DNA from: Bacteroidota bacterium
GTDB lineage: Bacteria > Bacteroidota > Bacteroidia > Bacteroidales > F082
Assembly: GCA_016845175.1 (NCBI GenBank)
Contig: JAERTD010000014.1
Coordinates: 1 to 64,000, forward strand
DNA: 64,000 nt
Direction of reading: 5' to 3'
Shown here: one piece after another, positions 1 through 64,000 of the stretch
Layout: each line of letters opens with the position of its first letter
Position numbering within the stretch: position 1 is the stretch's first letter
Notes under the pieces: model-generated
Told to the model about the DNA's origin: nothing
Database searches by the model: none
Seen by the model: only the letters and a program-made list of their open reading frames with translations
Translations under genes and position numbers: made by a program

Positions 1-324
1 GCCTTTTTGGATATCAATCCCTTGGCTAAGGGACATACTTTGGTTATACCCAAGAAAGAGATCGATTATATCCTGGATATCGAGGATGAGCTCTACAAAT
101 CATTGTTTGCTTTTGCTAAGAAAGTGGGCATTGCCATCGAAAAAGTGGTGGAATGCAAACGTATGGGTATCACCGTGATTGGATTGGAGGTTCCCCATGC
201 CCATATACATCTGATTCCCATTAATTCGATTTATGATATGGATTTCAAACAACCTAAGTTGAAGTTTAGTCATGAGGAGTTTGAGCAGTTAGCCAATGAG
301 ATTCGAAATATCTATAGCTTCTAG
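1..324 (+). CDS. HIT family protein (5' end outside window)
   Basis: The reading frame is open from the first base, so the start lies upstream; 107 C-terminal residues are visible. HIT (histidine triad) proteins are small nucleotide-binding hydrolases of about 130 residues acting on nucleoside phosphoramidates or dinucleotides. The motif HAHIHLIPI, near residue 67 of the visible part, is the H-x-H-x-H triad with the catalytic middle histidine, and the upstream GHTLVIPK is the usual helix-loop preceding it. About 20-25 N-terminal residues are missing. An internal TTG at position 7 is not a credible start because the conserved fold begins before it. The exact substrate cannot be told from sequence. 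Confidence 0.9.
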   Translation, partial: AFLDINPLAKGHTLVIPKKEIDYILDIEDELYKSLFAFAKKVGIAIEKVVECKRMGITVIGLEVPHAHIHLIPINSIYDMDFKQPKLKFSHEEFEQLANEIRNIYSF

Positions 325-714
325 TTTGTAAAAACTTGATGGGGTTCTGATAATTGCATGTCCTAATGCCGGACAGGCATTTACTTTTCATGACAAGAAA
401 AACAAACAAAAGAGTCAAGAAAAAACGAAGCTATTTGTCCATAGTGACTGCACACGCCCGCCGTTTTTTCGGGACAACGCTCTCATAAGGGGTTTCCTTG
501 AAATTCTTCAGTTAAATTAAGAAAAGCGAAGCCTCCCTGCATCGCTTTCGTATAGCTTCAGCCGAGCAAAAATGGAGTTAGGTTTCTCGCAAGGGAGTCA
601 TCGTATAATTCCAATCGTCCAATGACTATTTACCATCAATTACTCCGTCCATCAGGTTGGGGATCATGAAATATACCTAAGTGGTAATAGTAACAATGGG
701 ATTACAAGATCTAA
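325..714. repeat. Gene-free spacer with a decayed interspersed-repeat-like element
   Basis: No convincing gene lies in these 390 bases. Positions about 358-600 resemble, from memory, intergenic elements common in Bacteroidota: a GCCGGACAGGC box (369-379), a degenerate inverted repeat around CTTTTCATGACAAGAAAA (386-403), an AAAAGAGTCAAG box (410-421) and a GTTTTTTCGGGACAACGC segment (462-479). The two halves around the centre are imperfect, consistent with decay. The function of such elements is unknown. Without a genome-wide comparison the family assignment is an inference. Confidence 0.4.
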
Positions 715-2616
715 TTAATAAGCCCTGTCATTACGGCCTTCAATGTAGTTGATAAAAGACTGGTTCACTACCTTATTCCCTCCGGGTGTAGGATAATCAC
801 CGGTGAAATACCAATCTCCTGTATGATTGGGGATGGCGGCATGCAAGCTTTCAATATTCTGATAAATGATCTGGACTTCAGCTTTAATTCCAGGTGCTTT
901 GACCAATTGAGCAATTTTGTCTGAAATCTGATTGGCTGAAAAGGGTTTGTAAATCTCTTTCACATAATTTACCACCTCTTCTTTGGGTAGATTCTGTTGT
1001 GCTTTGGATTTATTATAAACCTCATTAATGATATGTTCCTGATGGGTTTCCTTAAGCAAGGCAATGGCTGCTTTAAAGGCAACAAAATCATTTAGCTTGG
1101 CCATATCGATTCCATAACAATCGGGATACCTGATCTGGGGTGCAGAAGAAACAATTATGATTTTCTTCGGACTGAGTCGGTCTAAAATCCTGATAATACT
1201 TTGTCGGAGAGTTGTTCCCCTTACAATGGAATCATCCAATACCACCAGTGTGTCTGTCTGGTTATCAACCAAACCATAAGTTACATCATATACGTGGGTC
1301 ACCAGGTCATCCCTTTGATTGTCCTGTGTGATAAACGTTCTAAGTTTGGCATCCTTAACCGCAATGGCTTCCACCCTGGGTTTGCAATTCAGCAATTTGG
1401 TCAGTTCCTTGTCTGAAAGGGATTCCTTATTCTTTAGTATTTTTTCGATGGCCTGTTCTGAGGTAAATTCATTGATCCGGTCCATCAGTCCTTGAAAGGC
1501 CACTGAAGCTGTGTTGGGAATATAGGAAAAGATGGTATGCCCCAGATCATAATTGATGGCTTCAAGAATGGTATCACCCAATGACCAGCCCAGTTTTTTT
1601 CTTTCCTGATAGATGTCTTTATCGGTACCCCTCGAAAAATAGATGCGTTCGAATGAACATGCTTTGACGGGTATGGGGTCAACAAAGCGGGCATTTTGAA
1701 TACTGCCGTTTTTCTTGATAATTAATGCATGACCGGGTTCAATCTCTTTTACGTCTTCAATATTAACATTAAAGGTGGTTTGGATAACAGGTCGTTCTGA
1801 GGCTGCCACAATAACCTCATCATCTGCATAGTAAAATGCAGGTCGGATACCTGCCGGATCGCGCATAACAAAGGCATCACCATGTCCCATCAAGCCACCA
1901 ATAACATAGCCGCCATCCCAGCGCTTGGCTGAATCCTTCAATATTTGCAACACATCCAATTGCTTTGAGATTTGCCCGGTGGTTTCAATTTTTGAGAATC
2001 CTTCTTCTTTGAGACTTCGGTATAGTTTTTCGTTTTCCTCATCCAGAAAGTGACCAATTTTTTCCAGTACGGTTACCGTATCAGAGGTTTCAACAGGAAA
2101 CTGTCCGAGTTCAACCAGTGTTTCGAACAACTCAGCGTTGTTGGTCATATTGAAATTACCAGCAAGTACCAGATTGCGGGTTTTCCAGTTGTTTGCCCTT
2201 ACCAGAGGGTGGAGGTTTTGAATGGAATGCCCACCGAAGGTGCCATATCTTAGGTGTCCCAAAAACAATTCACCAGTAAAATCCACATGGTTTTTAAGCC
2301 AGTTGGTATCCATTAATCGTTTGGGGTTGGCCTTGGTTTTTTCTGTCAGCTTATCGTAGATGGTGCTGAATAAATCCTTTATCGGTGCGGCAGTATTGTT
2401 GCGTTGTCTGCTGATATACCTGCGTCCGGGAGGCAGGTCAAATTTAACTTCCGCAATACCAGCGCCATCCTGCCCGCGATTGTGCTGTTTTTGCATTAAA
2501 AGATGCATTTTTTGAAGCCCGTAAACGGAAGTGCCATATTTGGCAAGATAATACTCCAATGGCTTCAGTAATCGAACCATCGCAATACCACATTCATGAT
2601 TTATTTTGTCGCTCAT
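715..2616 (-). CDS. Amidophosphoribosyltransferase-like protein (long Bacteroidota form)
   Basis: PurF-type enzymes transfer ammonia from glutamine to PRPP, the first step of purine synthesis. The N-terminal class II glutaminase has Cys9 in HECGIA as the putative nucleophile after propeptide removal, RGQDGAG at about 47-53 and GHLRYGT at 120-126. The C-terminal phosphoribosyltransferase carries the PRPP loop VVLDDSIVRGTT at residues 458-469, and CSFERIYFSRG at 320-330 is also PurF-like. At 633 residues it is over 100 longer than ordinary PurF, and the usual PDSG-type segment reads IPNTA. Some Bacteroidota carry such a long paralogue beside normal PurF, so it could be the paralogue rather than the main enzyme. 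It is divergent from the acetyltransferase gene. Confidence 0.85.
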   Translation of the reverse strand: MSDKINHECGIAMVRLLKPLEYYLAKYGTSVYGLQKMHLLMQKQHNRGQDGAGIAEVKFDLPPGRRYISRQRNNTAAPIKDLFSTIYDKLTEKTKANPKRLMDTNWLKNHVDFTGELFLGHLRYGTFGGHSIQNLHPLVRANNWKTRNLVLAGNFNMTNNAELFETLVELGQFPVETSDTVTVLEKIGHFLDEENEKLYRSLKEEGFSKIETTGQISKQLDVLQILKDSAKRWDGGYVIGGLMGHGDAFVMRDPAGIRPAFYYADDEVIVAASERPVIQTTFNVNIEDVKEIEPGHALIIKKNGSIQNARFVDPIPVKACSFERIYFSRGTDKDIYQERKKLGWSLGDTILEAINYDLGHTIFSYIPNTASVAFQGLMDRINEFTSEQAIEKILKNKESLSDKELTKLLNCKPRVEAIAVKDAKLRTFITQDNQRDDLVTHVYDVTYGLVDNQTDTLVVLDDSIVRGTTLRQSIIRILDRLSPKKIIIVSSAPQIRYPDCYGIDMAKLNDFVAFKAAIALLKETHQEHIINEVYNKSKAQQNLPKEEVVNYVKEIYKPFSANQISDKIAQLVKAPGIKAEVQIIYQNIESLHAAIPNHTGDWYFTGDYPTPGGNKVVNQSFINYIEGRNDRAY

Positions 2617-2632
2617 GGTTTGGTAGAATGAT

Positions 2633-2640
2633 TATTTTTG
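2633..2640 (+). promoter_or_regulatory. -7 promoter element (TATTTTTG) for the GNAT gene
   Basis: Exact TAnnTTTG match, 31 bases upstream of the ATG at 2672, giving a leader of roughly 25 bases. No clear -33 box. Confidence 0.4.
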
Positions 2641-2654
2641 TTCCGGATGATTTG

Positions 2655-2662
2655 CAAAACTA
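2655..2662 (-). promoter_or_regulatory. -7 promoter element (TAGTTTTG) for the PurF-like gene
   Basis: Exact match to the Bacteroidota sigma-ABfr -7 consensus TAnnTTTG on the minus strand, 38 bases upstream of the ATG. It overlaps the divergent acetyltransferase promoter region. No clear -33 box. Confidence 0.4.
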
Positions 2663-2671
2663 TTAAAAAAG

Positions 2672-3127
2672 ATGGTACGCGTAAGATTAGCTAGTGAGGA
2701 GGAACTGGAAACCATTGTAGATTTTCAATTGAAAATGGCGCTGGAAACCGAGAACATGAAACTGGACGAAAAGACTTTGTTTGATGGAGTGCAGGCTGTT
2801 TTTTTGGATCCGAAAAAAGGGAAATATCTGGTTGCGGAATTTGAGGACCAGATAGCAGCTTCCATGATGATTACCCATGAATGGAGTGATTGGCGCAACA
2901 AGTGGATTTTCTGGCTGCAATCGGTATATGTACGTCCCGAATTCAGAGGAAAAGGTGTATTCAGAGAGCTTTATGAACACATACAACTGGTGGCCCAAAG
3001 TGATGACCGGGTGGGTGGACTGAGATTATATGTGGATAAAAACAATCAGGCTGCAGCAGAAGTGTATAAAGCTGTAGGTATGGATGGTGAACACTATAAG
3101 CTCTTTGAATGGATGAAAAAAGAATAA
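2672..3127 (+). CDS. GNAT family N-acetyltransferase
   Basis: A 151-residue GCN5-related acetyltransferase that moves acetyl from acetyl-CoA to an amine. The acetyl-CoA binding signature is VRPEFRGKGVFRELYEHI at about residues 88-105, and the C-terminal beta-strand region LRLYVDKNNQAAAEVYKAVG (about 112-131) is the standard GNAT motif B where a helix packs against the cofactor. The length is typical. The ATG follows a TAnnTTTG promoter element. The substrate cannot be predicted, and the neighbours (PurF-like enzyme, dipeptidase) give no firm hint. Confidence 0.9.
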   Translation: MVRVRLASEEELETIVDFQLKMALETENMKLDEKTLFDGVQAVFLDPKKGKYLVAEFEDQIAASMMITHEWSDWRNKWIFWLQSVYVRPEFRGKGVFRELYEHIQLVAQSDDRVGGLRLYVDKNNQAAAEVYKAVGMDGEHYKLFEWMKKE

Positions 3128-3173
3128 TACTTGTCTTGCCTAAACCATATTTAAAGTACTAAACTAAGATATT

Positions 3174-4781
3174 ATGAAAGTATTCAAAAAGATTCTTGTG
3201 CTAAGTGCAATTGGTGTGATCTTGCCCTGGCTGGCCTTGGCCCAAACAGGTGACAAAAGTGACTGGGTAGCTGGTGTCCCTGATGCCTGTACCTCCATAA
3301 CCCTTGGCAAGCTGGCTACTGCTGATGGATCCGTCATCACCTCACATACGGATGACAGCCACAGAACCCGTTCCTGGATAGATATCGTGCCACCCATGGT
3401 TCATAAAAAAGGGGATATGGTACCCATGTACAAAAGGGTGAAGAATGATTCACTGGCTATGCCTGCCTATGCACATGTTAAAGTGGGAGAAATTCCTCAG
3501 GTATCTAAAACCTATGGTTATATCAATACCGCTTATCCAAGCCTTAACCGGCACCAGCTTGGTATTGGCGAATCAACCTTTGGGGGTCGTGATGAACTGC
3601 AAAGTGACGAAGGTCTAATCGATTGCCAACGTTTGTGCCAGCTCATGCTGGAAAGAGAAACCACTGCCAGGGGTGCCATTAAGCTGGCTGGAGAATTATT
3701 GGAAAAATATGGATGGAATGACTATGGTGAAGCACTTACCATAGCCGATAAAAATGAAGTGTGGCATTTTGAGGTGGTAGGCCCCGGTAAAGGTAAGGTT
3801 GGTGCGGTTTGGGTAGCCCAGCGCGTACCTGATGATCATGTCTCGGTAAATGTAAATGCCAGTACCATAAAAGAGATTAATCTCAAGGATAAGGACTATT
3901 TTATGGCTTCTAAGAATGTATTTCAAGTGGCTGAGGACAATGGTTGGTGGGACCCTGAAAAAGAGAGCTTCCGCTTCTGTTATGCTTACGCACCGGGAAG
4001 CAGAACATCTTTTGCCTCACGTCGCAGAGAGTGGCGTGTGTTTGATTTGTTAGCGCCTTCGCTGAAACTGGACCCCAATGCTGAAAACTATCCTTTTTCG
4101 GTAAAACCGGATACCCTGGTTACCATGGAAAAGCTCATTTCTGTTTTCAGAGACTATTATCAGGACACTCCTTTCGATATGCGTAAGACCCTGACAGTTA
4201 AAGATGAAAATGGAATGGAAGTAATCTCTCCATTGGCCAATCCACATATGCCTTATGATGCCAACAAACTCCATAAGATTAATGGAGGCTGGGGATGGCT
4301 TGGTGAACGAACCATAGCCAGATGGTATACCATGTATGCTACTATCATTCAATTACGCGATTGGTTGCCAGATGAAATTGGTGGTGTGGAATGGCTGGCC
4401 ATGGATAATGTGGCTTCTTCCATTTATGTCCCAATCTATGGATCGGTCACTGATTTGCCCGATTATTACAAAACCCCCGGACGCATCAATGGATATACTT
4501 TAAAATCAGCCTGGTGGATTTTTAACCGCCTGGGAACCCTAACAGCCCAGCGGTGGGGAGATATGCATAAGGATGTGGACGCCATATGGTTTCCCATGCA
4601 AAGCGATTTTATCAATCAATTGCCTTCCATAGATAAGCAGGCTTTGGAATTGTATAATAAAGACCCAGAGAAAGCTATTCAGTTCATGAATGATTATTCC
4701 AATAAAAAGGGGATTATAGTGATGGAAAAGGCCATTGAGATGGGAGATATGCTATGGACCAAGTATGATGAAAAATTCTAA
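3174..4781 (+). CDS. C69 family dipeptidase, secreted
   Basis: A 535-residue Ntn-type peptidase of family C69 (formerly U34), dipeptidases that cleave short peptides. Residues 1-23 form a signal peptide ending in LALA, so the enzyme is exported to the periplasm or beyond. Cys39 in DACTSITLGK is the expected nucleophile exposed by propeptide removal, followed by the family segment TADGSVITSHTDD. Its last four bases overlap the convergent zinc-ribbon gene. It fits the peptide-using lifestyle suggested by the DPP11-like peptidase at 23 kb. Family assignment is firm; substrate preference is unknown. Confidence 0.9.
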   Translation: MKVFKKILVLSAIGVILPWLALAQTGDKSDWVAGVPDACTSITLGKLATADGSVITSHTDDSHRTRSWIDIVPPMVHKKGDMVPMYKRVKNDSLAMPAYAHVKVGEIPQVSKTYGYINTAYPSLNRHQLGIGESTFGGRDELQSDEGLIDCQRLCQLMLERETTARGAIKLAGELLEKYGWNDYGEALTIADKNEVWHFEVVGPGKGKVGAVWVAQRVPDDHVSVNVNASTIKEINLKDKDYFMASKNVFQVAEDNGWWDPEKESFRFCYAYAPGSRTSFASRRREWRVFDLLAPSLKLDPNAENYPFSVKPDTLVTMEKLISVFRDYYQDTPFDMRKTLTVKDENGMEVISPLANPHMPYDANKLHKINGGWGWLGERTIARWYTMYATIIQLRDWLPDEIGGVEWLAMDNVASSIYVPIYGSVTDLPDYYKTPGRINGYTLKSAWWIFNRLGTLTAQRWGDMHKDVDAIWFPMQSDFINQLPSIDKQALELYNKDPEKAIQFMNDYSNKKGIIVMEKAIEMGDMLWTKYDEKF

Positions 4782-5032
4782 AGAGCCTGGGCGCCTTTTC
4801 TGATTTCATCTTCGTATTGCTCTTTATTGATATACTGGCCATTGTTACATATGGGGCAATAATTAACGTATTCCGTTTTATATGGTGCTACAGGGAGGAA
4901 AAACAAGGTAATAAAATGCTGCTTTCTTTCCATAATCCATGCGGATGTATTGTTACAATGCCCGCAATGCTCTGATTGTCGCCGGCGGTATTTCTTCGAT
5001 TTTATATGTCCTGCTCCTGCAATGATTATCAT
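4778..5032 (-). CDS. Zinc-ribbon domain protein
   Basis: An 84-residue protein with two cysteine pairs, CGHC at residues 23-26 and CPIC at 59-62, spaced as a zinc ribbon around a hydrophobic segment (HFITLFFLPVAPYKTEYV). This is the layout of the small Bacteroidota zinc_ribbon proteins of unknown function. The longer open frame to 5191 is rejected as start because residues before MIIIAGAG overlap prpD and look like antisense sequence. The chosen ATG lies five bases after the prpD stop, so the two are probably co-transcribed. Confidence 0.75.
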   Translation of the reverse strand: MIIIAGAGHIKSKKYRRRQSEHCGHCNNTSAWIMERKQHFITLFFLPVAPYKTEYVNYCPICNNGQYINKEQYEDEIRKGAQAL

Positions 5033-5036
5033 AAGC

Positions 5037-6326
5037 CTAAGAATCCATATAATTCGTCCATAAATCCTTTTTACTGTTGGGTACCAGACTATAGAATTTA
5101 TTCTGAAGTTCTTCATCTGATGCTGGCTGGTGTGCATCCCACGGAGCATCAGTTTCCTCATGTGAAAAATGTCGACCTTCCGATAATGCAATGCTTACTT
5201 TGGCCGTTAGTCTTTCCGGAAACCCTTGGTCATAGTCAGCCTGAGGTATCAGTTGTATCTTGTCCATGAGTTCTTTTAGAGGCTTTTCGTGCAGGCGTTC
5301 ATCCTTAAATTCTTGTGGGCTTAGCTGATCATAAGTTAATACTGAGGCCAGTGCAAATGGTAAATGGAACTGAGCCATAACGCTGTTGGTAGGGTAGGCT
5401 CTGTCAACCAAATCGATGGCTCGTGTAAAAATCTGTACATGGATAGTATTGATTTCTGTAGAATCAAATGCATGCTGTTTTTTGAGTTGTGAAGCTGCTT
5501 TTATGGCTGCATGCAACCACCGACAGCAGGCATAGGGTTTAAAATAATTTGAGCTGATAAGCCATTCTTCGCCCAATTTCCGGAGCAGTTCCTCATTGTG
5601 ATACAAGGGATGTTCATCCACAAACAACCAGGGGCCTGCAAAACCCTTACTGGCCATTAGTGACGATTGGAAACCTGATTGAACTGCCCAGGCCACACCC
5701 TCTTTCGACATGGCACCGGTACTGACATCTGTGGAGCCTCCCAACATATTAGGTCCCAGAAGATAGGCATTACTCAGTGCATGCATGCATTGTTCTGGTT
5801 TTAAACCCAAAAGAATAGATGCCGTAGTGGCAGCCCCCAAGGCTCCCCATTTCCCACTGGAGTATGAATTGATATGTTCCTTATTCCTTGAGCCACTGAA
5901 GCGACAAGCCATCTCATAGCCGAGAACTATGGCGTAAAGAATTTCTTGTCGGGTTTTGTTTAGATATTCTCCCAAACACATGGCTATCGGGATCACCACA
6001 CTTGCTGGATGCCCAACAGCATAACGATGTCCTTCATCAAAATCTGTAGAGCTGACTGCCAGGCTATTAAAGAAGATGGCCCCTCCCAGGCTGCTATTGG
6101 TGTCAAGACCCCAAATTTGATGATTCCCTTTGCCAAATAGTGAGTTCTTTTGCTGGAAGGCTGCCTGAAAAGCTTCAGTTTTTATCCCGGCGAAGGCTAC
6201 ACCAATGGTATCGGCCAGGACACGTTTGGCCTGATGGTATATACCATCACTAAGCTCATGAGAGCTTTCGGATATGAATTGAGCCAGTTGAAATAAGACG
6301 GGAGCCCTTTCCTTAAATGCATTCAT
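5037..6326 (-). CDS. MmgE/PrpD family protein
   Basis: A 429-residue member of the MmgE/PrpD fold, which includes 2-methylcitrate dehydratase (propionate breakdown), cis-aconitate decarboxylase and others. The recognisable parts are the N-terminal all-helical domain with DTIGVAFAG near residues 40-48, FNSLAVSSTDFDEGHRYAVG at about 86-105 and the GHPASVVIP segment, and a C-terminal alpha/beta domain with FKPYACCRWLH at about 262-272. No other methylcitrate-cycle gene (prpB, prpC) is adjacent, so 2-methylcitrate is not assured as substrate. It is divergent from a YfcC-type carrier that may import its substrate, and its promoter shares an operator-like box with mutAB. Confidence 0.85.
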   Translation of the reverse strand: MNAFKERAPVLFQLAQFISESSHELSDGIYHQAKRVLADTIGVAFAGIKTEAFQAAFQQKNSLFGKGNHQIWGLDTNSSLGGAIFFNSLAVSSTDFDEGHRYAVGHPASVVIPIAMCLGEYLNKTRQEILYAIVLGYEMACRFSGSRNKEHINSYSSGKWGALGAATTASILLGLKPEQCMHALSNAYLLGPNMLGGSTDVSTGAMSKEGVAWAVQSGFQSSLMASKGFAGPWLFVDEHPLYHNEELLRKLGEEWLISSNYFKPYACCRWLHAAIKAASQLKKQHAFDSTEINTIHVQIFTRAIDLVDRAYPTNSVMAQFHLPFALASVLTYDQLSPQEFKDERLHEKPLKELMDKIQLIPQADYDQGFPERLTAKVSIALSEGRHFSHEETDAPWDAHQPASDEELQNKFYSLVPNSKKDLWTNYMDS

Positions 6327-6330
6327 GCAT

Positions 6331-6358
6331 TAAAAATACACAATTTGTAAGGCTATAT
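6331..6358 (-). promoter_or_regulatory. prpD promoter with palindromic operator-like box
   Basis: On the minus strand, TATTTTTA (6331-6338, 7 of 8 to TAnnTTTG) is immediately downstream of an imperfect palindrome, plus-strand TACACAATTTGTA at 6337-6349, followed by AGGCTATAT (6350-6358). The palindrome plus GGCTATAT box recurs at the mutA promoter (20415-20435) with the same placement relative to the -7 element. The -7 element ends four bases before the ATG, so the message may be nearly leaderless. Confidence 0.55.
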
Positions 6359-6407
6359 TCTATTGTATGGCTGCTAAATGTTTAACCTGATGTTGGGGCT
6401 ATTTATT

Positions 6408-6415
6408 TATCTTTG
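6408..6415 (+). promoter_or_regulatory. -7 promoter element (TATCTTTG) for the YfcC-type carrier
   Basis: Exact TAnnTTTG match 21 bases before the ATG at 6437. It contains the in-frame TTG at 6413, which is therefore unlikely to be a start codon. Confidence 0.45.
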
Positions 6416-6436
6416 GCAGCGCTCAATTCAGATACT

Positions 6437-8032
6437 ATGTTCAAGAAGATTCCCCATACCTATGTGATTGTATTCTTTGCTATTCTTGTGGCAGCCATAT
6501 TAACCTGGATAGTGCCCGGTGGAGAGTTTGACAGAACCTCAACAGTAGTAAACGGTGTGGAAAGAACCATCATTGAAAAAGGTTCCTTTCACTCGGTTGA
6601 CAGTGAGCCTCAAACCTGGCAGGTATTTGCCGCTCTTTTTAAAGGATTCGAAAGACAGGCAGGTATAATCATCTTTATTCTGATGATTGGTGGAGGATTC
6701 TGGATTGTGAATAGCAGCAAGGCCTTAGATATTGGTATCATGCGCTTTCTCAAACGAACCGAATCTTTGGAAAAGAATATAATATTGAAGAAGATAGGGG
6801 TGAACAACCTGATCATTTCGCTTATTATGATACTTTTCAGTGTCTTTGGTGCTGTATTTGGCATGAGTGAGGAAACCATTGCGTTTATCATTATTCTAGT
6901 ACCCTTATCCATATCCATGGGTTATGATTCCATTGTAGGTGTGTGCATGGTATTTGTTTCTGCAGGACTCGGTTTTGCCGGTGCGGTTTTGAATCCTTTT
7001 ACGGTGGGTATCGCTCAGGGGATTGCCGATTTGCCCTTGTTCTCTGGTTTTGAATACCGGCTGTTCATGTGGGTTGTACTGAATGTGGTAGGTATAATAT
7101 GGGTGCTCAGATATGCGCGTAAAATCAAAAGAAATCCCAAAGCTTCGCTTGTTTATGATGATGATGCTTACTGGAGGTCAAGAAAGTCAGATGACATCGA
7201 AAAAATGACGTATTACACACCCAAAATCGCCTGGGGTGTATATGCCTTCATTGCTGTTTGCCTGATGATTTTTACCTGGCAATACCCACTCACAGAGATG
7301 AAAATCGGCAATGCCTCCCTTACGCTTCCCATGTTACCCATCGTAAGTGGTCTGTATATTATTCTGGGATTGTTAAGTCTGAGAAAATCGGTTCACTATT
7401 TTATCCTGAATTTGTTGTTGTTTACCATCCTGTTTTTGGTGGTAGGTGTCATGGGATATGCCTGGTATATTGAAGAGATCGCCAGTCTTTTCTTTGCCAT
7501 GGGGATATTTGCCGGGGTGGCCATGAACTATAGTCCTAACCGCATAACGAAAGAGTTTCTGGAAGGTACAAGGGATATCTTATCGGCAGCACTCATTGTT
7601 GGATTGGCAGGTGGAATTTTGGTGGTACTGGAAGATGGGCGTATCATTGATAGTATACTGCATCACCTGGCTGAATCCATGCAAGGCATGGGTAAGCTGG
7701 GCAGTGTCAGTGTCATGTACGTCATTCAGAATTTTATCAATATCATCATTCCTTCCGGGTCAGCAAAAGCAGCACTTACCATGCCAGTGATGGCTCCCTT
7801 TTCCGATCTTGTGAATTTGTCCAGACAAGCTACGGTAGTGGCTTTCCAGTTGGGAGATGGTTTTACCAATATGATTACACCCACCAGTGGTGTGCTGATA
7901 GGTGTTTTGGGTGTCGCAAAAATTCCCTATGATAAATGGGTCAAATGGATTACACCCTTTATGGTTATACTCATCATTCTGGGATGGTTGCTTTTGATCC
8001 CAACAGTAATGATGGACCTTAACGGGTTTTAG
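6437..8032 (+). CDS. YfcC family (DcuC-like) membrane carrier
   Basis: A 531-residue polytopic membrane protein of the YfcC/DcuC-like anaerobic C4-dicarboxylate carrier superfamily, with about 12 or more hydrophobic helices. The N-terminus TYVIVFFAILVAAILTWIVPGG is characteristic, as are the GMSEETIAF segment after the third helix and the C-terminal IIPSGSAKAALTMP and GDGFTNMITPTSGVL motifs lining the substrate site. The in-frame TTG at 6413 lies inside a promoter -7 element, so the ATG at 6437 is preferred. Divergence from prpD suggests it imports a substrate of that enzyme, but substrates of YfcC proteins vary and are often unknown. It converges on pfkA with a five-base gap. Confidence 0.85.
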   Translation: MFKKIPHTYVIVFFAILVAAILTWIVPGGEFDRTSTVVNGVERTIIEKGSFHSVDSEPQTWQVFAALFKGFERQAGIIIFILMIGGGFWIVNSSKALDIGIMRFLKRTESLEKNIILKKIGVNNLIISLIMILFSVFGAVFGMSEETIAFIIILVPLSISMGYDSIVGVCMVFVSAGLGFAGAVLNPFTVGIAQGIADLPLFSGFEYRLFMWVVLNVVGIIWVLRYARKIKRNPKASLVYDDDAYWRSRKSDDIEKMTYYTPKIAWGVYAFIAVCLMIFTWQYPLTEMKIGNASLTLPMLPIVSGLYIILGLLSLRKSVHYFILNLLLFTILFLVVGVMGYAWYIEEIASLFFAMGIFAGVAMNYSPNRITKEFLEGTRDILSAALIVGLAGGILVVLEDGRIIDSILHHLAESMQGMGKLGSVSVMYVIQNFINIIIPSGSAKAALTMPVMAPFSDLVNLSRQATVVAFQLGDGFTNMITPTSGVLIGVLGVAKIPYDKWVKWITPFMVILIILGWLLLIPTVMMDLNGF

Positions 8033-8037
8033 AGTGT

Positions 8038-9063
8038 TTATTTACTTCCGAAGCAAATATCCAGGCCTCTTCCTTTCTTTATGAGTTTATGGTCCTGGGG
8101 AACCAGCCGCAATTTACTGCCGACATCACTCAAATAAATATCTTTGATTTTCTCCCCTTTTTTAATGACCATTTTTCCATAGTCTTCATGTGCAATTAAA
8201 TCCACTGCATAAGCACCAAAACGGGTGGCCAGAATGCGATCCATGGGCGAAGGACTACCACCCCGTTGAATATAGCCAAGAATGGTTTTTCGGGTCTCAA
8301 TACCTGTTCCCGACTCAATTTGCTCAGCAATATAAGATGCAGCACTTTGATCTTTATTGGGTTTCTCAATGCCCTCAGCAACCACCACGATGGAGTAAGG
8401 TTTCTTGTTCCTGGCCCTTTCCAACAGATAGTTGTTCACCACATCCATATCATAATCCAATTCAGGTAACAGAATAACATCCCCACCACCAGCCATACCT
8501 GTGTAAAGTGCCAACCAGCCGGCATGATGTCCCATGATCTCAATAACCATAATGCGTTTGTGAGAGTTGGCTGTTGAATGCAGTCTGTCAATGGCTTCTG
8601 TGGCTATCCATAAAGCAGAATCAAAACCAAAAGTCTGATCCGTACCCCAAACATCATTATCAATGGTTTTTGGTATCCCAATTACATTTAAACCTTCAGT
8701 AACCATCTTTGCTGCGGTTTTCATGGTGCCATTTCCACCAATGCATACCACACAATCAAGGCCCAGTTTTTTGTAGGTTTCCTTAATCATATTGGGCTTG
8801 TCGATCTTATACCGCTTGGATTTCTTAAAGGGCTTTTCTCTGGATGTTCCCAATATGGTACCCCCATCGGTGAGAATACCCGATAACATATTCTCTTCCA
8901 AAGGAAAGGTGTCGTTGTCAATAAGGCCCAAAAAACCTGATGAAATACCGATAACTTCCATTCCGTATTTTACAATGGCTGTTTTACCTACGCCTCTGAT
9001 GGCAGCGTTTAAGCCTGGACAATCACCTCCTGCAGTTAATATGCCAATCTTTTTAGGTTTCAT
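8038..9063 (-). CDS. pfkA: 6-phosphofructokinase
   Basis: Phosphorylates fructose 6-phosphate to the 1,6-bisphosphate in glycolysis. The 341-residue length and the motifs GGDCPGLNAAIRG (12-24), TIDNDVWGTDQTFGFD (133-148) and MGHHAGWLAL (177-186) are PFK signatures, with Asp135 as the expected catalytic base. The phosphodonor site is mixed: GGNGT at 109-113 keeps the Gly (E. coli position 104) linked to ATP use but has Asn where Asp is usual, while PKTIDND (131-137) has the Lys (position 124) seen in PPi-type and clade X enzymes. ATP is the more likely donor but this needs assay. No promoter is evident; a 9-bp repeat tract starts just upstream. Confidence 0.93.
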   Translation of the reverse strand: MKPKKIGILTAGGDCPGLNAAIRGVGKTAIVKYGMEVIGISSGFLGLIDNDTFPLEENMLSGILTDGGTILGTSREKPFKKSKRYKIDKPNMIKETYKKLGLDCVVCIGGNGTMKTAAKMVTEGLNVIGIPKTIDNDVWGTDQTFGFDSALWIATEAIDRLHSTANSHKRIMVIEIMGHHAGWLALYTGMAGGGDVILLPELDYDMDVVNNYLLERARNKKPYSIVVVAEGIEKPNKDQSAASYIAEQIESGTGIETRKTILGYIQRGGSPSPMDRILATRFGAYAVDLIAHEDYGKMVIKKGEKIKDIYLSDVGSKLRLVPQDHKLIKKGRGLDICFGSK

Positions 9064-9083
9064 AGTGTTGAGTTTATGTTGCT

Positions 9084-9172
9084 GTGGTTACTGTGGTTTC
9101 TATTGTTCAATGGTTCTATTGTTTCTGTGGGTTCCTTGGTTAATATAGTTACTATTGTCTCTATTGATTACT
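9084..9172 (+). repeat. Degenerate 9-bp tandem repeat tract (RNNGYNNCT)
   Basis: The spacer upstream of pfkA reads as imperfect 9-base units such as GTGGTTACT, GTGGTTTCT, ATTGTTTCT, ATAGTTACT and ATTGTCTCT, with some units slipped by one base. The same consensus, on the other strand, forms a cleaner array at 38709-38771. No gene is encoded here. Confidence 0.6.
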
Positions 9173-9223
9173 GGTATTTGTTGAAAGAATTGAGAAGCTC
9201 AAATTACGATTTTTCAAGACTTT

Positions 9224-9552
9224 TTAAAAGTTGTTGATCTTAATACCCAATTTTTGAAGTCTTAAGTGCAAATCATTACAGACTTCTTCGTTTGTCAATG
9301 ATTTGGTTTCGAATAAGGTTCCCAGATGATCTATGGTTTCATCATTGGAAGCTAAAGCATAAATAATAAATCGAATATAATCTCCAGTATACTTTCTTCT
9401 TCTGTAACCTTCTACAATATTAGATTTACTAGATCTTTTTATCTGACTTCCCATTTCAAATTTCTCAAATATTGGCAATTAAGGGTCATATCATGAATAT
9501 CTATTAGCAAACTACGTGACAATATCTAAATATTTAGTTTTTCGTAACTCAT
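9224..9552 (-). pseudogene. Broken four-helix-bundle (S23/IVP-like) protein gene
   Basis: The intact part (84 codons from 9478) reads as the C-terminal two-thirds of a four-helix-bundle protein related to the 23S rRNA intervening-sequence protein: [16 protein letters not shown], then [22 protein letters not shown]. The missing N-terminus is present upstream in two pieces: ATG at 9552 gives MSYEKLNI, then TAG at 9526-9528 where the family has Trp (TGG), then [16 protein letters not shown], then a one-base deletion before [12 protein letters not shown]. The segment between KRSSKS and NIVEG also looks about three codons short. Two or three lesions indicate a recently dead gene. The function of this family is unknown. 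Confidence 0.8.
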
Positions 9553-9614
9553 GGTTTTCGATTGTAAGCTCTGCAATCACCTGAACAGCGTTAGCAGCAA
9601 TAGCCACCATACCT

Positions 9615-11027
9615 CTACACCTTCAAGGTTTCCCCCTCTGATTTGGCAATAACCACAGCACCACAACTGTCACTCCAGACATTGGTTGCGGTTCTGAACA
9701 TATCAAGAATTCTATCCACAGCAATAATTAATCCTACGCCTTCCAAGGGCAATCCTATGGCTGTTAAAATAACCGTCATCATCACCAATCCGGCCATGGG
9801 AATAGCTGCGGCACCAATGGATGCCAATAATGCCGTAAGCACAATAATCAGTTGCTGTAAAAAAGTCAGATCGACCCCATAGGCCTGGGCAATGAAAATG
9901 GCAGCAATACACTCATAAAGTGCCGTGCCATCCATATTCACAGTGGACCCCAAAGGAAGTGTAAAGCTGCTGATCTTATTGGATACCCCTGATTTCTTTT
10001 CTACGGAAGTCATGGTTAAGGGTAGGGTTGCTGCTGATGATGAGGTGGAAAAGGCTGTGAGCAGGGCTGTTCCCATATTCTTGAAATGTTGCAAGGGCCT
10101 TGCTTTACCTAATATCCTTAAAATCAGAGGCAGACTGATGCCAGCATGAATGGCCAAGGCAATAATTACGGTCAGCATATACAAGCCCATACTACTCATC
10201 AGGAGCATGATATCATCCTGGTCTGCAATGGTTTTGGCCACCAAGCCAAAAACTCCCAGAGGTGTAAATTTGATCACGAATAAGGTCATTTTCATCATCA
10301 CATCGAATACTGATGAAAAGAAGTTTTTCAAAACTTCGCTGTGTTTGTGGCTAACCTTAGTAATGAAGAAGCCAAAGAGGATGGCGAAAAAGATAACCGA
10401 CAGCATATCATTTTCCACCATGGCGGTGAACACATTATCAGGGACGATTTCAACAAGGATTTCGCTAAAGGACCGTTGCTTATCAACAAGGCCTTCTACT
10501 TCCTGCAAAAAATTGATTTCTGCACCTACACCTGGTCGGATCAGGTTCACCAAAACTTGCCCGGTTATTATCGCAATAAAGCTGGTACTTACATAAAACA
10601 TCAGGGTTTTGAATCCAATTCGCCCCAAATTTGATCCGGATCCTATATTGGTAATACCCGAAATCAATGACGATAGAATCAGAGGAATGATCAACATTTT
10701 AAGGGCTCGCATGAACAATTCCCCCATCCAACTCACATAACCAACAGCAGGATTCCAGTAGGCGGCTTGCAGCAATTGAACCTTGTATTCATCTACTTGA
10801 GATGCGCCGAGCTTCTCCTCTAGGGCTATATTGAAGCTCTTTAAAGTTTTGTGGGACTGACCCTCCAAAGCCTCCAATTTCTGAATCATTTCAAGGGGAC
10901 AATTTCCTTTCTTAAGTGCAGTTAAGGATTTTTCAGTAATTCTATATTGGGTGGAAAAATACAATCCGTAGATCAGGGCCAAGAATAATGCAATCAATAT
11001 CTGCCAATGCAGTGCCAGTTTCCTCAT
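9615..11027 (-). CDS. Dicarboxylate/amino acid:cation symporter (DAACS, SLC1-type)
   Basis: A 470-residue inner-membrane symporter for glutamate/aspartate or C4-dicarboxylates driven by Na+ or H+. The family hallmarks are the serine-rich re-entrant loop STSSSAATLP and the cation-site motif NMDGTALYE, followed by TNVWSDSCGAVVIAKSEGE at the C-terminus. About eight membrane segments are visible, with a periplasmic insertion of about 70 residues after the first. The in-frame TTG at 11078 is upstream of a TAnnTTTG element, so the ATG at 11027 is chosen. It is probably monocistronic. Glutamate/aspartate versus dicarboxylate preference cannot be settled. Confidence 0.9.
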   Translation of the reverse strand: MRKLALHWQILIALFLALIYGLYFSTQYRITEKSLTALKKGNCPLEMIQKLEALEGQSHKTLKSFNIALEEKLGASQVDEYKVQLLQAAYWNPAVGYVSWMGELFMRALKMLIIPLILSSLISGITNIGSGSNLGRIGFKTLMFYVSTSFIAIITGQVLVNLIRPGVGAEINFLQEVEGLVDKQRSFSEILVEIVPDNVFTAMVENDMLSVIFFAILFGFFITKVSHKHSEVLKNFFSSVFDVMMKMTLFVIKFTPLGVFGLVAKTIADQDDIMLLMSSMGLYMLTVIIALAIHAGISLPLILRILGKARPLQHFKNMGTALLTAFSTSSSAATLPLTMTSVEKKSGVSNKISSFTLPLGSTVNMDGTALYECIAAIFIAQAYGVDLTFLQQLIIVLTALLASIGAAAIPMAGLVMMTVILTAIGLPLEGVGLIIAVDRILDMFRTATNVWSDSCGAVVIAKSEGETLKV

Positions 11028-11051
11028 AAATTCTGATCTTTGTGTACATAC

Positions 11052-11059
11052 CAAAAATA
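11052..11059 (-). promoter_or_regulatory. -7 promoter element (TATTTTTG) for the DAACS gene
   Basis: Exact TAnnTTTG on the minus strand, 24 bases before the ATG at 11027; it excludes the upstream TTG as start. Confidence 0.45.
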
Positions 11060-11193
11060 TGAAATTATTGAAAGCCAAAGAGCCCTCGAATACTAAGCCA
11101 CCAAAGGCAACGCTTTGAAAGCCTTAGCTGTCTCTTAAATGGAAGGCCATACTTCTTTCATCCCATGGTAAAACGACTTTAAAAATACATCCA

Positions 11194-12744
11194 ATGAAAA
11201 AATTCAGTCTGCTAATCCTTGTTGTTTGTCTGTCATCTTTGGCATTTGGTCAATATGAAAACATACTGATACACAATGGCCCCAGCGAACCGGCCATTTG
11301 TATGAACCCTAAAAATACCAATGAGTTGGTAGCAGGTGCCAATATCGACAATTATTATTATTCCATTGATGGAGGCGTTAACTGGACTCATGGCAAATTG
11401 ATATCACCCGAATATGGTGTCTGGGGTGACCCCTGCATCATTGTTGATACTGCAGGAGACTATTATTTCTTCCACCTCTCCAATCCCCAAAGTGGTAACT
11501 GGATTGACAGAATTGTGGCACAGAAGTATGATTTCGACACCGACACCTGGACCGATGGCAATTATATGGGTCTTAATGGCAGCAAGGCCCAGGATAAGGA
11601 ATGGGCTGTGGTTGACAGTGCCACCAATACCATATATGTAACCTGGACACAATTTGATGAGTATGGGACATCGGATCCAACCAAGTTCAGTGATATTATG
11701 TTCAGCAAATCGGTGGATGCCGGTGAGAGCTGGACAGAAGCCAAACGCATCAATGAAGTCTCTGGCAATTGTGTGGATAGTGACCTTACCACAGAGGGTG
11801 CTGTTCCGGCAGTTGGCCCTAATGGTGAGTTATATGTGGCCTGGTCAGGACCGGCAGGCTTGGTCTTTGACCGATCAATGGATGGCGGGGAAACGTGGCT
11901 GGACGAGGATATATTTGTAAATGAGCAACCCACAGGCTGGAACTATACCATTCCTGGTATCAATCGGTCCAATGGTCTTCCAGTGACTTGCTGTGATCTA
12001 TCGCCTTCAGAATATAATGGCACTATTTACATCAATTGGTCAGATCAAAGAAATGGTGATGACGATACCGATGTTTGGTTGGCAAAGTCAACCGATGGTG
12101 GCAACACCTGGACTGATGCCATTCGGGTGAATGATGATGAAGCAGGCAAACACCAGTTCTTTACCTGGATGACAATCGACCAAACCAATGGGGATCTGCT
12201 CTTTGTATTTTACGACCGAAGAAATTATGATGACACCAATACAGATGTGTATATGGCCCGTTCTACCGATGGGGGTGAAACATTTACCAATATAAAGATT
12301 AGCGAATCTCCTTTTGTTCCCAGTTCCACCGTGTTTTTTGGTGATTACACTAACATCACTGCCCATAATGGCATTGTTAGGCCCATTTGGATCAGAGCAG
12401 AAGGAACCAGTCGTTCCTTATGGACAGCATTGATTGACCTAAGTGTGGATATCAAAGAATTGGAGACCAATATCCCATTCAGTCTGGAACAGAACTATCC
12501 CAATCCTTTCAAAGAATCTACTTATATATCCTTCAAGTTACATGAGCCGGCTGAAATTAAACTGGCAGTGTATGATATGTATGGCAGAGAGGTAGCTTGC
12601 ATGATTAATAAAAGAATCATGGGCATGGGTAAATATGTGGAGACCTTTGACTCACATCAATTCAATCTTAGTCCCGGTGCCTATCAGTTTGTTTTAACCA
12701 GCGGTGAGAAAGTGCAACGGCAAAAAATGTTGTTGATCAATTAA
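11194..12744 (+). CDS. Secreted BNR-repeat (sialidase-fold) protein with T9SS sorting domain
   Basis: A 516-residue exported protein: signal peptide at 1-19 (ends LAFG), then a beta-propeller with Asp-box (BNR) motifs of the type S-x-D-GG-x-T-W (SIDGGVNW, SVDAGESW, SMDGGETW, STDGGNTW, STDGGETF). The last 85 residues form a type A T9SS sorting domain beginning LEQNYPNPF and ending QKMLLIN. Such proteins cross the outer membrane through the type IX system and are attached to the surface or released. Asp-boxes alone do not show sialidase activity; I see no arginine triad I can assign. It resembles the products at 50893 and 45429. Confidence 0.88.
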   Translation: MKKFSLLILVVCLSSLAFGQYENILIHNGPSEPAICMNPKNTNELVAGANIDNYYYSIDGGVNWTHGKLISPEYGVWGDPCIIVDTAGDYYFFHLSNPQSGNWIDRIVAQKYDFDTDTWTDGNYMGLNGSKAQDKEWAVVDSATNTIYVTWTQFDEYGTSDPTKFSDIMFSKSVDAGESWTEAKRINEVSGNCVDSDLTTEGAVPAVGPNGELYVAWSGPAGLVFDRSMDGGETWLDEDIFVNEQPTGWNYTIPGINRSNGLPVTCCDLSPSEYNGTIYINWSDQRNGDDDTDVWLAKSTDGGNTWTDAIRVNDDEAGKHQFFTWMTIDQTNGDLLFVFYDRRNYDDTNTDVYMARSTDGGETFTNIKISESPFVPSSTVFFGDYTNITAHNGIVRPIWIRAEGTSRSLWTALIDLSVDIKELETNIPFSLEQNYPNPFKESTYISFKLHEPAEIKLAVYDMYGREVACMINKRIMGMGKYVETFDSHQFNLSPGAYQFVLTSGEKVQRQKMLLIN

Positions 12745-12950
12745 ATGCTCATCCGGGTAGTAGCATCTTAATGTTGCACTAAGGATTTCCTGAAGTATTG
12801 TCATTCCGGAAATTCTATATCGAGGCGACATCGTAAAAATCGAATAAACAGTATGTTGAGTTCTCATAGAATGGATTAGAACTCCTATCAAGAGACCTAT
12901 GTATTGAAAAAGGGTCTCTACTTGAGATCAGAAATTCACACAATTATCCC

Positions 12951-12958
12951 TACTTTTG
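12951..12958 (+). promoter_or_regulatory. -7 promoter element (TACTTTTG) for the AraC-type regulator
   Basis: Exact TAnnTTTG match 24 bases before the ATG at 12983. It contains the in-frame TTG at 12956. A 7-base inverted repeat AGAGACC/GGTCTCT (12891-12897, 12913-12919) lies upstream and could be an operator. Confidence 0.45.
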
Positions 12959-12982
12959 AGAGTCTGTTCAGTCAGCTATGCT

Positions 12983-14152
12983 ATGTCAATAGATCAGTTT
13001 TTAAATGTCCTTTTTTATATGGGTGCCTTCCAGGGTCTGGTGCTGACTGTATTTTTATTTTCTAAAAAAACCAACGGCACAGCCAACCGATTATTGGGGC
13101 TATTGAACCTGTTTTGGGGGATTAATCTGGTTTTATTCGGGCTACAGTCTCAGGGATTTTTTCGTGAGTTTCCGCATCTTTTGAAAACTTTTACCCACCT
13201 TCAATTCACTTTTTTCCCACTACTTTATTTATATGTAAAGTACTTATTATCTGCTCAGTATAGCTTTAAGAAAAAGGACTGGCTGCATTTCATACCCATG
13301 CTCATCAATGTTTTCCTATATACCGACTTTTATTTCCAGTCGGGTGATGAAAAGATTCAAATAGTATTGGCCAATGAAGGTTATTTTAATGTTGTTTCAA
13401 TTATCAGCGATGAAGCATTAAGCCTTCAAGGAATCATATATCCCATTTTTATACTAGTGATGCTAAGAAACTACCAAATCAACATTGTTGATTACCAGTC
13501 ATATATCAACAGACGTGACCTAAAATTGTTACGGGCAGGCGTTGTCTTGAGTTTGATTTCATGGGTTTTTGGAATTATTGCCTTTCACCTGGAAGCCATT
13601 AATATCAGTATTGGATTTGATTTGTTCATCATTTGTTATTTGTTGATTGTGGGAATCATATATGCCATCAGTTATATAGCCATGTTCTCGCCCGAGGTTT
13701 TTAAATTGAATGAAAGTCAGGTGATCTCCTTTCGATCTGAATCCAATAAAGGAAAAACCCCAGCTGATACTCATGAGGTATCAATAGATAAGGAAGAAAA
13801 GCTTTCTGTAGAATTGCATAATCAGCTGTTGAAGTATATGGAGGAGGAAAAGCCTTACCTAAATCCTGAACTCAGCCTGCAAGGCCTGGCAGACCAATTG
13901 TGTATGAGTCGTCATCAATTGTCTGCACTGATTAATCAAGGGAGAAAAATGAATTTTTATGAGTTTGTCAACTCCTACAGAATCGATGAATTTAAACTGT
14001 TGATTCAACAAGCAGAAAAGAAACATTTGAAGATGGTAACCGTCGCCTTTGAAGCAGGCTTTAATTCCAAGGCGAGCTTCAACAGAATATTCAAGCAAAT
14101 GACCGGTCAGACACCTTCTGAGTTTAGGCTAACTATAGAATCTGACTCTTGA
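12983..14152 (+). CDS. AraC family regulator with N-terminal membrane domain
   Basis: A 389-residue protein with seven or so hydrophobic segments in the first 240 residues (starting FLNVLFYMGAFQGLVLTVFL) and a C-terminal AraC-type double helix-turn-helix (about 285-385) containing LSLQGLADQLCMSRHQLSALI and VTVAFEAGFNSKASFNRIFK. The final motif TGQTPSEFR is the classic AraC ending. This membrane-HTH_18 architecture is common in Bacteroidota and probably senses an envelope or extracellular signal. The target genes are not evident; it stands between a T9SS cargo gene and a TetR-like gene. The ATG is favoured over an in-frame TTG inside the promoter. Confidence 0.88.
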   Translation: MSIDQFLNVLFYMGAFQGLVLTVFLFSKKTNGTANRLLGLLNLFWGINLVLFGLQSQGFFREFPHLLKTFTHLQFTFFPLLYLYVKYLLSAQYSFKKKDWLHFIPMLINVFLYTDFYFQSGDEKIQIVLANEGYFNVVSIISDEALSLQGIIYPIFILVMLRNYQINIVDYQSYINRRDLKLLRAGVVLSLISWVFGIIAFHLEAINISIGFDLFIICYLLIVGIIYAISYIAMFSPEVFKLNESQVISFRSESNKGKTPADTHEVSIDKEEKLSVELHNQLLKYMEEEKPYLNPELSLQGLADQLCMSRHQLSALINQGRKMNFYEFVNSYRIDEFKLLIQQAEKKHLKMVTVAFEAGFNSKASFNRIFKQMTGQTPSEFRLTIESDS

Positions 14153-14278
14153 TTTACTAAAATTTCAAAATGTAATTGAAATAATCAGTGCTCATTATAT
14201 CAGCGATCAGGTATGTTTATCCCTTGAATTCTGTTTATCCTTTCTCCTAAGAAAATTAGGAAACTATTTTTATTTTGC

Positions 14279-14286
14279 TACATTTG
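14279..14286 (+). promoter_or_regulatory. -7 promoter element (TACATTTG) for the TetR-like gene
   Basis: Exact TAnnTTTG match 26 bases before the ATG at 14313. Confidence 0.45.
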
Positions 14287-14312
14287 TGAGGTTAATATGA
14301 CGCCTTAGCGGG

Positions 14313-14936
14313 ATGGGGGAAGAAAGAAACAGCTTATTAAATACAATTCGTTCGATTGCCAATGATCAGGGTATTGCAGCCATTGCTCTCGACAAACTCC
14401 AATCCAACCCCGACATTCCTAATGACTTGTTAAACAAGCACTTTAAGACTGATGAAACTTTGGTGGAAGGTATTCTTGAAGCCGAAAGAAAAGAATTTGA
14501 AATCATTTTTGTAGACCATGATTTTGATGGATATTATGATGCCATCGATATTTTGTTTACCGTGAGCAGGGAAATGGCAGCCAAATTTTTTAACCTAAGT
14601 CCATCGGTTACCCATAAGTACAAAGAACTCTATCCGGATATTTATCAACAGCATATTGAAGCCCGAATCAATTTTATTTTTTGGAAGATTCAGGTGAACC
14701 TCCAAAAGGGAATCAGTCAGGGTATGTATCGTGATGATGTGAGTATTGAATTGGTAGCCCGAAGGTATATCAGCCGCTTACTGGATCTACATGACCCAAA
14801 TAATTTTCCACCAGAGAAATTCTCTTTTATTACCCTCTTTGAACAAATGTTTGAAAGCTTTGTGGAGAGCATTGCCACAGAAAAAGGGCTTTCTTATTAC
14901 CATGAAAAGAAGAAGAATGCCAATTTTGGCAATTAA
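14313..14936 (+). CDS. TetR/AcrR-like transcriptional regulator
   Basis: A 207-residue all-helical protein. The C-terminal two-thirds resembles ligand domains of Bacteroidota TetR regulators, especially HKYKELYPDIYQQHIEARINFIF followed by NLQKGISQGMYRDDVSIELVARRYISRL. The N-terminal 50 residues should form the helix-turn-helix but are degenerate: FKTDETLVEGIL matches the end of a TetR DNA-binding domain, while the recognition-helix consensus is weak. It may bind DNA atypically or have lost this function. The stop overlaps the convergent nuclease-like gene by four bases. The ligand is unknown. Confidence 0.65.
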   Translation: MGEERNSLLNTIRSIANDQGIAAIALDKLQSNPDIPNDLLNKHFKTDETLVEGILEAERKEFEIIFVDHDFDGYYDAIDILFTVSREMAAKFFNLSPSVTHKYKELYPDIYQQHIEARINFIFWKIQVNLQKGISQGMYRDDVSIELVARRYISRLLDLHDPNNFPPEKFSFITLFEQMFESFVESIATEKGLSYYHEKKKNANFGN

Positions 14937-16216
14937 TTCTTGATTAGTTTGTGGCTGCTTCTGTGGCCATTAACTCCCTCAAAAATCACGAAATACACTC
15001 CGTTTGCTAAGGTGCTGATGTCCATTGTATGTCTTGTATTGCCAGCATCCATTAAGAGGGATTCAGTGTGAAATAAATGACCAGTTACCCCATACACACT
15101 TATCTTAAGCTGATTCGATGTCAAGGATTGACAATTGATGGTAACTACATCATTTGCCGGATTGTTAATTTGTAAGTTTAATGAAGCCTCTTCAGTGGAT
15201 TGAGAAGTGCTCATTTCGCGGTCAATTAGTAATCTGAGTTTAACCGGTAGGTGGTCTGAATTATTTGCCAGAGCCTGCAGCACATCATTGGGAACACTTG
15301 TGTTTTGTGGAGGGGCATTCAAAGAGGTGTTGAAATGCTTACCATCCTGTCCCAGAGCCCAATAACTGTTGTGTATGTATTTTATATAACGGTTTCCTTG
15401 CTCTATATTCTTTGAAATAAGAATAAAATCAAATCGATCATCCATACCACCACTGGCTGCACAGCCATTGTTACCTGAGTGAGTGGATTGTGTGTGGTAG
15501 TGGGCATAATTCTCATTGTTATGCCAACTGCCGTATTGGTTTACTGGGTCAATAAATTGCAGCTTTGGGTTGCTGTAATAAAGTAATTCCTGATAACTGG
15601 GTTCATGGTGGTCATAAATATTAAAATCACCCATAAACAGATAGTTATTATCATCATCATAACTGTTAAGGGTATTCATGGCATTGCTTACCATTACCTT
15701 TCTTTTGTTGGCGTTACTGGTTCCTGAGCTGGCTTTCAGATGTGCCACCACACAAATCACAAAAATGGTATCACCTGTAGTCAGTTTTTCATTTAAGTGA
15801 TACAATTTGTACACATCGATATCTCTAATATAATCCTGTGCGATGAAATGGGAATGTAAGGCCAGTTTTTGACTGTTGAAATACATCATATTAACGATGT
15901 CGGAACCTGCCTGTACCAGGAAATCTGCCTTTTCATAGTAGTCCACACCATTGGTATTTAATACCTGATCCAAGAGGTGCTGATGAATCACAGGAGACTC
16001 ACTGATTTCATTTACTGTAAAAATATCGGGTTTGCTGTAATCTATAATGGTTCGGAGATAAGCATCCTTGTCATCGATGTTATTGTTGCCATTGTGGCAA
16101 TAGCTTGTAGTATTGCCATAATTGAGTAAATTGTAGTGAATTACAGTTAGGGTGTCCTGGCTTCTTCCTGTAGCAAGAACCAACAGCAATCCGATAAGGG
16201 CTAGGTATTTTGTCAT
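14933..16216 (-). CDS. Secreted endonuclease/exonuclease/phosphatase-family protein with T9SS domain
   Basis: A 427-residue exported protein with signal peptide 1-19, an EEP (DNase I-like) fold and a C-terminal T9SS sorting domain of about 80 residues (starts LQINNPANDVV, ends SSHKLIKN). Active-site segments are visible: VNEI (catalytic Glu), FMGDFNIYD (Asp/Asn) and NNSDHLPVKL (Asp-His pair at the domain end). Family members cleave phosphodiesters in nucleic acids or phospholipids; here the likely role is extracellular nucleic-acid or phosphate scavenging. A strong terminator separates it from mutB upstream, so it is transcribed on its own. Confidence 0.85.
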   Translation of the reverse strand: MTKYLALIGLLLVLATGRSQDTLTVIHYNLLNYGNTTSYCHNGNNNIDDKDAYLRTIIDYSKPDIFTVNEISESPVIHQHLLDQVLNTNGVDYYEKADFLVQAGSDIVNMMYFNSQKLALHSHFIAQDYIRDIDVYKLYHLNEKLTTGDTIFVICVVAHLKASSGTSNANKRKVMVSNAMNTLNSYDDDNNYLFMGDFNIYDHHEPSYQELLYYSNPKLQFIDPVNQYGSWHNNENYAHYHTQSTHSGNNGCAASGGMDDRFDFILISKNIEQGNRYIKYIHNSYWALGQDGKHFNTSLNAPPQNTSVPNDVLQALANNSDHLPVKLRLLIDREMSTSQSTEEASLNLQINNPANDVVTINCQSLTSNQLKISVYGVTGHLFHTESLLMDAGNTRHTMDISTLANGVYFVIFEGVNGHRSSHKLIKN

Positions 16217-16287
16217 AAGAATTTGTAAAGGAGCAAATGTAGTGAGATTAGAAGATTATCTCTTGAAATCATGAATCATTTATGCAT

Positions 16288-16323
16288 AAAAAAACCTGCG
16301 CACAGCAATTGTTGCGCAGGTTT
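16288..16323 (-). terminator. Rho-independent terminator after mutB
   Basis: Perfect 11-bp stem, AAACCTGCGCA (16292-16302) with TGCGCAGGTTT (16313-16323) and a 10-base loop, followed on the minus strand by a T-run (plus A-run 16288-16294). Confidence 0.85.
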
Positions 16324-16340
16324 CCTTATAATTTCAGTTA

Positions 16341-18503
16341 CTATTTTCTGGCTTCGATAAGTAGTTCCAACATTTGAACTCCAGCCTCCGAAATAACGGT
16401 TCCAGGTCCAAAAATAGCCACTACTCCTGATTCATAAAGGAACTCATAGTCCTGATGAGGAATAACACCACCCACAATGACCATAATATCCTCGCGGCCT
16501 AAGGCCTTAAGAGCATTAATGACCTGTGGAACCAGTGTTTTATGACCGGCGGCAAGACTGGAAACGCCCAGTATGTGCACATCGTTTTCCACGGCCTGAC
16601 GGGCAGCTTCTTCCGGAGTTTGGAACAGGGGTCCGATATCCACATCAAACCCGATATCTGCATAACCAGTAGCAACTACTTTCGCACCTCTGTCATGACC
16701 ATCCTGACCCATTTTGGCAATCATAATTCTTGGCTGTCTGCCTTCCAAACTGGCAAAAGTATCTGCCAATTCATGCGCTTTTTTAAATGATTGTTCCTGT
16801 CCTGCCTCTGAGGAATATACACCAGAGATGGATCTGATTACTGCTTTATACCTTCCAAATACTTTTTCGCAGGCATAGGATATTTCTCCTAAACTGGCGC
16901 GTTTTTTAGCGGCATCCACTGCCAGAGCCAATAAATTTCCTTCTCCCGTTTCACAAGCCTTGGTTATCGCCTCTAAGGCTTTGGCCACTTCATCATTGTT
17001 GCGCTGGCTTCTCAATTTCTCCAGTCGGCTCAATTGTGCCTCTCTAACGGCTGTATTATCTACTTCCAAAGTGTCAATGGGGTCTTCCTTCTCCAAACGG
17101 TATTTGTTAACACCTACAATGACATCCTTATGGGAGTCTATTCTCGCCTGTTTTCTGGCAGCGGCCTCTTCAATACGCATTTTGGGAAGTCCGGTTTCAA
17201 TGGCTTTGGCCATTCCGCCCATTTCTTCAATTTCCTCTATATGGGCCCAGGCTTTCTCAGCCAGTTCATGGGTAAGGGTTTCAATATAATATGATCCTGC
17301 CCATGGATCAACAGAACGGCAAATTTCTGTTTCTTCCTGAATGTAAATCTGAGTATTTCTTGCAATTCTTGCAGAGAAGTCGGTGGGCAAGGCAATGGCT
17401 TCGTCTAGGGCATTGGTGTGTAAAGACTGGGTGTGTCCCAGAGTAGCTCCCATGGCTTCAATACAGGTACGTGCCACATTATTGAATGGATCTTGTTCTG
17501 TTAAGCTCCATCCCGATGTTTGGGTATGGGTTCTCAGGGCCATAGATTTTGGGTTTTGAGGATCGAATTGTTTCACAATCTTTGCCCAGAGCATGCGACC
17601 TGCACGCAATTTGGCAATTTCCATGAAATGATTCATACCCAGTCCCCAGAAGAAGGATAAACGAGGGGCAAAATCGTCAATTTTCAATCCTGTTTTCAAA
17701 CCTGTTCTGATATAATCCAGACCATCAGCCAGTGTGTAGGCCAACTCAATGTCGGCAGTAGCACCTGCTTCCTGGATGTGGTAACCGGAAATGGAAATGG
17801 AATTGAATTTGGGCATATTTTGAGAGGTGTACTCAAATATATCCGCAATGATTTTCATGGATGGGTCTGGTGGGTAGATATAAGTATTACGCACCATAAA
17901 TTCTTTTAGGATATCATTCTGGATAGTTCCTGAAAGCTCTTCCAGTTTAGCACCCTGTTCCAAGGCGGTAACAATATAAAAAGCCAAAACCGGCAATACA
18001 GCTCCATTCATGGTCATGGATACCGAAATCTTATTTAATGGGATTTGGTTAAATAAAATCTCCATGTCCAATATGGAATCGATGGCCACTCCTGCTTTTC
18101 CCACATCACCAACCACGCGTTCATGATCTGAGTCATAGCCACGGTGTGTGGCCAGGTCAAAGGCTACTGACAATCCTTTCTGACCTGCGGCCAGATTTCT
18201 TCTATAAAATGCGTTGGATTCCTCAGCAGTGGAAAAACCTGCATACTGACGAATGGTCCATGGACGACTGACATACATACTGGAATAAGGCCCGCGCAGG
18301 AAAGGTGCAATACCGGCTGCATACTGAAGGTGATGCATTCCTTTGATGTCATCCTTGGTATACACAGGTTTTACATGGATATGTTCAGGTGTTTCCCAGT
18401 CTGCTTTTATTTGATGTTTGGCTTCCCAATCAGCAATGCTCTCATTGGATTTGGGATTCCGGTTGATATCTATATTTTTAAAGTTGGGTTTCATGATTTG
18501 CAT
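16341..18503 (-). CDS. mutB: Methylmalonyl-CoA mutase, large (B12-binding) subunit
   Basis: Interconverts (R)-methylmalonyl-CoA and succinyl-CoA with adenosylcobalamin, linking propionate, valine/isoleucine and odd-chain fatty acid carbon to the TCA cycle, or running backward to make propionate. The 720-residue length is standard. The N-terminal TIM barrel includes [18 protein letters not shown]; the C-terminal cobalamin domain has [11 protein letters not shown] with His603 as the lower axial ligand and DxHxxG residues intact. It lies 31 bases downstream of mutA in an operon and ends at a strong terminator. No epimerase or MeaB gene is adjacent. An ATG three codons in is an alternative start. 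Confidence 0.96.
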
Positions 18504-18534
18504 TTTTTTATTTCAAACACTGAGATCTTGGCTC

Positions 18535-20397
18535 CTATTGAATGCCCAGAATATTTTGATAACGCTTGAGTTCTTCCAATACATTGCTTTTTACATGGAT
18601 GAAATTGGTCAGCCCTTTGGCTTTCAGTTCATCCATTAATTCCTTGGGATATCCTGCCAACACAATTGTGCAGCTGTCCTTTAGTGCTTCGTACACATGA
18701 ATAGCAATATCGGCATATTCAGCATCAGAACTACAGAGCACAATTATTTCAGGCTTGTCTTTTTTGGCGGCTGCTATGCCATCCTCCAAGGTTTTAAATC
18801 CTGGATTGTCGACAACCTCATAACCTGCGCATCCAAAAAAGTTACCGGCGAATTGAGAGCGTGCCTTTCTCATGGCCAGATTACCATAAGTAAACATCCA
18901 GGCACTGGGTCGTTTGTTGTTTTTGGAGTACTGATCGGTTTGATACCTTAGATTTTCAAATGCCTGGGCGGCACGATAAGCAGGCAATGCTTCATATTCA
19001 TTTGAACTTTGATCGGTCTGTCCAAGAACTTCTTCCGCTATATTATCCAATTGCTCATTGATGTTTGGGAATTGGTTGGTTCCGAGTATGGACTGTCTTC
19101 TCTGAGCGATTTTGTTGTTTTTTATATCAGCTTCCTCCCTGATTTTCTTTTGGATAAACCCTTGTTTAAGGGCTTCAATATAGCCTCCCAATTCATCAAC
19201 CTCAAGGAATAAATCCCAGGCTTTCTTGATTAACTGGTCGGTGAGGTTTTCCACATAATATGAACCAGCAGCTGGATCAACCACTTCATTGAAATGGGCT
19301 TCTCCTTTCAAAATGAGTTGCTGGTTTCTGGCAATGCGTTCTGAAAACTCAGTACTGTCTTCATATACAGCATTGAAAGGCAGTACAGCCATCGAATCTA
19401 CACCACCTATCAGTGAAGACATGGTTTCGGTAGTGGTGCGAAGCATATTGGCATAAGGATCATAAATGGTTTTGTTCCAGGTTGAATTGGAGCAATGGAT
19501 AAACATTTTAGCGTGCTCAACGTGACTGATGCCAAAGGCATTTGCAATTTTAGACCACAAAAACCTGAGAGCTCTGAATTTGGCTACTTCCATGAAATAG
19601 TTACTGCCCACTGAAAAATGAAAGCGGATGGAAGCAGCAGCTTGATCAATATCATACTTATTGTCGGCAAACCATTGCATATATTGAGAGGCTGATGCCA
19701 ATGCGAAGGCCATTTCACTCACAATACCTGATCCGGCATTATGAAAAACATCAGCATTTACAGTAAGCCTATGTACATTGGGTAAATGAGTCCCGGCTTT
19801 AAACAAGTCGCCCAGCACAGACATATCAGCTTCTTCACTGATTTTAAAACTACCTGACACACTTAGTTGTCCCAATGGATCATAATTAACCGAACCTTTT
19901 ATTTGGTCCAGATCCCGGTTATATTTCTTGGCTAGGCCGTCCAATGCCTGAAGTACCTCCACAGGGTTTTCACTGGTGAAATTGAGTTCAAGAACATCCG
20001 CTCTCAAATGATTCAGAAGCTTCTCAAGATCTTCTTGATTTGGCTTGTATCCATTCTCAAAAACGAAACCCAATGAATCCACACCTTTCATGCGAATATC
20101 CAGGGCTTTTTTATTGGACTGCTTAAGGTCCTTCACTTGTAGATCTTGTCTGACCAACCACTGATTGTTTGCCAACCGATTCCCTCTTAGATAAGGAAAT
20201 TCACCTGGCAATACCTCGGTATGTGATAATTCCTGAATGTCCTCACCTCGGTAAAAGGGTTGGGCATTAAAACCTTCTCCGGTCTTCCAAACCAGCTTTT
20301 TATCGTAATCAGCACCTTTAAGGTCCTTTATAATCTTGTCTTTCCAGTCCTGAGTTGAGGTTGCCGGAAATTCCTGAAACAATTTTTTATTATCCAT
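18535..20397 (-). CDS. mutA: Methylmalonyl-CoA mutase, small subunit
   Basis: A 620-residue partner of MutB, forming the alpha-beta heterodimer. It keeps the mutase barrel (RNQQLILKGEAHFNEVVDPA and GSYYVENLTDQL around residues 350-380) and a cobalamin-domain-like C-terminus, but lacks the DxHxxG ligand motif, as expected for the non-catalytic subunit. It is the first gene of the mutAB operon. Its promoter is the best defined in the window and carries a palindromic operator shared with prpD. Confidence 0.95.
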   Translation of the reverse strand: MDNKKLFQEFPATSTQDWKDKIIKDLKGADYDKKLVWKTGEGFNAQPFYRGEDIQELSHTEVLPGEFPYLRGNRLANNQWLVRQDLQVKDLKQSNKKALDIRMKGVDSLGFVFENGYKPNQEDLEKLLNHLRADVLELNFTSENPVEVLQALDGLAKKYNRDLDQIKGSVNYDPLGQLSVSGSFKISEEADMSVLGDLFKAGTHLPNVHRLTVNADVFHNAGSGIVSEMAFALASASQYMQWFADNKYDIDQAAASIRFHFSVGSNYFMEVAKFRALRFLWSKIANAFGISHVEHAKMFIHCSNSTWNKTIYDPYANMLRTTTETMSSLIGGVDSMAVLPFNAVYEDSTEFSERIARNQQLILKGEAHFNEVVDPAAGSYYVENLTDQLIKKAWDLFLEVDELGGYIEALKQGFIQKKIREEADIKNNKIAQRRQSILGTNQFPNINEQLDNIAEEVLGQTDQSSNEYEALPAYRAAQAFENLRYQTDQYSKNNKRPSAWMFTYGNLAMRKARSQFAGNFFGCAGYEVVDNPGFKTLEDGIAAAKKDKPEIIVLCSSDAEYADIAIHVYEALKDSCTIVLAGYPKELMDELKAKGLTNFIHVKSNVLEELKRYQNILGIQ

Positions 20398-20408
20398 TCG
20401 TCAATGGT

Positions 20409-20438
20409 TTAAATTACACATTGTGTAGGCTATATCAA
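20409..20438 (-). promoter_or_regulatory. mutAB promoter with palindromic operator-like box
   Basis: On the minus strand: -33 TTG (20436-20438), exactly 19 bases, then TAATTTAA (20409-20416, 6 of 8 to TAnnTTTG). The spacer holds a perfect 13-base palindrome, TACACATTGTGTA on the plus strand (20415-20427), next to GGCTATAT (20428-20435). The palindrome touches the -7 element, a placement typical of a repressor site. The same pair of boxes lies at 6337-6358. Confidence 0.65.
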
Positions 20439-20531
20439 TTTTGAGGGGCAAAAATACAGCAAAATAAAAAGAGCCATGCTTTTTTTGTGAAGAAATTAAC
20501 AGCAGTTTTCAGTTTTACTGCTTTCCTTCTG

Positions 20532-22940
20532 TTATTCTTTCTCCAGTGGGCTTAAAATCAGTAGCTTGAGATCCTGAAGTTCATTTTTATCCATAATCTG
20601 CTTACGGTAGCTACCCTCCACAAACATCCTGGCCTGATCATCATAATGAAGGCTCATCACATTGCCCGACTGACCAGTGGGTATCACTGACCAGGCAGCA
20701 TCAGTATTTGAAAAGTCGAGTAAAAACCGCATGGCAGGACCTGAACCCACAGCATATTCACCTGAACTATTGTATTTGAAACTTTCTTTGTCGATGACAT
20801 CATTACTGCCAGCCATGGCAAAAGGTCCCACATTAAATAGTAGATTGAAGGGTTTCTGACGTCCAATGGGGTGTATGTGGGTAAGCGTATGCACCCTGCC
20901 CCATTGCCATAGTGATGGGTTATCTCCCAATTGTTCTTTAAGAGAGCTGATACTTTTATACACAGCTGCTGTGAAGGCATCGGTACGGCTTTCAGTCGTA
21001 TGGGCTGTACTCACATTATCCCACCAAATGGAGGATTCGTTGGTGACCAATTTTCTTATGCCTGAACGGACCACGGCTCTACTTACATTCTTGTCGAAAT
21101 AATTGGCTCCCAATTCATCTGCCATGGCATTGTACAACACATGATATAATATCTGATTGTAAATGGTGGCTCCAACGCTTCCCACTCCAGACTTTCCATC
21201 CCAGTCCTTGAAATACTTTAAGGCATGAGCAAAGCTTTCTCCTTCACTATTGATCTCATTTATAGCAAGGCTATTCATAATAAGGTTTCGGATCATGGTA
21301 TCCCTTTCCGAAAGGTTGTCAAGTTGTAACTGCCTCATGGATTCCAGATCCCATGTGTTTCTGGTATTGAGTAAAATGCTGAGCCTCTCAGCTCTGAGCC
21401 CTGGTGCGTAATAACCCGGATACACTAAGCCATCTACAGCATGAGGCTTATTGTTAGCCGTTACCAGTATACCACTCTCCGGATTGATCATTTGTGGGTT
21501 TTTCTCAAAATCGTAATAACCGGTGATATCGTTTTTGGAATGGCTGCCATCCAGAATCAGTTTTGAATTGATGCCCTCAGATCGAATGGGTATCCGACCA
21601 CTGGCCCACCAGGCAATATTATCATCTGCATCGGCATACACAATATTTTGTCCAATGATATCCACCAGGCTAACTGCTTCCTCAAAAGCTGTGATATCAC
21701 TGGCATTATTCATCAAGTATAGGGCTTCCAGGCTTTTGTTTTCCAGGTTGTGAAGCGACCACCACAAGCTGATGGGTTGTTGTTCTTCCTTTCCAATGTG
21801 TGGATACACCTCATTTAGTATGGGACCATGGTGGCTGTATTTTAAATGGTAGCTTACCGGCTCCGCATCTTTAACATAAATCGTTTGTATATCCAATTGA
21901 AAAGCTTTCCATTGGTCATCCACAAGATATTCCATGGGATTATCCGGATGGCTTGTCTCACGATACAGGTCCATATTATCGAAGGGAAAAATGGTGGTTC
22001 CCCAACCAAGACGGTCGTTGTGACCTATGATAGCAAAAGGTACTCCGGCCAGATAGTAGCCAAACATTTCAAAACCCGGATAATTGATATGAGCTTCATA
22101 CCAGACGGCTGGTTGGGCATATTTTATATGGGTATCATTGGCCAGGAGGGCCTTGCCCGACACTGACCTTTCCTTACTGATGGCCCAGTTGTTTGACCCT
22201 TCCCAGATGGGTACCGGAAGTAATTCCTGTATATGCAAGGGAGCCAGAATTTGGCTTATGATATCAGATTCTTTTGTTTCCTGGGTGTTGGCTGTATTGG
22301 TTCCTGTTGTGTCTAAGCCCAGATCAATCATATAGGCATTTCCCAATTCATTGTGGATTCTGGTAAGTAAAGGTTCTTCTGAAATGGCGGAAGTAAAGGA
22401 CAATGACATATAGCCAATAGTGATGAACACATCCTCAATACTAAAATGCTCAGGTTTAAAGCCGATAAGCTTAAACTCCAGGGGTAGCCTATCCTCATCA
22501 ATGAATTGGTTGATGCCTTCCAAATAGGCCAGAGTTTGTTTTTTATAAGGAGCATCAATGGTTTCAAAAGCCTTGCTGGCACTGTTAATGGCTGCCTTTC
22601 TTATGGATAGGGTCCTCATGAGTTTATCGGTAGGTATCAGCGCCTCTCCTAAGATTTCAGCAAGGGTTCCACTGGTGGCTCTTCTGATCATTTCCATTTG
22701 AAAAAGTCGATCCTGTGCATGTACATAACCTAGGGCTTTGTATGCATCTTCGGCTGATTGGGCATAGAGATGGGGGATGCCATAATCATCAAAAAACACC
22801 TTTACTTCTTCAGTAAGTCCCTTGAGCTCTTGGTGACCCTCATAGGTAGGCGCTGTGGTTCGTAGCCATAAATAGATAGCTATAAAACTCAGAAAAATAA
22901 TCAGCAATACAATGAGGACAATTCTTTTCAGCAGTTTCAT
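20532..22940 (-). CDS. Penicillin acylase family protein
   Basis: An 802-residue Ntn hydrolase of family S45. An N-terminal membrane/signal segment (residues 6-25) directs export. The small subunit covers roughly 30-230, then a linker, and autocleavage should expose Ser249 in WEGSNNWAI as the nucleophile of the large subunit. FGYYLAGVPFAIIGHNDRLGWG (written here only by its ends, FGYYL to RLGWG) and the later NKPHAVDGL segment are family typical. Substrates may be N-acyl amino acids, acyl-homoserine lactones or beta-lactams; none can be chosen from sequence. It is a single gene between terminator-bounded units. Confidence 0.9.
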   Translation of the reverse strand: MKLLKRIVLIVLLIIFLSFIAIYLWLRTTAPTYEGHQELKGLTEEVKVFFDDYGIPHLYAQSAEDAYKALGYVHAQDRLFQMEMIRRATSGTLAEILGEALIPTDKLMRTLSIRKAAINSASKAFETIDAPYKKQTLAYLEGINQFIDEDRLPLEFKLIGFKPEHFSIEDVFITIGYMSLSFTSAISEEPLLTRIHNELGNAYMIDLGLDTTGTNTANTQETKESDIISQILAPLHIQELLPVPIWEGSNNWAISKERSVSGKALLANDTHIKYAQPAVWYEAHINYPGFEMFGYYLAGVPFAIIGHNDRLGWGTTIFPFDNMDLYRETSHPDNPMEYLVDDQWKAFQLDIQTIYVKDAEPVSYHLKYSHHGPILNEVYPHIGKEEQQPISLWWSLHNLENKSLEALYLMNNASDITAFEEAVSLVDIIGQNIVYADADDNIAWWASGRIPIRSEGINSKLILDGSHSKNDITGYYDFEKNPQMINPESGILVTANNKPHAVDGLVYPGYYAPGLRAERLSILLNTRNTWDLESMRQLQLDNLSERDTMIRNLIMNSLAINEINSEGESFAHALKYFKDWDGKSGVGSVGATIYNQILYHVLYNAMADELGANYFDKNVSRAVVRSGIRKLVTNESSIWWDNVSTAHTTESRTDAFTAAVYKSISSLKEQLGDNPSLWQWGRVHTLTHIHPIGRQKPFNLLFNVGPFAMAGSNDVIDKESFKYNSSGEYAVGSGPAMRFLLDFSNTDAAWSVIPTGQSGNVMSLHYDDQARMFVEGSYRKQIMDKNELQDLKLLILSPLEKE

Positions 22941-22960
22941 ACAAGGATTGTTAATCAGCT

Positions 22961-22968
22961 CAAATATA
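22961..22968 (-). promoter_or_regulatory. -7 promoter element (TATATTTG) for the penicillin acylase gene
   Basis: Exact TAnnTTTG on the minus strand, 20 bases before the ATG at 22940. Confidence 0.5.
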
Positions 22969-22983
22969 ATTGATTTGTAGCAA

Positions 22984-23013
22984 TAAAAATGGCGCGACCT
23001 CAGGTCGCGCCAT
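22984..23013 (-). terminator. Rho-independent terminator after the S46 peptidase gene
   Basis: Near-perfect palindrome: ATGGCGCGACCT (22989-23000), one base, AGGTCGCGCCAT (23002-23013), followed on the minus strand by TTTTTATT. Strongly GC-rich against the local background. Confidence 0.85.
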
Positions 23014-23036
23014 AGGAATATGTTGTTAACACGAGA

Positions 23037-25199
23037 TTAGTTTACCAAATCCATTTCTTCTACCAAATAGCCAGCTCCGGCAAATTTGTCTACGATGAAT
23101 AAGAAATAGCGTATGTCGATGGATATGTTGCGGCACACATTTGGATCGTACATTAAATCGCTCATGGTACCTTCCCAGCAGCGGTCGAAATTGACACCAA
23201 CCAATTCTCCATTGGCATTTAGTACCGGGCTTCCCGAGTTGCCACCGGTAGTGTGGTTGCTGGCAGCAAAGGCTACATGGAGTGTTCCATCCTTGTCTGC
23301 ATACTTTCCATAATCGGCATTTTTGTACAATTCTTTGAGACGGTCTTCCACCACATAATCGTAAACATCAGGGTCTTCTTTCTCCATAATACCATCCAGG
23401 GTGGTAAAATGTTTATAATAAACGGCATCCTGTGGATGGTATCCATTCACCTTTCCATAGGTTACCCTAAGAGTGAAATTGGCATCAGGATAAAACCTTT
23501 TGTCGGGTTCCATTTCCATTTGTGCTTTCATATAGATGCGTTGCAAACTATCCAAAGTAAAATTCAGGGCTTCACGTTGCTTTTTAATCTTGCTTTCGTA
23601 CACTTCCTTGAGGCCTATGAACATTTGATAGGCAGGGTCTTTTTGGATTTTTTTCACGGCTTTTTTGTCAAAGTCTGCTAACCATCCATCTACGGTCTCC
23701 TGACTGGTGAAGAGACTTTTGCTGAACACATAATCAGTATAAGCATTGTAATCACCGTTGAATTTGCTATTAATTTCCTCGAAAAATGCAGGTTTCAGGT
23801 CGGTGCTCAGTTGATTATCATATAGTTTTAGCAGGGCAGCCATTACCTCCTCATCAATGGGCTGATGATAGTCTTTGAAAAAAGCCTTATTCCTATTCTC
23901 TAAGCTTTTAAGTTCCTTGTCTTTCTTATCCAGGTCTTTTTCATCAGCAACCATATTCACTAATTTGCTGTAATAACCCGCAAACTTCACCAGCTCTATG
24001 GCCAATCCAGCTTCTTTATAGTAGTCGTAGGCTTCATTGAGAGGTGTTAGCTCTGTATAAGCTTGTTCGAATTCAGGAAGCAGCTTCCCATAGGTCACTG
24101 ATCGGCTGTTATTTGCATCGGCCCAGGTCTGGAACTCATTTTCATAGGCTTGTTTTATTTCAACTCCTTTCATGCGTTGGATACCTCCTTTTTCACCAAT
24201 CCATTTCTTCCAGGCGTTGGCGACACGGGCATCTTTGGTGGCATATTTTATACGCACCTCCGGATCTTTATTCGAGTAAGTATTGAAAATCTCCAAACGG
24301 GTTTCTCGGAGTTTTATTTTCTGTGGATTCAGATCCTCGGTGATCATTTTTAAGGCATAGGAGGGCAGGTATTCGTTGGTTCTGGCCGGATAACCAAAAA
24401 CAAAAGTAAAATCGTCTTCTTCCACACCTTTAATGGAGATAGGAAAATGGTATTTAGGTTGATAAGGGATGTTGTCTTCGGCGTATTCAGCAGGCTTGCC
24501 ATCTTTTCCCACATAAATTCTGAAGAGCGAAAAATCGCCGGTATGACGTGGCCACATCCAATTGTCGGTATCGCCGCCAAATTTCCCAATGTTTGAAGGA
24601 GGAGCTCCTACCAGTCGCACATCCTTAAAGGTTTCAGTAATAATCATATAATACTGATTGCCTTTGTAGAAAGCCTTGATATAGGCATTGTATTCAGAAT
24701 CCTTTTTGAAGGTGTCGACTATTTCTTTGGCATTGTCTTTTAAGCGGGCACTTCTTTGCGCCTGGCTCATGTCACTTTCAACTCCTGCCATCATTTGTTC
24801 ACTTACATCGCGCATTTCAACCATAAGGGTTACTGTGAGTCCGGGATTTACCAATTCCTCTTCCTTGCTCATGGCCCAAAACCCATTGGTAAGATAATCA
24901 TGCTCTACACTGCTGTGCTTTTGAATTTGTCCAAAACCACAATGGTGGTTAGTGAGTAACAAGCCTTCTTTGGAGATAATTTCTCCCGTACAGCCTCTGC
25001 CAAAAAGTACAATGGCATCCTTCATGCTGGAATGGTTGATGGAATAGATATCCTCGGCGGATATTTTCATGCCCATTTCCTGCATTTCTTTTTCATTGTA
25101 TTGTTCCAGGAGCATGGGAATCCACATGCCTTCTCCGGCAAAAAGATGGCTCTGAAAGGAGAGCATTACAACAAGGGTAATAAGTTTAAGTATTCTCAT
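23037..25199 (-). CDS. S46 family dipeptidyl-peptidase, DPP11-like
   Basis: A 720-residue exported serine peptidase that removes dipeptides from peptide N-termini in the periplasm. The signal peptide covers about 1-21. The chymotrypsin-like triad is visible as LLTNHHCGFG (His) and GGNSGSPV (Ser). Eighteen residues after that Ser is Arg in NFDRCWEGTMSD; in Porphyromonas DPP11 the equivalent Arg673 gives Asp/Glu specificity, whereas DPP7 has Gly. So acidic-P1 specificity is predicted. The in-frame TTG at 25229 lies in the promoter and is rejected as start. A strong terminator follows. Confidence 0.92.
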   Translation of the reverse strand: MRILKLITLVVMLSFQSHLFAGEGMWIPMLLEQYNEKEMQEMGMKISAEDIYSINHSSMKDAIVLFGRGCTGEIISKEGLLLTNHHCGFGQIQKHSSVEHDYLTNGFWAMSKEEELVNPGLTVTLMVEMRDVSEQMMAGVESDMSQAQRSARLKDNAKEIVDTFKKDSEYNAYIKAFYKGNQYYMIITETFKDVRLVGAPPSNIGKFGGDTDNWMWPRHTGDFSLFRIYVGKDGKPAEYAEDNIPYQPKYHFPISIKGVEEDDFTFVFGYPARTNEYLPSYALKMITEDLNPQKIKLRETRLEIFNTYSNKDPEVRIKYATKDARVANAWKKWIGEKGGIQRMKGVEIKQAYENEFQTWADANNSRSVTYGKLLPEFEQAYTELTPLNEAYDYYKEAGLAIELVKFAGYYSKLVNMVADEKDLDKKDKELKSLENRNKAFFKDYHQPIDEEVMAALLKLYDNQLSTDLKPAFFEEINSKFNGDYNAYTDYVFSKSLFTSQETVDGWLADFDKKAVKKIQKDPAYQMFIGLKEVYESKIKKQREALNFTLDSLQRIYMKAQMEMEPDKRFYPDANFTLRVTYGKVNGYHPQDAVYYKHFTTLDGIMEKEDPDVYDYVVEDRLKELYKNADYGKYADKDGTLHVAFAASNHTTGGNSGSPVLNANGELVGVNFDRCWEGTMSDLMYDPNVCRNISIDIRYFLFIVDKFAGAGYLVEEMDLVN

Positions 25200-25226
25200 A
25201 GTTTTATGCGTATTCTGGTTTTTTGG

Positions 25227-25234
25227 CAAATTTA
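25227..25234 (-). promoter_or_regulatory. -7 promoter element (TAAATTTG) for the S46 peptidase
   Basis: Exact TAnnTTTG on the minus strand, 27 bases before the ATG at 25199; it overlaps the 3' end of the WG-repeat gene. Confidence 0.45.
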
Positions 25235-26482
25235 TTTAAAAAGGACAAAATCCTCTGCGTTATGGTAAATTGTTTCTATGACGAGTGCTCCGTTGAGGTC
25301 TATAAAACCCCAACCACCATCCTTCTTTACACGTGCAAATCCATTCTTAAAATTCTTTGCATGGTCATATATGGGTTCCACCAGCCAGGTTCCATCTTCT
25401 TTAATAAAACCCCATAGACCATCAATTCTAACCCTGGCCAGGCCTTCATGGAAATCTTCAGCATTTTCGAATATAGGTTTTAGAAACTGACTCCCATCTT
25501 TTCGATAGTACCCCCAATAGCCCGATTGTCGCACCCTAATGAACCCATCCTTACAATGACTTAGTTTCTCAAATTCAACATCAAGAATTTTAGATCCAGA
25601 CCTATCGATAGCACCCCATTTTCTTTTTTGCTTGACTATGGCAATACCATCATTGAAATCATGTGCTGCATCATATAGGGGTTTAATAATGATTTTACCA
25701 GTGGTATCAATATAGGCCCAATGATTGTCCACCAACACAGCAGCTAATCCTTCATGAAAGTCATGGACTTCGTCGTATGAAGGCAGGATATTATATTTCC
25801 CGTCCACACTTATAAAGCCCCACTTGCCATCCTTATAAACAGCTGCCATACCCTCACGAAAATCTTTTATCTCATAAAACATGGTATTATGAACGAGGCT
25901 GCCCCATTGATTTATGGTTCCCCATTTGCTTTTAACCTTGACAGGCGCAAGTCCATGTTGAAATGGTTTGGCTGCTTTATAGGATTTATTATTGATATAC
26001 TCCCCTGCGGGATTCATAAACCGCCATTTTCCCCTGGAAGATACCAATGCCCAACCTTCGGAGAAATAGCTGGCGTCATCGGCAAAGGCTTTTATAGCAA
26101 CCTTGCCTTCAGTATTCAGATAACCATACTTTTCCCATTCCCTGTATAGGGCAAGGCCATCATGAAAATCCCAGACCATTTTATACGCTGCCGGTATGAT
26201 AATTTGTCCATCAATATCCATAAATCCCCAACGCTGACCTTTACGAAACCTGTAGAATTGGTTTCGTGCTTTGCAAATCATAGATTTGGCATTATTTCCT
26301 CTGAGCATCTCCAGATTTGGGTTATACACCCCATGGTATTCAAAAGGAATGATGTTGTCACCATATTGGTTAATGACACCCCATTTTTTATCCAATTTGA
26401 CCAATGCACGAAGTTGTTGTGATTGTCCCCATAGTGAAAACAACAGCAAGGTAAGTAGAATGCTTGTGAATTTGGATTTCAT
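25232..26482 (-). CDS. WG repeat-containing exported protein
   Basis: A 416-residue protein with a signal peptide (1-21, ending SQSQ or thereabouts) followed by about eleven WG repeats of 35-37 residues, each of the form (K/G)WG-x-I-x3-G-x3-I-x-P-x-Y followed by a -DFHEGLA- type turn (for example HDFHEGLAAVLVDNHWAYID). The repeats run to the C-terminus, so the whole mature protein is repeat and probably forms a beta-rich rod or propeller. WG-repeat proteins are usually found outside the cytoplasm and their roles are unknown. It is transcribed toward the S46 gene, 32 bases from its ATG, but that gene has its own promoter. Confidence 0.88.
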   Translation of the reverse strand: MKSKFTSILLTLLLFSLWGQSQQLRALVKLDKKWGVINQYGDNIIPFEYHGVYNPNLEMLRGNNAKSMICKARNQFYRFRKGQRWGFMDIDGQIIIPAAYKMVWDFHDGLALYREWEKYGYLNTEGKVAIKAFADDASYFSEGWALVSSRGKWRFMNPAGEYINNKSYKAAKPFQHGLAPVKVKSKWGTINQWGSLVHNTMFYEIKDFREGMAAVYKDGKWGFISVDGKYNILPSYDEVHDFHEGLAAVLVDNHWAYIDTTGKIIIKPLYDAAHDFNDGIAIVKQKRKWGAIDRSGSKILDVEFEKLSHCKDGFIRVRQSGYWGYYRKDGSQFLKPIFENAEDFHEGLARVRIDGLWGFIKEDGTWLVEPIYDHAKNFKNGFARVKKDGGWGFIDLNGALVIETIYHNAEDFVLFK

Positions 26483-26574
26483 AGGCTTGTCTATAGCAGT
26501 TTGGACATTCGAAAGTGTAAAAATAGTGCAATAATTGTATATTAGAGTCCATAATCAACAAGCATTCTTGTCAT

Positions 26575-27708
26575 ATGTTGCCAGCCGACCGATTGCTCAC
26601 TAATCAAATGAAGCTTAGCCTGAAACCAGGAAGGCTGATATTTCTTTTGGGAGCACATGGCGTTGGAAAAACGGATCTGCTTCAACAGCTTCTTGAGGAT
26701 TTTCATGGCAAATCCTTACTTCTTAACGGAGAAGAGGGAGTGGTCCGTCAGGTGATGGAAAAGAAAACCTCCAAGTTGATGCAGCGCTTTCTTGGGGATG
26801 TTAAACTGCTGGCCATAGATGAAGCCCATAGCATTGCTGAAATCGAAAGTGTGGTCAAGTTGATATTTAAGGAGATTCCTGACATCTGCCTCGTGCTCTG
26901 TAGTGGCTCATCTGTTAATCTGAAGCAAAAATTCGGCAAGCTTCTTCAGCAACTTACAACTGTTTTTTATTTACATGCGCTGACCCAAGGGGAAATCATG
27001 AGTTGGACCAGGGGATCATCGGGTGTTCAATATCTGGAGGAGCGCTTATTATTTGGTAACTACCCTGGTCAGTTTATGCATGACAAGCTGGATGCCAGGA
27101 AACAGTATTTGAAGGAATTTGTTGATACCTATCTCCTCAAGGATTTACTCGAAATAGATGGTTTCAGAGGAACTACCCGTATGGCTTATATGCTGCAGTT
27201 ACTTTCCCTTCAGATTGGTTATGAGATTTCATCCTATGAATTGGGGAAAAACCTGGGTATGAGTAGGAATACTGCTGAAAAATATCTCAATTATCTCAGT
27301 GATGCCTTTATTATTTTTAAACTGCCTTCATTTAGCCGTAGCAACAGCAGGGAATTGTCGAAAACCAATCGATGGTATTTCTATGACAATGGTGTCCGCA
27401 ACGCACTCATCAATAATTTCAGCAGTTTTGGGTTGAGAAATGACCGTATGCAATTGTGGGAAAACTACTGCATTTCAGAACGTATGAAAAAGCATGCCTT
27501 AGCAGCTAATCAAACCCGAATGTATTTTTGGAAAACCTATGAAAAGCAGGAAATTTCATTGATAGAAGAGTTGAATGATCAGTTGTATGCCTTTAATATT
27601 CAATGGGAGGAAAAAGATTTTCAAATCCCCAAACAATGGAAGACTTCATACCCGGATGCCATATGCAAGAGCATAGGTAAGGAAGATTACCCGAAGTGGT
27701 TGATGTGA
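26575..27708 (+). CDS. AAA ATPase with DUF4143-type C-terminal domain
   Basis: A 377-residue ATP-binding protein of the AAA_14/DUF4143 family common in Bacteroidota and archaea. Walker A is GAHGVGKTD (residues about 27-35), Walker B is LLAIDEAHS (about 78-86) and the sensor-like LVLCSGSSV follows. The C-terminal half has a winged-helix-like segment (SSYELGKNLGMSRNTAEKYL) and the DUF4143 nuclease-like fold with RWYFYDNGVRNALI and LWENYCISE. The family's role is poorly known; some members are linked to mobile or defence islands, but nothing else here suggests one. The ATG at 26575 gives a slightly longer N-terminus than the conserved fold needs. Confidence 0.85.
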   Translation: MLPADRLLTNQMKLSLKPGRLIFLLGAHGVGKTDLLQQLLEDFHGKSLLLNGEEGVVRQVMEKKTSKLMQRFLGDVKLLAIDEAHSIAEIESVVKLIFKEIPDICLVLCSGSSVNLKQKFGKLLQQLTTVFYLHALTQGEIMSWTRGSSGVQYLEERLLFGNYPGQFMHDKLDARKQYLKEFVDTYLLKDLLEIDGFRGTTRMAYMLQLLSLQIGYEISSYELGKNLGMSRNTAEKYLNYLSDAFIIFKLPSFSRSNSRELSKTNRWYFYDNGVRNALINNFSSFGLRNDRMQLWENYCISERMKKHALAANQTRMYFWKTYEKQEISLIEELNDQLYAFNIQWEEKDFQIPKQWKTSYPDAICKSIGKEDYPKWLM

Positions 27709-27745
27709 AAGTCTTTGATTAGTGAAGCTTAAAACGACCAGGTTT

Positions 27746-28348
27746 TTACCTGATAACCTCCTCAATGAGCCACTGATCTTCTATGGTGTTCATGGCATTA
27801 ATCAGTCGAATGTCTTCAAATGTATCCAGGTCTTCCGGACGTATTTCTGCAGTGTCGATAATACCCTGCTCGAGAAGCAACTGACGTTGACAACCAGCCA
27901 GTAAAGGGAATGATGGGGTCAGCCATCGCTTGCCATTGAAGCAGATGATATTGGCTATGGAGGTATCTGTGATCAAGCCATTCTTTACGATCAGAATGTC
28001 GTCAGCATTAGCTTTTTGTTTCAATAATTCGTTGATGTGTTGGCGATTGTGGAATTTGTGAGAGTAGTCGATATTGTCGTCATAAACACATTGAAGAATC
28101 CTGCATATGGGTTTTTGATAAGGGGAAAATTCCACGGATATGGCTTCGATGGCATATACAACCCGGCATTTATATGTTTGGTTCTTTTTGAGATTTTCGG
28201 GGATATGGTGATTTAATAACGGCTCTAGGAGGAGTCTGTTGGTGGCTTGGAATAGGTTTTTTCTAGAGCGATCAAGCCTCTCCTGATGTTTCTCAAGATT
28301 ATGAAATGCACCATTCTCAAAGCGTATACTTTCAAGCAAGTGGCACAT
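27746..28348 (-). CDS. pabC: Aminotransferase class IV, likely aminodeoxychorismate lyase
   Basis: A 200-residue fold-type IV PLP protein, likely the lyase converting 4-amino-4-deoxychorismate to p-aminobenzoate for folate. It overlaps pabB by 17 bases and lies beside a divergent pabA, which strongly supports this role. Visible motifs are CRVVYAIEAISVEFSPYQ (R-x-Y/V region of small class IV proteins), NADDILIVKNGLITDTSIANI with the family's G-x-x-x-D/E-T-S-x-x-N box, and TPSFPLLAGCQRQLLL. It is shorter than the usual 270 residues of PabC, as in many Bacteroidota. The conserved PLP lysine is in the FHNRQHINELLKQKANADD region. Confidence 0.85.
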   Translation of the reverse strand: MCHLLESIRFENGAFHNLEKHQERLDRSRKNLFQATNRLLLEPLLNHHIPENLKKNQTYKCRVVYAIEAISVEFSPYQKPICRILQCVYDDNIDYSHKFHNRQHINELLKQKANADDILIVKNGLITDTSIANIICFNGKRWLTPSFPLLAGCQRQLLLEQGIIDTAEIRPEDLDTFEDIRLINAMNTIEDQWLIEEVIR

Positions 28349-29300
28349 AGATCTTGTCTATTAATTCCTGATATTCATCCTCCATTATGCTTTGAGCGGT
28401 GATGCCGCCACCGCTCTTGTAAGTCAGTCCATCTGTTCCTTTTTCAAGATACCGAATCATAACAGCACTGTCCATTTGTTTGCCGTCATAGTATCCGAAA
28501 ATCCCTGTATAGTAATTTCGTGGGTATTTTTCTGCAGCAGAAATTACTTCCAGTGTTTTCTTTTTTGGTGCACCTGAAATGGAGCCCGCTGGCAATAAGG
28601 TAGACAAAAGCTCACCCAATTTCTCGTTATAATCAGGGGGTAGCTGTCCGCTGATTTTTGAACTCATCTGTAGTAATTCTCCCCGGTGGGTGGAGATATG
28701 ATCAATATACCTGAATTCATCCACGCAAACGTTTTTCGAAACCATGGACAAATCGTTGCGGATCAAATCCACTATAGTATAATGTTCAGCCAGTTCTTTT
28801 TCACTTTCCATCAGCAACTGCTTGGCATTGGGTAGACTGGCATCCATGGTTCCTTTCATGGGAAATGCACTAATGGTGTTAGCCTTAATCTGAATGAAGG
28901 TTTCAGGAGAAAAAACCACGAATTCATCTCTAAACCACAATTTATACTTGGCCCGACTCTGGAAGAAAATGTCCTGTAAATCAAAGTTGGTTTTCACTCT
29001 GGATGGTTGGGTGAGGTTGAGTAAAAATGAATCCCCGTGACCAATATGTTGTTGTACCATCTGGAATGCCTCACGGTAACGTTCCAAAGAAACCGCTTCG
29101 ACTTCAAAAATCAAGGATTCATCCCGTTTGGGTCTGCTGCTTGCATTGTTGAATCCTTTGAAGTTATATAATACTTCCTGTGTATTTACCTCATCCAATG
29201 GACAAACCCAGGGTTTTTTCATCTCAAAGTCAATGACGAAAAGAAAGGGAATTCTACTCTTTCCCAGCCGGTTAATGTCTGCTATTACTTTTTCGTTCAT
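28332..29300 (-). CDS. pabB: Aminodeoxychorismate synthase component I
   Basis: Aminates chorismate using ammonia from PabA in p-aminobenzoate synthesis. The 322 residues correspond to the chorismate-binding catalytic domain only, without the N-terminal extension of longer homologues. Diagnostic segments are FPMKGTMDASLPNAKQLL (PIKGT-like), HYTIVDLIRNDLSMVS (DLxRNDL), LLPAGSISGAPKKKTLEVI and YYTGIFGYYDG with YKSGGGITAQS near the end. The order is pabB-pabC on the minus strand, overlapping by 17 bases, with pabA divergent 200 bases away. TrpE-like function is unlikely given pabC. Confidence 0.92.
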   Translation of the reverse strand: MNEKVIADINRLGKSRIPFLFVIDFEMKKPWVCPLDEVNTQEVLYNFKGFNNASSRPKRDESLIFEVEAVSLERYREAFQMVQQHIGHGDSFLLNLTQPSRVKTNFDLQDIFFQSRAKYKLWFRDEFVVFSPETFIQIKANTISAFPMKGTMDASLPNAKQLLMESEKELAEHYTIVDLIRNDLSMVSKNVCVDEFRYIDHISTHRGELLQMSSKISGQLPPDYNEKLGELLSTLLPAGSISGAPKKKTLEVISAAEKYPRNYYTGIFGYYDGKQMDSAVMIRYLEKGTDGLTYKSGGGITAQSIMEDEYQELIDKIYVPLA

Positions 29301-29473
29301 TGCATCGGTTTAGCGGCTGCAAGGTATCAAAAAAAAGCAAGTTGGCAGCTCAACATTATCACATCAAAAAATGCAATTGCCTTATAAATAACAGTGTAAG
29401 AGTGTTATATGAAAGGGAGGCTTGCTCATGCCTATTTTGGATACAAGCTGAATAATAAGCTAATAATAATCTG

Positions 29474-29481
29474 TACTTTTG
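29474..29481 (+). promoter_or_regulatory. -7 promoter element (TACTTTTG) for pabA
   Basis: Exact TAnnTTTG match 16 bases before the TTG start at 29498, giving a leader of about 10 bases. Confidence 0.45.
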
Positions 29482-29497
29482 TCGAAAATTCAGCCTT

Positions 29498-30064
29498 TTG
29501 CGACTGCTTATCATTGATAATTATGATTCCTTTACCTACAACCTCATTCAAATGGTGGAGCAATCAGGTGTGCACAGCTTTCAAATGCTGAAAAATGATG
29601 AACTGGATAGGGTTTCAACAAAGGATTTTGATAAAGTGCTAATTTCTCCGGGACCCGGAATAGCGAAAGAAGCAGGAGACCTGCTGTCATTTGTTTCCCA
29701 TTTTCATAGCAGCAAAGATTTCCTGGGAATATGTCTGGGTTTCGAAGCCATAGGCGAATTTTTCGGCGCCAGCCTGAAAGCTTTGCCGGGACCAATGCAT
29801 GGCATCAAAAATATGGGACAAGTGGTGGGCGAAGATGCATTATTTAACACCTTGCCTCCATCCTTTTCAATTGGACACTACCATTCATGGTATTTTCCTG
29901 AAGATGATCTACCTTCAGAACTCAAGGTAAGTATGCGTGATCAAAACGGTATAGTTATGGCCTTTAAGCATGAAAATTATGCCCTCAGAGGATTGCAATT
30001 CCATCCTGAGTCGGTGATGACCGACCATGGCTTACAAATCATAAAAAACTGGTTGAAACTATAG
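29498..30064 (+). CDS. pabA: Aminodeoxychorismate/anthranilate synthase component II
   Basis: A 188-residue class I glutamine amidotransferase supplying ammonia to PabB. MRLLIIDNYDSFTYNL at the N-terminus is the family signature, so the TTG start codon is accepted; no ATG exists upstream in frame before the promoter. SPGPG (50-54), Cys79 in GICLGFEAIG and FHPESVMTDHG at the end mark the triad. The nucleophile elbow is unusual: the common form is GxCLGHQAI, but here HQ is replaced by FE. It is divergent from pabB-pabC. A dual role with TrpE elsewhere in the genome is possible. Confidence 0.9.
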   Translation: MRLLIIDNYDSFTYNLIQMVEQSGVHSFQMLKNDELDRVSTKDFDKVLISPGPGIAKEAGDLLSFVSHFHSSKDFLGICLGFEAIGEFFGASLKALPGPMHGIKNMGQVVGEDALFNTLPPSFSIGHYHSWYFPEDDLPSELKVSMRDQNGIVMAFKHENYALRGLQFHPESVMTDHGLQIIKNWLKL

Positions 30065-30087
30065 AAAATTCAAGGTCTAAAAAAACC

Positions 30088-30474
30088 TTAGAACATGGCT
30101 GTAGCTTCTATCTCTACCAAGGCTCCCTGAATGGGAAGTTTGGCCACTTCAAATGCAGCTCTTGCCGGAGGATTGTTTGGAAAAAAATTGGCGTACACCT
30201 GATTCATGGCAACAAAATCTGACATGTTTTGCAGATATACTGTGCATTTCAGAATACGTGATAAATCCGCTCCACCACCTGCTGCCGTGACAATTGCCTG
30301 AATATTGACCAGCGTTTGTCGCGTTTGTGATGCCACATCATTACCCACAAGTCTACCGGTTGCGGGATCGATGCCCAATTGTCCTGAAATACTTAATACA
30401 TTGTGATCTTTAATGGCCTGGCTATAGGGACCTACAGGATTGGGCGCATTGGGAGTGTTAATAACCTGTCTCAT
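30088..30474 (-). CDS. ridA: RidA family enamine/imine deaminase
   Basis: A 128-residue YjgF/YER057c/UK114 protein that hydrolyses reactive 2-aminoacrylate and related enamines, protecting PLP enzymes. NPVGPYSQAIK (residues about 11-21), the Arg of PARAAFEVAKLP and the Glu in VEIEATAMF at the C-terminus are the deaminase-competent RidA residues. The open frame extends to 30600, but the family starts at MRQVINTPNAP, and an exact -7 element sits between, so 30474 is the start. It is convergent with pabA. Confidence 0.93.
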   Translation of the reverse strand: MRQVINTPNAPNPVGPYSQAIKDHNVLSISGQLGIDPATGRLVGNDVASQTRQTLVNIQAIVTAAGGGADLSRILKCTVYLQNMSDFVAMNQVYANFFPNNPPARAAFEVAKLPIQGALVEIEATAMF

Positions 30475-30500
30475 GGAATTAATTGTTGGTTTGTATAAAT

Positions 30501-30508
30501 CAAAGTTA
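30501..30508 (-). promoter_or_regulatory. -7 promoter element (TAACTTTG) for ridA
   Basis: Exact TAnnTTTG on the minus strand, 26 bases before the ATG at 30474; fixes the short start. Confidence 0.5.
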
Positions 30509-30666
30509 CAAAAACGGATTGAATTTTCCCTTAATGGTTTTAGCATGGAGAGGGATTGGCGTATAAACAGACTGAAGAAATGACTATTAAATCTGTTCAA
30601 AAACCATAAGATTCTCGCCAGCTGTTGGCAGATTTTATACTTTTACAAGTCTTAAAAACACCCTTT

Positions 30667-31833
30667 ATGTACAAGCCTCCAGATTATCTTTTAGTGGATG
30701 AATTGTTAAGCGAAGAGCACAAGATCATTCGATCAGCAGTTAGAGATTGGGTAGATCGTTCCGTGAAACCTATTATTGAAAATGCCGCTCAAAATCATGA
30801 GTTTCCCATACATCTCATTAAGGAGATGGGAAGCATCGGTGCTTTCGGCCCCTACATCCCCCAAAAATATGGTGGGGCCGGTATGGATCAGGTGGCCTAT
30901 GGAATTATTATGACTGAGCTGGAAAGAGGTGATTCTGCCATCCGTTCAGCTGCCTCCGTGCAATCATCACTGGTGATGTATCCCATCTATGCCTTTGGAG
31001 ATGAAGCACAACGAATGAAATACCTTCCCAAACTCGCCAGTGGTGAGTGGGTGGGCGCCTTTGGGCTGACGGAACCTAACCATGGTTCTGATCCAGGTTC
31101 CATGCTGACCCGTTTTGAAGATAAAGGCGATCACTATTTGCTGAATGGTTCAAAAATGTGGATTACCAATTCCCCCATAGCTGATGTATCGGTGGTGTGG
31201 GCTAAGGACGAGACAGGAGTGGTAAGAGGTCTGCTGGTTGAAAAAGGTATGGCGGGTTTGAGTGCTCCAGAAACCAAAAACAAATGGTCGCTGCGTGCAT
31301 CCCTTACTGGTGAACTAGTTTTCGATAATGTACAGGTGCCCAAAGATAACCTCCTGCCCAATGTGAAAGGATTAAAAGGGCCTTTGAAGTGTTTAAACTC
31401 TGCCCGCTATGGCATTGCCTGGGGAGCTATAGGTGCTGCCATGGATTGTTATGATGTGGCCCTGCGTTATGCCATGGAAAGGAAACAATTTGATAAGCCC
31501 ATTGCTTCTTTTCAACTGCAACAAAAGAAACTGGCTGAATTTTTAACTGAGATTACCAAGGCTCAGTTGCTTGCCTGGCGGGTCGGTATGTTAAGGAATG
31601 AGAATAGAGCCACCCCTGCACAAATATCCATGGCCAAACGCAATAATGTGAATATGGCCTTGCAAATTGCAAGAGAAAGCCGCCAAATATTGGGTGCAAT
31701 GGGCATTACAGGAGATTTTCCAATGATGCGTCATATGATGAATCTGGAGTCTGTGATTACCTATGAAGGAACCCATGATATTCATTTGTTAATTACCGGC
31801 TTTGATGTTACCGGCATCTCGGCCTTTGGATAA
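30667..31833 (+). CDS. Acyl-CoA dehydrogenase, glutaryl-CoA dehydrogenase-like
   Basis: A 388-residue FAD enzyme oxidising an acyl-CoA at the alpha-beta bond and passing electrons to ETF. The signatures FGLTEPNHGSDPGSM (substrate/FAD), WITNSPIADV, RKQFDKPIASFQLQQ and the catalytic-base region TYEGTHDIHLLI are closest to glutaryl-CoA dehydrogenases, which also decarboxylate; the Arg in RGDSAIRSAASVQSSL matches the residue binding the distal carboxylate. Lysine/tryptophan catabolism is therefore plausible. The in-frame TTG at 30625 precedes a TACTTTTA element (30638-30645), so the ATG at 30667 is used. No ETF gene is nearby. Confidence 0.88.
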   Translation: MYKPPDYLLVDELLSEEHKIIRSAVRDWVDRSVKPIIENAAQNHEFPIHLIKEMGSIGAFGPYIPQKYGGAGMDQVAYGIIMTELERGDSAIRSAASVQSSLVMYPIYAFGDEAQRMKYLPKLASGEWVGAFGLTEPNHGSDPGSMLTRFEDKGDHYLLNGSKMWITNSPIADVSVVWAKDETGVVRGLLVEKGMAGLSAPETKNKWSLRASLTGELVFDNVQVPKDNLLPNVKGLKGPLKCLNSARYGIAWGAIGAAMDCYDVALRYAMERKQFDKPIASFQLQQKKLAEFLTEITKAQLLAWRVGMLRNENRATPAQISMAKRNNVNMALQIARESRQILGAMGITGDFPMMRHMMNLESVITYEGTHDIHLLITGFDVTGISAFG

Positions 31834-31924
31834 ATTTCTGTCTACCACCAAGCAGAGGTTTACAAAATATGATATCTCAAATGATGGGTGTGATGGAATA
31901 ATTCCTCAGGAAGCCTTGCTTTGA

Positions 31925-34681
31925 TTAAATATCCCTGAAATCTTTTTTCTTATTCAGTTTGAGGTCTTGCAGGATGGAAGCTTTCACATTGATGGAGAAA
32001 TTCCAGCTTTGTCGCACACCCAGAGGTATCCAGCTAAAGCGCATTTCCCAGCAATGTAGATCGCGATAGATATTAATGGAGGTATAGGAAAGCTTCTTCT
32101 GGGTGAAATCCCAGCCCGAATTGAAGGTAAACTTCCATTTAGGTGTGATGTTTATTTGTCCCCCGAAACCCAGGGTTTGGGTAATGGTTTTGTTGGGCTG
32201 GGCCACATAGTTAGCCCATTCAATATTATTTATATAAGCAAAGGTGTACCGAAGGTTTAAAGACCAGGGGATGTTCCAGTCCACATAACCATCCGGGTTA
32301 TTGATGATGTTCTGCATCTCCTCCTGCTTAGCATCAGATAAGTTGGGATCAATTTCCTTTTTATCATCCTTCTTATCCTTGTTTTTACCAAAATCCTGAT
32401 CACTAAGGTTCAGAGAAAAACTCACATTCCACGAGGTTTTATCCAGACGCAGAAATTTTCGGTTGGCCTCCCATTCATAGGTGTTGGTTCTGTTCCCGGC
32501 CGAGTCAAGCACATAAGGATCCCAACTGGACCCGTATTGCACATTCAGGTTTTTCCACAATTTAGTTCGCCCCGACATGGTGATAATGGACATATTCACC
32601 GAGTCTCGGGCGAGGTCGTAATTACCCGCAATATTAAAGCCTTCAATAAGTTTAATTTTTTTGAGCCCAGTGATGGTGTCTTTTCTTGATGGAATTTTCA
32701 TCTCCAGGGTATTGGCAAAACTAAAGGTTACCCGACCCGATTTACTATTGGGTGCGTTCCCATAAAGTGAACCCTGATACTTATCGTAAATATGCTCTGT
32801 GCCGTCTCCATCAATATAAGTACCATGATAGCCCCAGGCCTCTGTTCCGAAATCCGGAGTATAGGTGAAACCAAACTGAGGAGTAAAAACGTGCCGGATG
32901 GCTCGTAAGGGTCCTTTTTTAAACTTCAGCATCCCATACAGTTTGGTGCTTAAATTGGCACTGAAGCTATAATCCATAACATTTTTGAATCCGTGAACAG
33001 TATCCACGCGAACATATCCCACCGTGGTGTCATTTCCACTGAACAAGGTATCATCAACCCAGGTTTTCTCTATGTTCATCCCATACATCCTGTCGGTAAA
33101 GTTGGCTGAGAGATTCAGGGTAAAGTACTTCAATACTTTTGCTGGTATACTGATGGGTACACGATGAACCATTCCATATTGCATGGTGGTATCCAGTGAA
33201 CCAGGATCAAAAAGCACAGAATCAAATGAATTAATGGTGTTTTTGGCATTCATGCTGTATGAGATACTCAGGTCCTCGTAAAATCGTTTTTTCCCGCTTT
33301 CTTTTCTCAGAGGATAAAAACGGTTGACGGAAAAAGTGAGCTCTGGTAGGTTGATCTGTACCACATGTGTTTTTGTATTTTGACGGTGGCTGCCATTGAT
33401 GGTCAGGTGATAATTGCCGTTCCAATTGGTTTGATAGGCCACACTCGACTGAAACTCATTGGACAAATAATCCTCGGCAGACACCACATTGTATTTTACA
33501 TAATTGCTGCTCACCACATTTACATTGGCGCTAAAGGTGGAGTTGGGTCTGGCTTTTGGGTCTTGCACATGTTGCCAGCGTACCCTGAAGTCGGTGCTTT
33601 TATTGTAGTCGGGTGCGCCCTGTGTACCTTCAATATTCTGAGCGTAACCAAAGTTAAAACTGCCATTATATTTATAACGCTTCTTATAACGCAGCGAAGG
33701 TTTTACGGCCCAACTACCCCTCGAATAAATATCGCCGAGAATTTCAAAATCCACATGGTCGCTAATGGCGAAGTAATAGCCACCGTTTTCCAGATAAAAA
33801 CCTCTGTGGGTCGATTCCCCGTAGGTCGGAATAATAATACCCGAAGATTGTCCACTTTTATTGGGGAAGAACCCAAAGGGAATGCCCAAAGGAGTTGGCA
33901 TGCCTTCAATCTGCATATAGGCCGGTCCGGTTACAATCTTGCTGTCAGGAATTACTTTAGACTTTTTAAAACGAAATGAAAAGTGAGGATGGTCCTCATT
34001 GTTACAGGTTGTATACTGACCATGAAGAATATTAATGGTATTATCATCAAATTTCTTCACTGTTTTTCCATGCAGAAAACCTTGCCCATCCTCAGTAATT
34101 ACGGTGCTGATAATCCCCTTTTTGGTGTCAAAATTATAGCTCATGGTTTCAGCCTTAATTGTTTGACCATCCTGGGTAAATTCAGGTGTGCCTATTAAGG
34201 TTCCTGTGGTATCTTCTATGCCACTGGCATAAATGGAATTGGTTTTAAAATCCACCTCAATATAGGCGGCTTTAATTTCAATATCATCGTATTTAATATT
34301 GGCATCGCCATACATGAATACTTTGCGCTGACTGATATCCTGTAAAATGGAGTCACGGGCATGGCGTTCCACCTGGGCATCAATAGTGGTACGTTTTTTG
34401 GGTGTTTGTGGGAGCAGACTGTCACCAAACACGAGTGAGGTGTCCGCAAGGATTTGATTATCCACAATGATGGTATCAGCTCCGATGCGTTTTTCAAGCA
34501 ATTCGGTATCTTGTATCAAAGTGTCTTGAAGGACCAAGGTATCGGTACGTACAATCAAAGTGTCGGGATCGGTCTGTTGCTGCCCAAACAATGAAGATAC
34601 TGATAGTCCGTTAGTAATTGAGATGATGATTAATAACCAAAACCATGTTAATAATTTACCGAATGAGCAACCGTTTGACAA
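31925..34681 (-). CDS. LptD-like LPS assembly outer-membrane protein
   Basis: A 918-residue protein of the Bacteroidota LptD family, which inserts lipopolysaccharide into the outer leaflet of the outer membrane. An N-terminal signal (hydrophobic segment WFWLLIIISITNGLSVSSLFG) leads to an OstA-like beta-jellyroll (about 100-230, YMQIEGMPTPLGIPFGFFPN at its end) and a long C-terminal beta-barrel rich in alternating aromatic strands (TPKWKFTFNSGWDFTQKKL near the end). No in-frame ATG exists before the signal sequence, so a TTG start at 34681 is proposed. The neighbouring amidase, MlaD and OstA-like genes form an envelope block. Confidence 0.88.
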   Translation of the reverse strand: MSNGCSFGKLLTWFWLLIIISITNGLSVSSLFGQQQTDPDTLIVRTDTLVLQDTLIQDTELLEKRIGADTIIVDNQILADTSLVFGDSLLPQTPKKRTTIDAQVERHARDSILQDISQRKVFMYGDANIKYDDIEIKAAYIEVDFKTNSIYASGIEDTTGTLIGTPEFTQDGQTIKAETMSYNFDTKKGIISTVITEDGQGFLHGKTVKKFDDNTINILHGQYTTCNNEDHPHFSFRFKKSKVIPDSKIVTGPAYMQIEGMPTPLGIPFGFFPNKSGQSSGIIIPTYGESTHRGFYLENGGYYFAISDHVDFEILGDIYSRGSWAVKPSLRYKKRYKYNGSFNFGYAQNIEGTQGAPDYNKSTDFRVRWQHVQDPKARPNSTFSANVNVVSSNYVKYNVVSAEDYLSNEFQSSVAYQTNWNGNYHLTINGSHRQNTKTHVVQINLPELTFSVNRFYPLRKESGKKRFYEDLSISYSMNAKNTINSFDSVLFDPGSLDTTMQYGMVHRVPISIPAKVLKYFTLNLSANFTDRMYGMNIEKTWVDDTLFSGNDTTVGYVRVDTVHGFKNVMDYSFSANLSTKLYGMLKFKKGPLRAIRHVFTPQFGFTYTPDFGTEAWGYHGTYIDGDGTEHIYDKYQGSLYGNAPNSKSGRVTFSFANTLEMKIPSRKDTITGLKKIKLIEGFNIAGNYDLARDSVNMSIITMSGRTKLWKNLNVQYGSSWDPYVLDSAGNRTNTYEWEANRKFLRLDKTSWNVSFSLNLSDQDFGKNKDKKDDKKEIDPNLSDAKQEEMQNIINNPDGYVDWNIPWSLNLRYTFAYINNIEWANYVAQPNKTITQTLGFGGQINITPKWKFTFNSGWDFTQKKLSYTSINIYRDLHCWEMRFSWIPLGVRQSWNFSINVKASILQDLKLNKKKDFRDI

Positions 34682-34693
34682 AATGGATTGATT

Positions 34694-34701
34694 TACTTTT
34701 G
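34694..34701 (+). promoter_or_regulatory. -7 promoter element (TACTTTTG) for the amidase gene
   Basis: Exact TAnnTTTG match six bases before ATG 34708 and 12 before ATG 34714; it suggests a very short leader. Confidence 0.35.
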
Positions 34702-34707
34702 GTTCAA

Positions 34708-35880
34708 ATGATAATGGTTAAAGTAGTTGCAAATATAATTCCAAAAATTAGAACTTCACTGGAGAAACGTTGGCTTGCGCTGGCTATTGTGCTAGGCCTG
34801 ATCATGGGAGGCTCTTTTTCAGCAATAGCGCAGAAAGGAAGCACCATTTCCACCGTTGTAATTGATGCTGGTCATGGTGGAAAAGATCCTGGTGCATTGG
34901 GAAAACATTCAAGAGAGAAAAAGATAGCCCTGGCCGTTGCACTGAAAGTGGGTCAGTATATTGAAGAAAACCTGAAGGATGTGAAGGTCATTTACACCAG
35001 AAAAACAGACCGCTTTATTGAATTGCACAAACGGGCAGAAATCGCCAATAAGAATAATGCCGATTTGTTTATCTCTATACACTGCAATGCCAACCCTTCT
35101 TCAAGACCCTATGGTTCGGAAACCTATGTCATGGGACTCCATAAGAGCAAGGCTAACCTGAATGTTGCCATGAAAGAGAATGCCGCCATATTATTGGAGG
35201 AAGATGCTGAGTCTCACTATCATGGTTTCGATGCCAATTCAGCTGAGTCCTATATTCAGTTTAGCTTGCATCAGGAGAACTACCTTGAGCAAAGCACCAT
35301 CCTGGCGGATAAAATTCAGAAGCAATTCAAAAACAGAGTTGGGCGCAAAGACAGGGGGGTCCATCAGGCAGGTTTTTTGGTATTGTGGCGCGCGGCCATG
35401 CCGGGTATGTTGGTTGAACTTGGGTATCTGACCAATCCCACAGAAGAGAAATTCCTCATGTCAGAAAAAGGCCAAACCTATATGGCTTCTGCCATTTATC
35501 GGGCATTTAAAGAGTATAAGATCGAATTTGAAAGAGAGAATGCTGTTGATAATGAGGTTGTTGAAGTCCAGGAGGAAGAAGAGCTTGTTAAACCTACAGA
35601 AGCAATAAAAAACGATGTTGAATATCGTGTACAGTTCTATACCCATCGCAGCAAATTGCCCTCCAGTGATAAACGCTTTGCCTCATTGTCTGCTATTGCT
35701 GTATATGAGCACAATGGCTTGTTTAAATATACTGCCGGTAGTTTCAATCAACTGGAAGAGGCTAAAACCTATATGAAAACGGTCAGGAGCAAGGGGTATA
35801 AAGATGCATTTGTGGTAGCCTTCTATAAAGATAAGCGCATTAGCCTGTCCGAAGCAAGCAAAATTGATGGTGGTTCCTAG
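34708..35880 (+). CDS. N-acetylmuramoyl-L-alanine amidase with C-terminal SPOR domain
   Basis: A 390-residue exported amidase_3 enzyme that cleaves the amide bond between MurNAc and the stem peptide, probably in cell separation. After a membrane/signal segment (WLALAIVLGLIMGGSFSAIAQ), the zinc site shows VVIDAGHGGKDPGA (His), an acidic residue in the following strand, FISIHCNANP (His) and VELGYLTNPTEE (catalytic Glu). The last 80 residues (VEYRVQFYTHRSKLP, then YKDAFVVAFYKDKRISL) form a SPOR domain that binds denuded septal glycan. The longer frame from 34645 overlaps the divergent lptD start and is rejected; ATG 34714 is also possible. Confidence 0.92.
   Translation: MIMVKVVANIIPKIRTSLEKRWLALAIVLGLIMGGSFSAIAQKGSTISTVVIDAGHGGKDPGALGKHSREKKIALAVALKVGQYIEENLKDVKVIYTRKTDRFIELHKRAEIANKNNADLFISIHCNANPSSRPYGSETYVMGLHKSKANLNVAMKENAAILLEEDAESHYHGFDANSAESYIQFSLHQENYLEQSTILADKIQKQFKNRVGRKDRGVHQAGFLVLWRAAMPGMLVELGYLTNPTEEKFLMSEKGQTYMASAIYRAFKEYKIEFERENAVDNEVVEVQEEEELVKPTEAIKNDVEYRVQFYTHRSKLPSSDKRFASLSAIAVYEHNGLFKYTAGSFNQLEEAKTYMKTVRSKGYKDAFVVAFYKDKRISLSEASKIDGGS
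34730..34737 (-). promoter_or_regulatory. -7 promoter element (TATATTTG) for the LptD-like gene
   Basis: Exact TAnnTTTG on the minus strand, 48 bases before the proposed TTG start. It overlaps the start of the divergent amidase gene. Confidence 0.4.
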
Positions 35881-35940
35881 TGCCAAGTAACTTATTTGCC
35901 AAAGTCCATAGTGTGGTCTGGCTTCATTCATACTTTTTCT

Positions 35941-35948
35941 TAGCTTTG
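35941..35948 (+). promoter_or_regulatory. -7 promoter element (TAGCTTTG) for the mlaD-like gene
   Basis: Exact TAnnTTTG match 55 bases before the GTG start at 36004. Confidence 0.4.
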
Positions 35949-36003
35949 TTTATACCAAATACCGGAAAGGAATCGTTAGTATTACTGTCTAAATCCTGTT
36001 ATT

Positions 36004-36951
36004 GTGAAGCGTTATAAATCTCTTTTCATAGGCTTGTCATTTATTCTTGCAGTTGTTGTGTTTATATGGGGATACAACTTCCTGAAGGGTAAGGATATCT
36101 TTAAAGAACAAATCAATTATTATGCGGTTTATCAGGAGGTGAATGGTCTGCTGCCAGCCAACCCAGTCCTTATCAACGGGCTCAGGGTAGGGCAGGTAAG
36201 TGCAGTATATTTCAATCCAAATATGTCAGGAGATATCATTGTTGAAATGAACCTGACCACCAATTTTCCCATTCCAAGTAATACAGTAGCCAAGATATTT
36301 TCATCGGATCTGATGGGGTCAAAGGCCATTAGTTTGCAGCTGGGTGATGCCAGCACCCTGATACAAAATGGTGACACTTTAATGACTGAAATAGAAGCTT
36401 CTTTAATGGATGAGGTGAATGCACAGGTGCAACCCATAAAGAACAAAGCAGAAAACCTTTTGGCCTCCATCGATACCCTGGTGGTTGCCTTCCAGTCGGT
36501 TTTCAATGAAACGGCCCGCAAAAACCTAGACGAAAGCTTTAATGATATCAGGCTCACATTCAGCAATTTGCAGAGCACAACTACCAATATTGATACCCTT
36601 GTGGTTACAGAAGCCAATCGTATTGCTTCCATTCTTGAGCATATCGATTCACTGACCTATACCCTGAATAATAACCGGGCTCAAATTAGCAATATTATCA
36701 GCAATTTTGAGATGGTAAGTGATTCCTTGGCCAAGGCTGACATTCCAGGCACTTTCATCAGGGCCAATAATTCGCTGGATCAACTGGAAGGAATTTTAGC
36801 AAAAATCAATGCAGGAGAAGGTACCATCGGGATGCTTATGCATAACGACACCCTCTATATTGAGTTAAATAAATCAGCTGAAGAATTGAATTTGTTATTG
36901 AAAGATCTAAGAGAAAATCCCAAACGTTACGTGAAGTTCTCCCTCTTTTAG
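36004..36951 (+). CDS. MlaD/MCE family lipid-transport protein
   Basis: A 315-residue membrane-anchored periplasmic protein of the mammalian-cell-entry (MCE) family, the substrate-binding part of ABC systems that move phospholipids across the envelope. Residues 8-27 are the membrane anchor; the MCE domain follows (YYAVYQEVNGLLPANPVLIN, GLRVGQVSAVYF, then SSDLMGSKAISLQLG), and the remainder is a long helical coiled region (residues 150-310) that may form a needle. It starts with GTG, directly preceding the conserved KRYKSLF. Permease and ATPase partners are not adjacent. The neighbours are LPS-transport and amidase genes. Confidence 0.9.
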   Translation: MKRYKSLFIGLSFILAVVVFIWGYNFLKGKDIFKEQINYYAVYQEVNGLLPANPVLINGLRVGQVSAVYFNPNMSGDIIVEMNLTTNFPIPSNTVAKIFSSDLMGSKAISLQLGDASTLIQNGDTLMTEIEASLMDEVNAQVQPIKNKAENLLASIDTLVVAFQSVFNETARKNLDESFNDIRLTFSNLQSTTTNIDTLVVTEANRIASILEHIDSLTYTLNNNRAQISNIISNFEMVSDSLAKADIPGTFIRANNSLDQLEGILAKINAGEGTIGMLMHNDTLYIELNKSAEELNLLLKDLRENPKRYVKFSLF

Positions 36952-36955
36952 TGGA

Positions 36956-38527
36956 TTACTTTTCTGAAGCATTGGCGGGATCATTTTCCTCCACAGCTTC
37001 TTCTTCATCACTTAATCTTCTGAATATATCCCATTTGTCTTTCGGACGGGCTTCCAGCTGCCAGGTGAATCCCTTTAACTGACGCTGTTCAGTAGGCAAA
37101 TCTACTTCAGGATACATATTCTCAGTGGCCTGATTCTGATAGCTAAGATTGTTGATCTCACTGTCTTTAAACCGGATCTCCATGGTGGAGGATTCTGCCA
37201 CATTTATCCCAATCAGATAGCCATCCTCTTCACGAATATAGTATACCGTTTGGGCATTTCCATCCACGGCAATCTTATAGATTTCATTATTCCTGAAATA
37301 GCCCACCATATTTTTACCCTTGATCTGATTATAAGAGTCGATGGTGTCACTTGAAATAATAAAAGCCGTATTAAACATGATGAGTGAATCGATTCGGTTG
37401 CTGGCTGTGACAATAAATATGGAGTCGGCGGTAAGTTGGTTTTGTTTCGACCATAGGGTGGGGTCATTGTACATTTTTATGGTAGAGTCACTCATGCTAT
37501 AAGCCAGTGAATCGCATTTGCCCTGAAAATCGCTGCGGTAAAAACGTACATTGTTATAGGCAAACAAACTTTTCGCATCCCGGTTTTTGTCGAAATGAAT
37601 CCACATGGTATCTGCATGAATAAACAATGAATCATGTTCATCATAAGTGACCGCAACTGCGCTGTCGGTTATATAGGAGACGCCCTTGTCATCCCACATT
37701 TCTCCCAACCTGCCTCTGATAAACACATTTCTCACTGTATCATGAATTTGAACATGACCATAGGCCCTCCCAAAATAACTGAGGTTATCGTATATCAGGC
37801 TGTCAGCAGAAATGGTTTGCCCGGCATTGGAAATGGAGGGACGTTCAACTAATTTGGACAAATCGTTTTTGGTATCGTACCAGCCTTCCTCGCAGTAAAT
37901 GGTACTTTCCTCTCCACGGATGACGGTGGGACCATGAAAATAGGCCGTTTCGTTATTGGTATTATAGGTAAGAGTATCTGAGTAGGTCTCAGAGTCGGGG
38001 TTCTTTAAAACCACATCTTTCCTGAAATAAAAAATTCTGGATTTGGTATCATAATAACCCCTTTCGCTGGTCAGGGTATTATCCTGATTCACAATATGCC
38101 CACCCACATCATAAAAAGCTATCTGCGTGCGGCGGTTGTATACAAGGTGTTCAGTAGTTAGCACAGTATTTTTATCCACCAATTTCACCTTTTCAAAAAG
38201 CTCGGCAACTTTTGTTTTCCCATCATAATACAATCGATCACCATACAAATCCACCGTATCATTTACGTCAATATGAACCTTACCAAAGGCTTCGAAGCTG
38301 TTGGTTCTGTCGTTGAGAAAGGCAGAGTCACAATAAAAATAGGTAGAGTCCTGACGCATAACCACTTGTCCGATCAGCATCTGGATGTTTTTGCCCCTCT
38401 TCTCATCGTAGCGGAAGGCATCAGCGTGCTTGATATGAACCTTTGATTTCTTTTGTGCATACAGACCTGCTCCGGCAGATAAAAACAAGGCACAAAAAAC
38501 TACAATTATAACGGAGGTTCTGAGCAT
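36956..38527 (-). CDS. OstA-like (LptA-related) periplasmic protein
   Basis: A 523-residue exported protein with signal peptide 1-24 and several OstA/LptA beta-jellyroll repeats (for example YDEKRGKNIQMLIGQVVMRQ, DSTYFYCDSAFLNDRTNSFE and repeated -LxYDxxTxxAxFxG- strands). LptA-type jellyrolls bridge LPS from the inner to outer membrane; Bacteroidota have this long form, often near lptD. The acidic C-terminus (SDEEEAVEENDP) is low complexity. It is convergent with the mlaD-like gene with only a four-base gap. Confidence 0.85.
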   Translation of the reverse strand: MLRTSVIIVVFCALFLSAGAGLYAQKKSKVHIKHADAFRYDEKRGKNIQMLIGQVVMRQDSTYFYCDSAFLNDRTNSFEAFGKVHIDVNDTVDLYGDRLYYDGKTKVAELFEKVKLVDKNTVLTTEHLVYNRRTQIAFYDVGGHIVNQDNTLTSERGYYDTKSRIFYFRKDVVLKNPDSETYSDTLTYNTNNETAYFHGPTVIRGEESTIYCEEGWYDTKNDLSKLVERPSISNAGQTISADSLIYDNLSYFGRAYGHVQIHDTVRNVFIRGRLGEMWDDKGVSYITDSAVAVTYDEHDSLFIHADTMWIHFDKNRDAKSLFAYNNVRFYRSDFQGKCDSLAYSMSDSTIKMYNDPTLWSKQNQLTADSIFIVTASNRIDSLIMFNTAFIISSDTIDSYNQIKGKNMVGYFRNNEIYKIAVDGNAQTVYYIREEDGYLIGINVAESSTMEIRFKDSEINNLSYQNQATENMYPEVDLPTEQRQLKGFTWQLEARPKDKWDIFRRLSDEEEAVEENDPANASEK

Positions 38528-38544
38528 AGGTTTGATTTCAAATG

Positions 38545-38552
38545 CAAAAGTA
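38545..38552 (-). promoter_or_regulatory. -7 promoter element (TACTTTTG) for the OstA-like gene
   Basis: Exact TAnnTTTG on the minus strand, 17 bases before the ATG at 38527. Confidence 0.45.
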
Positions 38553-38577
38553 GTGAACTTTCGGCTTAAGCAATACT

Positions 38578-38641
38578 ATCAGTGTGGAGTGTGAGTGTGG
38601 TGTGTGAGTGTGTGGTGTGAGTATGAGTGTGGAGTGTGAGA
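38578..38641. repeat. GT/GA-rich simple-sequence tract
   Basis: About 64 bases of imperfect GTGTGAG / GTGTGGAGTGTGAG units, almost free of C. It lies between the OstA-like promoter and the 9-bp repeat array, within a 389-base spacer (38528-38916) that holds no gene. Small open frames here are products of the low-complexity sequence. Confidence 0.75.
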
Positions 38642-38708
38642 AGTGGGAAAAAGGAATTAAATTATAGGGAAATAGAGGTTTAGGGGTATTGAAGGGTTTA
38701 GGGTACTG

Positions 38709-38771
38709 AGATACAATAGAAGCCTCAGCGACTATAGAAGCAATAGTAGCTGTAGTGACCATAGCAACCAC
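38709..38771 (-). repeat. Seven contiguous 9-bp degenerate repeats (RNNGYNNCT)
   Basis: Plus-strand units AGATACAAT, AGAAGCCTC, AGCGACTAT, AGAAGCAAT, AGTAGCTGT, AGTGACCAT and AGCAACCAC follow each other without gaps. All obey AGNNRCNNY. The reverse complement RNNGYNNCT matches the tract at 9084-9172. Confidence 0.7.
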
Positions 38772-38873
38772 AGGCATACCTACATGCAAGCTGCTTAGCT
38801 TCAGTTCGGTTTCTTACAAGTTTTGTGCTTTTCAATTTAGAAACATTATTATCGCTAAGACGCCCATTTTTCA

Positions 38874-38881
38874 TACATTTG
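38874..38881 (+). promoter_or_regulatory. -7 promoter element (TACATTTG) for gatE-gatD
   Basis: Exact TAnnTTTG match 35 bases before the gatE ATG; the gene is thus under a host-type promoter. Confidence 0.5.
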
Positions 38882-38916
38882 GCCTTCTTTTTTTCATGTG
38901 ATAAAAAATCCTGAAA

Positions 38917-40839
38917 ATGCAGTTTAATCCTAAGCAAAATTATATTCAAACCCGCAAGAACATTGGCTATGTGCCACGACTTGAAGCCAGTCAGAAAGAT
39001 TATGACAGAATTGGTTTTATGTCGGGTTTGGAAGTGCATCAGCAGTTGTTGACCAAGGAAAAGTTGTTTTGTCATTGTCCGGCTGGTATATACCATAAGA
39101 GCGATGATTATGATGCAGAACTCATCAGACATATGCGTCCTACCCTAAGTGAATTGGGTGAGTATGATGGCACCGCCCTGATGGAATTCAGAACGAGAAA
39201 GGAAATAATCTACCGCATTAAGAACGAGAATGCTTGCACCTATGAGGTTGATGACACCCCACCATTCCCTATTAATAGAGAAGCTCTTGAGATTGCATTG
39301 GAGATATCCTTGTTATCCAAACTCAATGTAGTGGGTGAGGTACACATCACCAGAAAGCAGTATCTGGATGGAAGTATTCCTACTGGCTTCCAGCGGACAG
39401 CCATCCTGGGTGTTGAGGGAGAACTAGAACTGCCGAAGAAAAAGGTTCGGTTGATTCAATTGAGTATCGAAGAAGATTCCTGCAGAGAGATTTCTGATAT
39501 TGGACATACCAGAACCTATAAAACTGACCGATTGGGTATGCCCTTGATCGAAACAGTAACCTATCCTGATTTTGTCAATCCTGAGGAAGTGATGGAAGGT
39601 TGCGATTATATTCGTTTTCTCAACAGAAGTACCGGAAAAGTTCGGACAGGTATGGGTGCGGGCCGTCAGGATGTGAATGTCAGTTGCCGCGGTGGATCAA
39701 GGGTTGAAATCAAAGGTGTTGCTCATAGCAAATGGATCCCTGAACTCACCCATAATGAAGCTTTCCGCCAATGGGCATTGCTTCACATCAAAGATCAGCT
39801 GTTGAAAAGCATCAGTGAACCTAAAAACTGGAAGATTCACAGCATGGAGCTTTCTGAATTGAAAGATGTCAATGCTGAAAAAATTTACGCAGTCAATCTC
39901 CCAGGCTTCCATGGCCTATTGTCACATTTTACCCAGCCCGGAAAGAGTTTTGCAGATGAAATTGGTGATCGCTTAAGCGTAATTGCTTGTTTGGAGCAAC
40001 CTTTTATGATGCATTCTGAGATGCTGGAGCCTGTATTGGGAGAAGAGGAGTGGGAATCTATCCGAATTTCGTTAGATGCTGCAAAGGAAGACGCTCAAAT
40101 TATTTTTTGGGCAAATGAAGAGGATGTTAAGACAGCTCTGGAAACCATAGAAGAAAGGTGCCAGATGGCATTTGAAGGTGTGCCTAATGAAACACGTAAA
40201 TCATTTGTTGATGGTACAACCATCTTTGAAAGGGTGTTACCAGGAGCCGACAGAATGTATCCTGACACGGATTCTGCACCTATTCCTCTGGAAGATGAAT
40301 ACATCACACGATTGGCTGAAAACCTTCCTGTGGATGTGATTGAAAACCATAAGCAATTATTGGACTGGGGCGTTTCTTCAGAGACTTTCACTTATATCTT
40401 CTCAAAGAACCTGTTTCCAATAATTGAGAAAACCATAAACACACTCAAACTGGATCCAAAATATATTGGCATGTTTTTCGGGCTTCGTTTAAAATTTGCT
40501 GAAGGACAGTACAAAAAAGGATTGGAGTTTAATTATAATATGGTTTATGCCCTGTTTGCCTGGCTGGTGAAATCAGATATTGATATTAAACTTGCTGAAA
40601 AGATGCTTCCGGAATTGATTCAACATCCGAAAATGGATTTTGCTTCTATACTGGAAACCATAGGCTTTAAAAAAATCGATCGGGAATCCATATTAAGCAA
40701 GATTCCGATTCTAATGAACAAGTTTGCCGAAGGAAAAACTGAAGTTAATCCCATCCATCAGAAAAATTGGGTCATGGGTCAGCTCAGAAATACGGCACTT
40801 GGAAATATAAACTTAACAGAATTGAGTAAAACGATATAA
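38917..40839 (+). CDS. gatE: Archaeal-type Glu-tRNA(Gln) amidotransferase subunit E
   Basis: With GatD, converts Glu-tRNA(Gln) to Gln-tRNA(Gln). The 640 residues show the whole GatE layout: a GatB-like kinase cradle (MSGLEVHQQLL at 35-45, LFCHCPAG at 50-57, GSIPTGFQRT at 152-161, IEEDSCREI at 184-192), GMGAGRQDVNVSCRGGSRVE at 245-264, an AspRS-like GAD insertion at about 290-420 that bacterial GatB lacks, LPGADRMYPDTDSAPIP at 441-457, and a YqeY-like tail ending NWVMGQLRNTALGNI. The insertion distinguishes it from GatB. GatDE is known mainly from archaea, so horizontal transfer is likely. A host-type promoter precedes it and gatD follows after 55 bases. Confidence 0.95.
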   Translation: MQFNPKQNYIQTRKNIGYVPRLEASQKDYDRIGFMSGLEVHQQLLTKEKLFCHCPAGIYHKSDDYDAELIRHMRPTLSELGEYDGTALMEFRTRKEIIYRIKNENACTYEVDDTPPFPINREALEIALEISLLSKLNVVGEVHITRKQYLDGSIPTGFQRTAILGVEGELELPKKKVRLIQLSIEEDSCREISDIGHTRTYKTDRLGMPLIETVTYPDFVNPEEVMEGCDYIRFLNRSTGKVRTGMGAGRQDVNVSCRGGSRVEIKGVAHSKWIPELTHNEAFRQWALLHIKDQLLKSISEPKNWKIHSMELSELKDVNAEKIYAVNLPGFHGLLSHFTQPGKSFADEIGDRLSVIACLEQPFMMHSEMLEPVLGEEEWESIRISLDAAKEDAQIIFWANEEDVKTALETIEERCQMAFEGVPNETRKSFVDGTTIFERVLPGADRMYPDTDSAPIPLEDEYITRLAENLPVDVIENHKQLLDWGVSSETFTYIFSKNLFPIIEKTINTLKLDPKYIGMFFGLRLKFAEGQYKKGLEFNYNMVYALFAWLVKSDIDIKLAEKMLPELIQHPKMDFASILETIGFKKIDRESILSKIPILMNKFAEGKTEVNPIHQKNWVMGQLRNTALGNINLTELSKTI

Positions 40840-40894
40840 TGTAGGATGACATCAGGTTTTTACTCAATTGAAAGAGCCGGTCATTCGAAAATTA

Positions 40895-42286
40895 ATGCAT
40901 ATGGATTCAGATATTTTTCAAGGATATAAAGGGGATGCACTAGAGGTGCTGAAAAAATATCAGGTAAGGGTGTGGGGAACTACCAAAGTTGAAACCACTC
41001 GTGGTACTTTTGAAGGGACTGTCTTACCACGTGCCGAAAATGATGACGACAAGCATATTGTGGTTAAAATCATTACCGGTTACAATATTGGCATCGACAT
41101 CCGAACCATTACTACCATGGAGGAAACTGGCTATAAGAAGGCCAATTACAAAATTCCTGAAAAACAGTTTCCTTTCACACCAGGTTTGCCAAGTGTGAAA
41201 CTGTTTGGAACCGGTGGAACCATTGCATCGCGTCTGGATTATAGAACCGGCGCTGTGATTCCTGCTTTTTCACCAGGAGAGCTCTACGGAGCCGTCCCTG
41301 AACTGGCTGATATCTGTAATCTGGATACAGAAAAGGTATTTGCAGTTTTTAGTGAGAATATGGGGCCTAAACAATATATGGCACTGGCAAAAGCCATTGG
41401 AAAAGAAATTGAAAACGGTATTGATGGTATCGTGATCGGACATGGAACGGATACCCTGCATCATACGGGTGCAGCATTGACCTTTATGTGTCAGAATCTA
41501 CCAGTTCCTGTGGTACTCGTAGGTTCACAACGCTCCTCCGATCGCCCCAGTTCCGATGCGGCACTGAACCTGATGCATGCCATGAAGGCTGCCGGAACTT
41601 CAGATATAGCTGAGGTGATGGTTTGTATGTTTGGACCCACTTCCGACGAATATGGATTGTTACATAAAGGAACCAGAGTCCGTAAAATGCACTCATCCTA
41701 CCGATCTACGTTCAGAACCATTGGCGATACACCACTGGCAAGGATCAGCCGTAAAGAGATTAATCCCATTAAGCAGCATTATAACAAGCGTCGAAATGAT
41801 AAAGAAGTAAAAATCCTGCCCTATTTCAGTGATAAGGTAACCATGCTGTATTATTATCCCGGGATGGCTGCCGATACCCTGGATGCATTGGTGGAGAAAG
41901 GCTATAAGGGAATCATTTTCGTTGGAACAGGATTGGGTCATGTGAATAAAGAACTCTATCCTGCCATCGAAAGGGCTCAGGCAAAGGGTGTTCATATGTA
42001 TATGACCCTTCAAACACTATGGGGCTATGTTCATATGTTTGTTTATGATACCGGACGTGATATGATGGCCAAAGGGATTATCCCGGCCGGAAATATGTTG
42101 CCTGAAGTGGCCTGGGTAAAACTAAGCTGGATTTTAGGACAAACCGAAGATCCTGAAAAGGTCAAGGAAATGATGCTTACCCCGGTAAATGACGAGATTA
42201 CCCTCAGAGAACCTTATAACGGTTACCTGGTATACCAGGGTGGGGTACCTGAAGTGGAAGACTTCATTAAAGATGTCCACAAATAG
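40895..42286 (+). CDS. gatD: Archaeal-type Glu-tRNA(Gln) amidotransferase subunit D
   Basis: The glutaminase subunit of GatDE, an L-asparaginase-like enzyme that makes ammonia for GatE. Residues 7-75 form the GatD-specific N-terminal beta-domain (YKGDALEVLKKYQVRVWG), absent from plain asparaginases. The active site is complete: Thr109 in LFGTGGTIASR, Thr185-Asp186 in GHGTDTLHHTGAA and Lys264 in GTRVRKMHSS, matching the Thr-Thr-Asp-Lys set of archaeal GatD. The in-frame TTG at 40868 is a weaker start than the ATG at 40895 (ATG 40901 is also possible). It probably shares the gatE transcript. Confidence 0.94.
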   Translation: MHMDSDIFQGYKGDALEVLKKYQVRVWGTTKVETTRGTFEGTVLPRAENDDDKHIVVKIITGYNIGIDIRTITTMEETGYKKANYKIPEKQFPFTPGLPSVKLFGTGGTIASRLDYRTGAVIPAFSPGELYGAVPELADICNLDTEKVFAVFSENMGPKQYMALAKAIGKEIENGIDGIVIGHGTDTLHHTGAALTFMCQNLPVPVVLVGSQRSSDRPSSDAALNLMHAMKAAGTSDIAEVMVCMFGPTSDEYGLLHKGTRVRKMHSSYRSTFRTIGDTPLARISRKEINPIKQHYNKRRNDKEVKILPYFSDKVTMLYYYPGMAADTLDALVEKGYKGIIFVGTGLGHVNKELYPAIERAQAKGVHMYMTLQTLWGYVHMFVYDTGRDMMAKGIIPAGNMLPEVAWVKLSWILGQTEDPEKVKEMMLTPVNDEITLREPYNGYLVYQGGVPEVEDFIKDVHK

Positions 42287-42314
42287 GGACTGATTAATAG
42301 CTATTTATGAGTGC

Positions 42315-43355
42315 TTACGAAAGTTGCTCATGTAAGACCTTCACAAAACCCTCTATGTCTTCTTTGGTGGTATCCCAGGAACACATCAGCCGAACCTCAT
42401 GGGTTTGTTCATTCCAGATATGGAAGAAATACGAATGCTGCATAATAGGAATGAGTTCCTGAGGCATGCGCACAAACACCCCGTTACCGGTCACCTTCTG
42501 AGTAATTTCCAATTGATTGTATGCAGATAGGTGCTGAGCCAGTAACTGGGCCATGGCATTGGCATGAGTGGCGTTTTTATGCCACAAGCCTTCATATAAA
42601 TAGCGATCGAATTGAACCGCTATATAGCGCATTTTGGAATGCAGTTGCATGCCTTGTTTGCGCAGGTATTCAAAATCTTTGGCCAGGTTAGGATTGAAGA
42701 ATATTACGGCTTCGCCGAACATCATTCCGTTTTTGGTCCCTCCAAAAGAAAGTACATCCACACCGGCATCAGTGGTCATACTTCTGAAATCAGATTCCAG
42801 TGTGATGGCTGCATTAGCAATACGTGCACCATCCATATGCAGGTACATATTGTTATCATGAGCAAAATCAGCCAGTTGTTTGATCTCCTCAAGGGAATAA
42901 ACAGTACCCATTTCTGTGAGTTGTGAGATGCTGATCACCTTGGGCTGGGCATGGTGCTGAAATCCTATGCTGCTTAAAAATGGCTTTACCTGTTCGGCTT
43001 TGATTTTTCCATCTGAGGTTTCCACTTCAAGTATTTTTGCTCCCATGAATTTTTCAGGTGCGGCACATTCATCCTCATTTAAATGGGCTGTGGAAGCAGT
43101 CACTACTGCATGATATGATCTCATGAGCTGACTCAAACCCAATACATTGGCTGCAGTTCCATTGTATACAAAACGAACACTGATAGCTTCACCGAAATGG
43201 TTTTTGAACTGTTTGATGGCGGCCGCAGTAACCGGATCACCCAATTCCCCATAGGCTTCATTATGGCCGCGATTGCCCAAGGTCAGTGCTTCCATAATCT
43301 CCGGGCATACGCCTGACCAGTTATCACTGGCAAATCCTTTTTTTATTTTCTTCAT
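42315..43355 (-). CDS. ltaE: Low-specificity threonine aldolase
   Basis: A 346-residue fold-type I PLP enzyme cleaving threonine (and allo-threonine or phenylserine types) to glycine and an aldehyde. FVYNGTAANVLGL (63-75) binds the PLP phosphate, HMDGARIANAA (173-183) supplies Asp175 and Arg178 and Lys208 in SFGGTKNGMMFGEA forms the Schiff base. The length is normal. It is transcribed divergently from nothing adjacent; rlmN follows upstream on the same strand with its own promoter, and gatD converges on it. Stereo-preference for L or L-allo forms cannot be told. Confidence 0.92.
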   Translation of the reverse strand: MKKIKKGFASDNWSGVCPEIMEALTLGNRGHNEAYGELGDPVTAAAIKQFKNHFGEAISVRFVYNGTAANVLGLSQLMRSYHAVVTASTAHLNEDECAAPEKFMGAKILEVETSDGKIKAEQVKPFLSSIGFQHHAQPKVISISQLTEMGTVYSLEEIKQLADFAHDNNMYLHMDGARIANAAITLESDFRSMTTDAGVDVLSFGGTKNGMMFGEAVIFFNPNLAKDFEYLRKQGMQLHSKMRYIAVQFDRYLYEGLWHKNATHANAMAQLLAQHLSAYNQLEITQKVTGNGVFVRMPQELIPIMQHSYFFHIWNEQTHEVRLMCSWDTTKEDIEGFVKVLHEQLS

Positions 43356-43387
43356 GATTGTAGTGGTAGGGTTATTTTTAAACTAAT

Positions 43388-44440
43388 CTACTTCTCGAGC
43401 AAAGATGCCTTATCGCCCTGCATTTCCTTAGTGGATAACAGGCCGCAGGCAGCATCAATGTCCTGTCCTCTTGAGGCCCTGATGGTGGTTGTAATGCCTT
43501 TGCTGTTCAGTGCCTCCTTGAATTCCTGTAAACGGTTTTCATTGGTAGCTTCCAGGGGAGTGTTGGGTATGGGATGAAACCTGATGAGATTGATTCTGCA
43601 TTTAAGTCCATCCAATAAACGACATAATTCCTTGATGTGTTTTGGGGTGTCGTTGAGACCATTGAATACAATATATTCAAAGGAAATTCGGCGCTGCCGA
43701 CCAAAATCATAGGATTTAATGGTTTCAACCACAGCTTTGGCAGAATATTTATGACTAACTGGCATCAGCATGCGACGTTCGGCCTCAAAAGGTGTATGCA
43801 AGCTCACTGCCAGATGGCATTGGCTGCTCTCGATGAATTGTTTCATGGCCGGTATAATACCAATGGTTGATACTGTAATCCGTTTTGGGCTCCATCCATA
43901 GCCCCAGGGGGAGGTAAGGATTTCTAGGGATCCTAAAACCGCCTCCACATTGTCGAGGGGTTCGCCCATACCCATATACACCAAATTACTCAAGGTGTCG
44001 GCTTCGGGCAAACTTTTTACCTGGTTTAGGATTTCTCCGGCACTCAGATTGGCTTGTAAGCCCTGTTTGCCAGTCATGCAAAACAAACAACGCATTTTGC
44101 ATCCTGCCTGTGAAGAAACACAAAGGGTATTCCTTTTTTCTTCTGGGATATAGGCTGATTCAATAAAATGACCGCTGGCTGTATGAAACAGATACTTTTT
44201 GGTTCCATCGGAAGAGCTTTGAACATTGCTGAAGGACCTCAAACCAAACTGATGATTTTCCGATAAAAGGAGTCGGGCTTTCTTTGACAAATTACTCATC
44301 TCATCAATGGATGATATGTTTTTTTGATAGAGCCAATTGGCAATCTGACCGGCAGTGAAACGGGGTAGTCCAAGCTCGTTTACAAGCAGTTGTAGTTCGT
44401 CGAGGGTTTTACCAAAAAGCCAATCTTTGTTATGGGTCAT
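43388..44440 (-). CDS. rlmN: 23S rRNA (adenine-2503-C2)/tRNA methyltransferase RlmN
   Basis: A 350-residue radical-SAM enzyme that methylates C2 of A2503 in 23S rRNA and A37 in some tRNAs, tuning translation accuracy. The iron-sulfur cluster cysteines are Cys114, Cys118 and Cys121 in AGCKMRCLFCMTGKQG. LVYMGMGEPLDN and VSLHTPFEAERR are further RlmN signatures, and the C-terminal Cys in DIDAACGLL is the expected catalytic partner of the cysteine in CMTG-like region. A class A length and fold; Cfr is less likely because the protein keeps the RlmN N-terminal domain. Confidence 0.95.
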   Translation of the reverse strand: MTHNKDWLFGKTLDELQLLVNELGLPRFTAGQIANWLYQKNISSIDEMSNLSKKARLLLSENHQFGLRSFSNVQSSSDGTKKYLFHTASGHFIESAYIPEEKRNTLCVSSQAGCKMRCLFCMTGKQGLQANLSAGEILNQVKSLPEADTLSNLVYMGMGEPLDNVEAVLGSLEILTSPWGYGWSPKRITVSTIGIIPAMKQFIESSQCHLAVSLHTPFEAERRMLMPVSHKYSAKAVVETIKSYDFGRQRRISFEYIVFNGLNDTPKHIKELCRLLDGLKCRINLIRFHPIPNTPLEATNENRLQEFKEALNSKGITTTIRASRGQDIDAACGLLSTKEMQGDKASLLEK

Positions 44441-44471
44441 ATACGCTCCAGCCAGGTTTGTTTTGAATCAG

Positions 44472-44479
44472 CAAAGTTA
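44472..44479 (-). promoter_or_regulatory. -7 promoter element (TAACTTTG) for rlmN
   Basis: Exact TAnnTTTG on the minus strand, 31 bases before the rlmN ATG. A second match, TAAATTTG at 44483-44490 on the plus strand, could serve the divergent amidotransferase gene. Confidence 0.45.
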
Positions 44480-44579
44480 GCTTAAATTTGTACTCTTGCT
44501 AATCTTAACAGCAAGCGTCATGTGTTCTTAACTTACTAATAGCATCAACTCGAATAATAACTAATAAAACTATATCTCT

Positions 44580-45266
44580 ATGCACATCCACATCCTGCAA
44601 CATGCCGACTTTGAAAAACCAGCCCTTATAGAGAAGTGGGCTATCCAAAAAGGCCATAAAGTAAGCTTCACCAAATTATACGAAGCCTTTGCTATTCCTT
44701 TTCCTACAGAATTTGATCTACTGATCATAATGGGTGCCCCTATCAATGTATACGATGATGAAATGTATCCTTGGCTAAGCGATGAAAAGGATTTCATCTA
44801 TAGGAGCATTCAACAAGGGAAAAAGGTGTTGGGTATTTGTTTCGGGTCACAACTCATTGCCGATGCACTGGGCTCCAAAGTTTATGCTAACGCCCACAAA
44901 GAGGTGGGCTGGTTTCCACTAAAGAAAGAAGATCCCGGATCACACGCATTGTTGGATCTTTTTCCAGATAAGCCCATGGCCTTTCACTGGCATGGTGATA
45001 CCTTTGATATCCCTGAGAATTGCAACCACTTGTTCTCATCAGAGCTAACACTCAACCAGGGTTTTGTTTATCAGGACCGGGTCTTTGCCCTTCAATTTCA
45101 CTGGGAAATGGATAAAGACAGCATGCAGGAGGTTCTTCCCCATATGGAAGAACCATTAGAAGGAGAGCCCCATATGCAAACAAAGGCGGAATTAATGAAT
45201 ACCGCTGGTTTTCAGTCCAATGCTGATTTTATTGTCAGACTCATGGACTATTTGGAAGATTTATAA
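44580..45266 (+). CDS. Type 1 glutamine amidotransferase-like protein
   Basis: A 228-residue stand-alone class I amidotransferase of the GMP-synthase-like type. The triad is visible as the Cys of VLGICFGSQLIADALG, the His in FALQFHWEMD and a downstream Glu. FDLLIIMGAPINVYDDEMYP is the oxyanion-strand region, and AHKEVGWFPL is typical of this group. No synthetase partner is adjacent, so the aminated product is unknown; related proteins act in gamma-glutamyl hydrolysis or have unknown roles. Confidence 0.85.
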   Translation: MHIHILQHADFEKPALIEKWAIQKGHKVSFTKLYEAFAIPFPTEFDLLIIMGAPINVYDDEMYPWLSDEKDFIYRSIQQGKKVLGICFGSQLIADALGSKVYANAHKEVGWFPLKKEDPGSHALLDLFPDKPMAFHWHGDTFDIPENCNHLFSSELTLNQGFVYQDRVFALQFHWEMDKDSMQEVLPHMEEPLEGEPHMQTKAELMNTAGFQSNADFIVRLMDYLEDL

Positions 45267-45335
45267 GGGTCTGAAAACCTATACATTTTTCAGATGATTT
45301 CAACTTTGGTTAATCTTCTTCCGTTGAAAAAAAAT

Positions 45336-45343
45336 TATCTTTG
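45336..45343 (+). promoter_or_regulatory. -7 promoter element (TATCTTTG) for the large T9SS cargo gene
   Basis: Exact TAnnTTTG match, 85 bases before the ATG at 45429; it lies inside the longer open frame and argues against the 45294 start. Confidence 0.4.
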
Positions 45344-45428
45344 GAAGCTGTGTTTTGGTAATGAATGGAAAAAGGAATACAGTTTCAGACGCAGAACTAA
45401 CAAACATTTATTAATAAATACTAACGGT

Positions 45429-48400
45429 ATGAATAAAAATCGATACTCTTTCATCCTTAGCCTTGTGTTCATTTTTACTGTCTTAACAGGTGGGCAAATA
45501 TTGGCACAAGTGGAAGTTGATGATCCAAACCTGGACAGGATTCCCAAATGGTATTTGGATCAAATCCAAAATCAGCAAAGACAGGCTTCAGAGGTGATTA
45601 CCATAAACGATTATGATAATTTTTATCTCGGAGTGGACTTTGCTGAAGGTCATATTAGTGTGAATCCGATGGAACCTACACAGTTCTTTACAGCATACAA
45701 TATTGACGATTCCCATTATACTATGGACGGCCACAACTGGGAAAACAGCAATCCGACCTGGAATGCCAATATGAGAGGTGACCCATTAACCGCCTATGAT
45801 AGTCTCGGAAATCTTTATTATGAGAATATGTATGGGTCAAGTATACAGGGATGTAAAGTGGTAAAATCCACCGACAACGGACAAACCTGGTCATCGGCTG
45901 TTACTGCTATTTCAGGAAATGATAAAAACTGGATGTGCGCTGACCAGACGGCAGGGCCATACGCCAATTCGGTGTATACGGTCATGACGAACTCAGGCTC
46001 TGGTAATTTTGCCAGAAGTACGGATTTTGGAGCCACCTGGCAAACCACCTTCTCCCCATCCACCCAGTCGCTACCGGGAATGATGTGTGCCGTGGGTGCC
46101 TACCAGAATGTTCAGGGTGGTGCTGTATATGTGGTAACCAACAGTGGTAGCTCATTTGCTTCTACCTATACCTTTTACCGTTCATTGGATGGGGGCTCTA
46201 CTTTTACTCAAATGTCAGCCCAACAGTTTGCAGGTTATGTGGGTCGCGATGTCAGTGGCAGGAACTCGGTAGAAAATATGAGGACCCGCCCTTACCCGTT
46301 TATTGCGGCGGATAACAGCTTTGGCCCCAACCGTGGTCGACTGCATCTGGTGTATGCCTCAAACGACCCACCAGGAAATGGAAATAAGCCTGACATCTGG
46401 GCACGTTACTCTGACGACGGTGGAGCTACCTGGTCAAACGAAAAAAGAGTCAATACTGGTTTCTTCCCTACCCAAAGCCATCAATGGCAACCAGCTATCT
46501 GGTGTGATAAGGATAATGGAAAACTCTATGTCCAGTGGATGGACAGTCGGGATACACCAACCAACGACAGTGCCATGATATATGCCACCTATTCTGATGA
46601 TGGTGGTGAGACATTTCTCCCCAGCCAGCGGATTTCCAACGAAAAAATGAAAATCAACTGTACTACCTGTGGTGGGGGTGGAACACCACGATATCAGGGA
46701 GACTATAGTGGAATTGTTTCCAATCCGGATGTTTCCATGGCTACATGGAGTGATTTCCGCTGGGGCAGTTTTGCCACTTTTACTACCTATTTCCCCGATT
46801 TTGCCATGAGGGTATATCCAACAGCCAAAGAAATATCTTATAAGGATACCTTATGGGCAGTGGTTCCGGACGTGAAGCTATATGATAATGAAGCTATTTT
46901 CACGGCCACCATGGAAGATCCCGGAACAGGTACTTTTACCATCGAATATCCCATGGGGAATTCACTGACAGTATTTCCTGACTCTATCCCTATTGTTGTG
47001 ATTGCTGATGGCGTTCCCGTGGGTTCCTATGCCATGGAAGTAAAGGGTGAAGGCCCCAATGGTACGCCGGTTCATTTTCGTGAGGCCACCATAAATGTGA
47101 TACCATTGGCTCCACCAATGGCAGGCTTCAGCGTTAGTGACACCACTACTTGTCTGGGAACAGGAATTAACTTTATTGATGAGTCAATCAATGCTCCTTC
47201 CAGTTGGTTGTGGACGTTTGAAGGCGGAACACCAGCTACTTCTACCGCTCAACATCCCCTTGGAATTGTTTATGATGCAGAAGGCAGTTATGATGTGAGC
47301 CTTGAGGTATCCAATTCCTCAGGAAGCAATACCATTACAAAAACTGATTTTATTGTAGTGAACGTATTGCCACAAGAACCGACAGGAGATCCTATGATGG
47401 CCTGTGTTAACGAAGAAATACCACCACTTGAAGTGAATGGCGTAGGTATCACCTGGTACGACAGCCCTGATCTGATAGAAGTTGTGGGCTATGGAAACAT
47501 TTTCGAAACCAGTGATACACTGGCAGGAGCATATACTTATTATGCTACCCAAACACAGAATGATTGTGAAAGTCCGGCCCTGGAAATCACGCTGACGATT
47601 TATGACACACCAGCAGTGAGCATGATGCCAGTGGATACCTTGTGTTTGAATGCCGAATCCTTCACATTGGAAAATGGTCTACCCGAAGGTGGTACCTATT
47701 TTGGAGCTGGTGTAGTGGATGGAATGTTCGACGCAGCTGTTGCAGGTGAAGGTGTTCATATGTTGGGATATACTTATGCCGATGAGCATTCCTGTGCCGA
47801 TACTGCCTATACCGATGTGGTTGTGGTTGGTCTGCCTGAGGTGAGTCAGGAAGCCTTTAACCCGGTTTGTCTTGATGCAGAGGCTTTTGCATTGACAGGT
47901 GGTCTGCCTGAAGGCGGCGTCTATTCAGGTGTTGGTGTTATGGATAATATGTTTGATCCTGAAGTTGCCGGTGAAGGAGAACATGAAATTACCTATACCA
48001 TTATGGGCGATTTCTGTAACAATGCTGCCACACAAATGTTAGTGGTAAATGCCTTGCCTGAAGTTGTTCTGGGCAATGACACCACCATTTGTGGTAACCA
48101 AACCATTACCCTGGATGCTACCACTGACAATGCAGCTTCCTATCTGTGGATGCCTGGTGGCCAAACCACAGCAACAGTTAATATTGATTCCCTGGGCATC
48201 GGCTTGGGTGATGAAGAAATAGGTGTATTGGTTACCGATAACAATGGCTGTGTGGGTGGTGATGCCCTGATTCTTAGTTTTATCGACTGTACTGATATTG
48301 AAGATATCATTGGTCTTGAAAGTGTTCAGATATATCCTAACCCCAATGATGGTAGCTTTAATTTCAATGTAACCTCATTTAAATCCATTACTGTCAACCT

Positions 48401-48566
48401 GGGTGTATATGATGCCATGGGTGTGAAGCATATGGAGATAAAAGATGTGGTGATTGATGGTGCGTATAACAAACGCATCATGCTTCAGGATATCAGCCCG
48501 GGATTGTATTTTGTTACCCTTGAGAATAAAGATGGAAACTTCATCAAGAAGTTCCTGGTGGAATAA
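45429..48566 (+). CDS. Large secreted BNR/PKD protein with T9SS sorting domain
   Basis: A 1045-residue exported protein. Signal peptide at 1-26 (ends ILAQ). Residues about 50-480 form an Asp-box propeller (STDNGQTW, STDFGATW, SLDGGSTF, SDDGGATW, SDDGGETF). A PKD-like domain follows (NFIDESINAPSSWLWTFEGG near 590-610), then Ig-like repeats (TFTIEYP region and paired CLNAESFTLENGLPEGGTY / CLDAEAFALTGGLPEGGVY units). It ends in a T9SS type A domain (SVQIYPNPNDGSFNF to FLVE). The open frame extends 45 codons upstream, but the signal peptide fixes the start at MNKNRYS. A terminator follows. Likely a surface or released adhesin/polymer-binding protein; enzymatic activity is unproven. Confidence 0.88.
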   Translation: MNKNRYSFILSLVFIFTVLTGGQILAQVEVDDPNLDRIPKWYLDQIQNQQRQASEVITINDYDNFYLGVDFAEGHISVNPMEPTQFFTAYNIDDSHYTMDGHNWENSNPTWNANMRGDPLTAYDSLGNLYYENMYGSSIQGCKVVKSTDNGQTWSSAVTAISGNDKNWMCADQTAGPYANSVYTVMTNSGSGNFARSTDFGATWQTTFSPSTQSLPGMMCAVGAYQNVQGGAVYVVTNSGSSFASTYTFYRSLDGGSTFTQMSAQQFAGYVGRDVSGRNSVENMRTRPYPFIAADNSFGPNRGRLHLVYASNDPPGNGNKPDIWARYSDDGGATWSNEKRVNTGFFPTQSHQWQPAIWCDKDNGKLYVQWMDSRDTPTNDSAMIYATYSDDGGETFLPSQRISNEKMKINCTTCGGGGTPRYQGDYSGIVSNPDVSMATWSDFRWGSFATFTTYFPDFAMRVYPTAKEISYKDTLWAVVPDVKLYDNEAIFTATMEDPGTGTFTIEYPMGNSLTVFPDSIPIVVIADGVPVGSYAMEVKGEGPNGTPVHFREATINVIPLAPPMAGFSVSDTTTCLGTGINFIDESINAPSSWLWTFEGGTPATSTAQHPLGIVYDAEGSYDVSLEVSNSSGSNTITKTDFIVVNVLPQEPTGDPMMACVNEEIPPLEVNGVGITWYDSPDLIEVVGYGNIFETSDTLAGAYTYYATQTQNDCESPALEITLTIYDTPAVSMMPVDTLCLNAESFTLENGLPEGGTYFGAGVVDGMFDAAVAGEGVHMLGYTYADEHSCADTAYTDVVVVGLPEVSQEAFNPVCLDAEAFALTGGLPEGGVYSGVGVMDNMFDPEVAGEGEHEITYTIMGDFCNNAATQMLVVNALPEVVLGNDTTICGNQTITLDATTDNAASYLWMPGGQTTATVNIDSLGIGLGDEEIGVLVTDNNGCVGGDALILSFIDCTDIEDIIGLESVQIYPNPNDGSFNFNVTSFKSITVNLGVYDAMGVKHMEIKDVVIDGAYNKRIMLQDISPGLYFVTLENKDGNFIKKFLVE

Positions 48567-48603
48567 CCTCACATAGGAGATTATTTCATTTCGAAATATG
48601 GAT

Positions 48604-48635
48604 AAAAAACCTGAAGTTCTGCTTCAGGTTTTTTT
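48604..48635 (+). terminator. Rho-independent terminator after the 45429 gene
   Basis: Stem AAACCTGAAG / CTTCAGGTTT with a five-base loop, followed by TTTTT; the A-run on the other side makes it potentially bidirectional. Confidence 0.85.
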
Positions 48636-48686
48636 CTGTACAGTGAGTTGTGGATGGGTTTTGCTGGTGCTGAATTAAAATATGTG

Positions 48687-48694
48687 TAGCTTTG
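48687..48694 (+). promoter_or_regulatory. -7 promoter element (TAGCTTTG) for the TonB-dependent receptor
   Basis: Exact TAnnTTTG match 36 bases before the GTG start at 48731; its last three bases are the in-frame TTG at 48692, which is therefore rejected. Confidence 0.45.
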
Positions 48695-48730
48695 AGTATC
48701 AATTCTGATTTTAAAAAAACAACTGTATTG

Positions 48731-50881
48731 GTGAGACCATCACTTCTACTCATATGGCCGGTAATTTTAATTGGTTGCTGTTTTGGATTCACAGCACTAA
48801 AAGCCCAGAATACATCTCTTGCCGATACCGCCATATCACTATATCTGTCTGATACAGTGCCTGTTGATATAGGGGAAGTGGTCATTACAGCTACACGTAC
48901 TTCCAAAAGAATCATTGATATTCCCTATCCGGTGAGCAGGCTGAATTATGTGGATTACCGGCATGAAAGAAAACTGGGGGTGGACCAACTCCTGTCCTCA
49001 GTGCCCGGTATGTTTTTACAATCCCGCTACGGCAACCACGATGTGAGGGTTTCAATCCGTGGGTTTGGCAGCCGATCAAATTCTGGTATCCGGGGGGTTC
49101 GCATTCTCCTCGATGATATTCCTGAATCCGAACCCGATGGGCAAACCCGTATCGAGGCCATAGATTTTAACTCCATAGGGCGCATTGAAGTGGCCAAAGG
49201 TAATTTATCTTCCCTGTATACCAACGCACCTGGCGGAGTGGTCAATTTCATCAATGATATTGATTTCATGAGGTCTTCAGTTAGCCTCTTTAACCAGTTC
49301 GGTGATTTTGGTCTGCAACGCAATGGCATTAAAGCAGCATATAGGGGAGATAATTTGGGCGTCCTCACCACATTCAGCAACCACCGCTATACAGGATACC
49401 GGGAGCATAACCACGAACGTTGGCATATCGTCAATAGTGTAGTGGAAACCAATCCAACGGAAAATTCCACACTGAAACTATTATTTTATTTCGCTGATGG
49501 CTATATTAAATTACCCGGTTCACTTACCAAAGAAGAGTTTGAAATCAATCCTTATCAGGCCGATCAAAGAGCTGTTGATCGAGATATGAAGCGACTATCA
49601 ACCAAGGGAAGACTTGGGATTCGTTACACCAGTAACTTTGGTAAGAAAAAGAACAATAATTTTGAATTGACATCTTATGCAACCGTTAAATATTTTGAAC
49701 GAGCTTCACGAGAGTATCGTATCATCAACCGGAATGGATTTGGTTTAAGAGCCAGTTACGGAAATCAGTCAAAACTGTGGGGGCGTACTAATGAATTTGC
49801 AATTGGTGTAGATGTGTTGTACCAACCTGCCAGAACAGAGTATTATGACAATATAGGTGGTCAGAAAGGGGATCAGATTAACCAACTCACTCAGGAAAAG
49901 ATATATAACAATGGCTTTTATATCTCCGATCAGTTTGCCCTTGTTCCTGAGCGCTTTTTTGTTCTGCTGAGTGGAAGATACGATAAGGTTTCCTTTGATC
50001 TTAAAGAAGAGACCCTACCTTCAAGGATAGATAGCAGAAGTTTTGATGCTTTCATGCCGAAGCTGGCCTTCCATTATAAGATTAATCCATGGATAGCTGC
50101 CTATACATCCTATAGCCTGAGTTTCGATAGCCCTGCTAAAAATGAACTGGAAAGCCTCGATCCCAGTGAATTATATAATCATGACCTGATAGCCCAACAA
50201 ACAAAAAGTTTCGAGCTGGGTATAAAAGGAAATATAATTCGCGATGATGCTTACTTCTTTAGTAAGCTGTTATTTGAAATCACCGCATTTGATATGAACA
50301 TCGATAATGAGGTGGTTCCATATGAGGTATATAATGAAGTATATTACAGGAATGCTGCAAAGACTAAGCGGAGAGGCCTGGAGTTGGGATCAACTCTGGA
50401 AATTCTTACTGGATTGTCCTGGAGCTTGTCCTATACCTTTTCTGACTTCAATTACAAGACCTATGCTGCATTATCCATAGCCATTGATAGCACAGGAAGT
50501 ATTGTAAGTTCCGAAGAAGATTATTCGGGCCATGTGGTACCCTCAGTACCCAGGAATAATCTATTCTCTGCTATATCCTATGCTTTGCCAATTAGCCAAT
50601 ATGTGGACGCATTTGCTAAGCTAAGTTATCATGGAGTCAGTGGTTTGTGGGTAGATGATGCCAATACGGATCAAACAGATGCTTACCATTTGCTGAATGG
50701 CCTGGTAGGACTTGAAATGAAAGTAGGAGGTTTGAATGTGTTGCTTTCAGGAGGACTCAACAATTTACTGGATGAGGTTTATGTGGGTTTCACCAACACA
50801 AATTCCGCTGACCGAAGATTTTATGAAGCCGGTGCCCCAAGAAACTATCATGCTTCCTTAAATATTGGCTACCGATTTTGA
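48731..50881 (+). CDS. TonB-dependent outer-membrane receptor
   Basis: A 716-residue outer-membrane receptor that imports a ligand using TonB energy. A signal peptide (about 1-26, ending ALKAQ) starts at GTG 48731. There is no carboxypeptidase-like domain; the plug begins with the TonB-box region DIGEVVITATR and continues LLSSVPGMFLQSRYG and IRGFGSRSNSGIRG. The 22-strand barrel ends with aromatic NYHASLNIGYRF. The architecture resembles siderophore/metal (FecA-like) rather than SusC receptors, but the ligand is unknown. The next gene starts 11 bases after its stop, so the two are probably one operon. Confidence 0.92.
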   Translation: MRPSLLLIWPVILIGCCFGFTALKAQNTSLADTAISLYLSDTVPVDIGEVVITATRTSKRIIDIPYPVSRLNYVDYRHERKLGVDQLLSSVPGMFLQSRYGNHDVRVSIRGFGSRSNSGIRGVRILLDDIPESEPDGQTRIEAIDFNSIGRIEVAKGNLSSLYTNAPGGVVNFINDIDFMRSSVSLFNQFGDFGLQRNGIKAAYRGDNLGVLTTFSNHRYTGYREHNHERWHIVNSVVETNPTENSTLKLLFYFADGYIKLPGSLTKEEFEINPYQADQRAVDRDMKRLSTKGRLGIRYTSNFGKKKNNNFELTSYATVKYFERASREYRIINRNGFGLRASYGNQSKLWGRTNEFAIGVDVLYQPARTEYYDNIGGQKGDQINQLTQEKIYNNGFYISDQFALVPERFFVLLSGRYDKVSFDLKEETLPSRIDSRSFDAFMPKLAFHYKINPWIAAYTSYSLSFDSPAKNELESLDPSELYNHDLIAQQTKSFELGIKGNIIRDDAYFFSKLLFEITAFDMNIDNEVVPYEVYNEVYYRNAAKTKRRGLELGSTLEILTGLSWSLSYTFSDFNYKTYAALSIAIDSTGSIVSSEEDYSGHVVPSVPRNNLFSAISYALPISQYVDAFAKLSYHGVSGLWVDDANTDQTDAYHLLNGLVGLEMKVGGLNVLLSGGLNNLLDEVYVGFTNTNSADRRFYEAGAPRNYHASLNIGYRF

Positions 50882-50892
50882 TTTCAAACTCT

Positions 50893-52530
50893 ATGACAAA
50901 CAAACCCACATACTATCTCTTCTTATTGCTCCTGGGGCTCTTGATCTATGAGCCTGTTTTATTGTTGGCGCAGACTACTTCGCCCAGATTAGTTTTGGGT
51001 GAAAACTACCGAATCCATCCATCTGAGGTCACCCAAACAGAGGTTTTTATAGTTAAAAACCCCCTGGATGACAACAATCTATTTGCTTCCTGCAATACAT
51101 TGACTTTTATCCCTTTCTTTATTAGCGAGGGTATTTATACTACTGAAAACGGGGGAGCCCAATGGACAGGAACTGACAGCTGCACAGGTGACCCTTTGCA
51201 GTTTCACGGAGGAGATCCCGGTATTGCCATCGATAAAAACGGACGTTTTATTCTAACCCGCCTGGGAAGGTCACCATTTGTAGGTTTGTATTCGCATTAT
51301 TCTGATGATAATGGAAGAAGCTGGTCGCCTCAGCTAGCTATATCCACCGATGATCTTGAAAGGGCAAGCATCGCTTCTGATGTGAATTCAAATAGTCCGT
51401 ATTATGGACGGACCTACGCAGCCTGGGTGAAATTTGCCCATCCCTTTCCGGTGATGTTTTCATTTACCAATGATGGAGCGGAGGAGTGGAGTATACCCAA
51501 GGCCATCAATAATCCACCCAACCGAAGTGCCGGAGGCGATCTGGCCATTGGAACAGATGGCAGCTTGTATTTATGTTGGGCAGGTGTTACGGAATCCTCT
51601 CCCTTTAAGGAAATACACGTGGGTTTTGCCAGCTCAGATAATGGTGGTGATTCCTGGTCGACACAGGAGAAGGCTTTTCCAATGAATGGCATAACCGGTC
51701 TGTTACCTGACAAAGCCAATATCCGGGTGAATGGTCTCCCCGGGATAGCCATCGATCAATCGGGCGGGGAACGCCATGGGTGGTTGTATATCGTTACTGG
51801 CCAAAAAGATTTGTTGCCGGCAGGCAGTGATCCTGATGTGGTGTTGCACCGGTCTTCTGATGGCGGACAGAATTGGTCTGAAGGAATTCGTGTGAATCAG
51901 GATGAAATAAATAACGGGAAGACACAATATTTCCCCACCGTATATGTGGATGACTATGGTGGTGTTGATGTGATCTTTTATGATGACCGAAATACCAGTA
52001 GTGATTCATCGGGTGTGTATTTGGCACGATCCACCGACGGGGGAGACAGTTGGAAAGAATTTGAGATCAGTGATCACAACGCAAAACCCCAGCCCATCGG
52101 AGGTTTGGGGCAGGGCTATCAGGGAGACAATATAGATTTGACGGCAACAGCTACCACCCTCTGGCCGGTTTGGATGGACAATTCCAGTGGAAATTACCAG
52201 ATATGGACATCACCCATCGAATTTGAAGATGTGGATGGAGTTGAAGAAACTGTGAGTAGAGATATATTTGAACTATATCAAAACCAGCCTAATCCTTTCA
52301 GGGAAGAAACCCAAATCAGTTATTCGCTGAAGTCGAAGCAACAGGTGAAATTAACAGTCAGTGATGGCTATGGGAAACCGATAACTGTTCTGGCAGATGA
52401 CATGCAGGCAGCGGGAGCATATCAGGTGAACTTCTCACCAACTCAGCTAAACCTCAGGCCTGGATTATATTATTATAGCTTACAGGTCGGGCAATTGAAA
52501 ACCGTCAAAAAGATGTTACTCATCGATTAG
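50893..52530 (+). CDS. Secreted BNR-repeat protein with T9SS domain, paired with TonB receptor
   Basis: A 545-residue exported Asp-box propeller (SDDNGRSW, SSDNGGDSW, SSDGGQNW, STDGGDSW) with signal peptide 1-27 and T9SS type A sorting domain (LYQNQPNPFREET to VKKMLLID). It follows the receptor gene by 11 bases and so is probably co-transcribed, suggesting surface capture or processing of the receptor's ligand. The ATG is used in place of the in-frame TTG at 50878. The final 15 bases overlap the convergent YCF48-like gene in exact codon register. Confidence 0.88.
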   Translation: MTNKPTYYLFLLLLGLLIYEPVLLLAQTTSPRLVLGENYRIHPSEVTQTEVFIVKNPLDDNNLFASCNTLTFIPFFISEGIYTTENGGAQWTGTDSCTGDPLQFHGGDPGIAIDKNGRFILTRLGRSPFVGLYSHYSDDNGRSWSPQLAISTDDLERASIASDVNSNSPYYGRTYAAWVKFAHPFPVMFSFTNDGAEEWSIPKAINNPPNRSAGGDLAIGTDGSLYLCWAGVTESSPFKEIHVGFASSDNGGDSWSTQEKAFPMNGITGLLPDKANIRVNGLPGIAIDQSGGERHGWLYIVTGQKDLLPAGSDPDVVLHRSSDGGQNWSEGIRVNQDEINNGKTQYFPTVYVDDYGGVDVIFYDDRNTSSDSSGVYLARSTDGGDSWKEFEISDHNAKPQPIGGLGQGYQGDNIDLTATATTLWPVWMDNSSGNYQIWTSPIEFEDVDGVEETVSRDIFELYQNQPNPFREETQISYSLKSKQQVKLTVSDGYGKPITVLADDMQAAGAYQVNFSPTQLNLRPGLYYYSLQVGQLKTVKKMLLID

Positions 52531-53847
52531 CAGCATGGACTTGGTATCGATGACCATACCGTTCACTAGCAATTGAGAATAATACAGACCTTTGGGAAGA
52601 CCTGAAGCGTCGAACAGGACCTGATATTTTCCAGCTAAGGCATCCCCATAAAACAAACTTCTGATTTTTTGACCCCCGGAATTCATGAGGATTAATTCTA
52701 TGCTCATTTGCGTTTGATGGGCATCACCTATATGGAAAGCTATGGTGGTTTGTTGGTGGAAAGGATTGGGATAATTCTGATGCAATTGTATGGGTAAATC
52801 ATGATCAATAAACTCGATAGTCCCAACAGAGCCATCAGGAATAAATCTCAGTGCTCCGCCTTCATAACCCACCGCGTACCCATGCCACTCATCAGGGAAC
52901 ATTACATCAAATATGGCCATGGATTCGGGCGTGTCGATTTCGGTCCACACCTGACCTGTATCTGTACTGTAAATAAACTTGTTTCTGGGACCCAATGGAG
53001 CCCAGACTTCATGTGCATTTACGAAATCCAGATCCACGGCATTACCCTGGATGCCGACTTCATCATATGACCATTGCAGTCCACCGTCCCAGCTCCGGAT
53101 AAGTCCCACGCCATAACCAAAGTCAGGATCACCACCTGCTCCCATAATATGCAGAGAATCGAAAAGGTGTAATTGGTGTACTTCATCTGCAGGGGCTTGT
53201 GATACATCTATAGCTGACCAGTGCTCACCACCATCATGGGTATGCCAGCAAACACCTGCGATATCAAAAATGCCACCACTGGCATAGCCATATTGCTCAT
53301 TGTAGAACTGTATACTGAGTACCGGAAAAAAGGCCAGGGTAGAGGTGTCGATACTGGCCTGCTGCCAACTTTCACCACCATCCTGGGTGTGAACAAGGGC
53401 ATGAGGACTGCCACCCATCCACCCGTTTAATGAATCAAGATAATGGATGCAATTGATAAAAATATTCTCTTCAGGATAAGGATAGCTTATCCAGTCATTA
53501 CCTCCGTTATAAGTTTTAAGCAGGACGGTTCCATAGGGTGGCTCGCTGTAGTTCACAGCTGCAGCCCATCCCAATTGGTCGCTTTGAAAGTAAATGCTAT
53601 AAATGTCATGAATAATTGTACTGTTCTGGAACTCCCATTGTAAACCTCCATCCTGTGTGTGGAGTATAATACCTGAGTCGCCTGCCACCCAGCCTTTAAG
53701 GCTGTCTGTAAAAAAAACCGAATGCATATCTTGTTGGCTAGGCAAAGCCATGCTTTCCCAGCTTCCTTGTGGGAATAACTTCTCATGAGCTGTTATCGCG
53801 AATAACAAGATGAGGAAATGACCTATGTGAGGCTTATATTTATGCAT
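52516..53847 (-). CDS. Secreted YCF48/BNR-like repeat protein with T9SS domain
   Basis: A 443-residue exported protein with signal peptide 1-27 (hydrophobic IGHFLILLFAITAH) and a seven-bladed-like propeller of YCF48 repeats, the form GWVAGDSGIILHTQDGGLQW recurring about every 45 residues (ALVHTQDGGESW, WHTHDGGEHW, STDTGQVW). The C-terminus is a T9SS sorting domain (LHQNYPNPFHQQT to SMLLIDE). YCF48 was first seen in photosystem assembly, but in Bacteroidota such proteins are secreted repeats of unknown binding function. Convergent with the 50893 gene. Confidence 0.88.
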   Translation of the reverse strand: MHKYKPHIGHFLILLFAITAHEKLFPQGSWESMALPSQQDMHSVFFTDSLKGWVAGDSGIILHTQDGGLQWEFQNSTIIHDIYSIYFQSDQLGWAAAVNYSEPPYGTVLLKTYNGGNDWISYPYPEENIFINCIHYLDSLNGWMGGSPHALVHTQDGGESWQQASIDTSTLAFFPVLSIQFYNEQYGYASGGIFDIAGVCWHTHDGGEHWSAIDVSQAPADEVHQLHLFDSLHIMGAGGDPDFGYGVGLIRSWDGGLQWSYDEVGIQGNAVDLDFVNAHEVWAPLGPRNKFIYSTDTGQVWTEIDTPESMAIFDVMFPDEWHGYAVGYEGGALRFIPDGSVGTIEFIDHDLPIQLHQNYPNPFHQQTTIAFHIGDAHQTQMSIELILMNSGGQKIRSLFYGDALAGKYQVLFDASGLPKGLYYSQLLVNGMVIDTKSMLLIDE

Positions 53848-53965
53848 GGGTGGCTGTGGCTGTTAGCATCCTCAAAAGTAATAAAGCTGTTAATATTGAG
53901 ACGGATTGAACCTAAGAGTTTCTATTGTTTATTTTTACCACTCTTAAGCGTATAAATAGTAAGAA

Positions 53966-54667
53966 ATGAGTAAAAAATGTTTGATTACAGGCGCTTCCAA
54001 AGGAATTGGAGCGGCACTTGCACGGCAGTTAGCTCAACAAGGGTATGATTTGGCTCTTCTGGCCCGTACAACTGATGAGCTGGATTTGCTAAAAAGAGAA
54101 CTTGAATTCCATGGTGTTCAAATCAGATTACTGGAAGTTGATCTAACCCACACAGATAAAGTGATCGGTGCTATTGATGGCATTCTTGAAGAATGGGATG
54201 GCTTTGATGTACTGGTGAATAATGCAGGCATGGGTTTCTTTGGTGATATGGAGAGCATGAGCATAGAAGCCTGGGACCAACTCATGTCAGTGAACCTAAG
54301 GGCTTCATTCCTGGTGAGCAAATACCTGGTTAAAGGCATGAAAAAACGAAAGAGAGGACATATTCTCACTGTAGCTTCAGATGTTTCCAAGCGTGTTTTT
54401 GCCGGAGGTGCTGCCTATTGTGCCAGCAAATATGCACAGGATGCCCTGTTTTCAGCACTGAGAAAGGAAGTTCATAGTTATGGTATCAAAGTAAGTATGG
54501 TATACCCAGGATTGGTGGATACTGATTTCCATGCTTCTGTTGATGAGGCTGCAAGCACCTGGTTGCAGGCAGAAGATGTGGCCAACGCCATTGCCTATAT
54601 CCTGAATGCACCCAAACATGTAGTTATTGATGAATTGATGATTCATCCCATGAGTCAGGATTATTGA
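53966..54667 (+). CDS. Short-chain dehydrogenase/reductase (SDR)
   Basis: A 233-residue NAD(P)-dependent oxidoreductase. TGASKGIG (residues 8-15) binds the cofactor, NNAG (about 87-90) stabilises the fold, the catalytic Ser is in LTVASDVSK and YCASK gives Tyr-x-x-x-Lys. The Arg in LLARTT after strand two favours NADP(H). It is a classical SDR of the ketoreductase/3-oxoacyl-ACP-reductase-like type with no clear substrate. A TATTTTTA element lies about 30 bases upstream. The next gene is unrelated. Confidence 0.9.
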   Translation: MSKKCLITGASKGIGAALARQLAQQGYDLALLARTTDELDLLKRELEFHGVQIRLLEVDLTHTDKVIGAIDGILEEWDGFDVLVNNAGMGFFGDMESMSIEAWDQLMSVNLRASFLVSKYLVKGMKKRKRGHILTVASDVSKRVFAGGAAYCASKYAQDALFSALRKEVHSYGIKVSMVYPGLVDTDFHASVDEAASTWLQAEDVANAIAYILNAPKHVVIDELMIHPMSQDY

Positions 54668-54708
54668 TTTAAGTAACATTGAGCTATTGTCACTCGCTTT
54701 GGAATTCT

Positions 54709-54716
54709 TACATTTG
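54709..54716 (+). promoter_or_regulatory. -7 promoter element (TACATTTG) for the 54745 gene
   Basis: Exact TAnnTTTG match 28 bases before the ATG. Confidence 0.45.
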
Positions 54717-54744
54717 AAATCACTAACATAAAAACCCTCTCCAA

Positions 54745-55104
54745 ATGAAAAAAAGTATTGTTTTCCTCGTCTTTTTCTTTGCCGTTCTCGTTGGCTATTC
54801 CCAGATTTATGTGGGTGATATTAACATCAACAAAAAAAGCGGCATCACCTATGTTGAGTTGGTAGGGATTACGAAAAACTACAAACAAGCGGTACACGTT
54901 GATTATGGGCAATCCAAGCCAAAAGTTGAGGAAATCCGTGATAAGAATGGCACCATCGCCCGATCAGGTAACATTATTTCTGCCATGAATCTAATGACCA
55001 AAAACGGTTGGGAATTTGTAAATTCCTATGGTTATGGAACCCCTGACGAATGTGTGGTTCGTTATCTGTTTAAAAAGGAAGATCCCAATAAGAAGAGGAA
55101 GTAG
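54745..55104 (+). CDS. Small exported protein of unknown function
   Basis: A 119-residue protein with a signal peptide (1-19, VFLVFFFAVLVGYSQ). The mature part resembles a Bacteroidota family that I recognise only by pattern: YVELVG near the start, VDYGQ in the middle and NLMTKNGWEFVNSYGYG toward the end, then a basic tail (KKEDPNKKRK). No catalytic motif or cysteine pair is apparent. It has its own promoter element. I cannot assign a function. Confidence 0.75.
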   Translation: MKKSIVFLVFFFAVLVGYSQIYVGDININKKSGITYVELVGITKNYKQAVHVDYGQSKPKVEEIRDKNGTIARSGNIISAMNLMTKNGWEFVNSYGYGTPDECVVRYLFKKEDPNKKRK

Positions 55105-55291
55105 GGATCTGGTCTTCTCCATCTTACCATTATTATTCAATACCAGTCAGATGTATTGATGAGATAGCTCTCTTTGTTTTATAAGGGGTAGTGTTGGTAT
55201 TATGGATGGCCAAATAAAAAGTAAATCCTAACAAATATTCAATAAAACTATGCAAACACACAATAGGATTGTGCTCTGCTAATCAGCAGTA

Positions 55292-55299
55292 TACCTTTG
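55292..55299 (+). promoter_or_regulatory. -7 promoter element (TACCTTTG) for the 55323 gene
   Basis: Exact TAnnTTTG match 23 bases before the ATG. Positions 55105-55291 otherwise hold nothing recognisable. Confidence 0.45.
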
Positions 55300-55322
55300 T
55301 TTCGTAACAAAAAAATACTGCT

Positions 55323-57761
55323 ATGAAACCACTAGATTTACTATTGAAATTACGAAAAACACTGCCAATTCTGATCATCTGTTTTTTGGCATTTTACCAA
55401 ACAAGCGCTGGGGATTTATCTGATAAGGAGCTTTCTTCTATGCTAGCCTCTCAGTTGACAAACACTGCATTTATTGAGAATACAGGCCAGCAGTTTGAAA
55501 GTTGTTCCTTTTTTGCAAGGCCCGCATCGGCCTTTGTATTTGTTATGGATGATGGGAGTATTCTATATTCATCAAGAGCCAAAGGAAATGTTCTTGCTAC
55601 TGCCCAGAATGTGCGCGAGTATTTTGAGGGAGCTTCTAATTATTCCATTACGCCATATAGTGAAAAAGAGGCCTATACTCATGAGTACAAAAGGAATGGA
55701 GATGAAATACTTCATTACAAAAGCAGAAAGTATGAACTGCTGGAGTACCGTGATATTTACTCGGGGATATCTATGGATTTAGCCATTTCCGGAAATAGTA
55801 TCGAAAAACTATTTTTTATCAGCCCTTTTGCTGATCCTAGTCAAATCTGCATTGGATTTGACAATGGGGTTCCTCAAATAAATGATAATGGTGAACTTGT
55901 GATTGGATCTGAAGATAAACAACTGCTTTTTAGCAAACCTTTTGCCTATCAAGTACAAAACGGCACTAGACAAATAGTAGATGTTGAATACGTTATCAAT
56001 GACAATACATATGGGTTTAAATTGGGAGCATACGATCCAAGTCTAGAATTGATAATTGACCCTTTACTCGCAGGAACTTATCTGGGAGGGTATTATGGCA
56101 CCAGCATTTTGGATATGGCCCTGGATGCACAGGGTAATGTATATGTGACAGGCAATATTTGGTTACCACCCGACAGCAATGACGTATTCGTATTCAAACT
56201 CAACAACACCCTAACCACCATACTGGAAGATGTCTATATCTATGGATCCTGGAACGAATCGGGACATGCCATTGCCCTGGATCCCTGGGGTGATATCTTG
56301 GTTACGGGAGTGACAAAGTCACCTGATTATCCGGTGAATCAGGGATGCTATGATTTGACCTATAATGGTTATTATGATTTGTTTGTCTCTAAAATAAGCA
56401 GTGATTTTGAATGGTTGCTGGCTTCCACCTATCTGGGAGGTACTGAAAATGATGGAACACATAGTGTTAACCTGGATATGGCATCAAATGGAAATGTTTG
56501 GATAGCAGCTGATACAAGGTCCACAGATATGCCCATTGTTGGAAATGCTTATCAGCCTACCCATCCAAGTCCCGGCTATGAGGTAGCTTATATTGCCCAA
56601 CTGGACAACAGCCTTATGACAGTTCTGTCATCTACATATTTTGGAGGGCAATATTCTGATGGAGTGTATGCCTTGAAAGTAGCTCCCAATGGTAATATTA
56701 TATTCGGCGGGTATACCTGGTCTGATAATTTTCCTCATACCGAGGGCAGCAGAAATGATGCACCGGATGCCTATATTTCTATGTTGAGCCCCGACCTCTC
56801 ACAAATGATAAGCTCAAAGTTTTTGGGAGGATCAGCAACAGCAACATCAGGCTATACCTGGGAGTATACCACTGATATTGCAATTGATCAGCAATTCAAT
56901 ATTTATGTCTTGGGTGAAACCATGGCCAATGATTTTCAACCCATTACATCGGGAGTATTTCAGCCAACTTTTGGTGGTGGTGCACACGACTTTTTTTTAA
57001 TAAAGTTTAATCAGAATCTAGTCCTGCAGAAAGCTACCTATTTTGGTGGTGGTGGAGACGAATTTAGTTTAGCTAGAGCGTCTTGTGCTTTGTCGTCAAA
57101 CAATAGGATCTATATGGCAGGATGTACTTATTCAAACCAGGCCAATGGTTTTCCACTGGGTTCAGCTTCCTATGATGTGACCTACAATGGGAGCGGGGAT
57201 GGTTTTGTGTCATGCCTTGACGCTAATTTGAATACACTCGTTGCTTCAAGTTTCTATGGAGGGAGCAAGTCGGAAATTATCAATGATGTTCAATTGGATG
57301 CCAATGGAGATGTTTTTGTTTGTGGGAATACCATATCCGAGGACTTACCTACTACACCTAACGGCTGGGCACCAAATAAAATAGCCGATCCTAATATAGG
57401 AGAAGCTTTTGTTGCCAAATTTGATCCACTCATTACAGCAGATCCTACCGGGATGCATGAAATCAGTAGAGATCAGGAGGAGTACAGCCTTGTGGTTTAT
57501 CCAAACCCCTGCCGCACTCACACTCAAATTAGTTTTACGCTGGAAGCAAAAGCTAATGTTGATATTAGAGTGTTGGATATTAATGGTCGCTGCCTGTTAC
57601 AGCCGGTTTCAGCTACACTGGATGTCGGGGATTACAACTATACCTTACATCTGCATGAAAAAGCTCTCAATGCGAGACAGTCTTGTGTGATCGATATGAG
57701 TGTTAATACTGATGGTCAATTAAAAAATGTCAGAAGAAAATTACAGATCCTCAGCGAATAA
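55323..57761 (+). CDS. SBBP-repeat secreted protein with T9SS domain
   Basis: An 812-residue exported protein. A signal peptide (1-29) is followed by the DUF7948-like N-terminal domain typical of SBBP proteins (TAFIENTGQQFE at 49-60, then YRDIYSGISMDLAIS near 140). Residues about 250-690 are seven or so SBBP beta-propeller repeats of the form YLGGTENDGTHSVNLDMASNG...VWIAADTRSTDMP. The C-terminal 90 residues resemble a T9SS sorting domain (LVVYPNPCRTHTQ to LQILSE). Such proteins are large surface or secreted products without known enzymatic role. A hairpin terminator follows. Confidence 0.87.
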   Translation: MKPLDLLLKLRKTLPILIICFLAFYQTSAGDLSDKELSSMLASQLTNTAFIENTGQQFESCSFFARPASAFVFVMDDGSILYSSRAKGNVLATAQNVREYFEGASNYSITPYSEKEAYTHEYKRNGDEILHYKSRKYELLEYRDIYSGISMDLAISGNSIEKLFFISPFADPSQICIGFDNGVPQINDNGELVIGSEDKQLLFSKPFAYQVQNGTRQIVDVEYVINDNTYGFKLGAYDPSLELIIDPLLAGTYLGGYYGTSILDMALDAQGNVYVTGNIWLPPDSNDVFVFKLNNTLTTILEDVYIYGSWNESGHAIALDPWGDILVTGVTKSPDYPVNQGCYDLTYNGYYDLFVSKISSDFEWLLASTYLGGTENDGTHSVNLDMASNGNVWIAADTRSTDMPIVGNAYQPTHPSPGYEVAYIAQLDNSLMTVLSSTYFGGQYSDGVYALKVAPNGNIIFGGYTWSDNFPHTEGSRNDAPDAYISMLSPDLSQMISSKFLGGSATATSGYTWEYTTDIAIDQQFNIYVLGETMANDFQPITSGVFQPTFGGGAHDFFLIKFNQNLVLQKATYFGGGGDEFSLARASCALSSNNRIYMAGCTYSNQANGFPLGSASYDVTYNGSGDGFVSCLDANLNTLVASSFYGGSKSEIINDVQLDANGDVFVCGNTISEDLPTTPNGWAPNKIADPNIGEAFVAKFDPLITADPTGMHEISRDQEEYSLVVYPNPCRTHTQISFTLEAKANVDIRVLDINGRCLLQPVSATLDVGDYNYTLHLHEKALNARQSCVIDMSVNTDGQLKNVRRKLQILSE

Positions 57762-57781
57762 ATTACCTGTTATTGTTGTTT

Positions 57782-57813
57782 GGGCCCTGTGGATCTCGCC
57801 ATGGGGCTTTTTT
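57782..57813 (+). terminator. Probable rho-independent terminator after the 55323 gene
   Basis: Imperfect hairpin GCCCTGTGG / CCATGGGGC (7 of 9 paired, six-base loop) followed by TTTTTT. Confidence 0.55.
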
Positions 57814-57817
57814 GACC

Positions 57818-58279
57818 CTACAAAGCATCCAAAGCCAATTGGAACCTCTTGCTAACTTCTTCTGCCACATTCATTAATTCTTCATTGCCAAGCATCTTCA
57901 TCAGCGCCGATGGGTTCACCATAACTACCTCGGTTTGATGCTCACTGACATATTTTATCAATACCTTACAAGGGAGAAAAAGACCGATATTCTCTTCATG
58001 TTGCAGGGTTTCATAGGCAAATTTTGGATTGCATGCACCTAAAATGGTATAGGGTTTCATCTCAACACCATCCAATTTTTCTTTGAGGGTTTTATCCATT
58101 TCAATCTCAGTGATTATACCAAAGGATTGCTCCTTAAGAGCTATTCGAACCTGTACATTGGTTTCATCAAAGCTAGCATCAATTGTTTTGCTGAAATAAT
58201 ACTGATCCTGATTTTGGGCTTGAATGCTTACTAGAATTATGCTGGAAAAGATAAGTGCAAATACAGTTTTTAGGGACAT
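57818..58279 (-). CDS. DUF302 domain-containing exported protein
   Basis: A 153-residue protein: signal peptide 1-21 (MSLKTVFALIFSSIILVSIQ) and a DUF302 domain covering the rest (YFSKTIDASFDETNVQV, then LGACNPKFAYETLQ, IGLFLPCKVLIKYVSE, VVMVNPSALMKMLG). Two cysteines are present, in GACNPKF and LPCKV. DUF302 folds are found in archaea and bacteria, sometimes near sulfur or redox enzymes, but have no established function. The open frame's TTG at 58303 is not needed; the signal peptide begins at ATG 58279. It is divergent from the oxidoreductase at 58408. Confidence 0.82.
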   Translation of the reverse strand: MSLKTVFALIFSSIILVSIQAQNQDQYYFSKTIDASFDETNVQVRIALKEQSFGIITEIEMDKTLKEKLDGVEMKPYTILGACNPKFAYETLQHEENIGLFLPCKVLIKYVSEHQTEVVMVNPSALMKMLGNEELMNVAEEVSKRFQLALDAL

Positions 58280-58395
58280 GATTTTAGGTATGGGTTTATA
58301 CAAAGTGGTTTGAAATACTTCCGCAAAATTAATATAAAATACATATAGATGTTTAAATATGTTGTCATTTCTTGTAAGGCTTAGCTTCTAAAATT

Positions 58396-58403
58396 TATAT
58401 TTG
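58396..58403 (+). promoter_or_regulatory. -7 promoter element (TATATTTG), leaderless-type, for the GGR-like gene
   Basis: Exact TAnnTTTG match ending only four bases before the ATG at 58408; the transcript would start at or next to the start codon. Confidence 0.5.
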
Positions 58404-58407
58404 TGTT

Positions 58408-59643
58408 ATGATAGAAACTGATGTTTGCATTATTGGAGCAGGTCCAGGAGGGGCTATGACTGCTTTAAGACTTGGGAAAAACAATATCCCGTTTGTAATA
58501 ATAGATAAGGCTGAATTTCCACGAGATAAAGTATGTGGTGATGGATTGACAGGAAAAGTTCACCTGATGCTCAAACGAATTTCACCGGATTTGTTCGACA
58601 GATTTGTGGAGAAGGCCAAACCCATGCGATCGCGAGGTGCCCGTCTGTTTCTCATCAACGATCAGCCGTTGGATCTATGTTTTGATATTGGAACTGAAGA
58701 GGAGAGGAAACTGTCGAAATTGCATACCTTAAAACGCAAGGAGTTTGATGCTTTTATGATAGAAGAGGTGTCCAAATTGGACACAGGCAAGATTATCCTT
58801 GGAAAGGCGGTGAATAGTACCCGCAAACTGAAGGATGCTTATCTTGTTGAGGCCGATGGTGTACAAATTAAATCTAAGATAGTGATCGATGCCTCAGGTG
58901 CCACAGCGAAAATTGACGGTGATATCCATAAACCAGTATCGGCTGATAAGAGAACTGCGGTGGCAGTGCGCACATATTACGAGGGAGTTACCGGATGTCA
59001 TAAGGACGACTATATTGAATTGTATTTTACTGAAAAAGTGATTCCCGGTTATTTTTGGATTTTTCCCTTACCCAACGGCCAGGTGAATGTGGGTCTGGGT
59101 ATGCTTAAAAGTGAGGTCAGCAAACGAAAGCTTAAATTGGGTAAACTTATGGATGATTTGATTCAAACCCATCCATTACTCGCCGAGCGCTTTCAATCGG
59201 CCAAACAGCTGGATAAATTAGGAGCCCATCGTCTACCCCTTGGCTTCCCTACCTTTGGCGTTTCAGGTGATCGATATATGCAGGTGGGTGATGCAGCTCA
59301 CCTAATCGATCCATTTACAGGTGAAGGGGTTGGAAACGCTGTTTACAGCGGTTATTATGCAGCAGAACAAGCCATAGAATGTTTGGTCAATGATCGTTTT
59401 GATGCGAAATTTATGAAGGCTTATGATAAAAGACTGAAAAGGGTAATGGGCAATGATTTTTTCCTGAGTCGAAAGCTGCAGCGGCTCATGTTCTACCCAA
59501 AACTTACCCGATGGTTGACCAAACGTATTCTTGCAAACAAACATATGGCACAAATAGGCTCGTCCTTATTTATTGATGAATCCTACAGAAACAAACTGAA
59601 AAACCCAATATTCGGATTGAAGATATTGTTTAATATCCGATAG
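58408..59643 (+). CDS. Geranylgeranyl-reductase-like FAD oxidoreductase
   Basis: A 411-residue flavoprotein of the GGR family, which reduces double bonds of isoprenoid chains, quinones or related lipids. The N-terminal Rossmann fold reads CIIGAGPGGAMTALRLG (7-23), FPRDKVCGDGLTGK follows at about 41-54, and GDAAHLIDPFTGEGVGNAVYSG near residue 290 (given by its ends GDAAH and GNAVYSG) binds the FAD. YFWIFPLPNGQVNVGLGM is the family's substrate-side strand. A role in menaquinone or lipid modification is possible; no partner ferredoxin is nearby. Confidence 0.88.
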   Translation: MIETDVCIIGAGPGGAMTALRLGKNNIPFVIIDKAEFPRDKVCGDGLTGKVHLMLKRISPDLFDRFVEKAKPMRSRGARLFLINDQPLDLCFDIGTEEERKLSKLHTLKRKEFDAFMIEEVSKLDTGKIILGKAVNSTRKLKDAYLVEADGVQIKSKIVIDASGATAKIDGDIHKPVSADKRTAVAVRTYYEGVTGCHKDDYIELYFTEKVIPGYFWIFPLPNGQVNVGLGMLKSEVSKRKLKLGKLMDDLIQTHPLLAERFQSAKQLDKLGAHRLPLGFPTFGVSGDRYMQVGDAAHLIDPFTGEGVGNAVYSGYYAAEQAIECLVNDRFDAKFMKAYDKRLKRVMGNDFFLSRKLQRLMFYPKLTRWLTKRILANKHMAQIGSSLFIDESYRNKLKNPIFGLKILFNIR

Positions 59644-59723
59644 TGATAGCATTATTGTTCCTAGTTAGTGGACCCTGAATTTTAGAAAAAAGACTTGTTA
59701 TAGAGTGAGGAAAGTATTATTCG

Positions 59724-62249
59724 CTAGTAGTATTTGGCAATGAGTTGAAGGAGTTTCTCTTTGTATATGGGCTTGGGTATATAATCGTTGCAACCAGCAG
59801 CTATTGCTTTTTCCTTATCACCGCTCAAGGCAAATGCAGTTTGAGCTATAATAATCACATTCTTATTAAACTCACGTATTTGGCGGGTGGCCTCATAGCC
59901 ATCAAGTTCAGGTATTTGAATGTCCATTAATACCAGATCGATATCAGGATTATTGAGGCATGCGGCTACAGCTTCAGTTCCTGAACGCACATGGATAATC
60001 TCCCTTGAAAAACTTTTAATGGCTAATTTGATCAGCATAATTGAAGTGTCATCATCTTCAACAATCAGTGTGCTTAGTTTTGAATCAGGCTTGAAATCAG
60101 TGACATCCATAGACTCATGACCATCAGGTTTGCTGTCTTTTTCTTCAGTATGATAGGGTAGACTAAAGTAAAATGTGCTTCCTTTACCTTCCTGGCTTTC
60201 CACCCATATTTTACCGCCAAGCATCTCCACATAAGCTTTTGATATGGATAAGCCCAGCCCGGCACCCTGGTGTGCATCTGCTCCACTCATGTCTGCTTGA
60301 ATAAAGCGTTCAAAAATAGCTTCCTGCCTGTCTTTAGGAAGACCAATTCCGGTATCTTGGACATAGAATTCCACATCCAGTCCACCACCAGATTTTTTCA
60401 GTTTATAACCCACTTCAATTGATCCTTTTTCCGTGAATTTAACTGCATTTTTAATCAGGTTGCTCAGTATGGCAAACAGTTTTTCTCTATCTGTAATGAT
60501 ACTTGCCCCACTTGCAGGTAATGATTTGTTAATGGAAAACTGTATGCCTTTTCCTTGAACCTCGGGTTTGAAAAACTTGTGAATGTAATCTAATTGATCA
60601 TTAATATTCGACTCCTGGAGTGAGACAGAAATCAAACCCGACTCAATTTTCGAAATACTGACAATATCGTTGATTATATTGAGCATCCGAATACCGCTTT
60701 TCTCTATAATACTGATATACTCTTGCTGTTGTTCACCAGTAAGCTGAGATTCCTTGAGCAATTCAGCAAAGCCAAGGATTCCATTCATTGGGGTGCGGAT
60801 TTCATGGCTCATATTGGCTAAAAAAGCTGACTTTAACCGATCACTCTCCTCTGCTTTTTCTTTTGCTTTTTCGATTTCTTTGGTTGATTTCCGTTTCAAA
60901 AAATATAACACACTCATCAGAATGATGATGCCTATTGACAAAACTGCAGTGATGAAAAAGAAGATGCTCTCATTGTTTTTCTTTTTGAGTTTTATCTTTT
61001 CTGTCAGTGTTTTCTCTTTTTCCAATTCGAATTGCGATTTAAAAAAGCGTACTTTCTCATTGGTTTTTTGAGTCGTAAGTGAGTCGCTAAGGGAGTTTCT
61101 TAATTCAGTATAATACAGCGCCCTCTCATAATTGCCTTCTGCTTTGTACAATTTGGCAAACTTCCCATAACCATAGACCAAATATATCAAAGCTTTTTGC
61201 TCATCCGCAATTCGAATGCCTCGATTTAAATAATAGTGGGCTGAATCAAATACGCCCAGTTCACTAAAGTTTCCTCCAATATTCAATAAAGAAGCACAAA
61301 TGGAAATTCGGTGTCCTATGTTTCTTCGCAACTCGTAAGCCTGCTTGTTGTATGTGAGCGTGCTTTTGAAATCTCCTTTTATTGATGCAATATGTGCTTT
61401 GAACGCATATAAAGATGAAACTTCATTACGCAAACCCAATTCATTGCAATACATTATGGAGCTGTCGATATAAAGGTTGGCTTTGTAGTATTCCAAATTT
61501 TTGATGTAACTGGCAGAAATGCTTCTATGAATTTTCTGCAAGAGCAATTTATTATTTGCTCTTTTCGCCAGTATCAGGGCCCTGTTGTAATAATAAAAAG
61601 ATGAATCGTATACCTTATTGTGATAATGAATCTTTCCAAGTAAAAGTGTTGATCGAATCAGACTCGAATTGTTGTTTGCGGTTTTTGAAGAATTAATGGC
61701 CAGTTTAGCATAATATTTAGCAACAGAGAAATCCTGAAGGATGATATATAAATTGCCATAGTTAATATAAAGGTCAGGTTTTAAACTGTTAAGGTTGTTT
61801 TTGCTAATAATTTTAAAGGCTGTTTCCAGCGAGCTTAAACCATTGGCATAATCTGAAAGTGTAACATAATAGCGCTCTAAGTCCAAATAAATCTTGGCCA
61901 AGAGGAAATTGTTTCCTTCATCTATGCATGCTTTTTTGGCCCTGTTATAATAAATTAAGGACTTCTGCCTGTTGCCAATACTAATATTAATATAGGCCAA
62001 CTCGATGAGTGATTCTATGATCATTTCTTTATCATCCAGCTCTATGGCGAAATCAATGGCCTTGTTTCCATACAACACCACACTATCGTAATTCGAAAAC
62101 CGGTATTCTTTTGCTATGGATAAAAAAAGCTTTGTTTTGGCGCTATCTGTGGATTCTGAAATACCTGATTTGAGGCTGTCAATGGTAGTGGTTTGAGATA
62201 CGCCCGGCGATATTGTGAAAAGCAATAAAAATAATGAACATAGTCGCAT
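59724..62249 (-). CDS. TPR-sensor hybrid histidine kinase
   Basis: An 841-residue two-component protein. Signal peptide about 1-19, a periplasmic TPR array (about 40-395, with repeated YYNRALILAKRA-type helices), a membrane helix (428-451), HisKA with phospho-acceptor His482 in FLANMSHEIRTPMNG, HATPase (N box NLIKNAVKFTEKG, G1 DTGIGLPKD, G2 GAGLGLSISKA) and a receiver with Asp776 in LMDIQIPELDGYEAT. No DNA-binding output is fused and no separate response regulator is adjacent, so it may signal to a distant partner. The longer open frame to 62342 starts with TTG; the signal peptide supports ATG 62249. Confidence 0.92.
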   Translation of the reverse strand: MRLCSLFLLLFTISPGVSQTTTIDSLKSGISESTDSAKTKLFLSIAKEYRFSNYDSVVLYGNKAIDFAIELDDKEMIIESLIELAYINISIGNRQKSLIYYNRAKKACIDEGNNFLLAKIYLDLERYYVTLSDYANGLSSLETAFKIISKNNLNSLKPDLYINYGNLYIILQDFSVAKYYAKLAINSSKTANNNSSLIRSTLLLGKIHYHNKVYDSSFYYYNRALILAKRANNKLLLQKIHRSISASYIKNLEYYKANLYIDSSIMYCNELGLRNEVSSLYAFKAHIASIKGDFKSTLTYNKQAYELRRNIGHRISICASLLNIGGNFSELGVFDSAHYYLNRGIRIADEQKALIYLVYGYGKFAKLYKAEGNYERALYYTELRNSLSDSLTTQKTNEKVRFFKSQFELEKEKTLTEKIKLKKKNNESIFFFITAVLSIGIIILMSVLYFLKRKSTKEIEKAKEKAEESDRLKSAFLANMSHEIRTPMNGILGFAELLKESQLTGEQQQEYISIIEKSGIRMLNIINDIVSISKIESGLISVSLQESNINDQLDYIHKFFKPEVQGKGIQFSINKSLPASGASIITDREKLFAILSNLIKNAVKFTEKGSIEVGYKLKKSGGGLDVEFYVQDTGIGLPKDRQEAIFERFIQADMSGADAHQGAGLGLSISKAYVEMLGGKIWVESQEGKGSTFYFSLPYHTEEKDSKPDGHESMDVTDFKPDSKLSTLIVEDDDTSIMLIKLAIKSFSREIIHVRSGTEAVAACLNNPDIDLVLMDIQIPELDGYEATRQIREFNKNVIIIAQTAFALSGDKEKAIAAGCNDYIPKPIYKEKLLQLIAKYY

Positions 62250-62342
62250 CACAAGTTTGCCATTAGAGAGATACCTCCTGGAGTTGTTAATGAAAAGTGT
62301 TCGGAAATCGGACTGTAAGAGCATAAATACTGAAAGGGCCAA

Positions 62343-62829
62343 ATGGCTTGATTAACTAAAAGCACTAAGGTAGATATTTTTTCATTATTCAAAATAGCAG
62401 CAGGTCAATGAAAAAGCTATTATTAAATAGCTCACATCCAGGCATGCCAAGATCACATATGAATTGAATACCCATATTTTGTTTAATGCACTACGCAGGA
62501 TTGGCACTGCAACCGTTGATAGCTCAATAGCTTTTGCCATTTTTGTTGGTTACTGCCATTTCCATAATGGAGAGATGAAAATGCGCCACGAAATTTTTTT
62601 CATGGGCTTCCCTTGTGTGAAGCAAGTACGCTTAAATATGTTCCCATAAGTTTGCCATCACAAATTATCAGGTTTACTGCAGGCATTATCATCTCCACTG
62701 AGAATTATCACATTGCTGTGCAGCACTTTTTGGTTTTGATTTACATTCAGCCTGTAAATTACGGGGTAAATTATTTGGCTAGATTGGAAAATATAAAATG
62801 ATAATGGATCAAATTTCAGAAAAATGCAT
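62343..62829. other. Gene-free region, possibly a decayed transposase fragment
   Basis: No credible intact gene. On the minus strand, about 62580 to 62490, one frame reads SLHYGNGSNQQKWQK then YQRLQCQSC, which faintly recalls the zinc-ribbon N-terminus of IS1-like transposases with one cysteine pair lost; stops and frame breaks follow. Two short plus-strand open frames (62464 and 62613) have no recognisable features. This reading is weak. Confidence 0.3.
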
Positions 62830-63210
62830 TTAGGTATTCATTCCCAGAAACATTCCACCAATATAGGGTATGAGCCAAATGAGCCAAACGATAAAGCTGT
62901 AATGGTGGAAACTTTTACGTAATTTCTTCTTGTCTTTGTAAACCACCCGGCTGGCCCAGATGGCATGTGCAAGCATCAGCCACAGAGCGATTTGACCAGT
63001 TAAGGTATGAATGTCAGTAAAATCAAAGGGGTTGTCGGTGATATAATGCATGGCCCAGGTACCTGCTACATCGAATGAAAAACCAATCCAAAAAGCAACC
63101 ACATGCCAGGTTTTCAGGTATTTGGAAATACGCTCAGCCCAAACGCCTAGGGAGTAAAACAAGAGAGCCAGACTTACCGCAACAGTTGAGAAAATTACGA
63201 TGGAGGACAT
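62830..63210 (-). CDS. TIGR03987/HsmA-like four-helix membrane protein
   Basis: A 126-residue protein with four membrane helices. The sequence resembles the TIGR03987 family: LALLFYSLGVWAER near residue 15, FWIGFSFDVAGTWAM, ALWLMLAHAIWASRVVY and FHHYSFIVWLIWLIPYIGGM at the end. The family has no proven function. An ATG at 63246 in the same frame would add 12 residues; the shorter start matches the family's usual length. It is convergent with the histidine kinase region and followed by 16 bases of gene-free DNA. Confidence 0.72.
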   Translation of the reverse strand: MSSIVIFSTVAVSLALLFYSLGVWAERISKYLKTWHVVAFWIGFSFDVAGTWAMHYITDNPFDFTDIHTLTGQIALWLMLAHAIWASRVVYKDKKKLRKSFHHYSFIVWLIWLIPYIGGMFLGMNT

Positions 63211-63283
63211 AAATATAAATCCAATATGGATCTTAAAGATACTCATTAGCCACTATATATCATCAGTGTTGCCAACATAATTG

Positions 63284-63291
63284 TATTTTTG
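63284..63291 (+). promoter_or_regulatory. -7 promoter element (TATTTTTG) for the 63307 small ORF
   Basis: Exact TAnnTTTG match 15 bases before the ATG. Confidence 0.45.
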
Positions 63292-63306
63292 GTAAAAACT
63301 GAAAGC

Positions 63307-63465
63307 ATGAAAGATTCCAAACTAGATCTCTTTAAAATTTGTATCATTATTTTGTTGGCTGGGTTTTTATATACCTACTACCAGGCTTCTCAATTTGGTC
63401 GTTACGAGCTTCACGACACAATGGTCTTTGATACGAAAACAGGATGGACACGTACAATTGAGTAG
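63307..63465 (+). CDS. 52-residue membrane protein of unknown function
   Basis: A short gene not normally called by length cut-offs. Residues 11-23 (ICIIILLAGFLYT) form one membrane helix with a basic-acidic N-terminus (MKDSKLDLFK). The C-terminal part, GRYELHDTMVFDTKTGWTR, has a DTKTG motif like that of many small Bacteroidota and phage membrane proteins where a short beta-hairpin follows the helix. A host-type -7 element lies 15 bases upstream, and the codon pattern resembles a real gene. Function unknown; it could be part of the 63555 transcript, 89 bases downstream. Confidence 0.6.
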   Translation: MKDSKLDLFKICIIILLAGFLYTYYQASQFGRYELHDTMVFDTKTGWTRTIE

Positions 63466-63524
63466 GTTTTATTTAATTACTCACTGAATTTAAAACATAC
63501 AGGCCCCATCTGTTTTAATTAGTC

Positions 63525-63532
63525 TACTTTTG
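63525..63532 (+). promoter_or_regulatory. -7 promoter element (TACTTTTG) for the PepSY-like gene
   Basis: Exact TAnnTTTG match 22 bases before the ATG at 63555. Confidence 0.45.
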
Positions 63533-63554
63533 TGGGCCAACTAAACTGTCAGTT

Positions 63555-64000
63555 ATGAGAAAAGTACTCCTCTTAGTTTTTGTTGTAATCCTTATTACAC
63601 CCGTGTTCTCACAAAACAGAGCACCCAAAAAGATAAGGCAAGCCTTCGAAAACATGGTTCCCAATGCAACGGAAGCCCAATGGTCAACACCTAAAGAAAG
63701 GGTTTCAGCCAAGGAGAAAAAGTATACCGTTAATTACCAGTTGGATAATGATAGTGTGTTTTCACGCTTTGATTATAAAGCCAATTGGTTGATAACAGTA
63801 ACCTATATTCCCATCGAAGAATTACCTGAGGCAGTGACCAAAGAGATTTCTTCAAGGTATATGAATGCTGAAATTACCAAGGCGGCCAGGTTGGAAGAGC
63901 CTGGGTTTGACGGTTATGGAGTGATCTATATGTATATGCAGGACCAATGGACCATTCAGATTTCGAAGGAGGGGAAGATTTTACGAAGGATCCTCAAAAG
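63555..64000 (+). CDS. PepSY-like exported protein (3' end outside window)
   Basis: 148 residues are visible; the frame is open at the window end. A signal peptide (1-19, LLLVFVVILITPVFSQ) is followed by a BLIP/PepSY-like domain (PF11396-type pattern): FENMVPNATEAQWS near 30-43, YTVNYQLDNDSVFSRFDYKA, then ITVTYIPIEELPEAVTKEI and YMYMQDQWTIQISKEGKIL. These small periplasmic proteins may inhibit or fold other proteins, but their roles in Bacteroidota are mostly unknown. Confidence 0.75.
   Translation, partial: MRKVLLLVFVVILITPVFSQNRAPKKIRQAFENMVPNATEAQWSTPKERVSAKEKKYTVNYQLDNDSVFSRFDYKANWLITVTYIPIEELPEAVTKEISSRYMNAEITKAARLEEPGFDGYGVIYMYMQDQWTIQISKEGKILRRILK

Follow-up and report, generated by a model that had tools for sequence, protein, structure and literature searches.

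The window, a 64,000-nucleotide stretch of a Bacteroidota chromosome, carries two consecutive genes, gatE and gatD, whose products match the subunits of the archaeal Glu-tRNA(Gln) amidotransferase GatDE. The features of the locus are as follows.

36956-38527, minus strand: OstA-like gene (Pfam OstA_2), the divergent neighbour of gatE; context, not part of the enzyme
38874-38881, plus strand: TACATTTG, upstream of gatE, a short match to the Bacteroidota -7 consensus TAnnTTTG
38917-40839, plus strand: gatE (genome position G000:C14), ATG open reading frame of 640 residues; tRNA-binding and kinase/transamidase subunit of the Glu-tRNA(Gln) amidotransferase
39889-40161, plus strand: AspRS-like (GAD-type) insertion of GatE, residues about 325-415, aligning with 2d6f_C and 1zq1_C; limits approximate, as the Pfam GAD domain itself is not called
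40237-40287, plus strand: GatE motif LPGADRMYPDTDSAPIP, residues 441-457, aligned to LPGKARMYPETDIPPLR of 1zq1_C
40414-40836, plus strand: C-terminal helical/tail region of GatE, GatB/YqeY-like, tRNA-binding in solved homologues
40895-42286, plus strand: gatD, 463 residues (461 if started at 40901; longest open reading frame 472 residues, from TTG 40868); glutaminase subunit

A first, sequence-only reading took the match at 38874 for a host-type -7 element. The element is there, but we saw no clear -33 element with it upstream of gatE, and its support for expression is weak. For gatD, an ATG start at 40895 or 40901 appears more likely than TTG 40868, because most relatives have 461 residues beginning M(x)xDIFQGYKG. 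Both genes are intact, as first claimed: the reading frames are full, the catalytic residues are present, and dN/dS among close relatives is far below 1 (0.03-0.09 for gatE, 0.005-0.04 for gatD), with low values also in genera that have GlnRS. At about 118 of 131 loci gatD comes directly after gatE, and contig ends cut several of the exceptions. An OstA-like homologue adjoins gatE in five relatives (G003, G005, G012, G026 and G031), and also in 23 of the 80 loci examined.

Family membership and predicted fold

In a curated model search, GatE passes the archaeal model TIGR00134 (gatE_arch; 396 bits, cut-off 319.6) and comes slightly below the cut-off of NF003107 (449.6 bits against 456). GatB models give it 44-112 bits, far under their cut-offs (106 bits against 314.8 for TIGR00133). 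Its best solved relatives are the archaeal chains 2d6f_C (E 1.7e-90) and 1zq1_C (E 7.8e-82), with GatB next at 4e-18, and a Foldseek comparison of the predicted fold likewise places 2d6f (E 4.5e-31) and 1zq1 (E 1e-30) before GatB (6e-16). The model has a mean pLDDT of 75.6, with weak stretches at 66-115, 188-203 and 429-450 and Foldseek TM values of 0.54-0.68. Its predicted architecture is that of GatE, with a cradle domain, the AspRS-like insertion, and helical and tail domains. The C-terminal region is predicted to be helical (pLDDT mostly 84-95), and its tail residues G621, A627, G629 and N630 are invariant in 18 relatives; the LPGADRMYPDTDSAPIP motif is nearly invariant in an alignment of 18 relatives. 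The original description of a full-length, 640-residue GatE with the AspRS-like insertion and this motif is borne out by the open reading frame, TIGR00134 and the 2D6F/1ZQ1 alignment, which agree.

GatD passes TIGR02153 (gatD_arch; 500 bits, cut-off 324), contains GatD_N (PF18195; 45.3 bits, cut-off 25.7) as well as both asparaginase domains, and matches 1zq1_A with an E value of 9e-118. The N-terminal domain and the complete Thr109/Thr185/Asp186/Lys264 site that had been read from the letters are present; in the numbering of the 472-residue TTG frame, the four residues are 118, 194, 195 and 273, aligned to 1zq1_A and 2d6f_A.

These sequence comparisons confirm that this Bacteroidota chromosome carries an intact and genuine GatDE of the archaeal type, with agreement far beyond chance. 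GatB and L-asparaginase are homologous to GatE and GatD, but the notion that an ordinary GatB and L-asparaginase were misread here is refuted, almost to certainty, by the model scores, the GatD_N domain, the structure matches and the position of GatE in the tree described below.

Glutamine charging in the window's genome

The assembly (G000; 3.9 Mb, 114 contigs, 92% complete) encodes an intact GlnRS (759 bits, G000:C27:4255-5838) and one detected GluRS, counted from cross-hits of the GlnRS model. A GatB model search of this genome found no GatB of its own, GatE lying below the TIGR00133 cut-off. There is a tRNA-Gln(UUG) (G000:C25:29883-29953; L159 1500-1571) and a tRNA-Gln(CUG) (about C27:1356-1429) 2.8 kb from glnS, the two together being L255/L327. 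Both have a U1-A72 end pair, as do all tRNA-Gln examined. Two traits of the archaeal context are thus missing, since GlnRS is present and tRNA-Gln is without A1-U72.

The sequence-only reading had called for a genome search for glnS, GatB and GluRS, and had reasoned that GatDE would be redundant or specialised if glnS were present; with glnS found, this was the right question. GatDE would be redundant or corrective in the window's genome, because GlnRS, GluRS and both tRNA-Gln are present and GatB is absent.

Two further features of these tRNAs were seen. The tRNA-Gln(UUG), and also L226, has a weak anticodon stem (tgtga/tcata, against gcaga/tctgc in most relatives). The tRNA-Glu (L158 1501-1575) appears to end in a wobble pair, G1-U72, and this could bear on how GatDE distinguishes tRNA-Glu from tRNA-Gln.

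Distribution and history of GatDE

The genomes compared are nearly all MAGs, and absences from them are less than certain: the evidence comes from model searches, in G031 also from synteny, and for tRNAs from a similarity search. Of 61 related genomes, 37 have GatE above cut-off and one more has it split across contigs; the window's family accounts for 31 of these (out of 37 family genomes) and the rest of the order for 7 (out of 24). In the same 61 genomes, GatD passes its cut-off in 38 and GlnRS in 53, and a true GatB occurs in only three. When 395 genomes were scanned across the phylum in a stratified sample, 29 more with GatE came up, all in another class. In a scan of named genomes there were at least 571 matching stretches, and the 80 matches listed are all from Bacteroidota MAGs, mostly labelled Bacteroidales. 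One genome has a GatD above cut-off (G048:C463:1645-2850) and no GatE that we found; its gatE may fall in a gap between contigs, or this GatD may stand alone.

In a GatE tree of 56 rows rooted on GatB, the sequences of the window's family form one clade (support 98) inside a Bacteroidales-type clade (support 100). The latter also holds L056 (G216), from the other class, whose GatE is 64% identical to the window's and likely marks a transfer of GatDE within the phylum. A separate clade (support 98) takes in most of the other-class sequences. The three archaeal sequences lie away from the bacterial ones, and the joint bacterial branch has a support of 94, not enough to be starred, with one long other-class branch (L054) unplaced; a single origin of bacterial GatE is likely on this topology. 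The archaeal set consists of Mth, Pab (partial, from alignments) and a Natrinema gene with a frameshift, and because there are only these three, the tree names neither an archaeal donor nor a direction of transfer. The phylogeny that the sequence-only reading had proposed separates GatE from GatB, but does not establish an archaeal origin.

The same reading had spoken of a functioning transfer rather than a relic. Intactness and selection bear out the first part, but this is not an isolated transfer: GatDE is an inherited, selected trait of the window's family, passed on vertically within it and shared with other lineages of the phylum, rather than a recent acquisition of this genome.

Plasmid carriage was also considered, but plasmid searches returned no bacterial plasmid with GatE, only GatB matches and one haloarchaeal record. 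The latter (L315, CP031304.1 706665-707968) is a GatE gene, unannotated and with a frameshift, on a megaplasmid of Natrinema thermotolerans.

Gain and loss among relatives

The stronger functional evidence is comparative, coming from relatives that lack GlnRS and keep GatDE, rather than from the -7 element. In genus g13, all four genomes (86-96% complete) are without GlnRS and all have GatE. If the completeness values are taken as independent miss chances, the probability of missing GlnRS four times is about 3e-5 by our own arithmetic. Two g13 genomes were tested for a GatB of their own and yielded none, the GatB model responding only to GatE. In G031, glnS and tRNA-Gln(CUG) are both absent from an otherwise syntenic site whose flanks lie on one contig; G031 retains, at 85% identity, the gene that abuts tRNA-Gln(CUG)-glnS in G018, and shares synteny with G003 on the gatDE side. 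Both g13 and G031 have the ordinary GluRS of the family, and no second copy was seen. With a single ordinary GluRS and no GlnRS, GluRS would have to charge tRNA-Gln in these genomes.

The reverse loss also occurs. GatDE is absent in six genomes of the family, five of which (G002, G011, G014, G016 and G021) all keep GlnRS, as expected of a redundant route. The sixth, G023, is a MAG of 460 contigs in which neither GatDE nor GlnRS was found. The two patterns together imply that GatDE is able to take over from GlnRS and can be dispensed with where GlnRS is present. GatDE usually stands beside the ordinary bacterial enzyme, and in g13 it apparently takes the place of that enzyme.

We looked for a sign of a non-discriminating GluRS at the position of Arg358 of T. 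thermophilus GluRS, the residue usually cited for tRNA discrimination. None was found: all 55 aligned GluRS have Arg there regardless of GatDE or GlnRS, and the position is uninformative. When GluRS residues were searched for any that follow the loss of GatDE, position 183 alone stood out: four of the five GatDE-less family genomes have I or M there in place of V. This association breaks down across the wider order and is probably due to chance.

Comparison with known systems

The sequence-only reading was right that GatDE is regarded as the archaeal route to Gln-tRNA(Gln): a 2022 review states that it is now found only in archaea (PMC9499178), as does a 2021 review (PMC8007984). Archaeal GatDE is reported to recognise A1-U72 and the D-loop of tRNA-Gln, in archaea that lack GlnRS (PMC9499178), and the reviews link the archaea-only distribution with this lack of GlnRS and with GatDE having co-evolved with the tRNA-Gln of archaea. 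Among the papers searched that mention GatDE, all outside subscription journals, none has bacterial GatDE as the topic of its title or abstract. Database family models would label these genes correctly; the annotation exists, and this is not the discovery of a family.

Compared with the archaeal enzymes of known structure (2D6F, from Methanothermobacter thermautotrophicus with tRNA-Gln, and 1ZQ1, from Pyrococcus abyssi), the window's GatDE has the same subunits, domain order and catalytic residues, and is alike in the AspRS-like insertion, the tail region and the fold. However, GatE is only 35-38% and GatD 45-47% identical to them, the host is bacterial, tRNA-Gln has U1-A72 instead of A1-U72, and GlnRS is usually present. 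The coexistence of GatCAB with GlnRS in, for example, Bdellovibrio, Deinococcus and Thermus (PMC4206432) is a parallel in that an amidotransferase is kept beside direct synthetases, although GatCAB has three subunits whereas the window's genome has GatDE and no GatB that we found.

For Bacteroidetes, a discriminating GluRS and a functional GlnRS were deduced from the missing gatCAB (PMC3927822). The window's genome resembles that scheme in having GlnRS, one GluRS and no GatCAB, but the scheme equates the absence of gatCAB with loss of the indirect route, and GatDE breaks this step, undermining the deduction that GluRS discriminates and that GlnRS is obligatory. An established GatDE in bacteria with bacterial-type tRNA-Gln, mostly beside GlnRS, also challenges the archaea-only claim and its explanation. 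The GlnRS-less genus and the sister genomes with and without GatDE offer natural experiments on tolerating two routes to one charged tRNA.

A probable second route to Gln-tRNA(Gln) and its alternatives

Gene integrity, family membership, fold, selection, co-occurrence and the pattern of loss are directly supported by the observations above. We consider it highly probable that this is a working GatDE under purifying selection, acting as a second route or a clean-up beside GlnRS and as the only route found in relatives without GlnRS. From the same observations we infer catalytic activity, a relaxed GluRS and the role of GatDE alongside GlnRS. Most likely, the single ordinary GluRS would accept tRNA-Gln at least in part and make Glu-tRNA(Gln). 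GatD would free ammonia from glutamine (or asparagine), and the ammonia would move to GatE, which would phosphorylate and then amidate the glutamate on Glu-tRNA(Gln) to give Gln-tRNA(Gln). In the window's genome, this would provide a second route or clear mischarged tRNA-Gln; in relatives without GlnRS, GluRS plus GatDE would be the only route found. Counting against this explanation are the U1-A72 pair, in place of the A1-U72 that archaeal GatDE is reported to use, the retention of GlnRS in 33 of 38 GatDE genomes, and the invariant Arg of GluRS, which gives no hint of a non-discriminating enzyme.

A doubtful variant has GlnRS and GluRS-GatDE working in parallel to charge glutamine, each preferring a different tRNA-Gln isoacceptor; lineages would switch between the two by losing one, and GatE would be re-tuned to bacterial U1-A72 tRNA-Gln. 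Also unlikely is an isoacceptor split, in which GlnRS would serve the tRNA-Gln(CUG) encoded beside glnS, and GluRS plus GatDE would serve tRNA-Gln(UUG). In about 17 genomes of the family the CUG tRNA adjoins glnS; it differs from the UUG tRNA in the D-loop and the anticodon stem-loop. It has no match in the GlnRS-less G012, G025, G031 and G023, and is found in 22 of the 32 genomes of the family that contain GlnRS (p about 0.017 in a one-sided Fisher test, our own arithmetic, ignoring relatedness); moreover, the UUG tRNA of the window's genome is 100% identical to that of the GlnRS-less G012. However, the five GatDE-less genomes that have GlnRS keep the same type of UUG tRNA, so GlnRS must charge it there, and about 10 genomes with both enzymes showed no CUG tRNA, although one may have escaped the similarity search. 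A strict rule of one route per isoacceptor seems unlikely because GatDE-less genomes retain the UUG tRNA. It is possible that glnS and tRNA-Gln(CUG) are a co-inherited pair across the family; in G003 (L258), for example, glnS lies at C16:51722-53506 and the tRNA at about 53577-53650, and about 16 loci are similar.

Coexistence with GlnRS and the U1-A72 end pair would also leave room for a GatDE repurposed to amidate some substrate other than Glu-tRNA(Gln). We find this improbable: the AspRS-like insertion and the tail region are retained, and relatives without GlnRS and GatCAB need Gln-tRNA(Gln) and have only GatDE to make it. Least probable of these, and largely refuted, is the reading of GatDE as a functionless relic, or a drifting transfer, wherever GlnRS is present. 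The presence of GlnRS and several independent absences of GatDE from genomes that have GlnRS might point to it, but against it stand the intact catalytic residues, the low dN/dS even in GlnRS-bearing genera and the retention of GatDE by most of the family.
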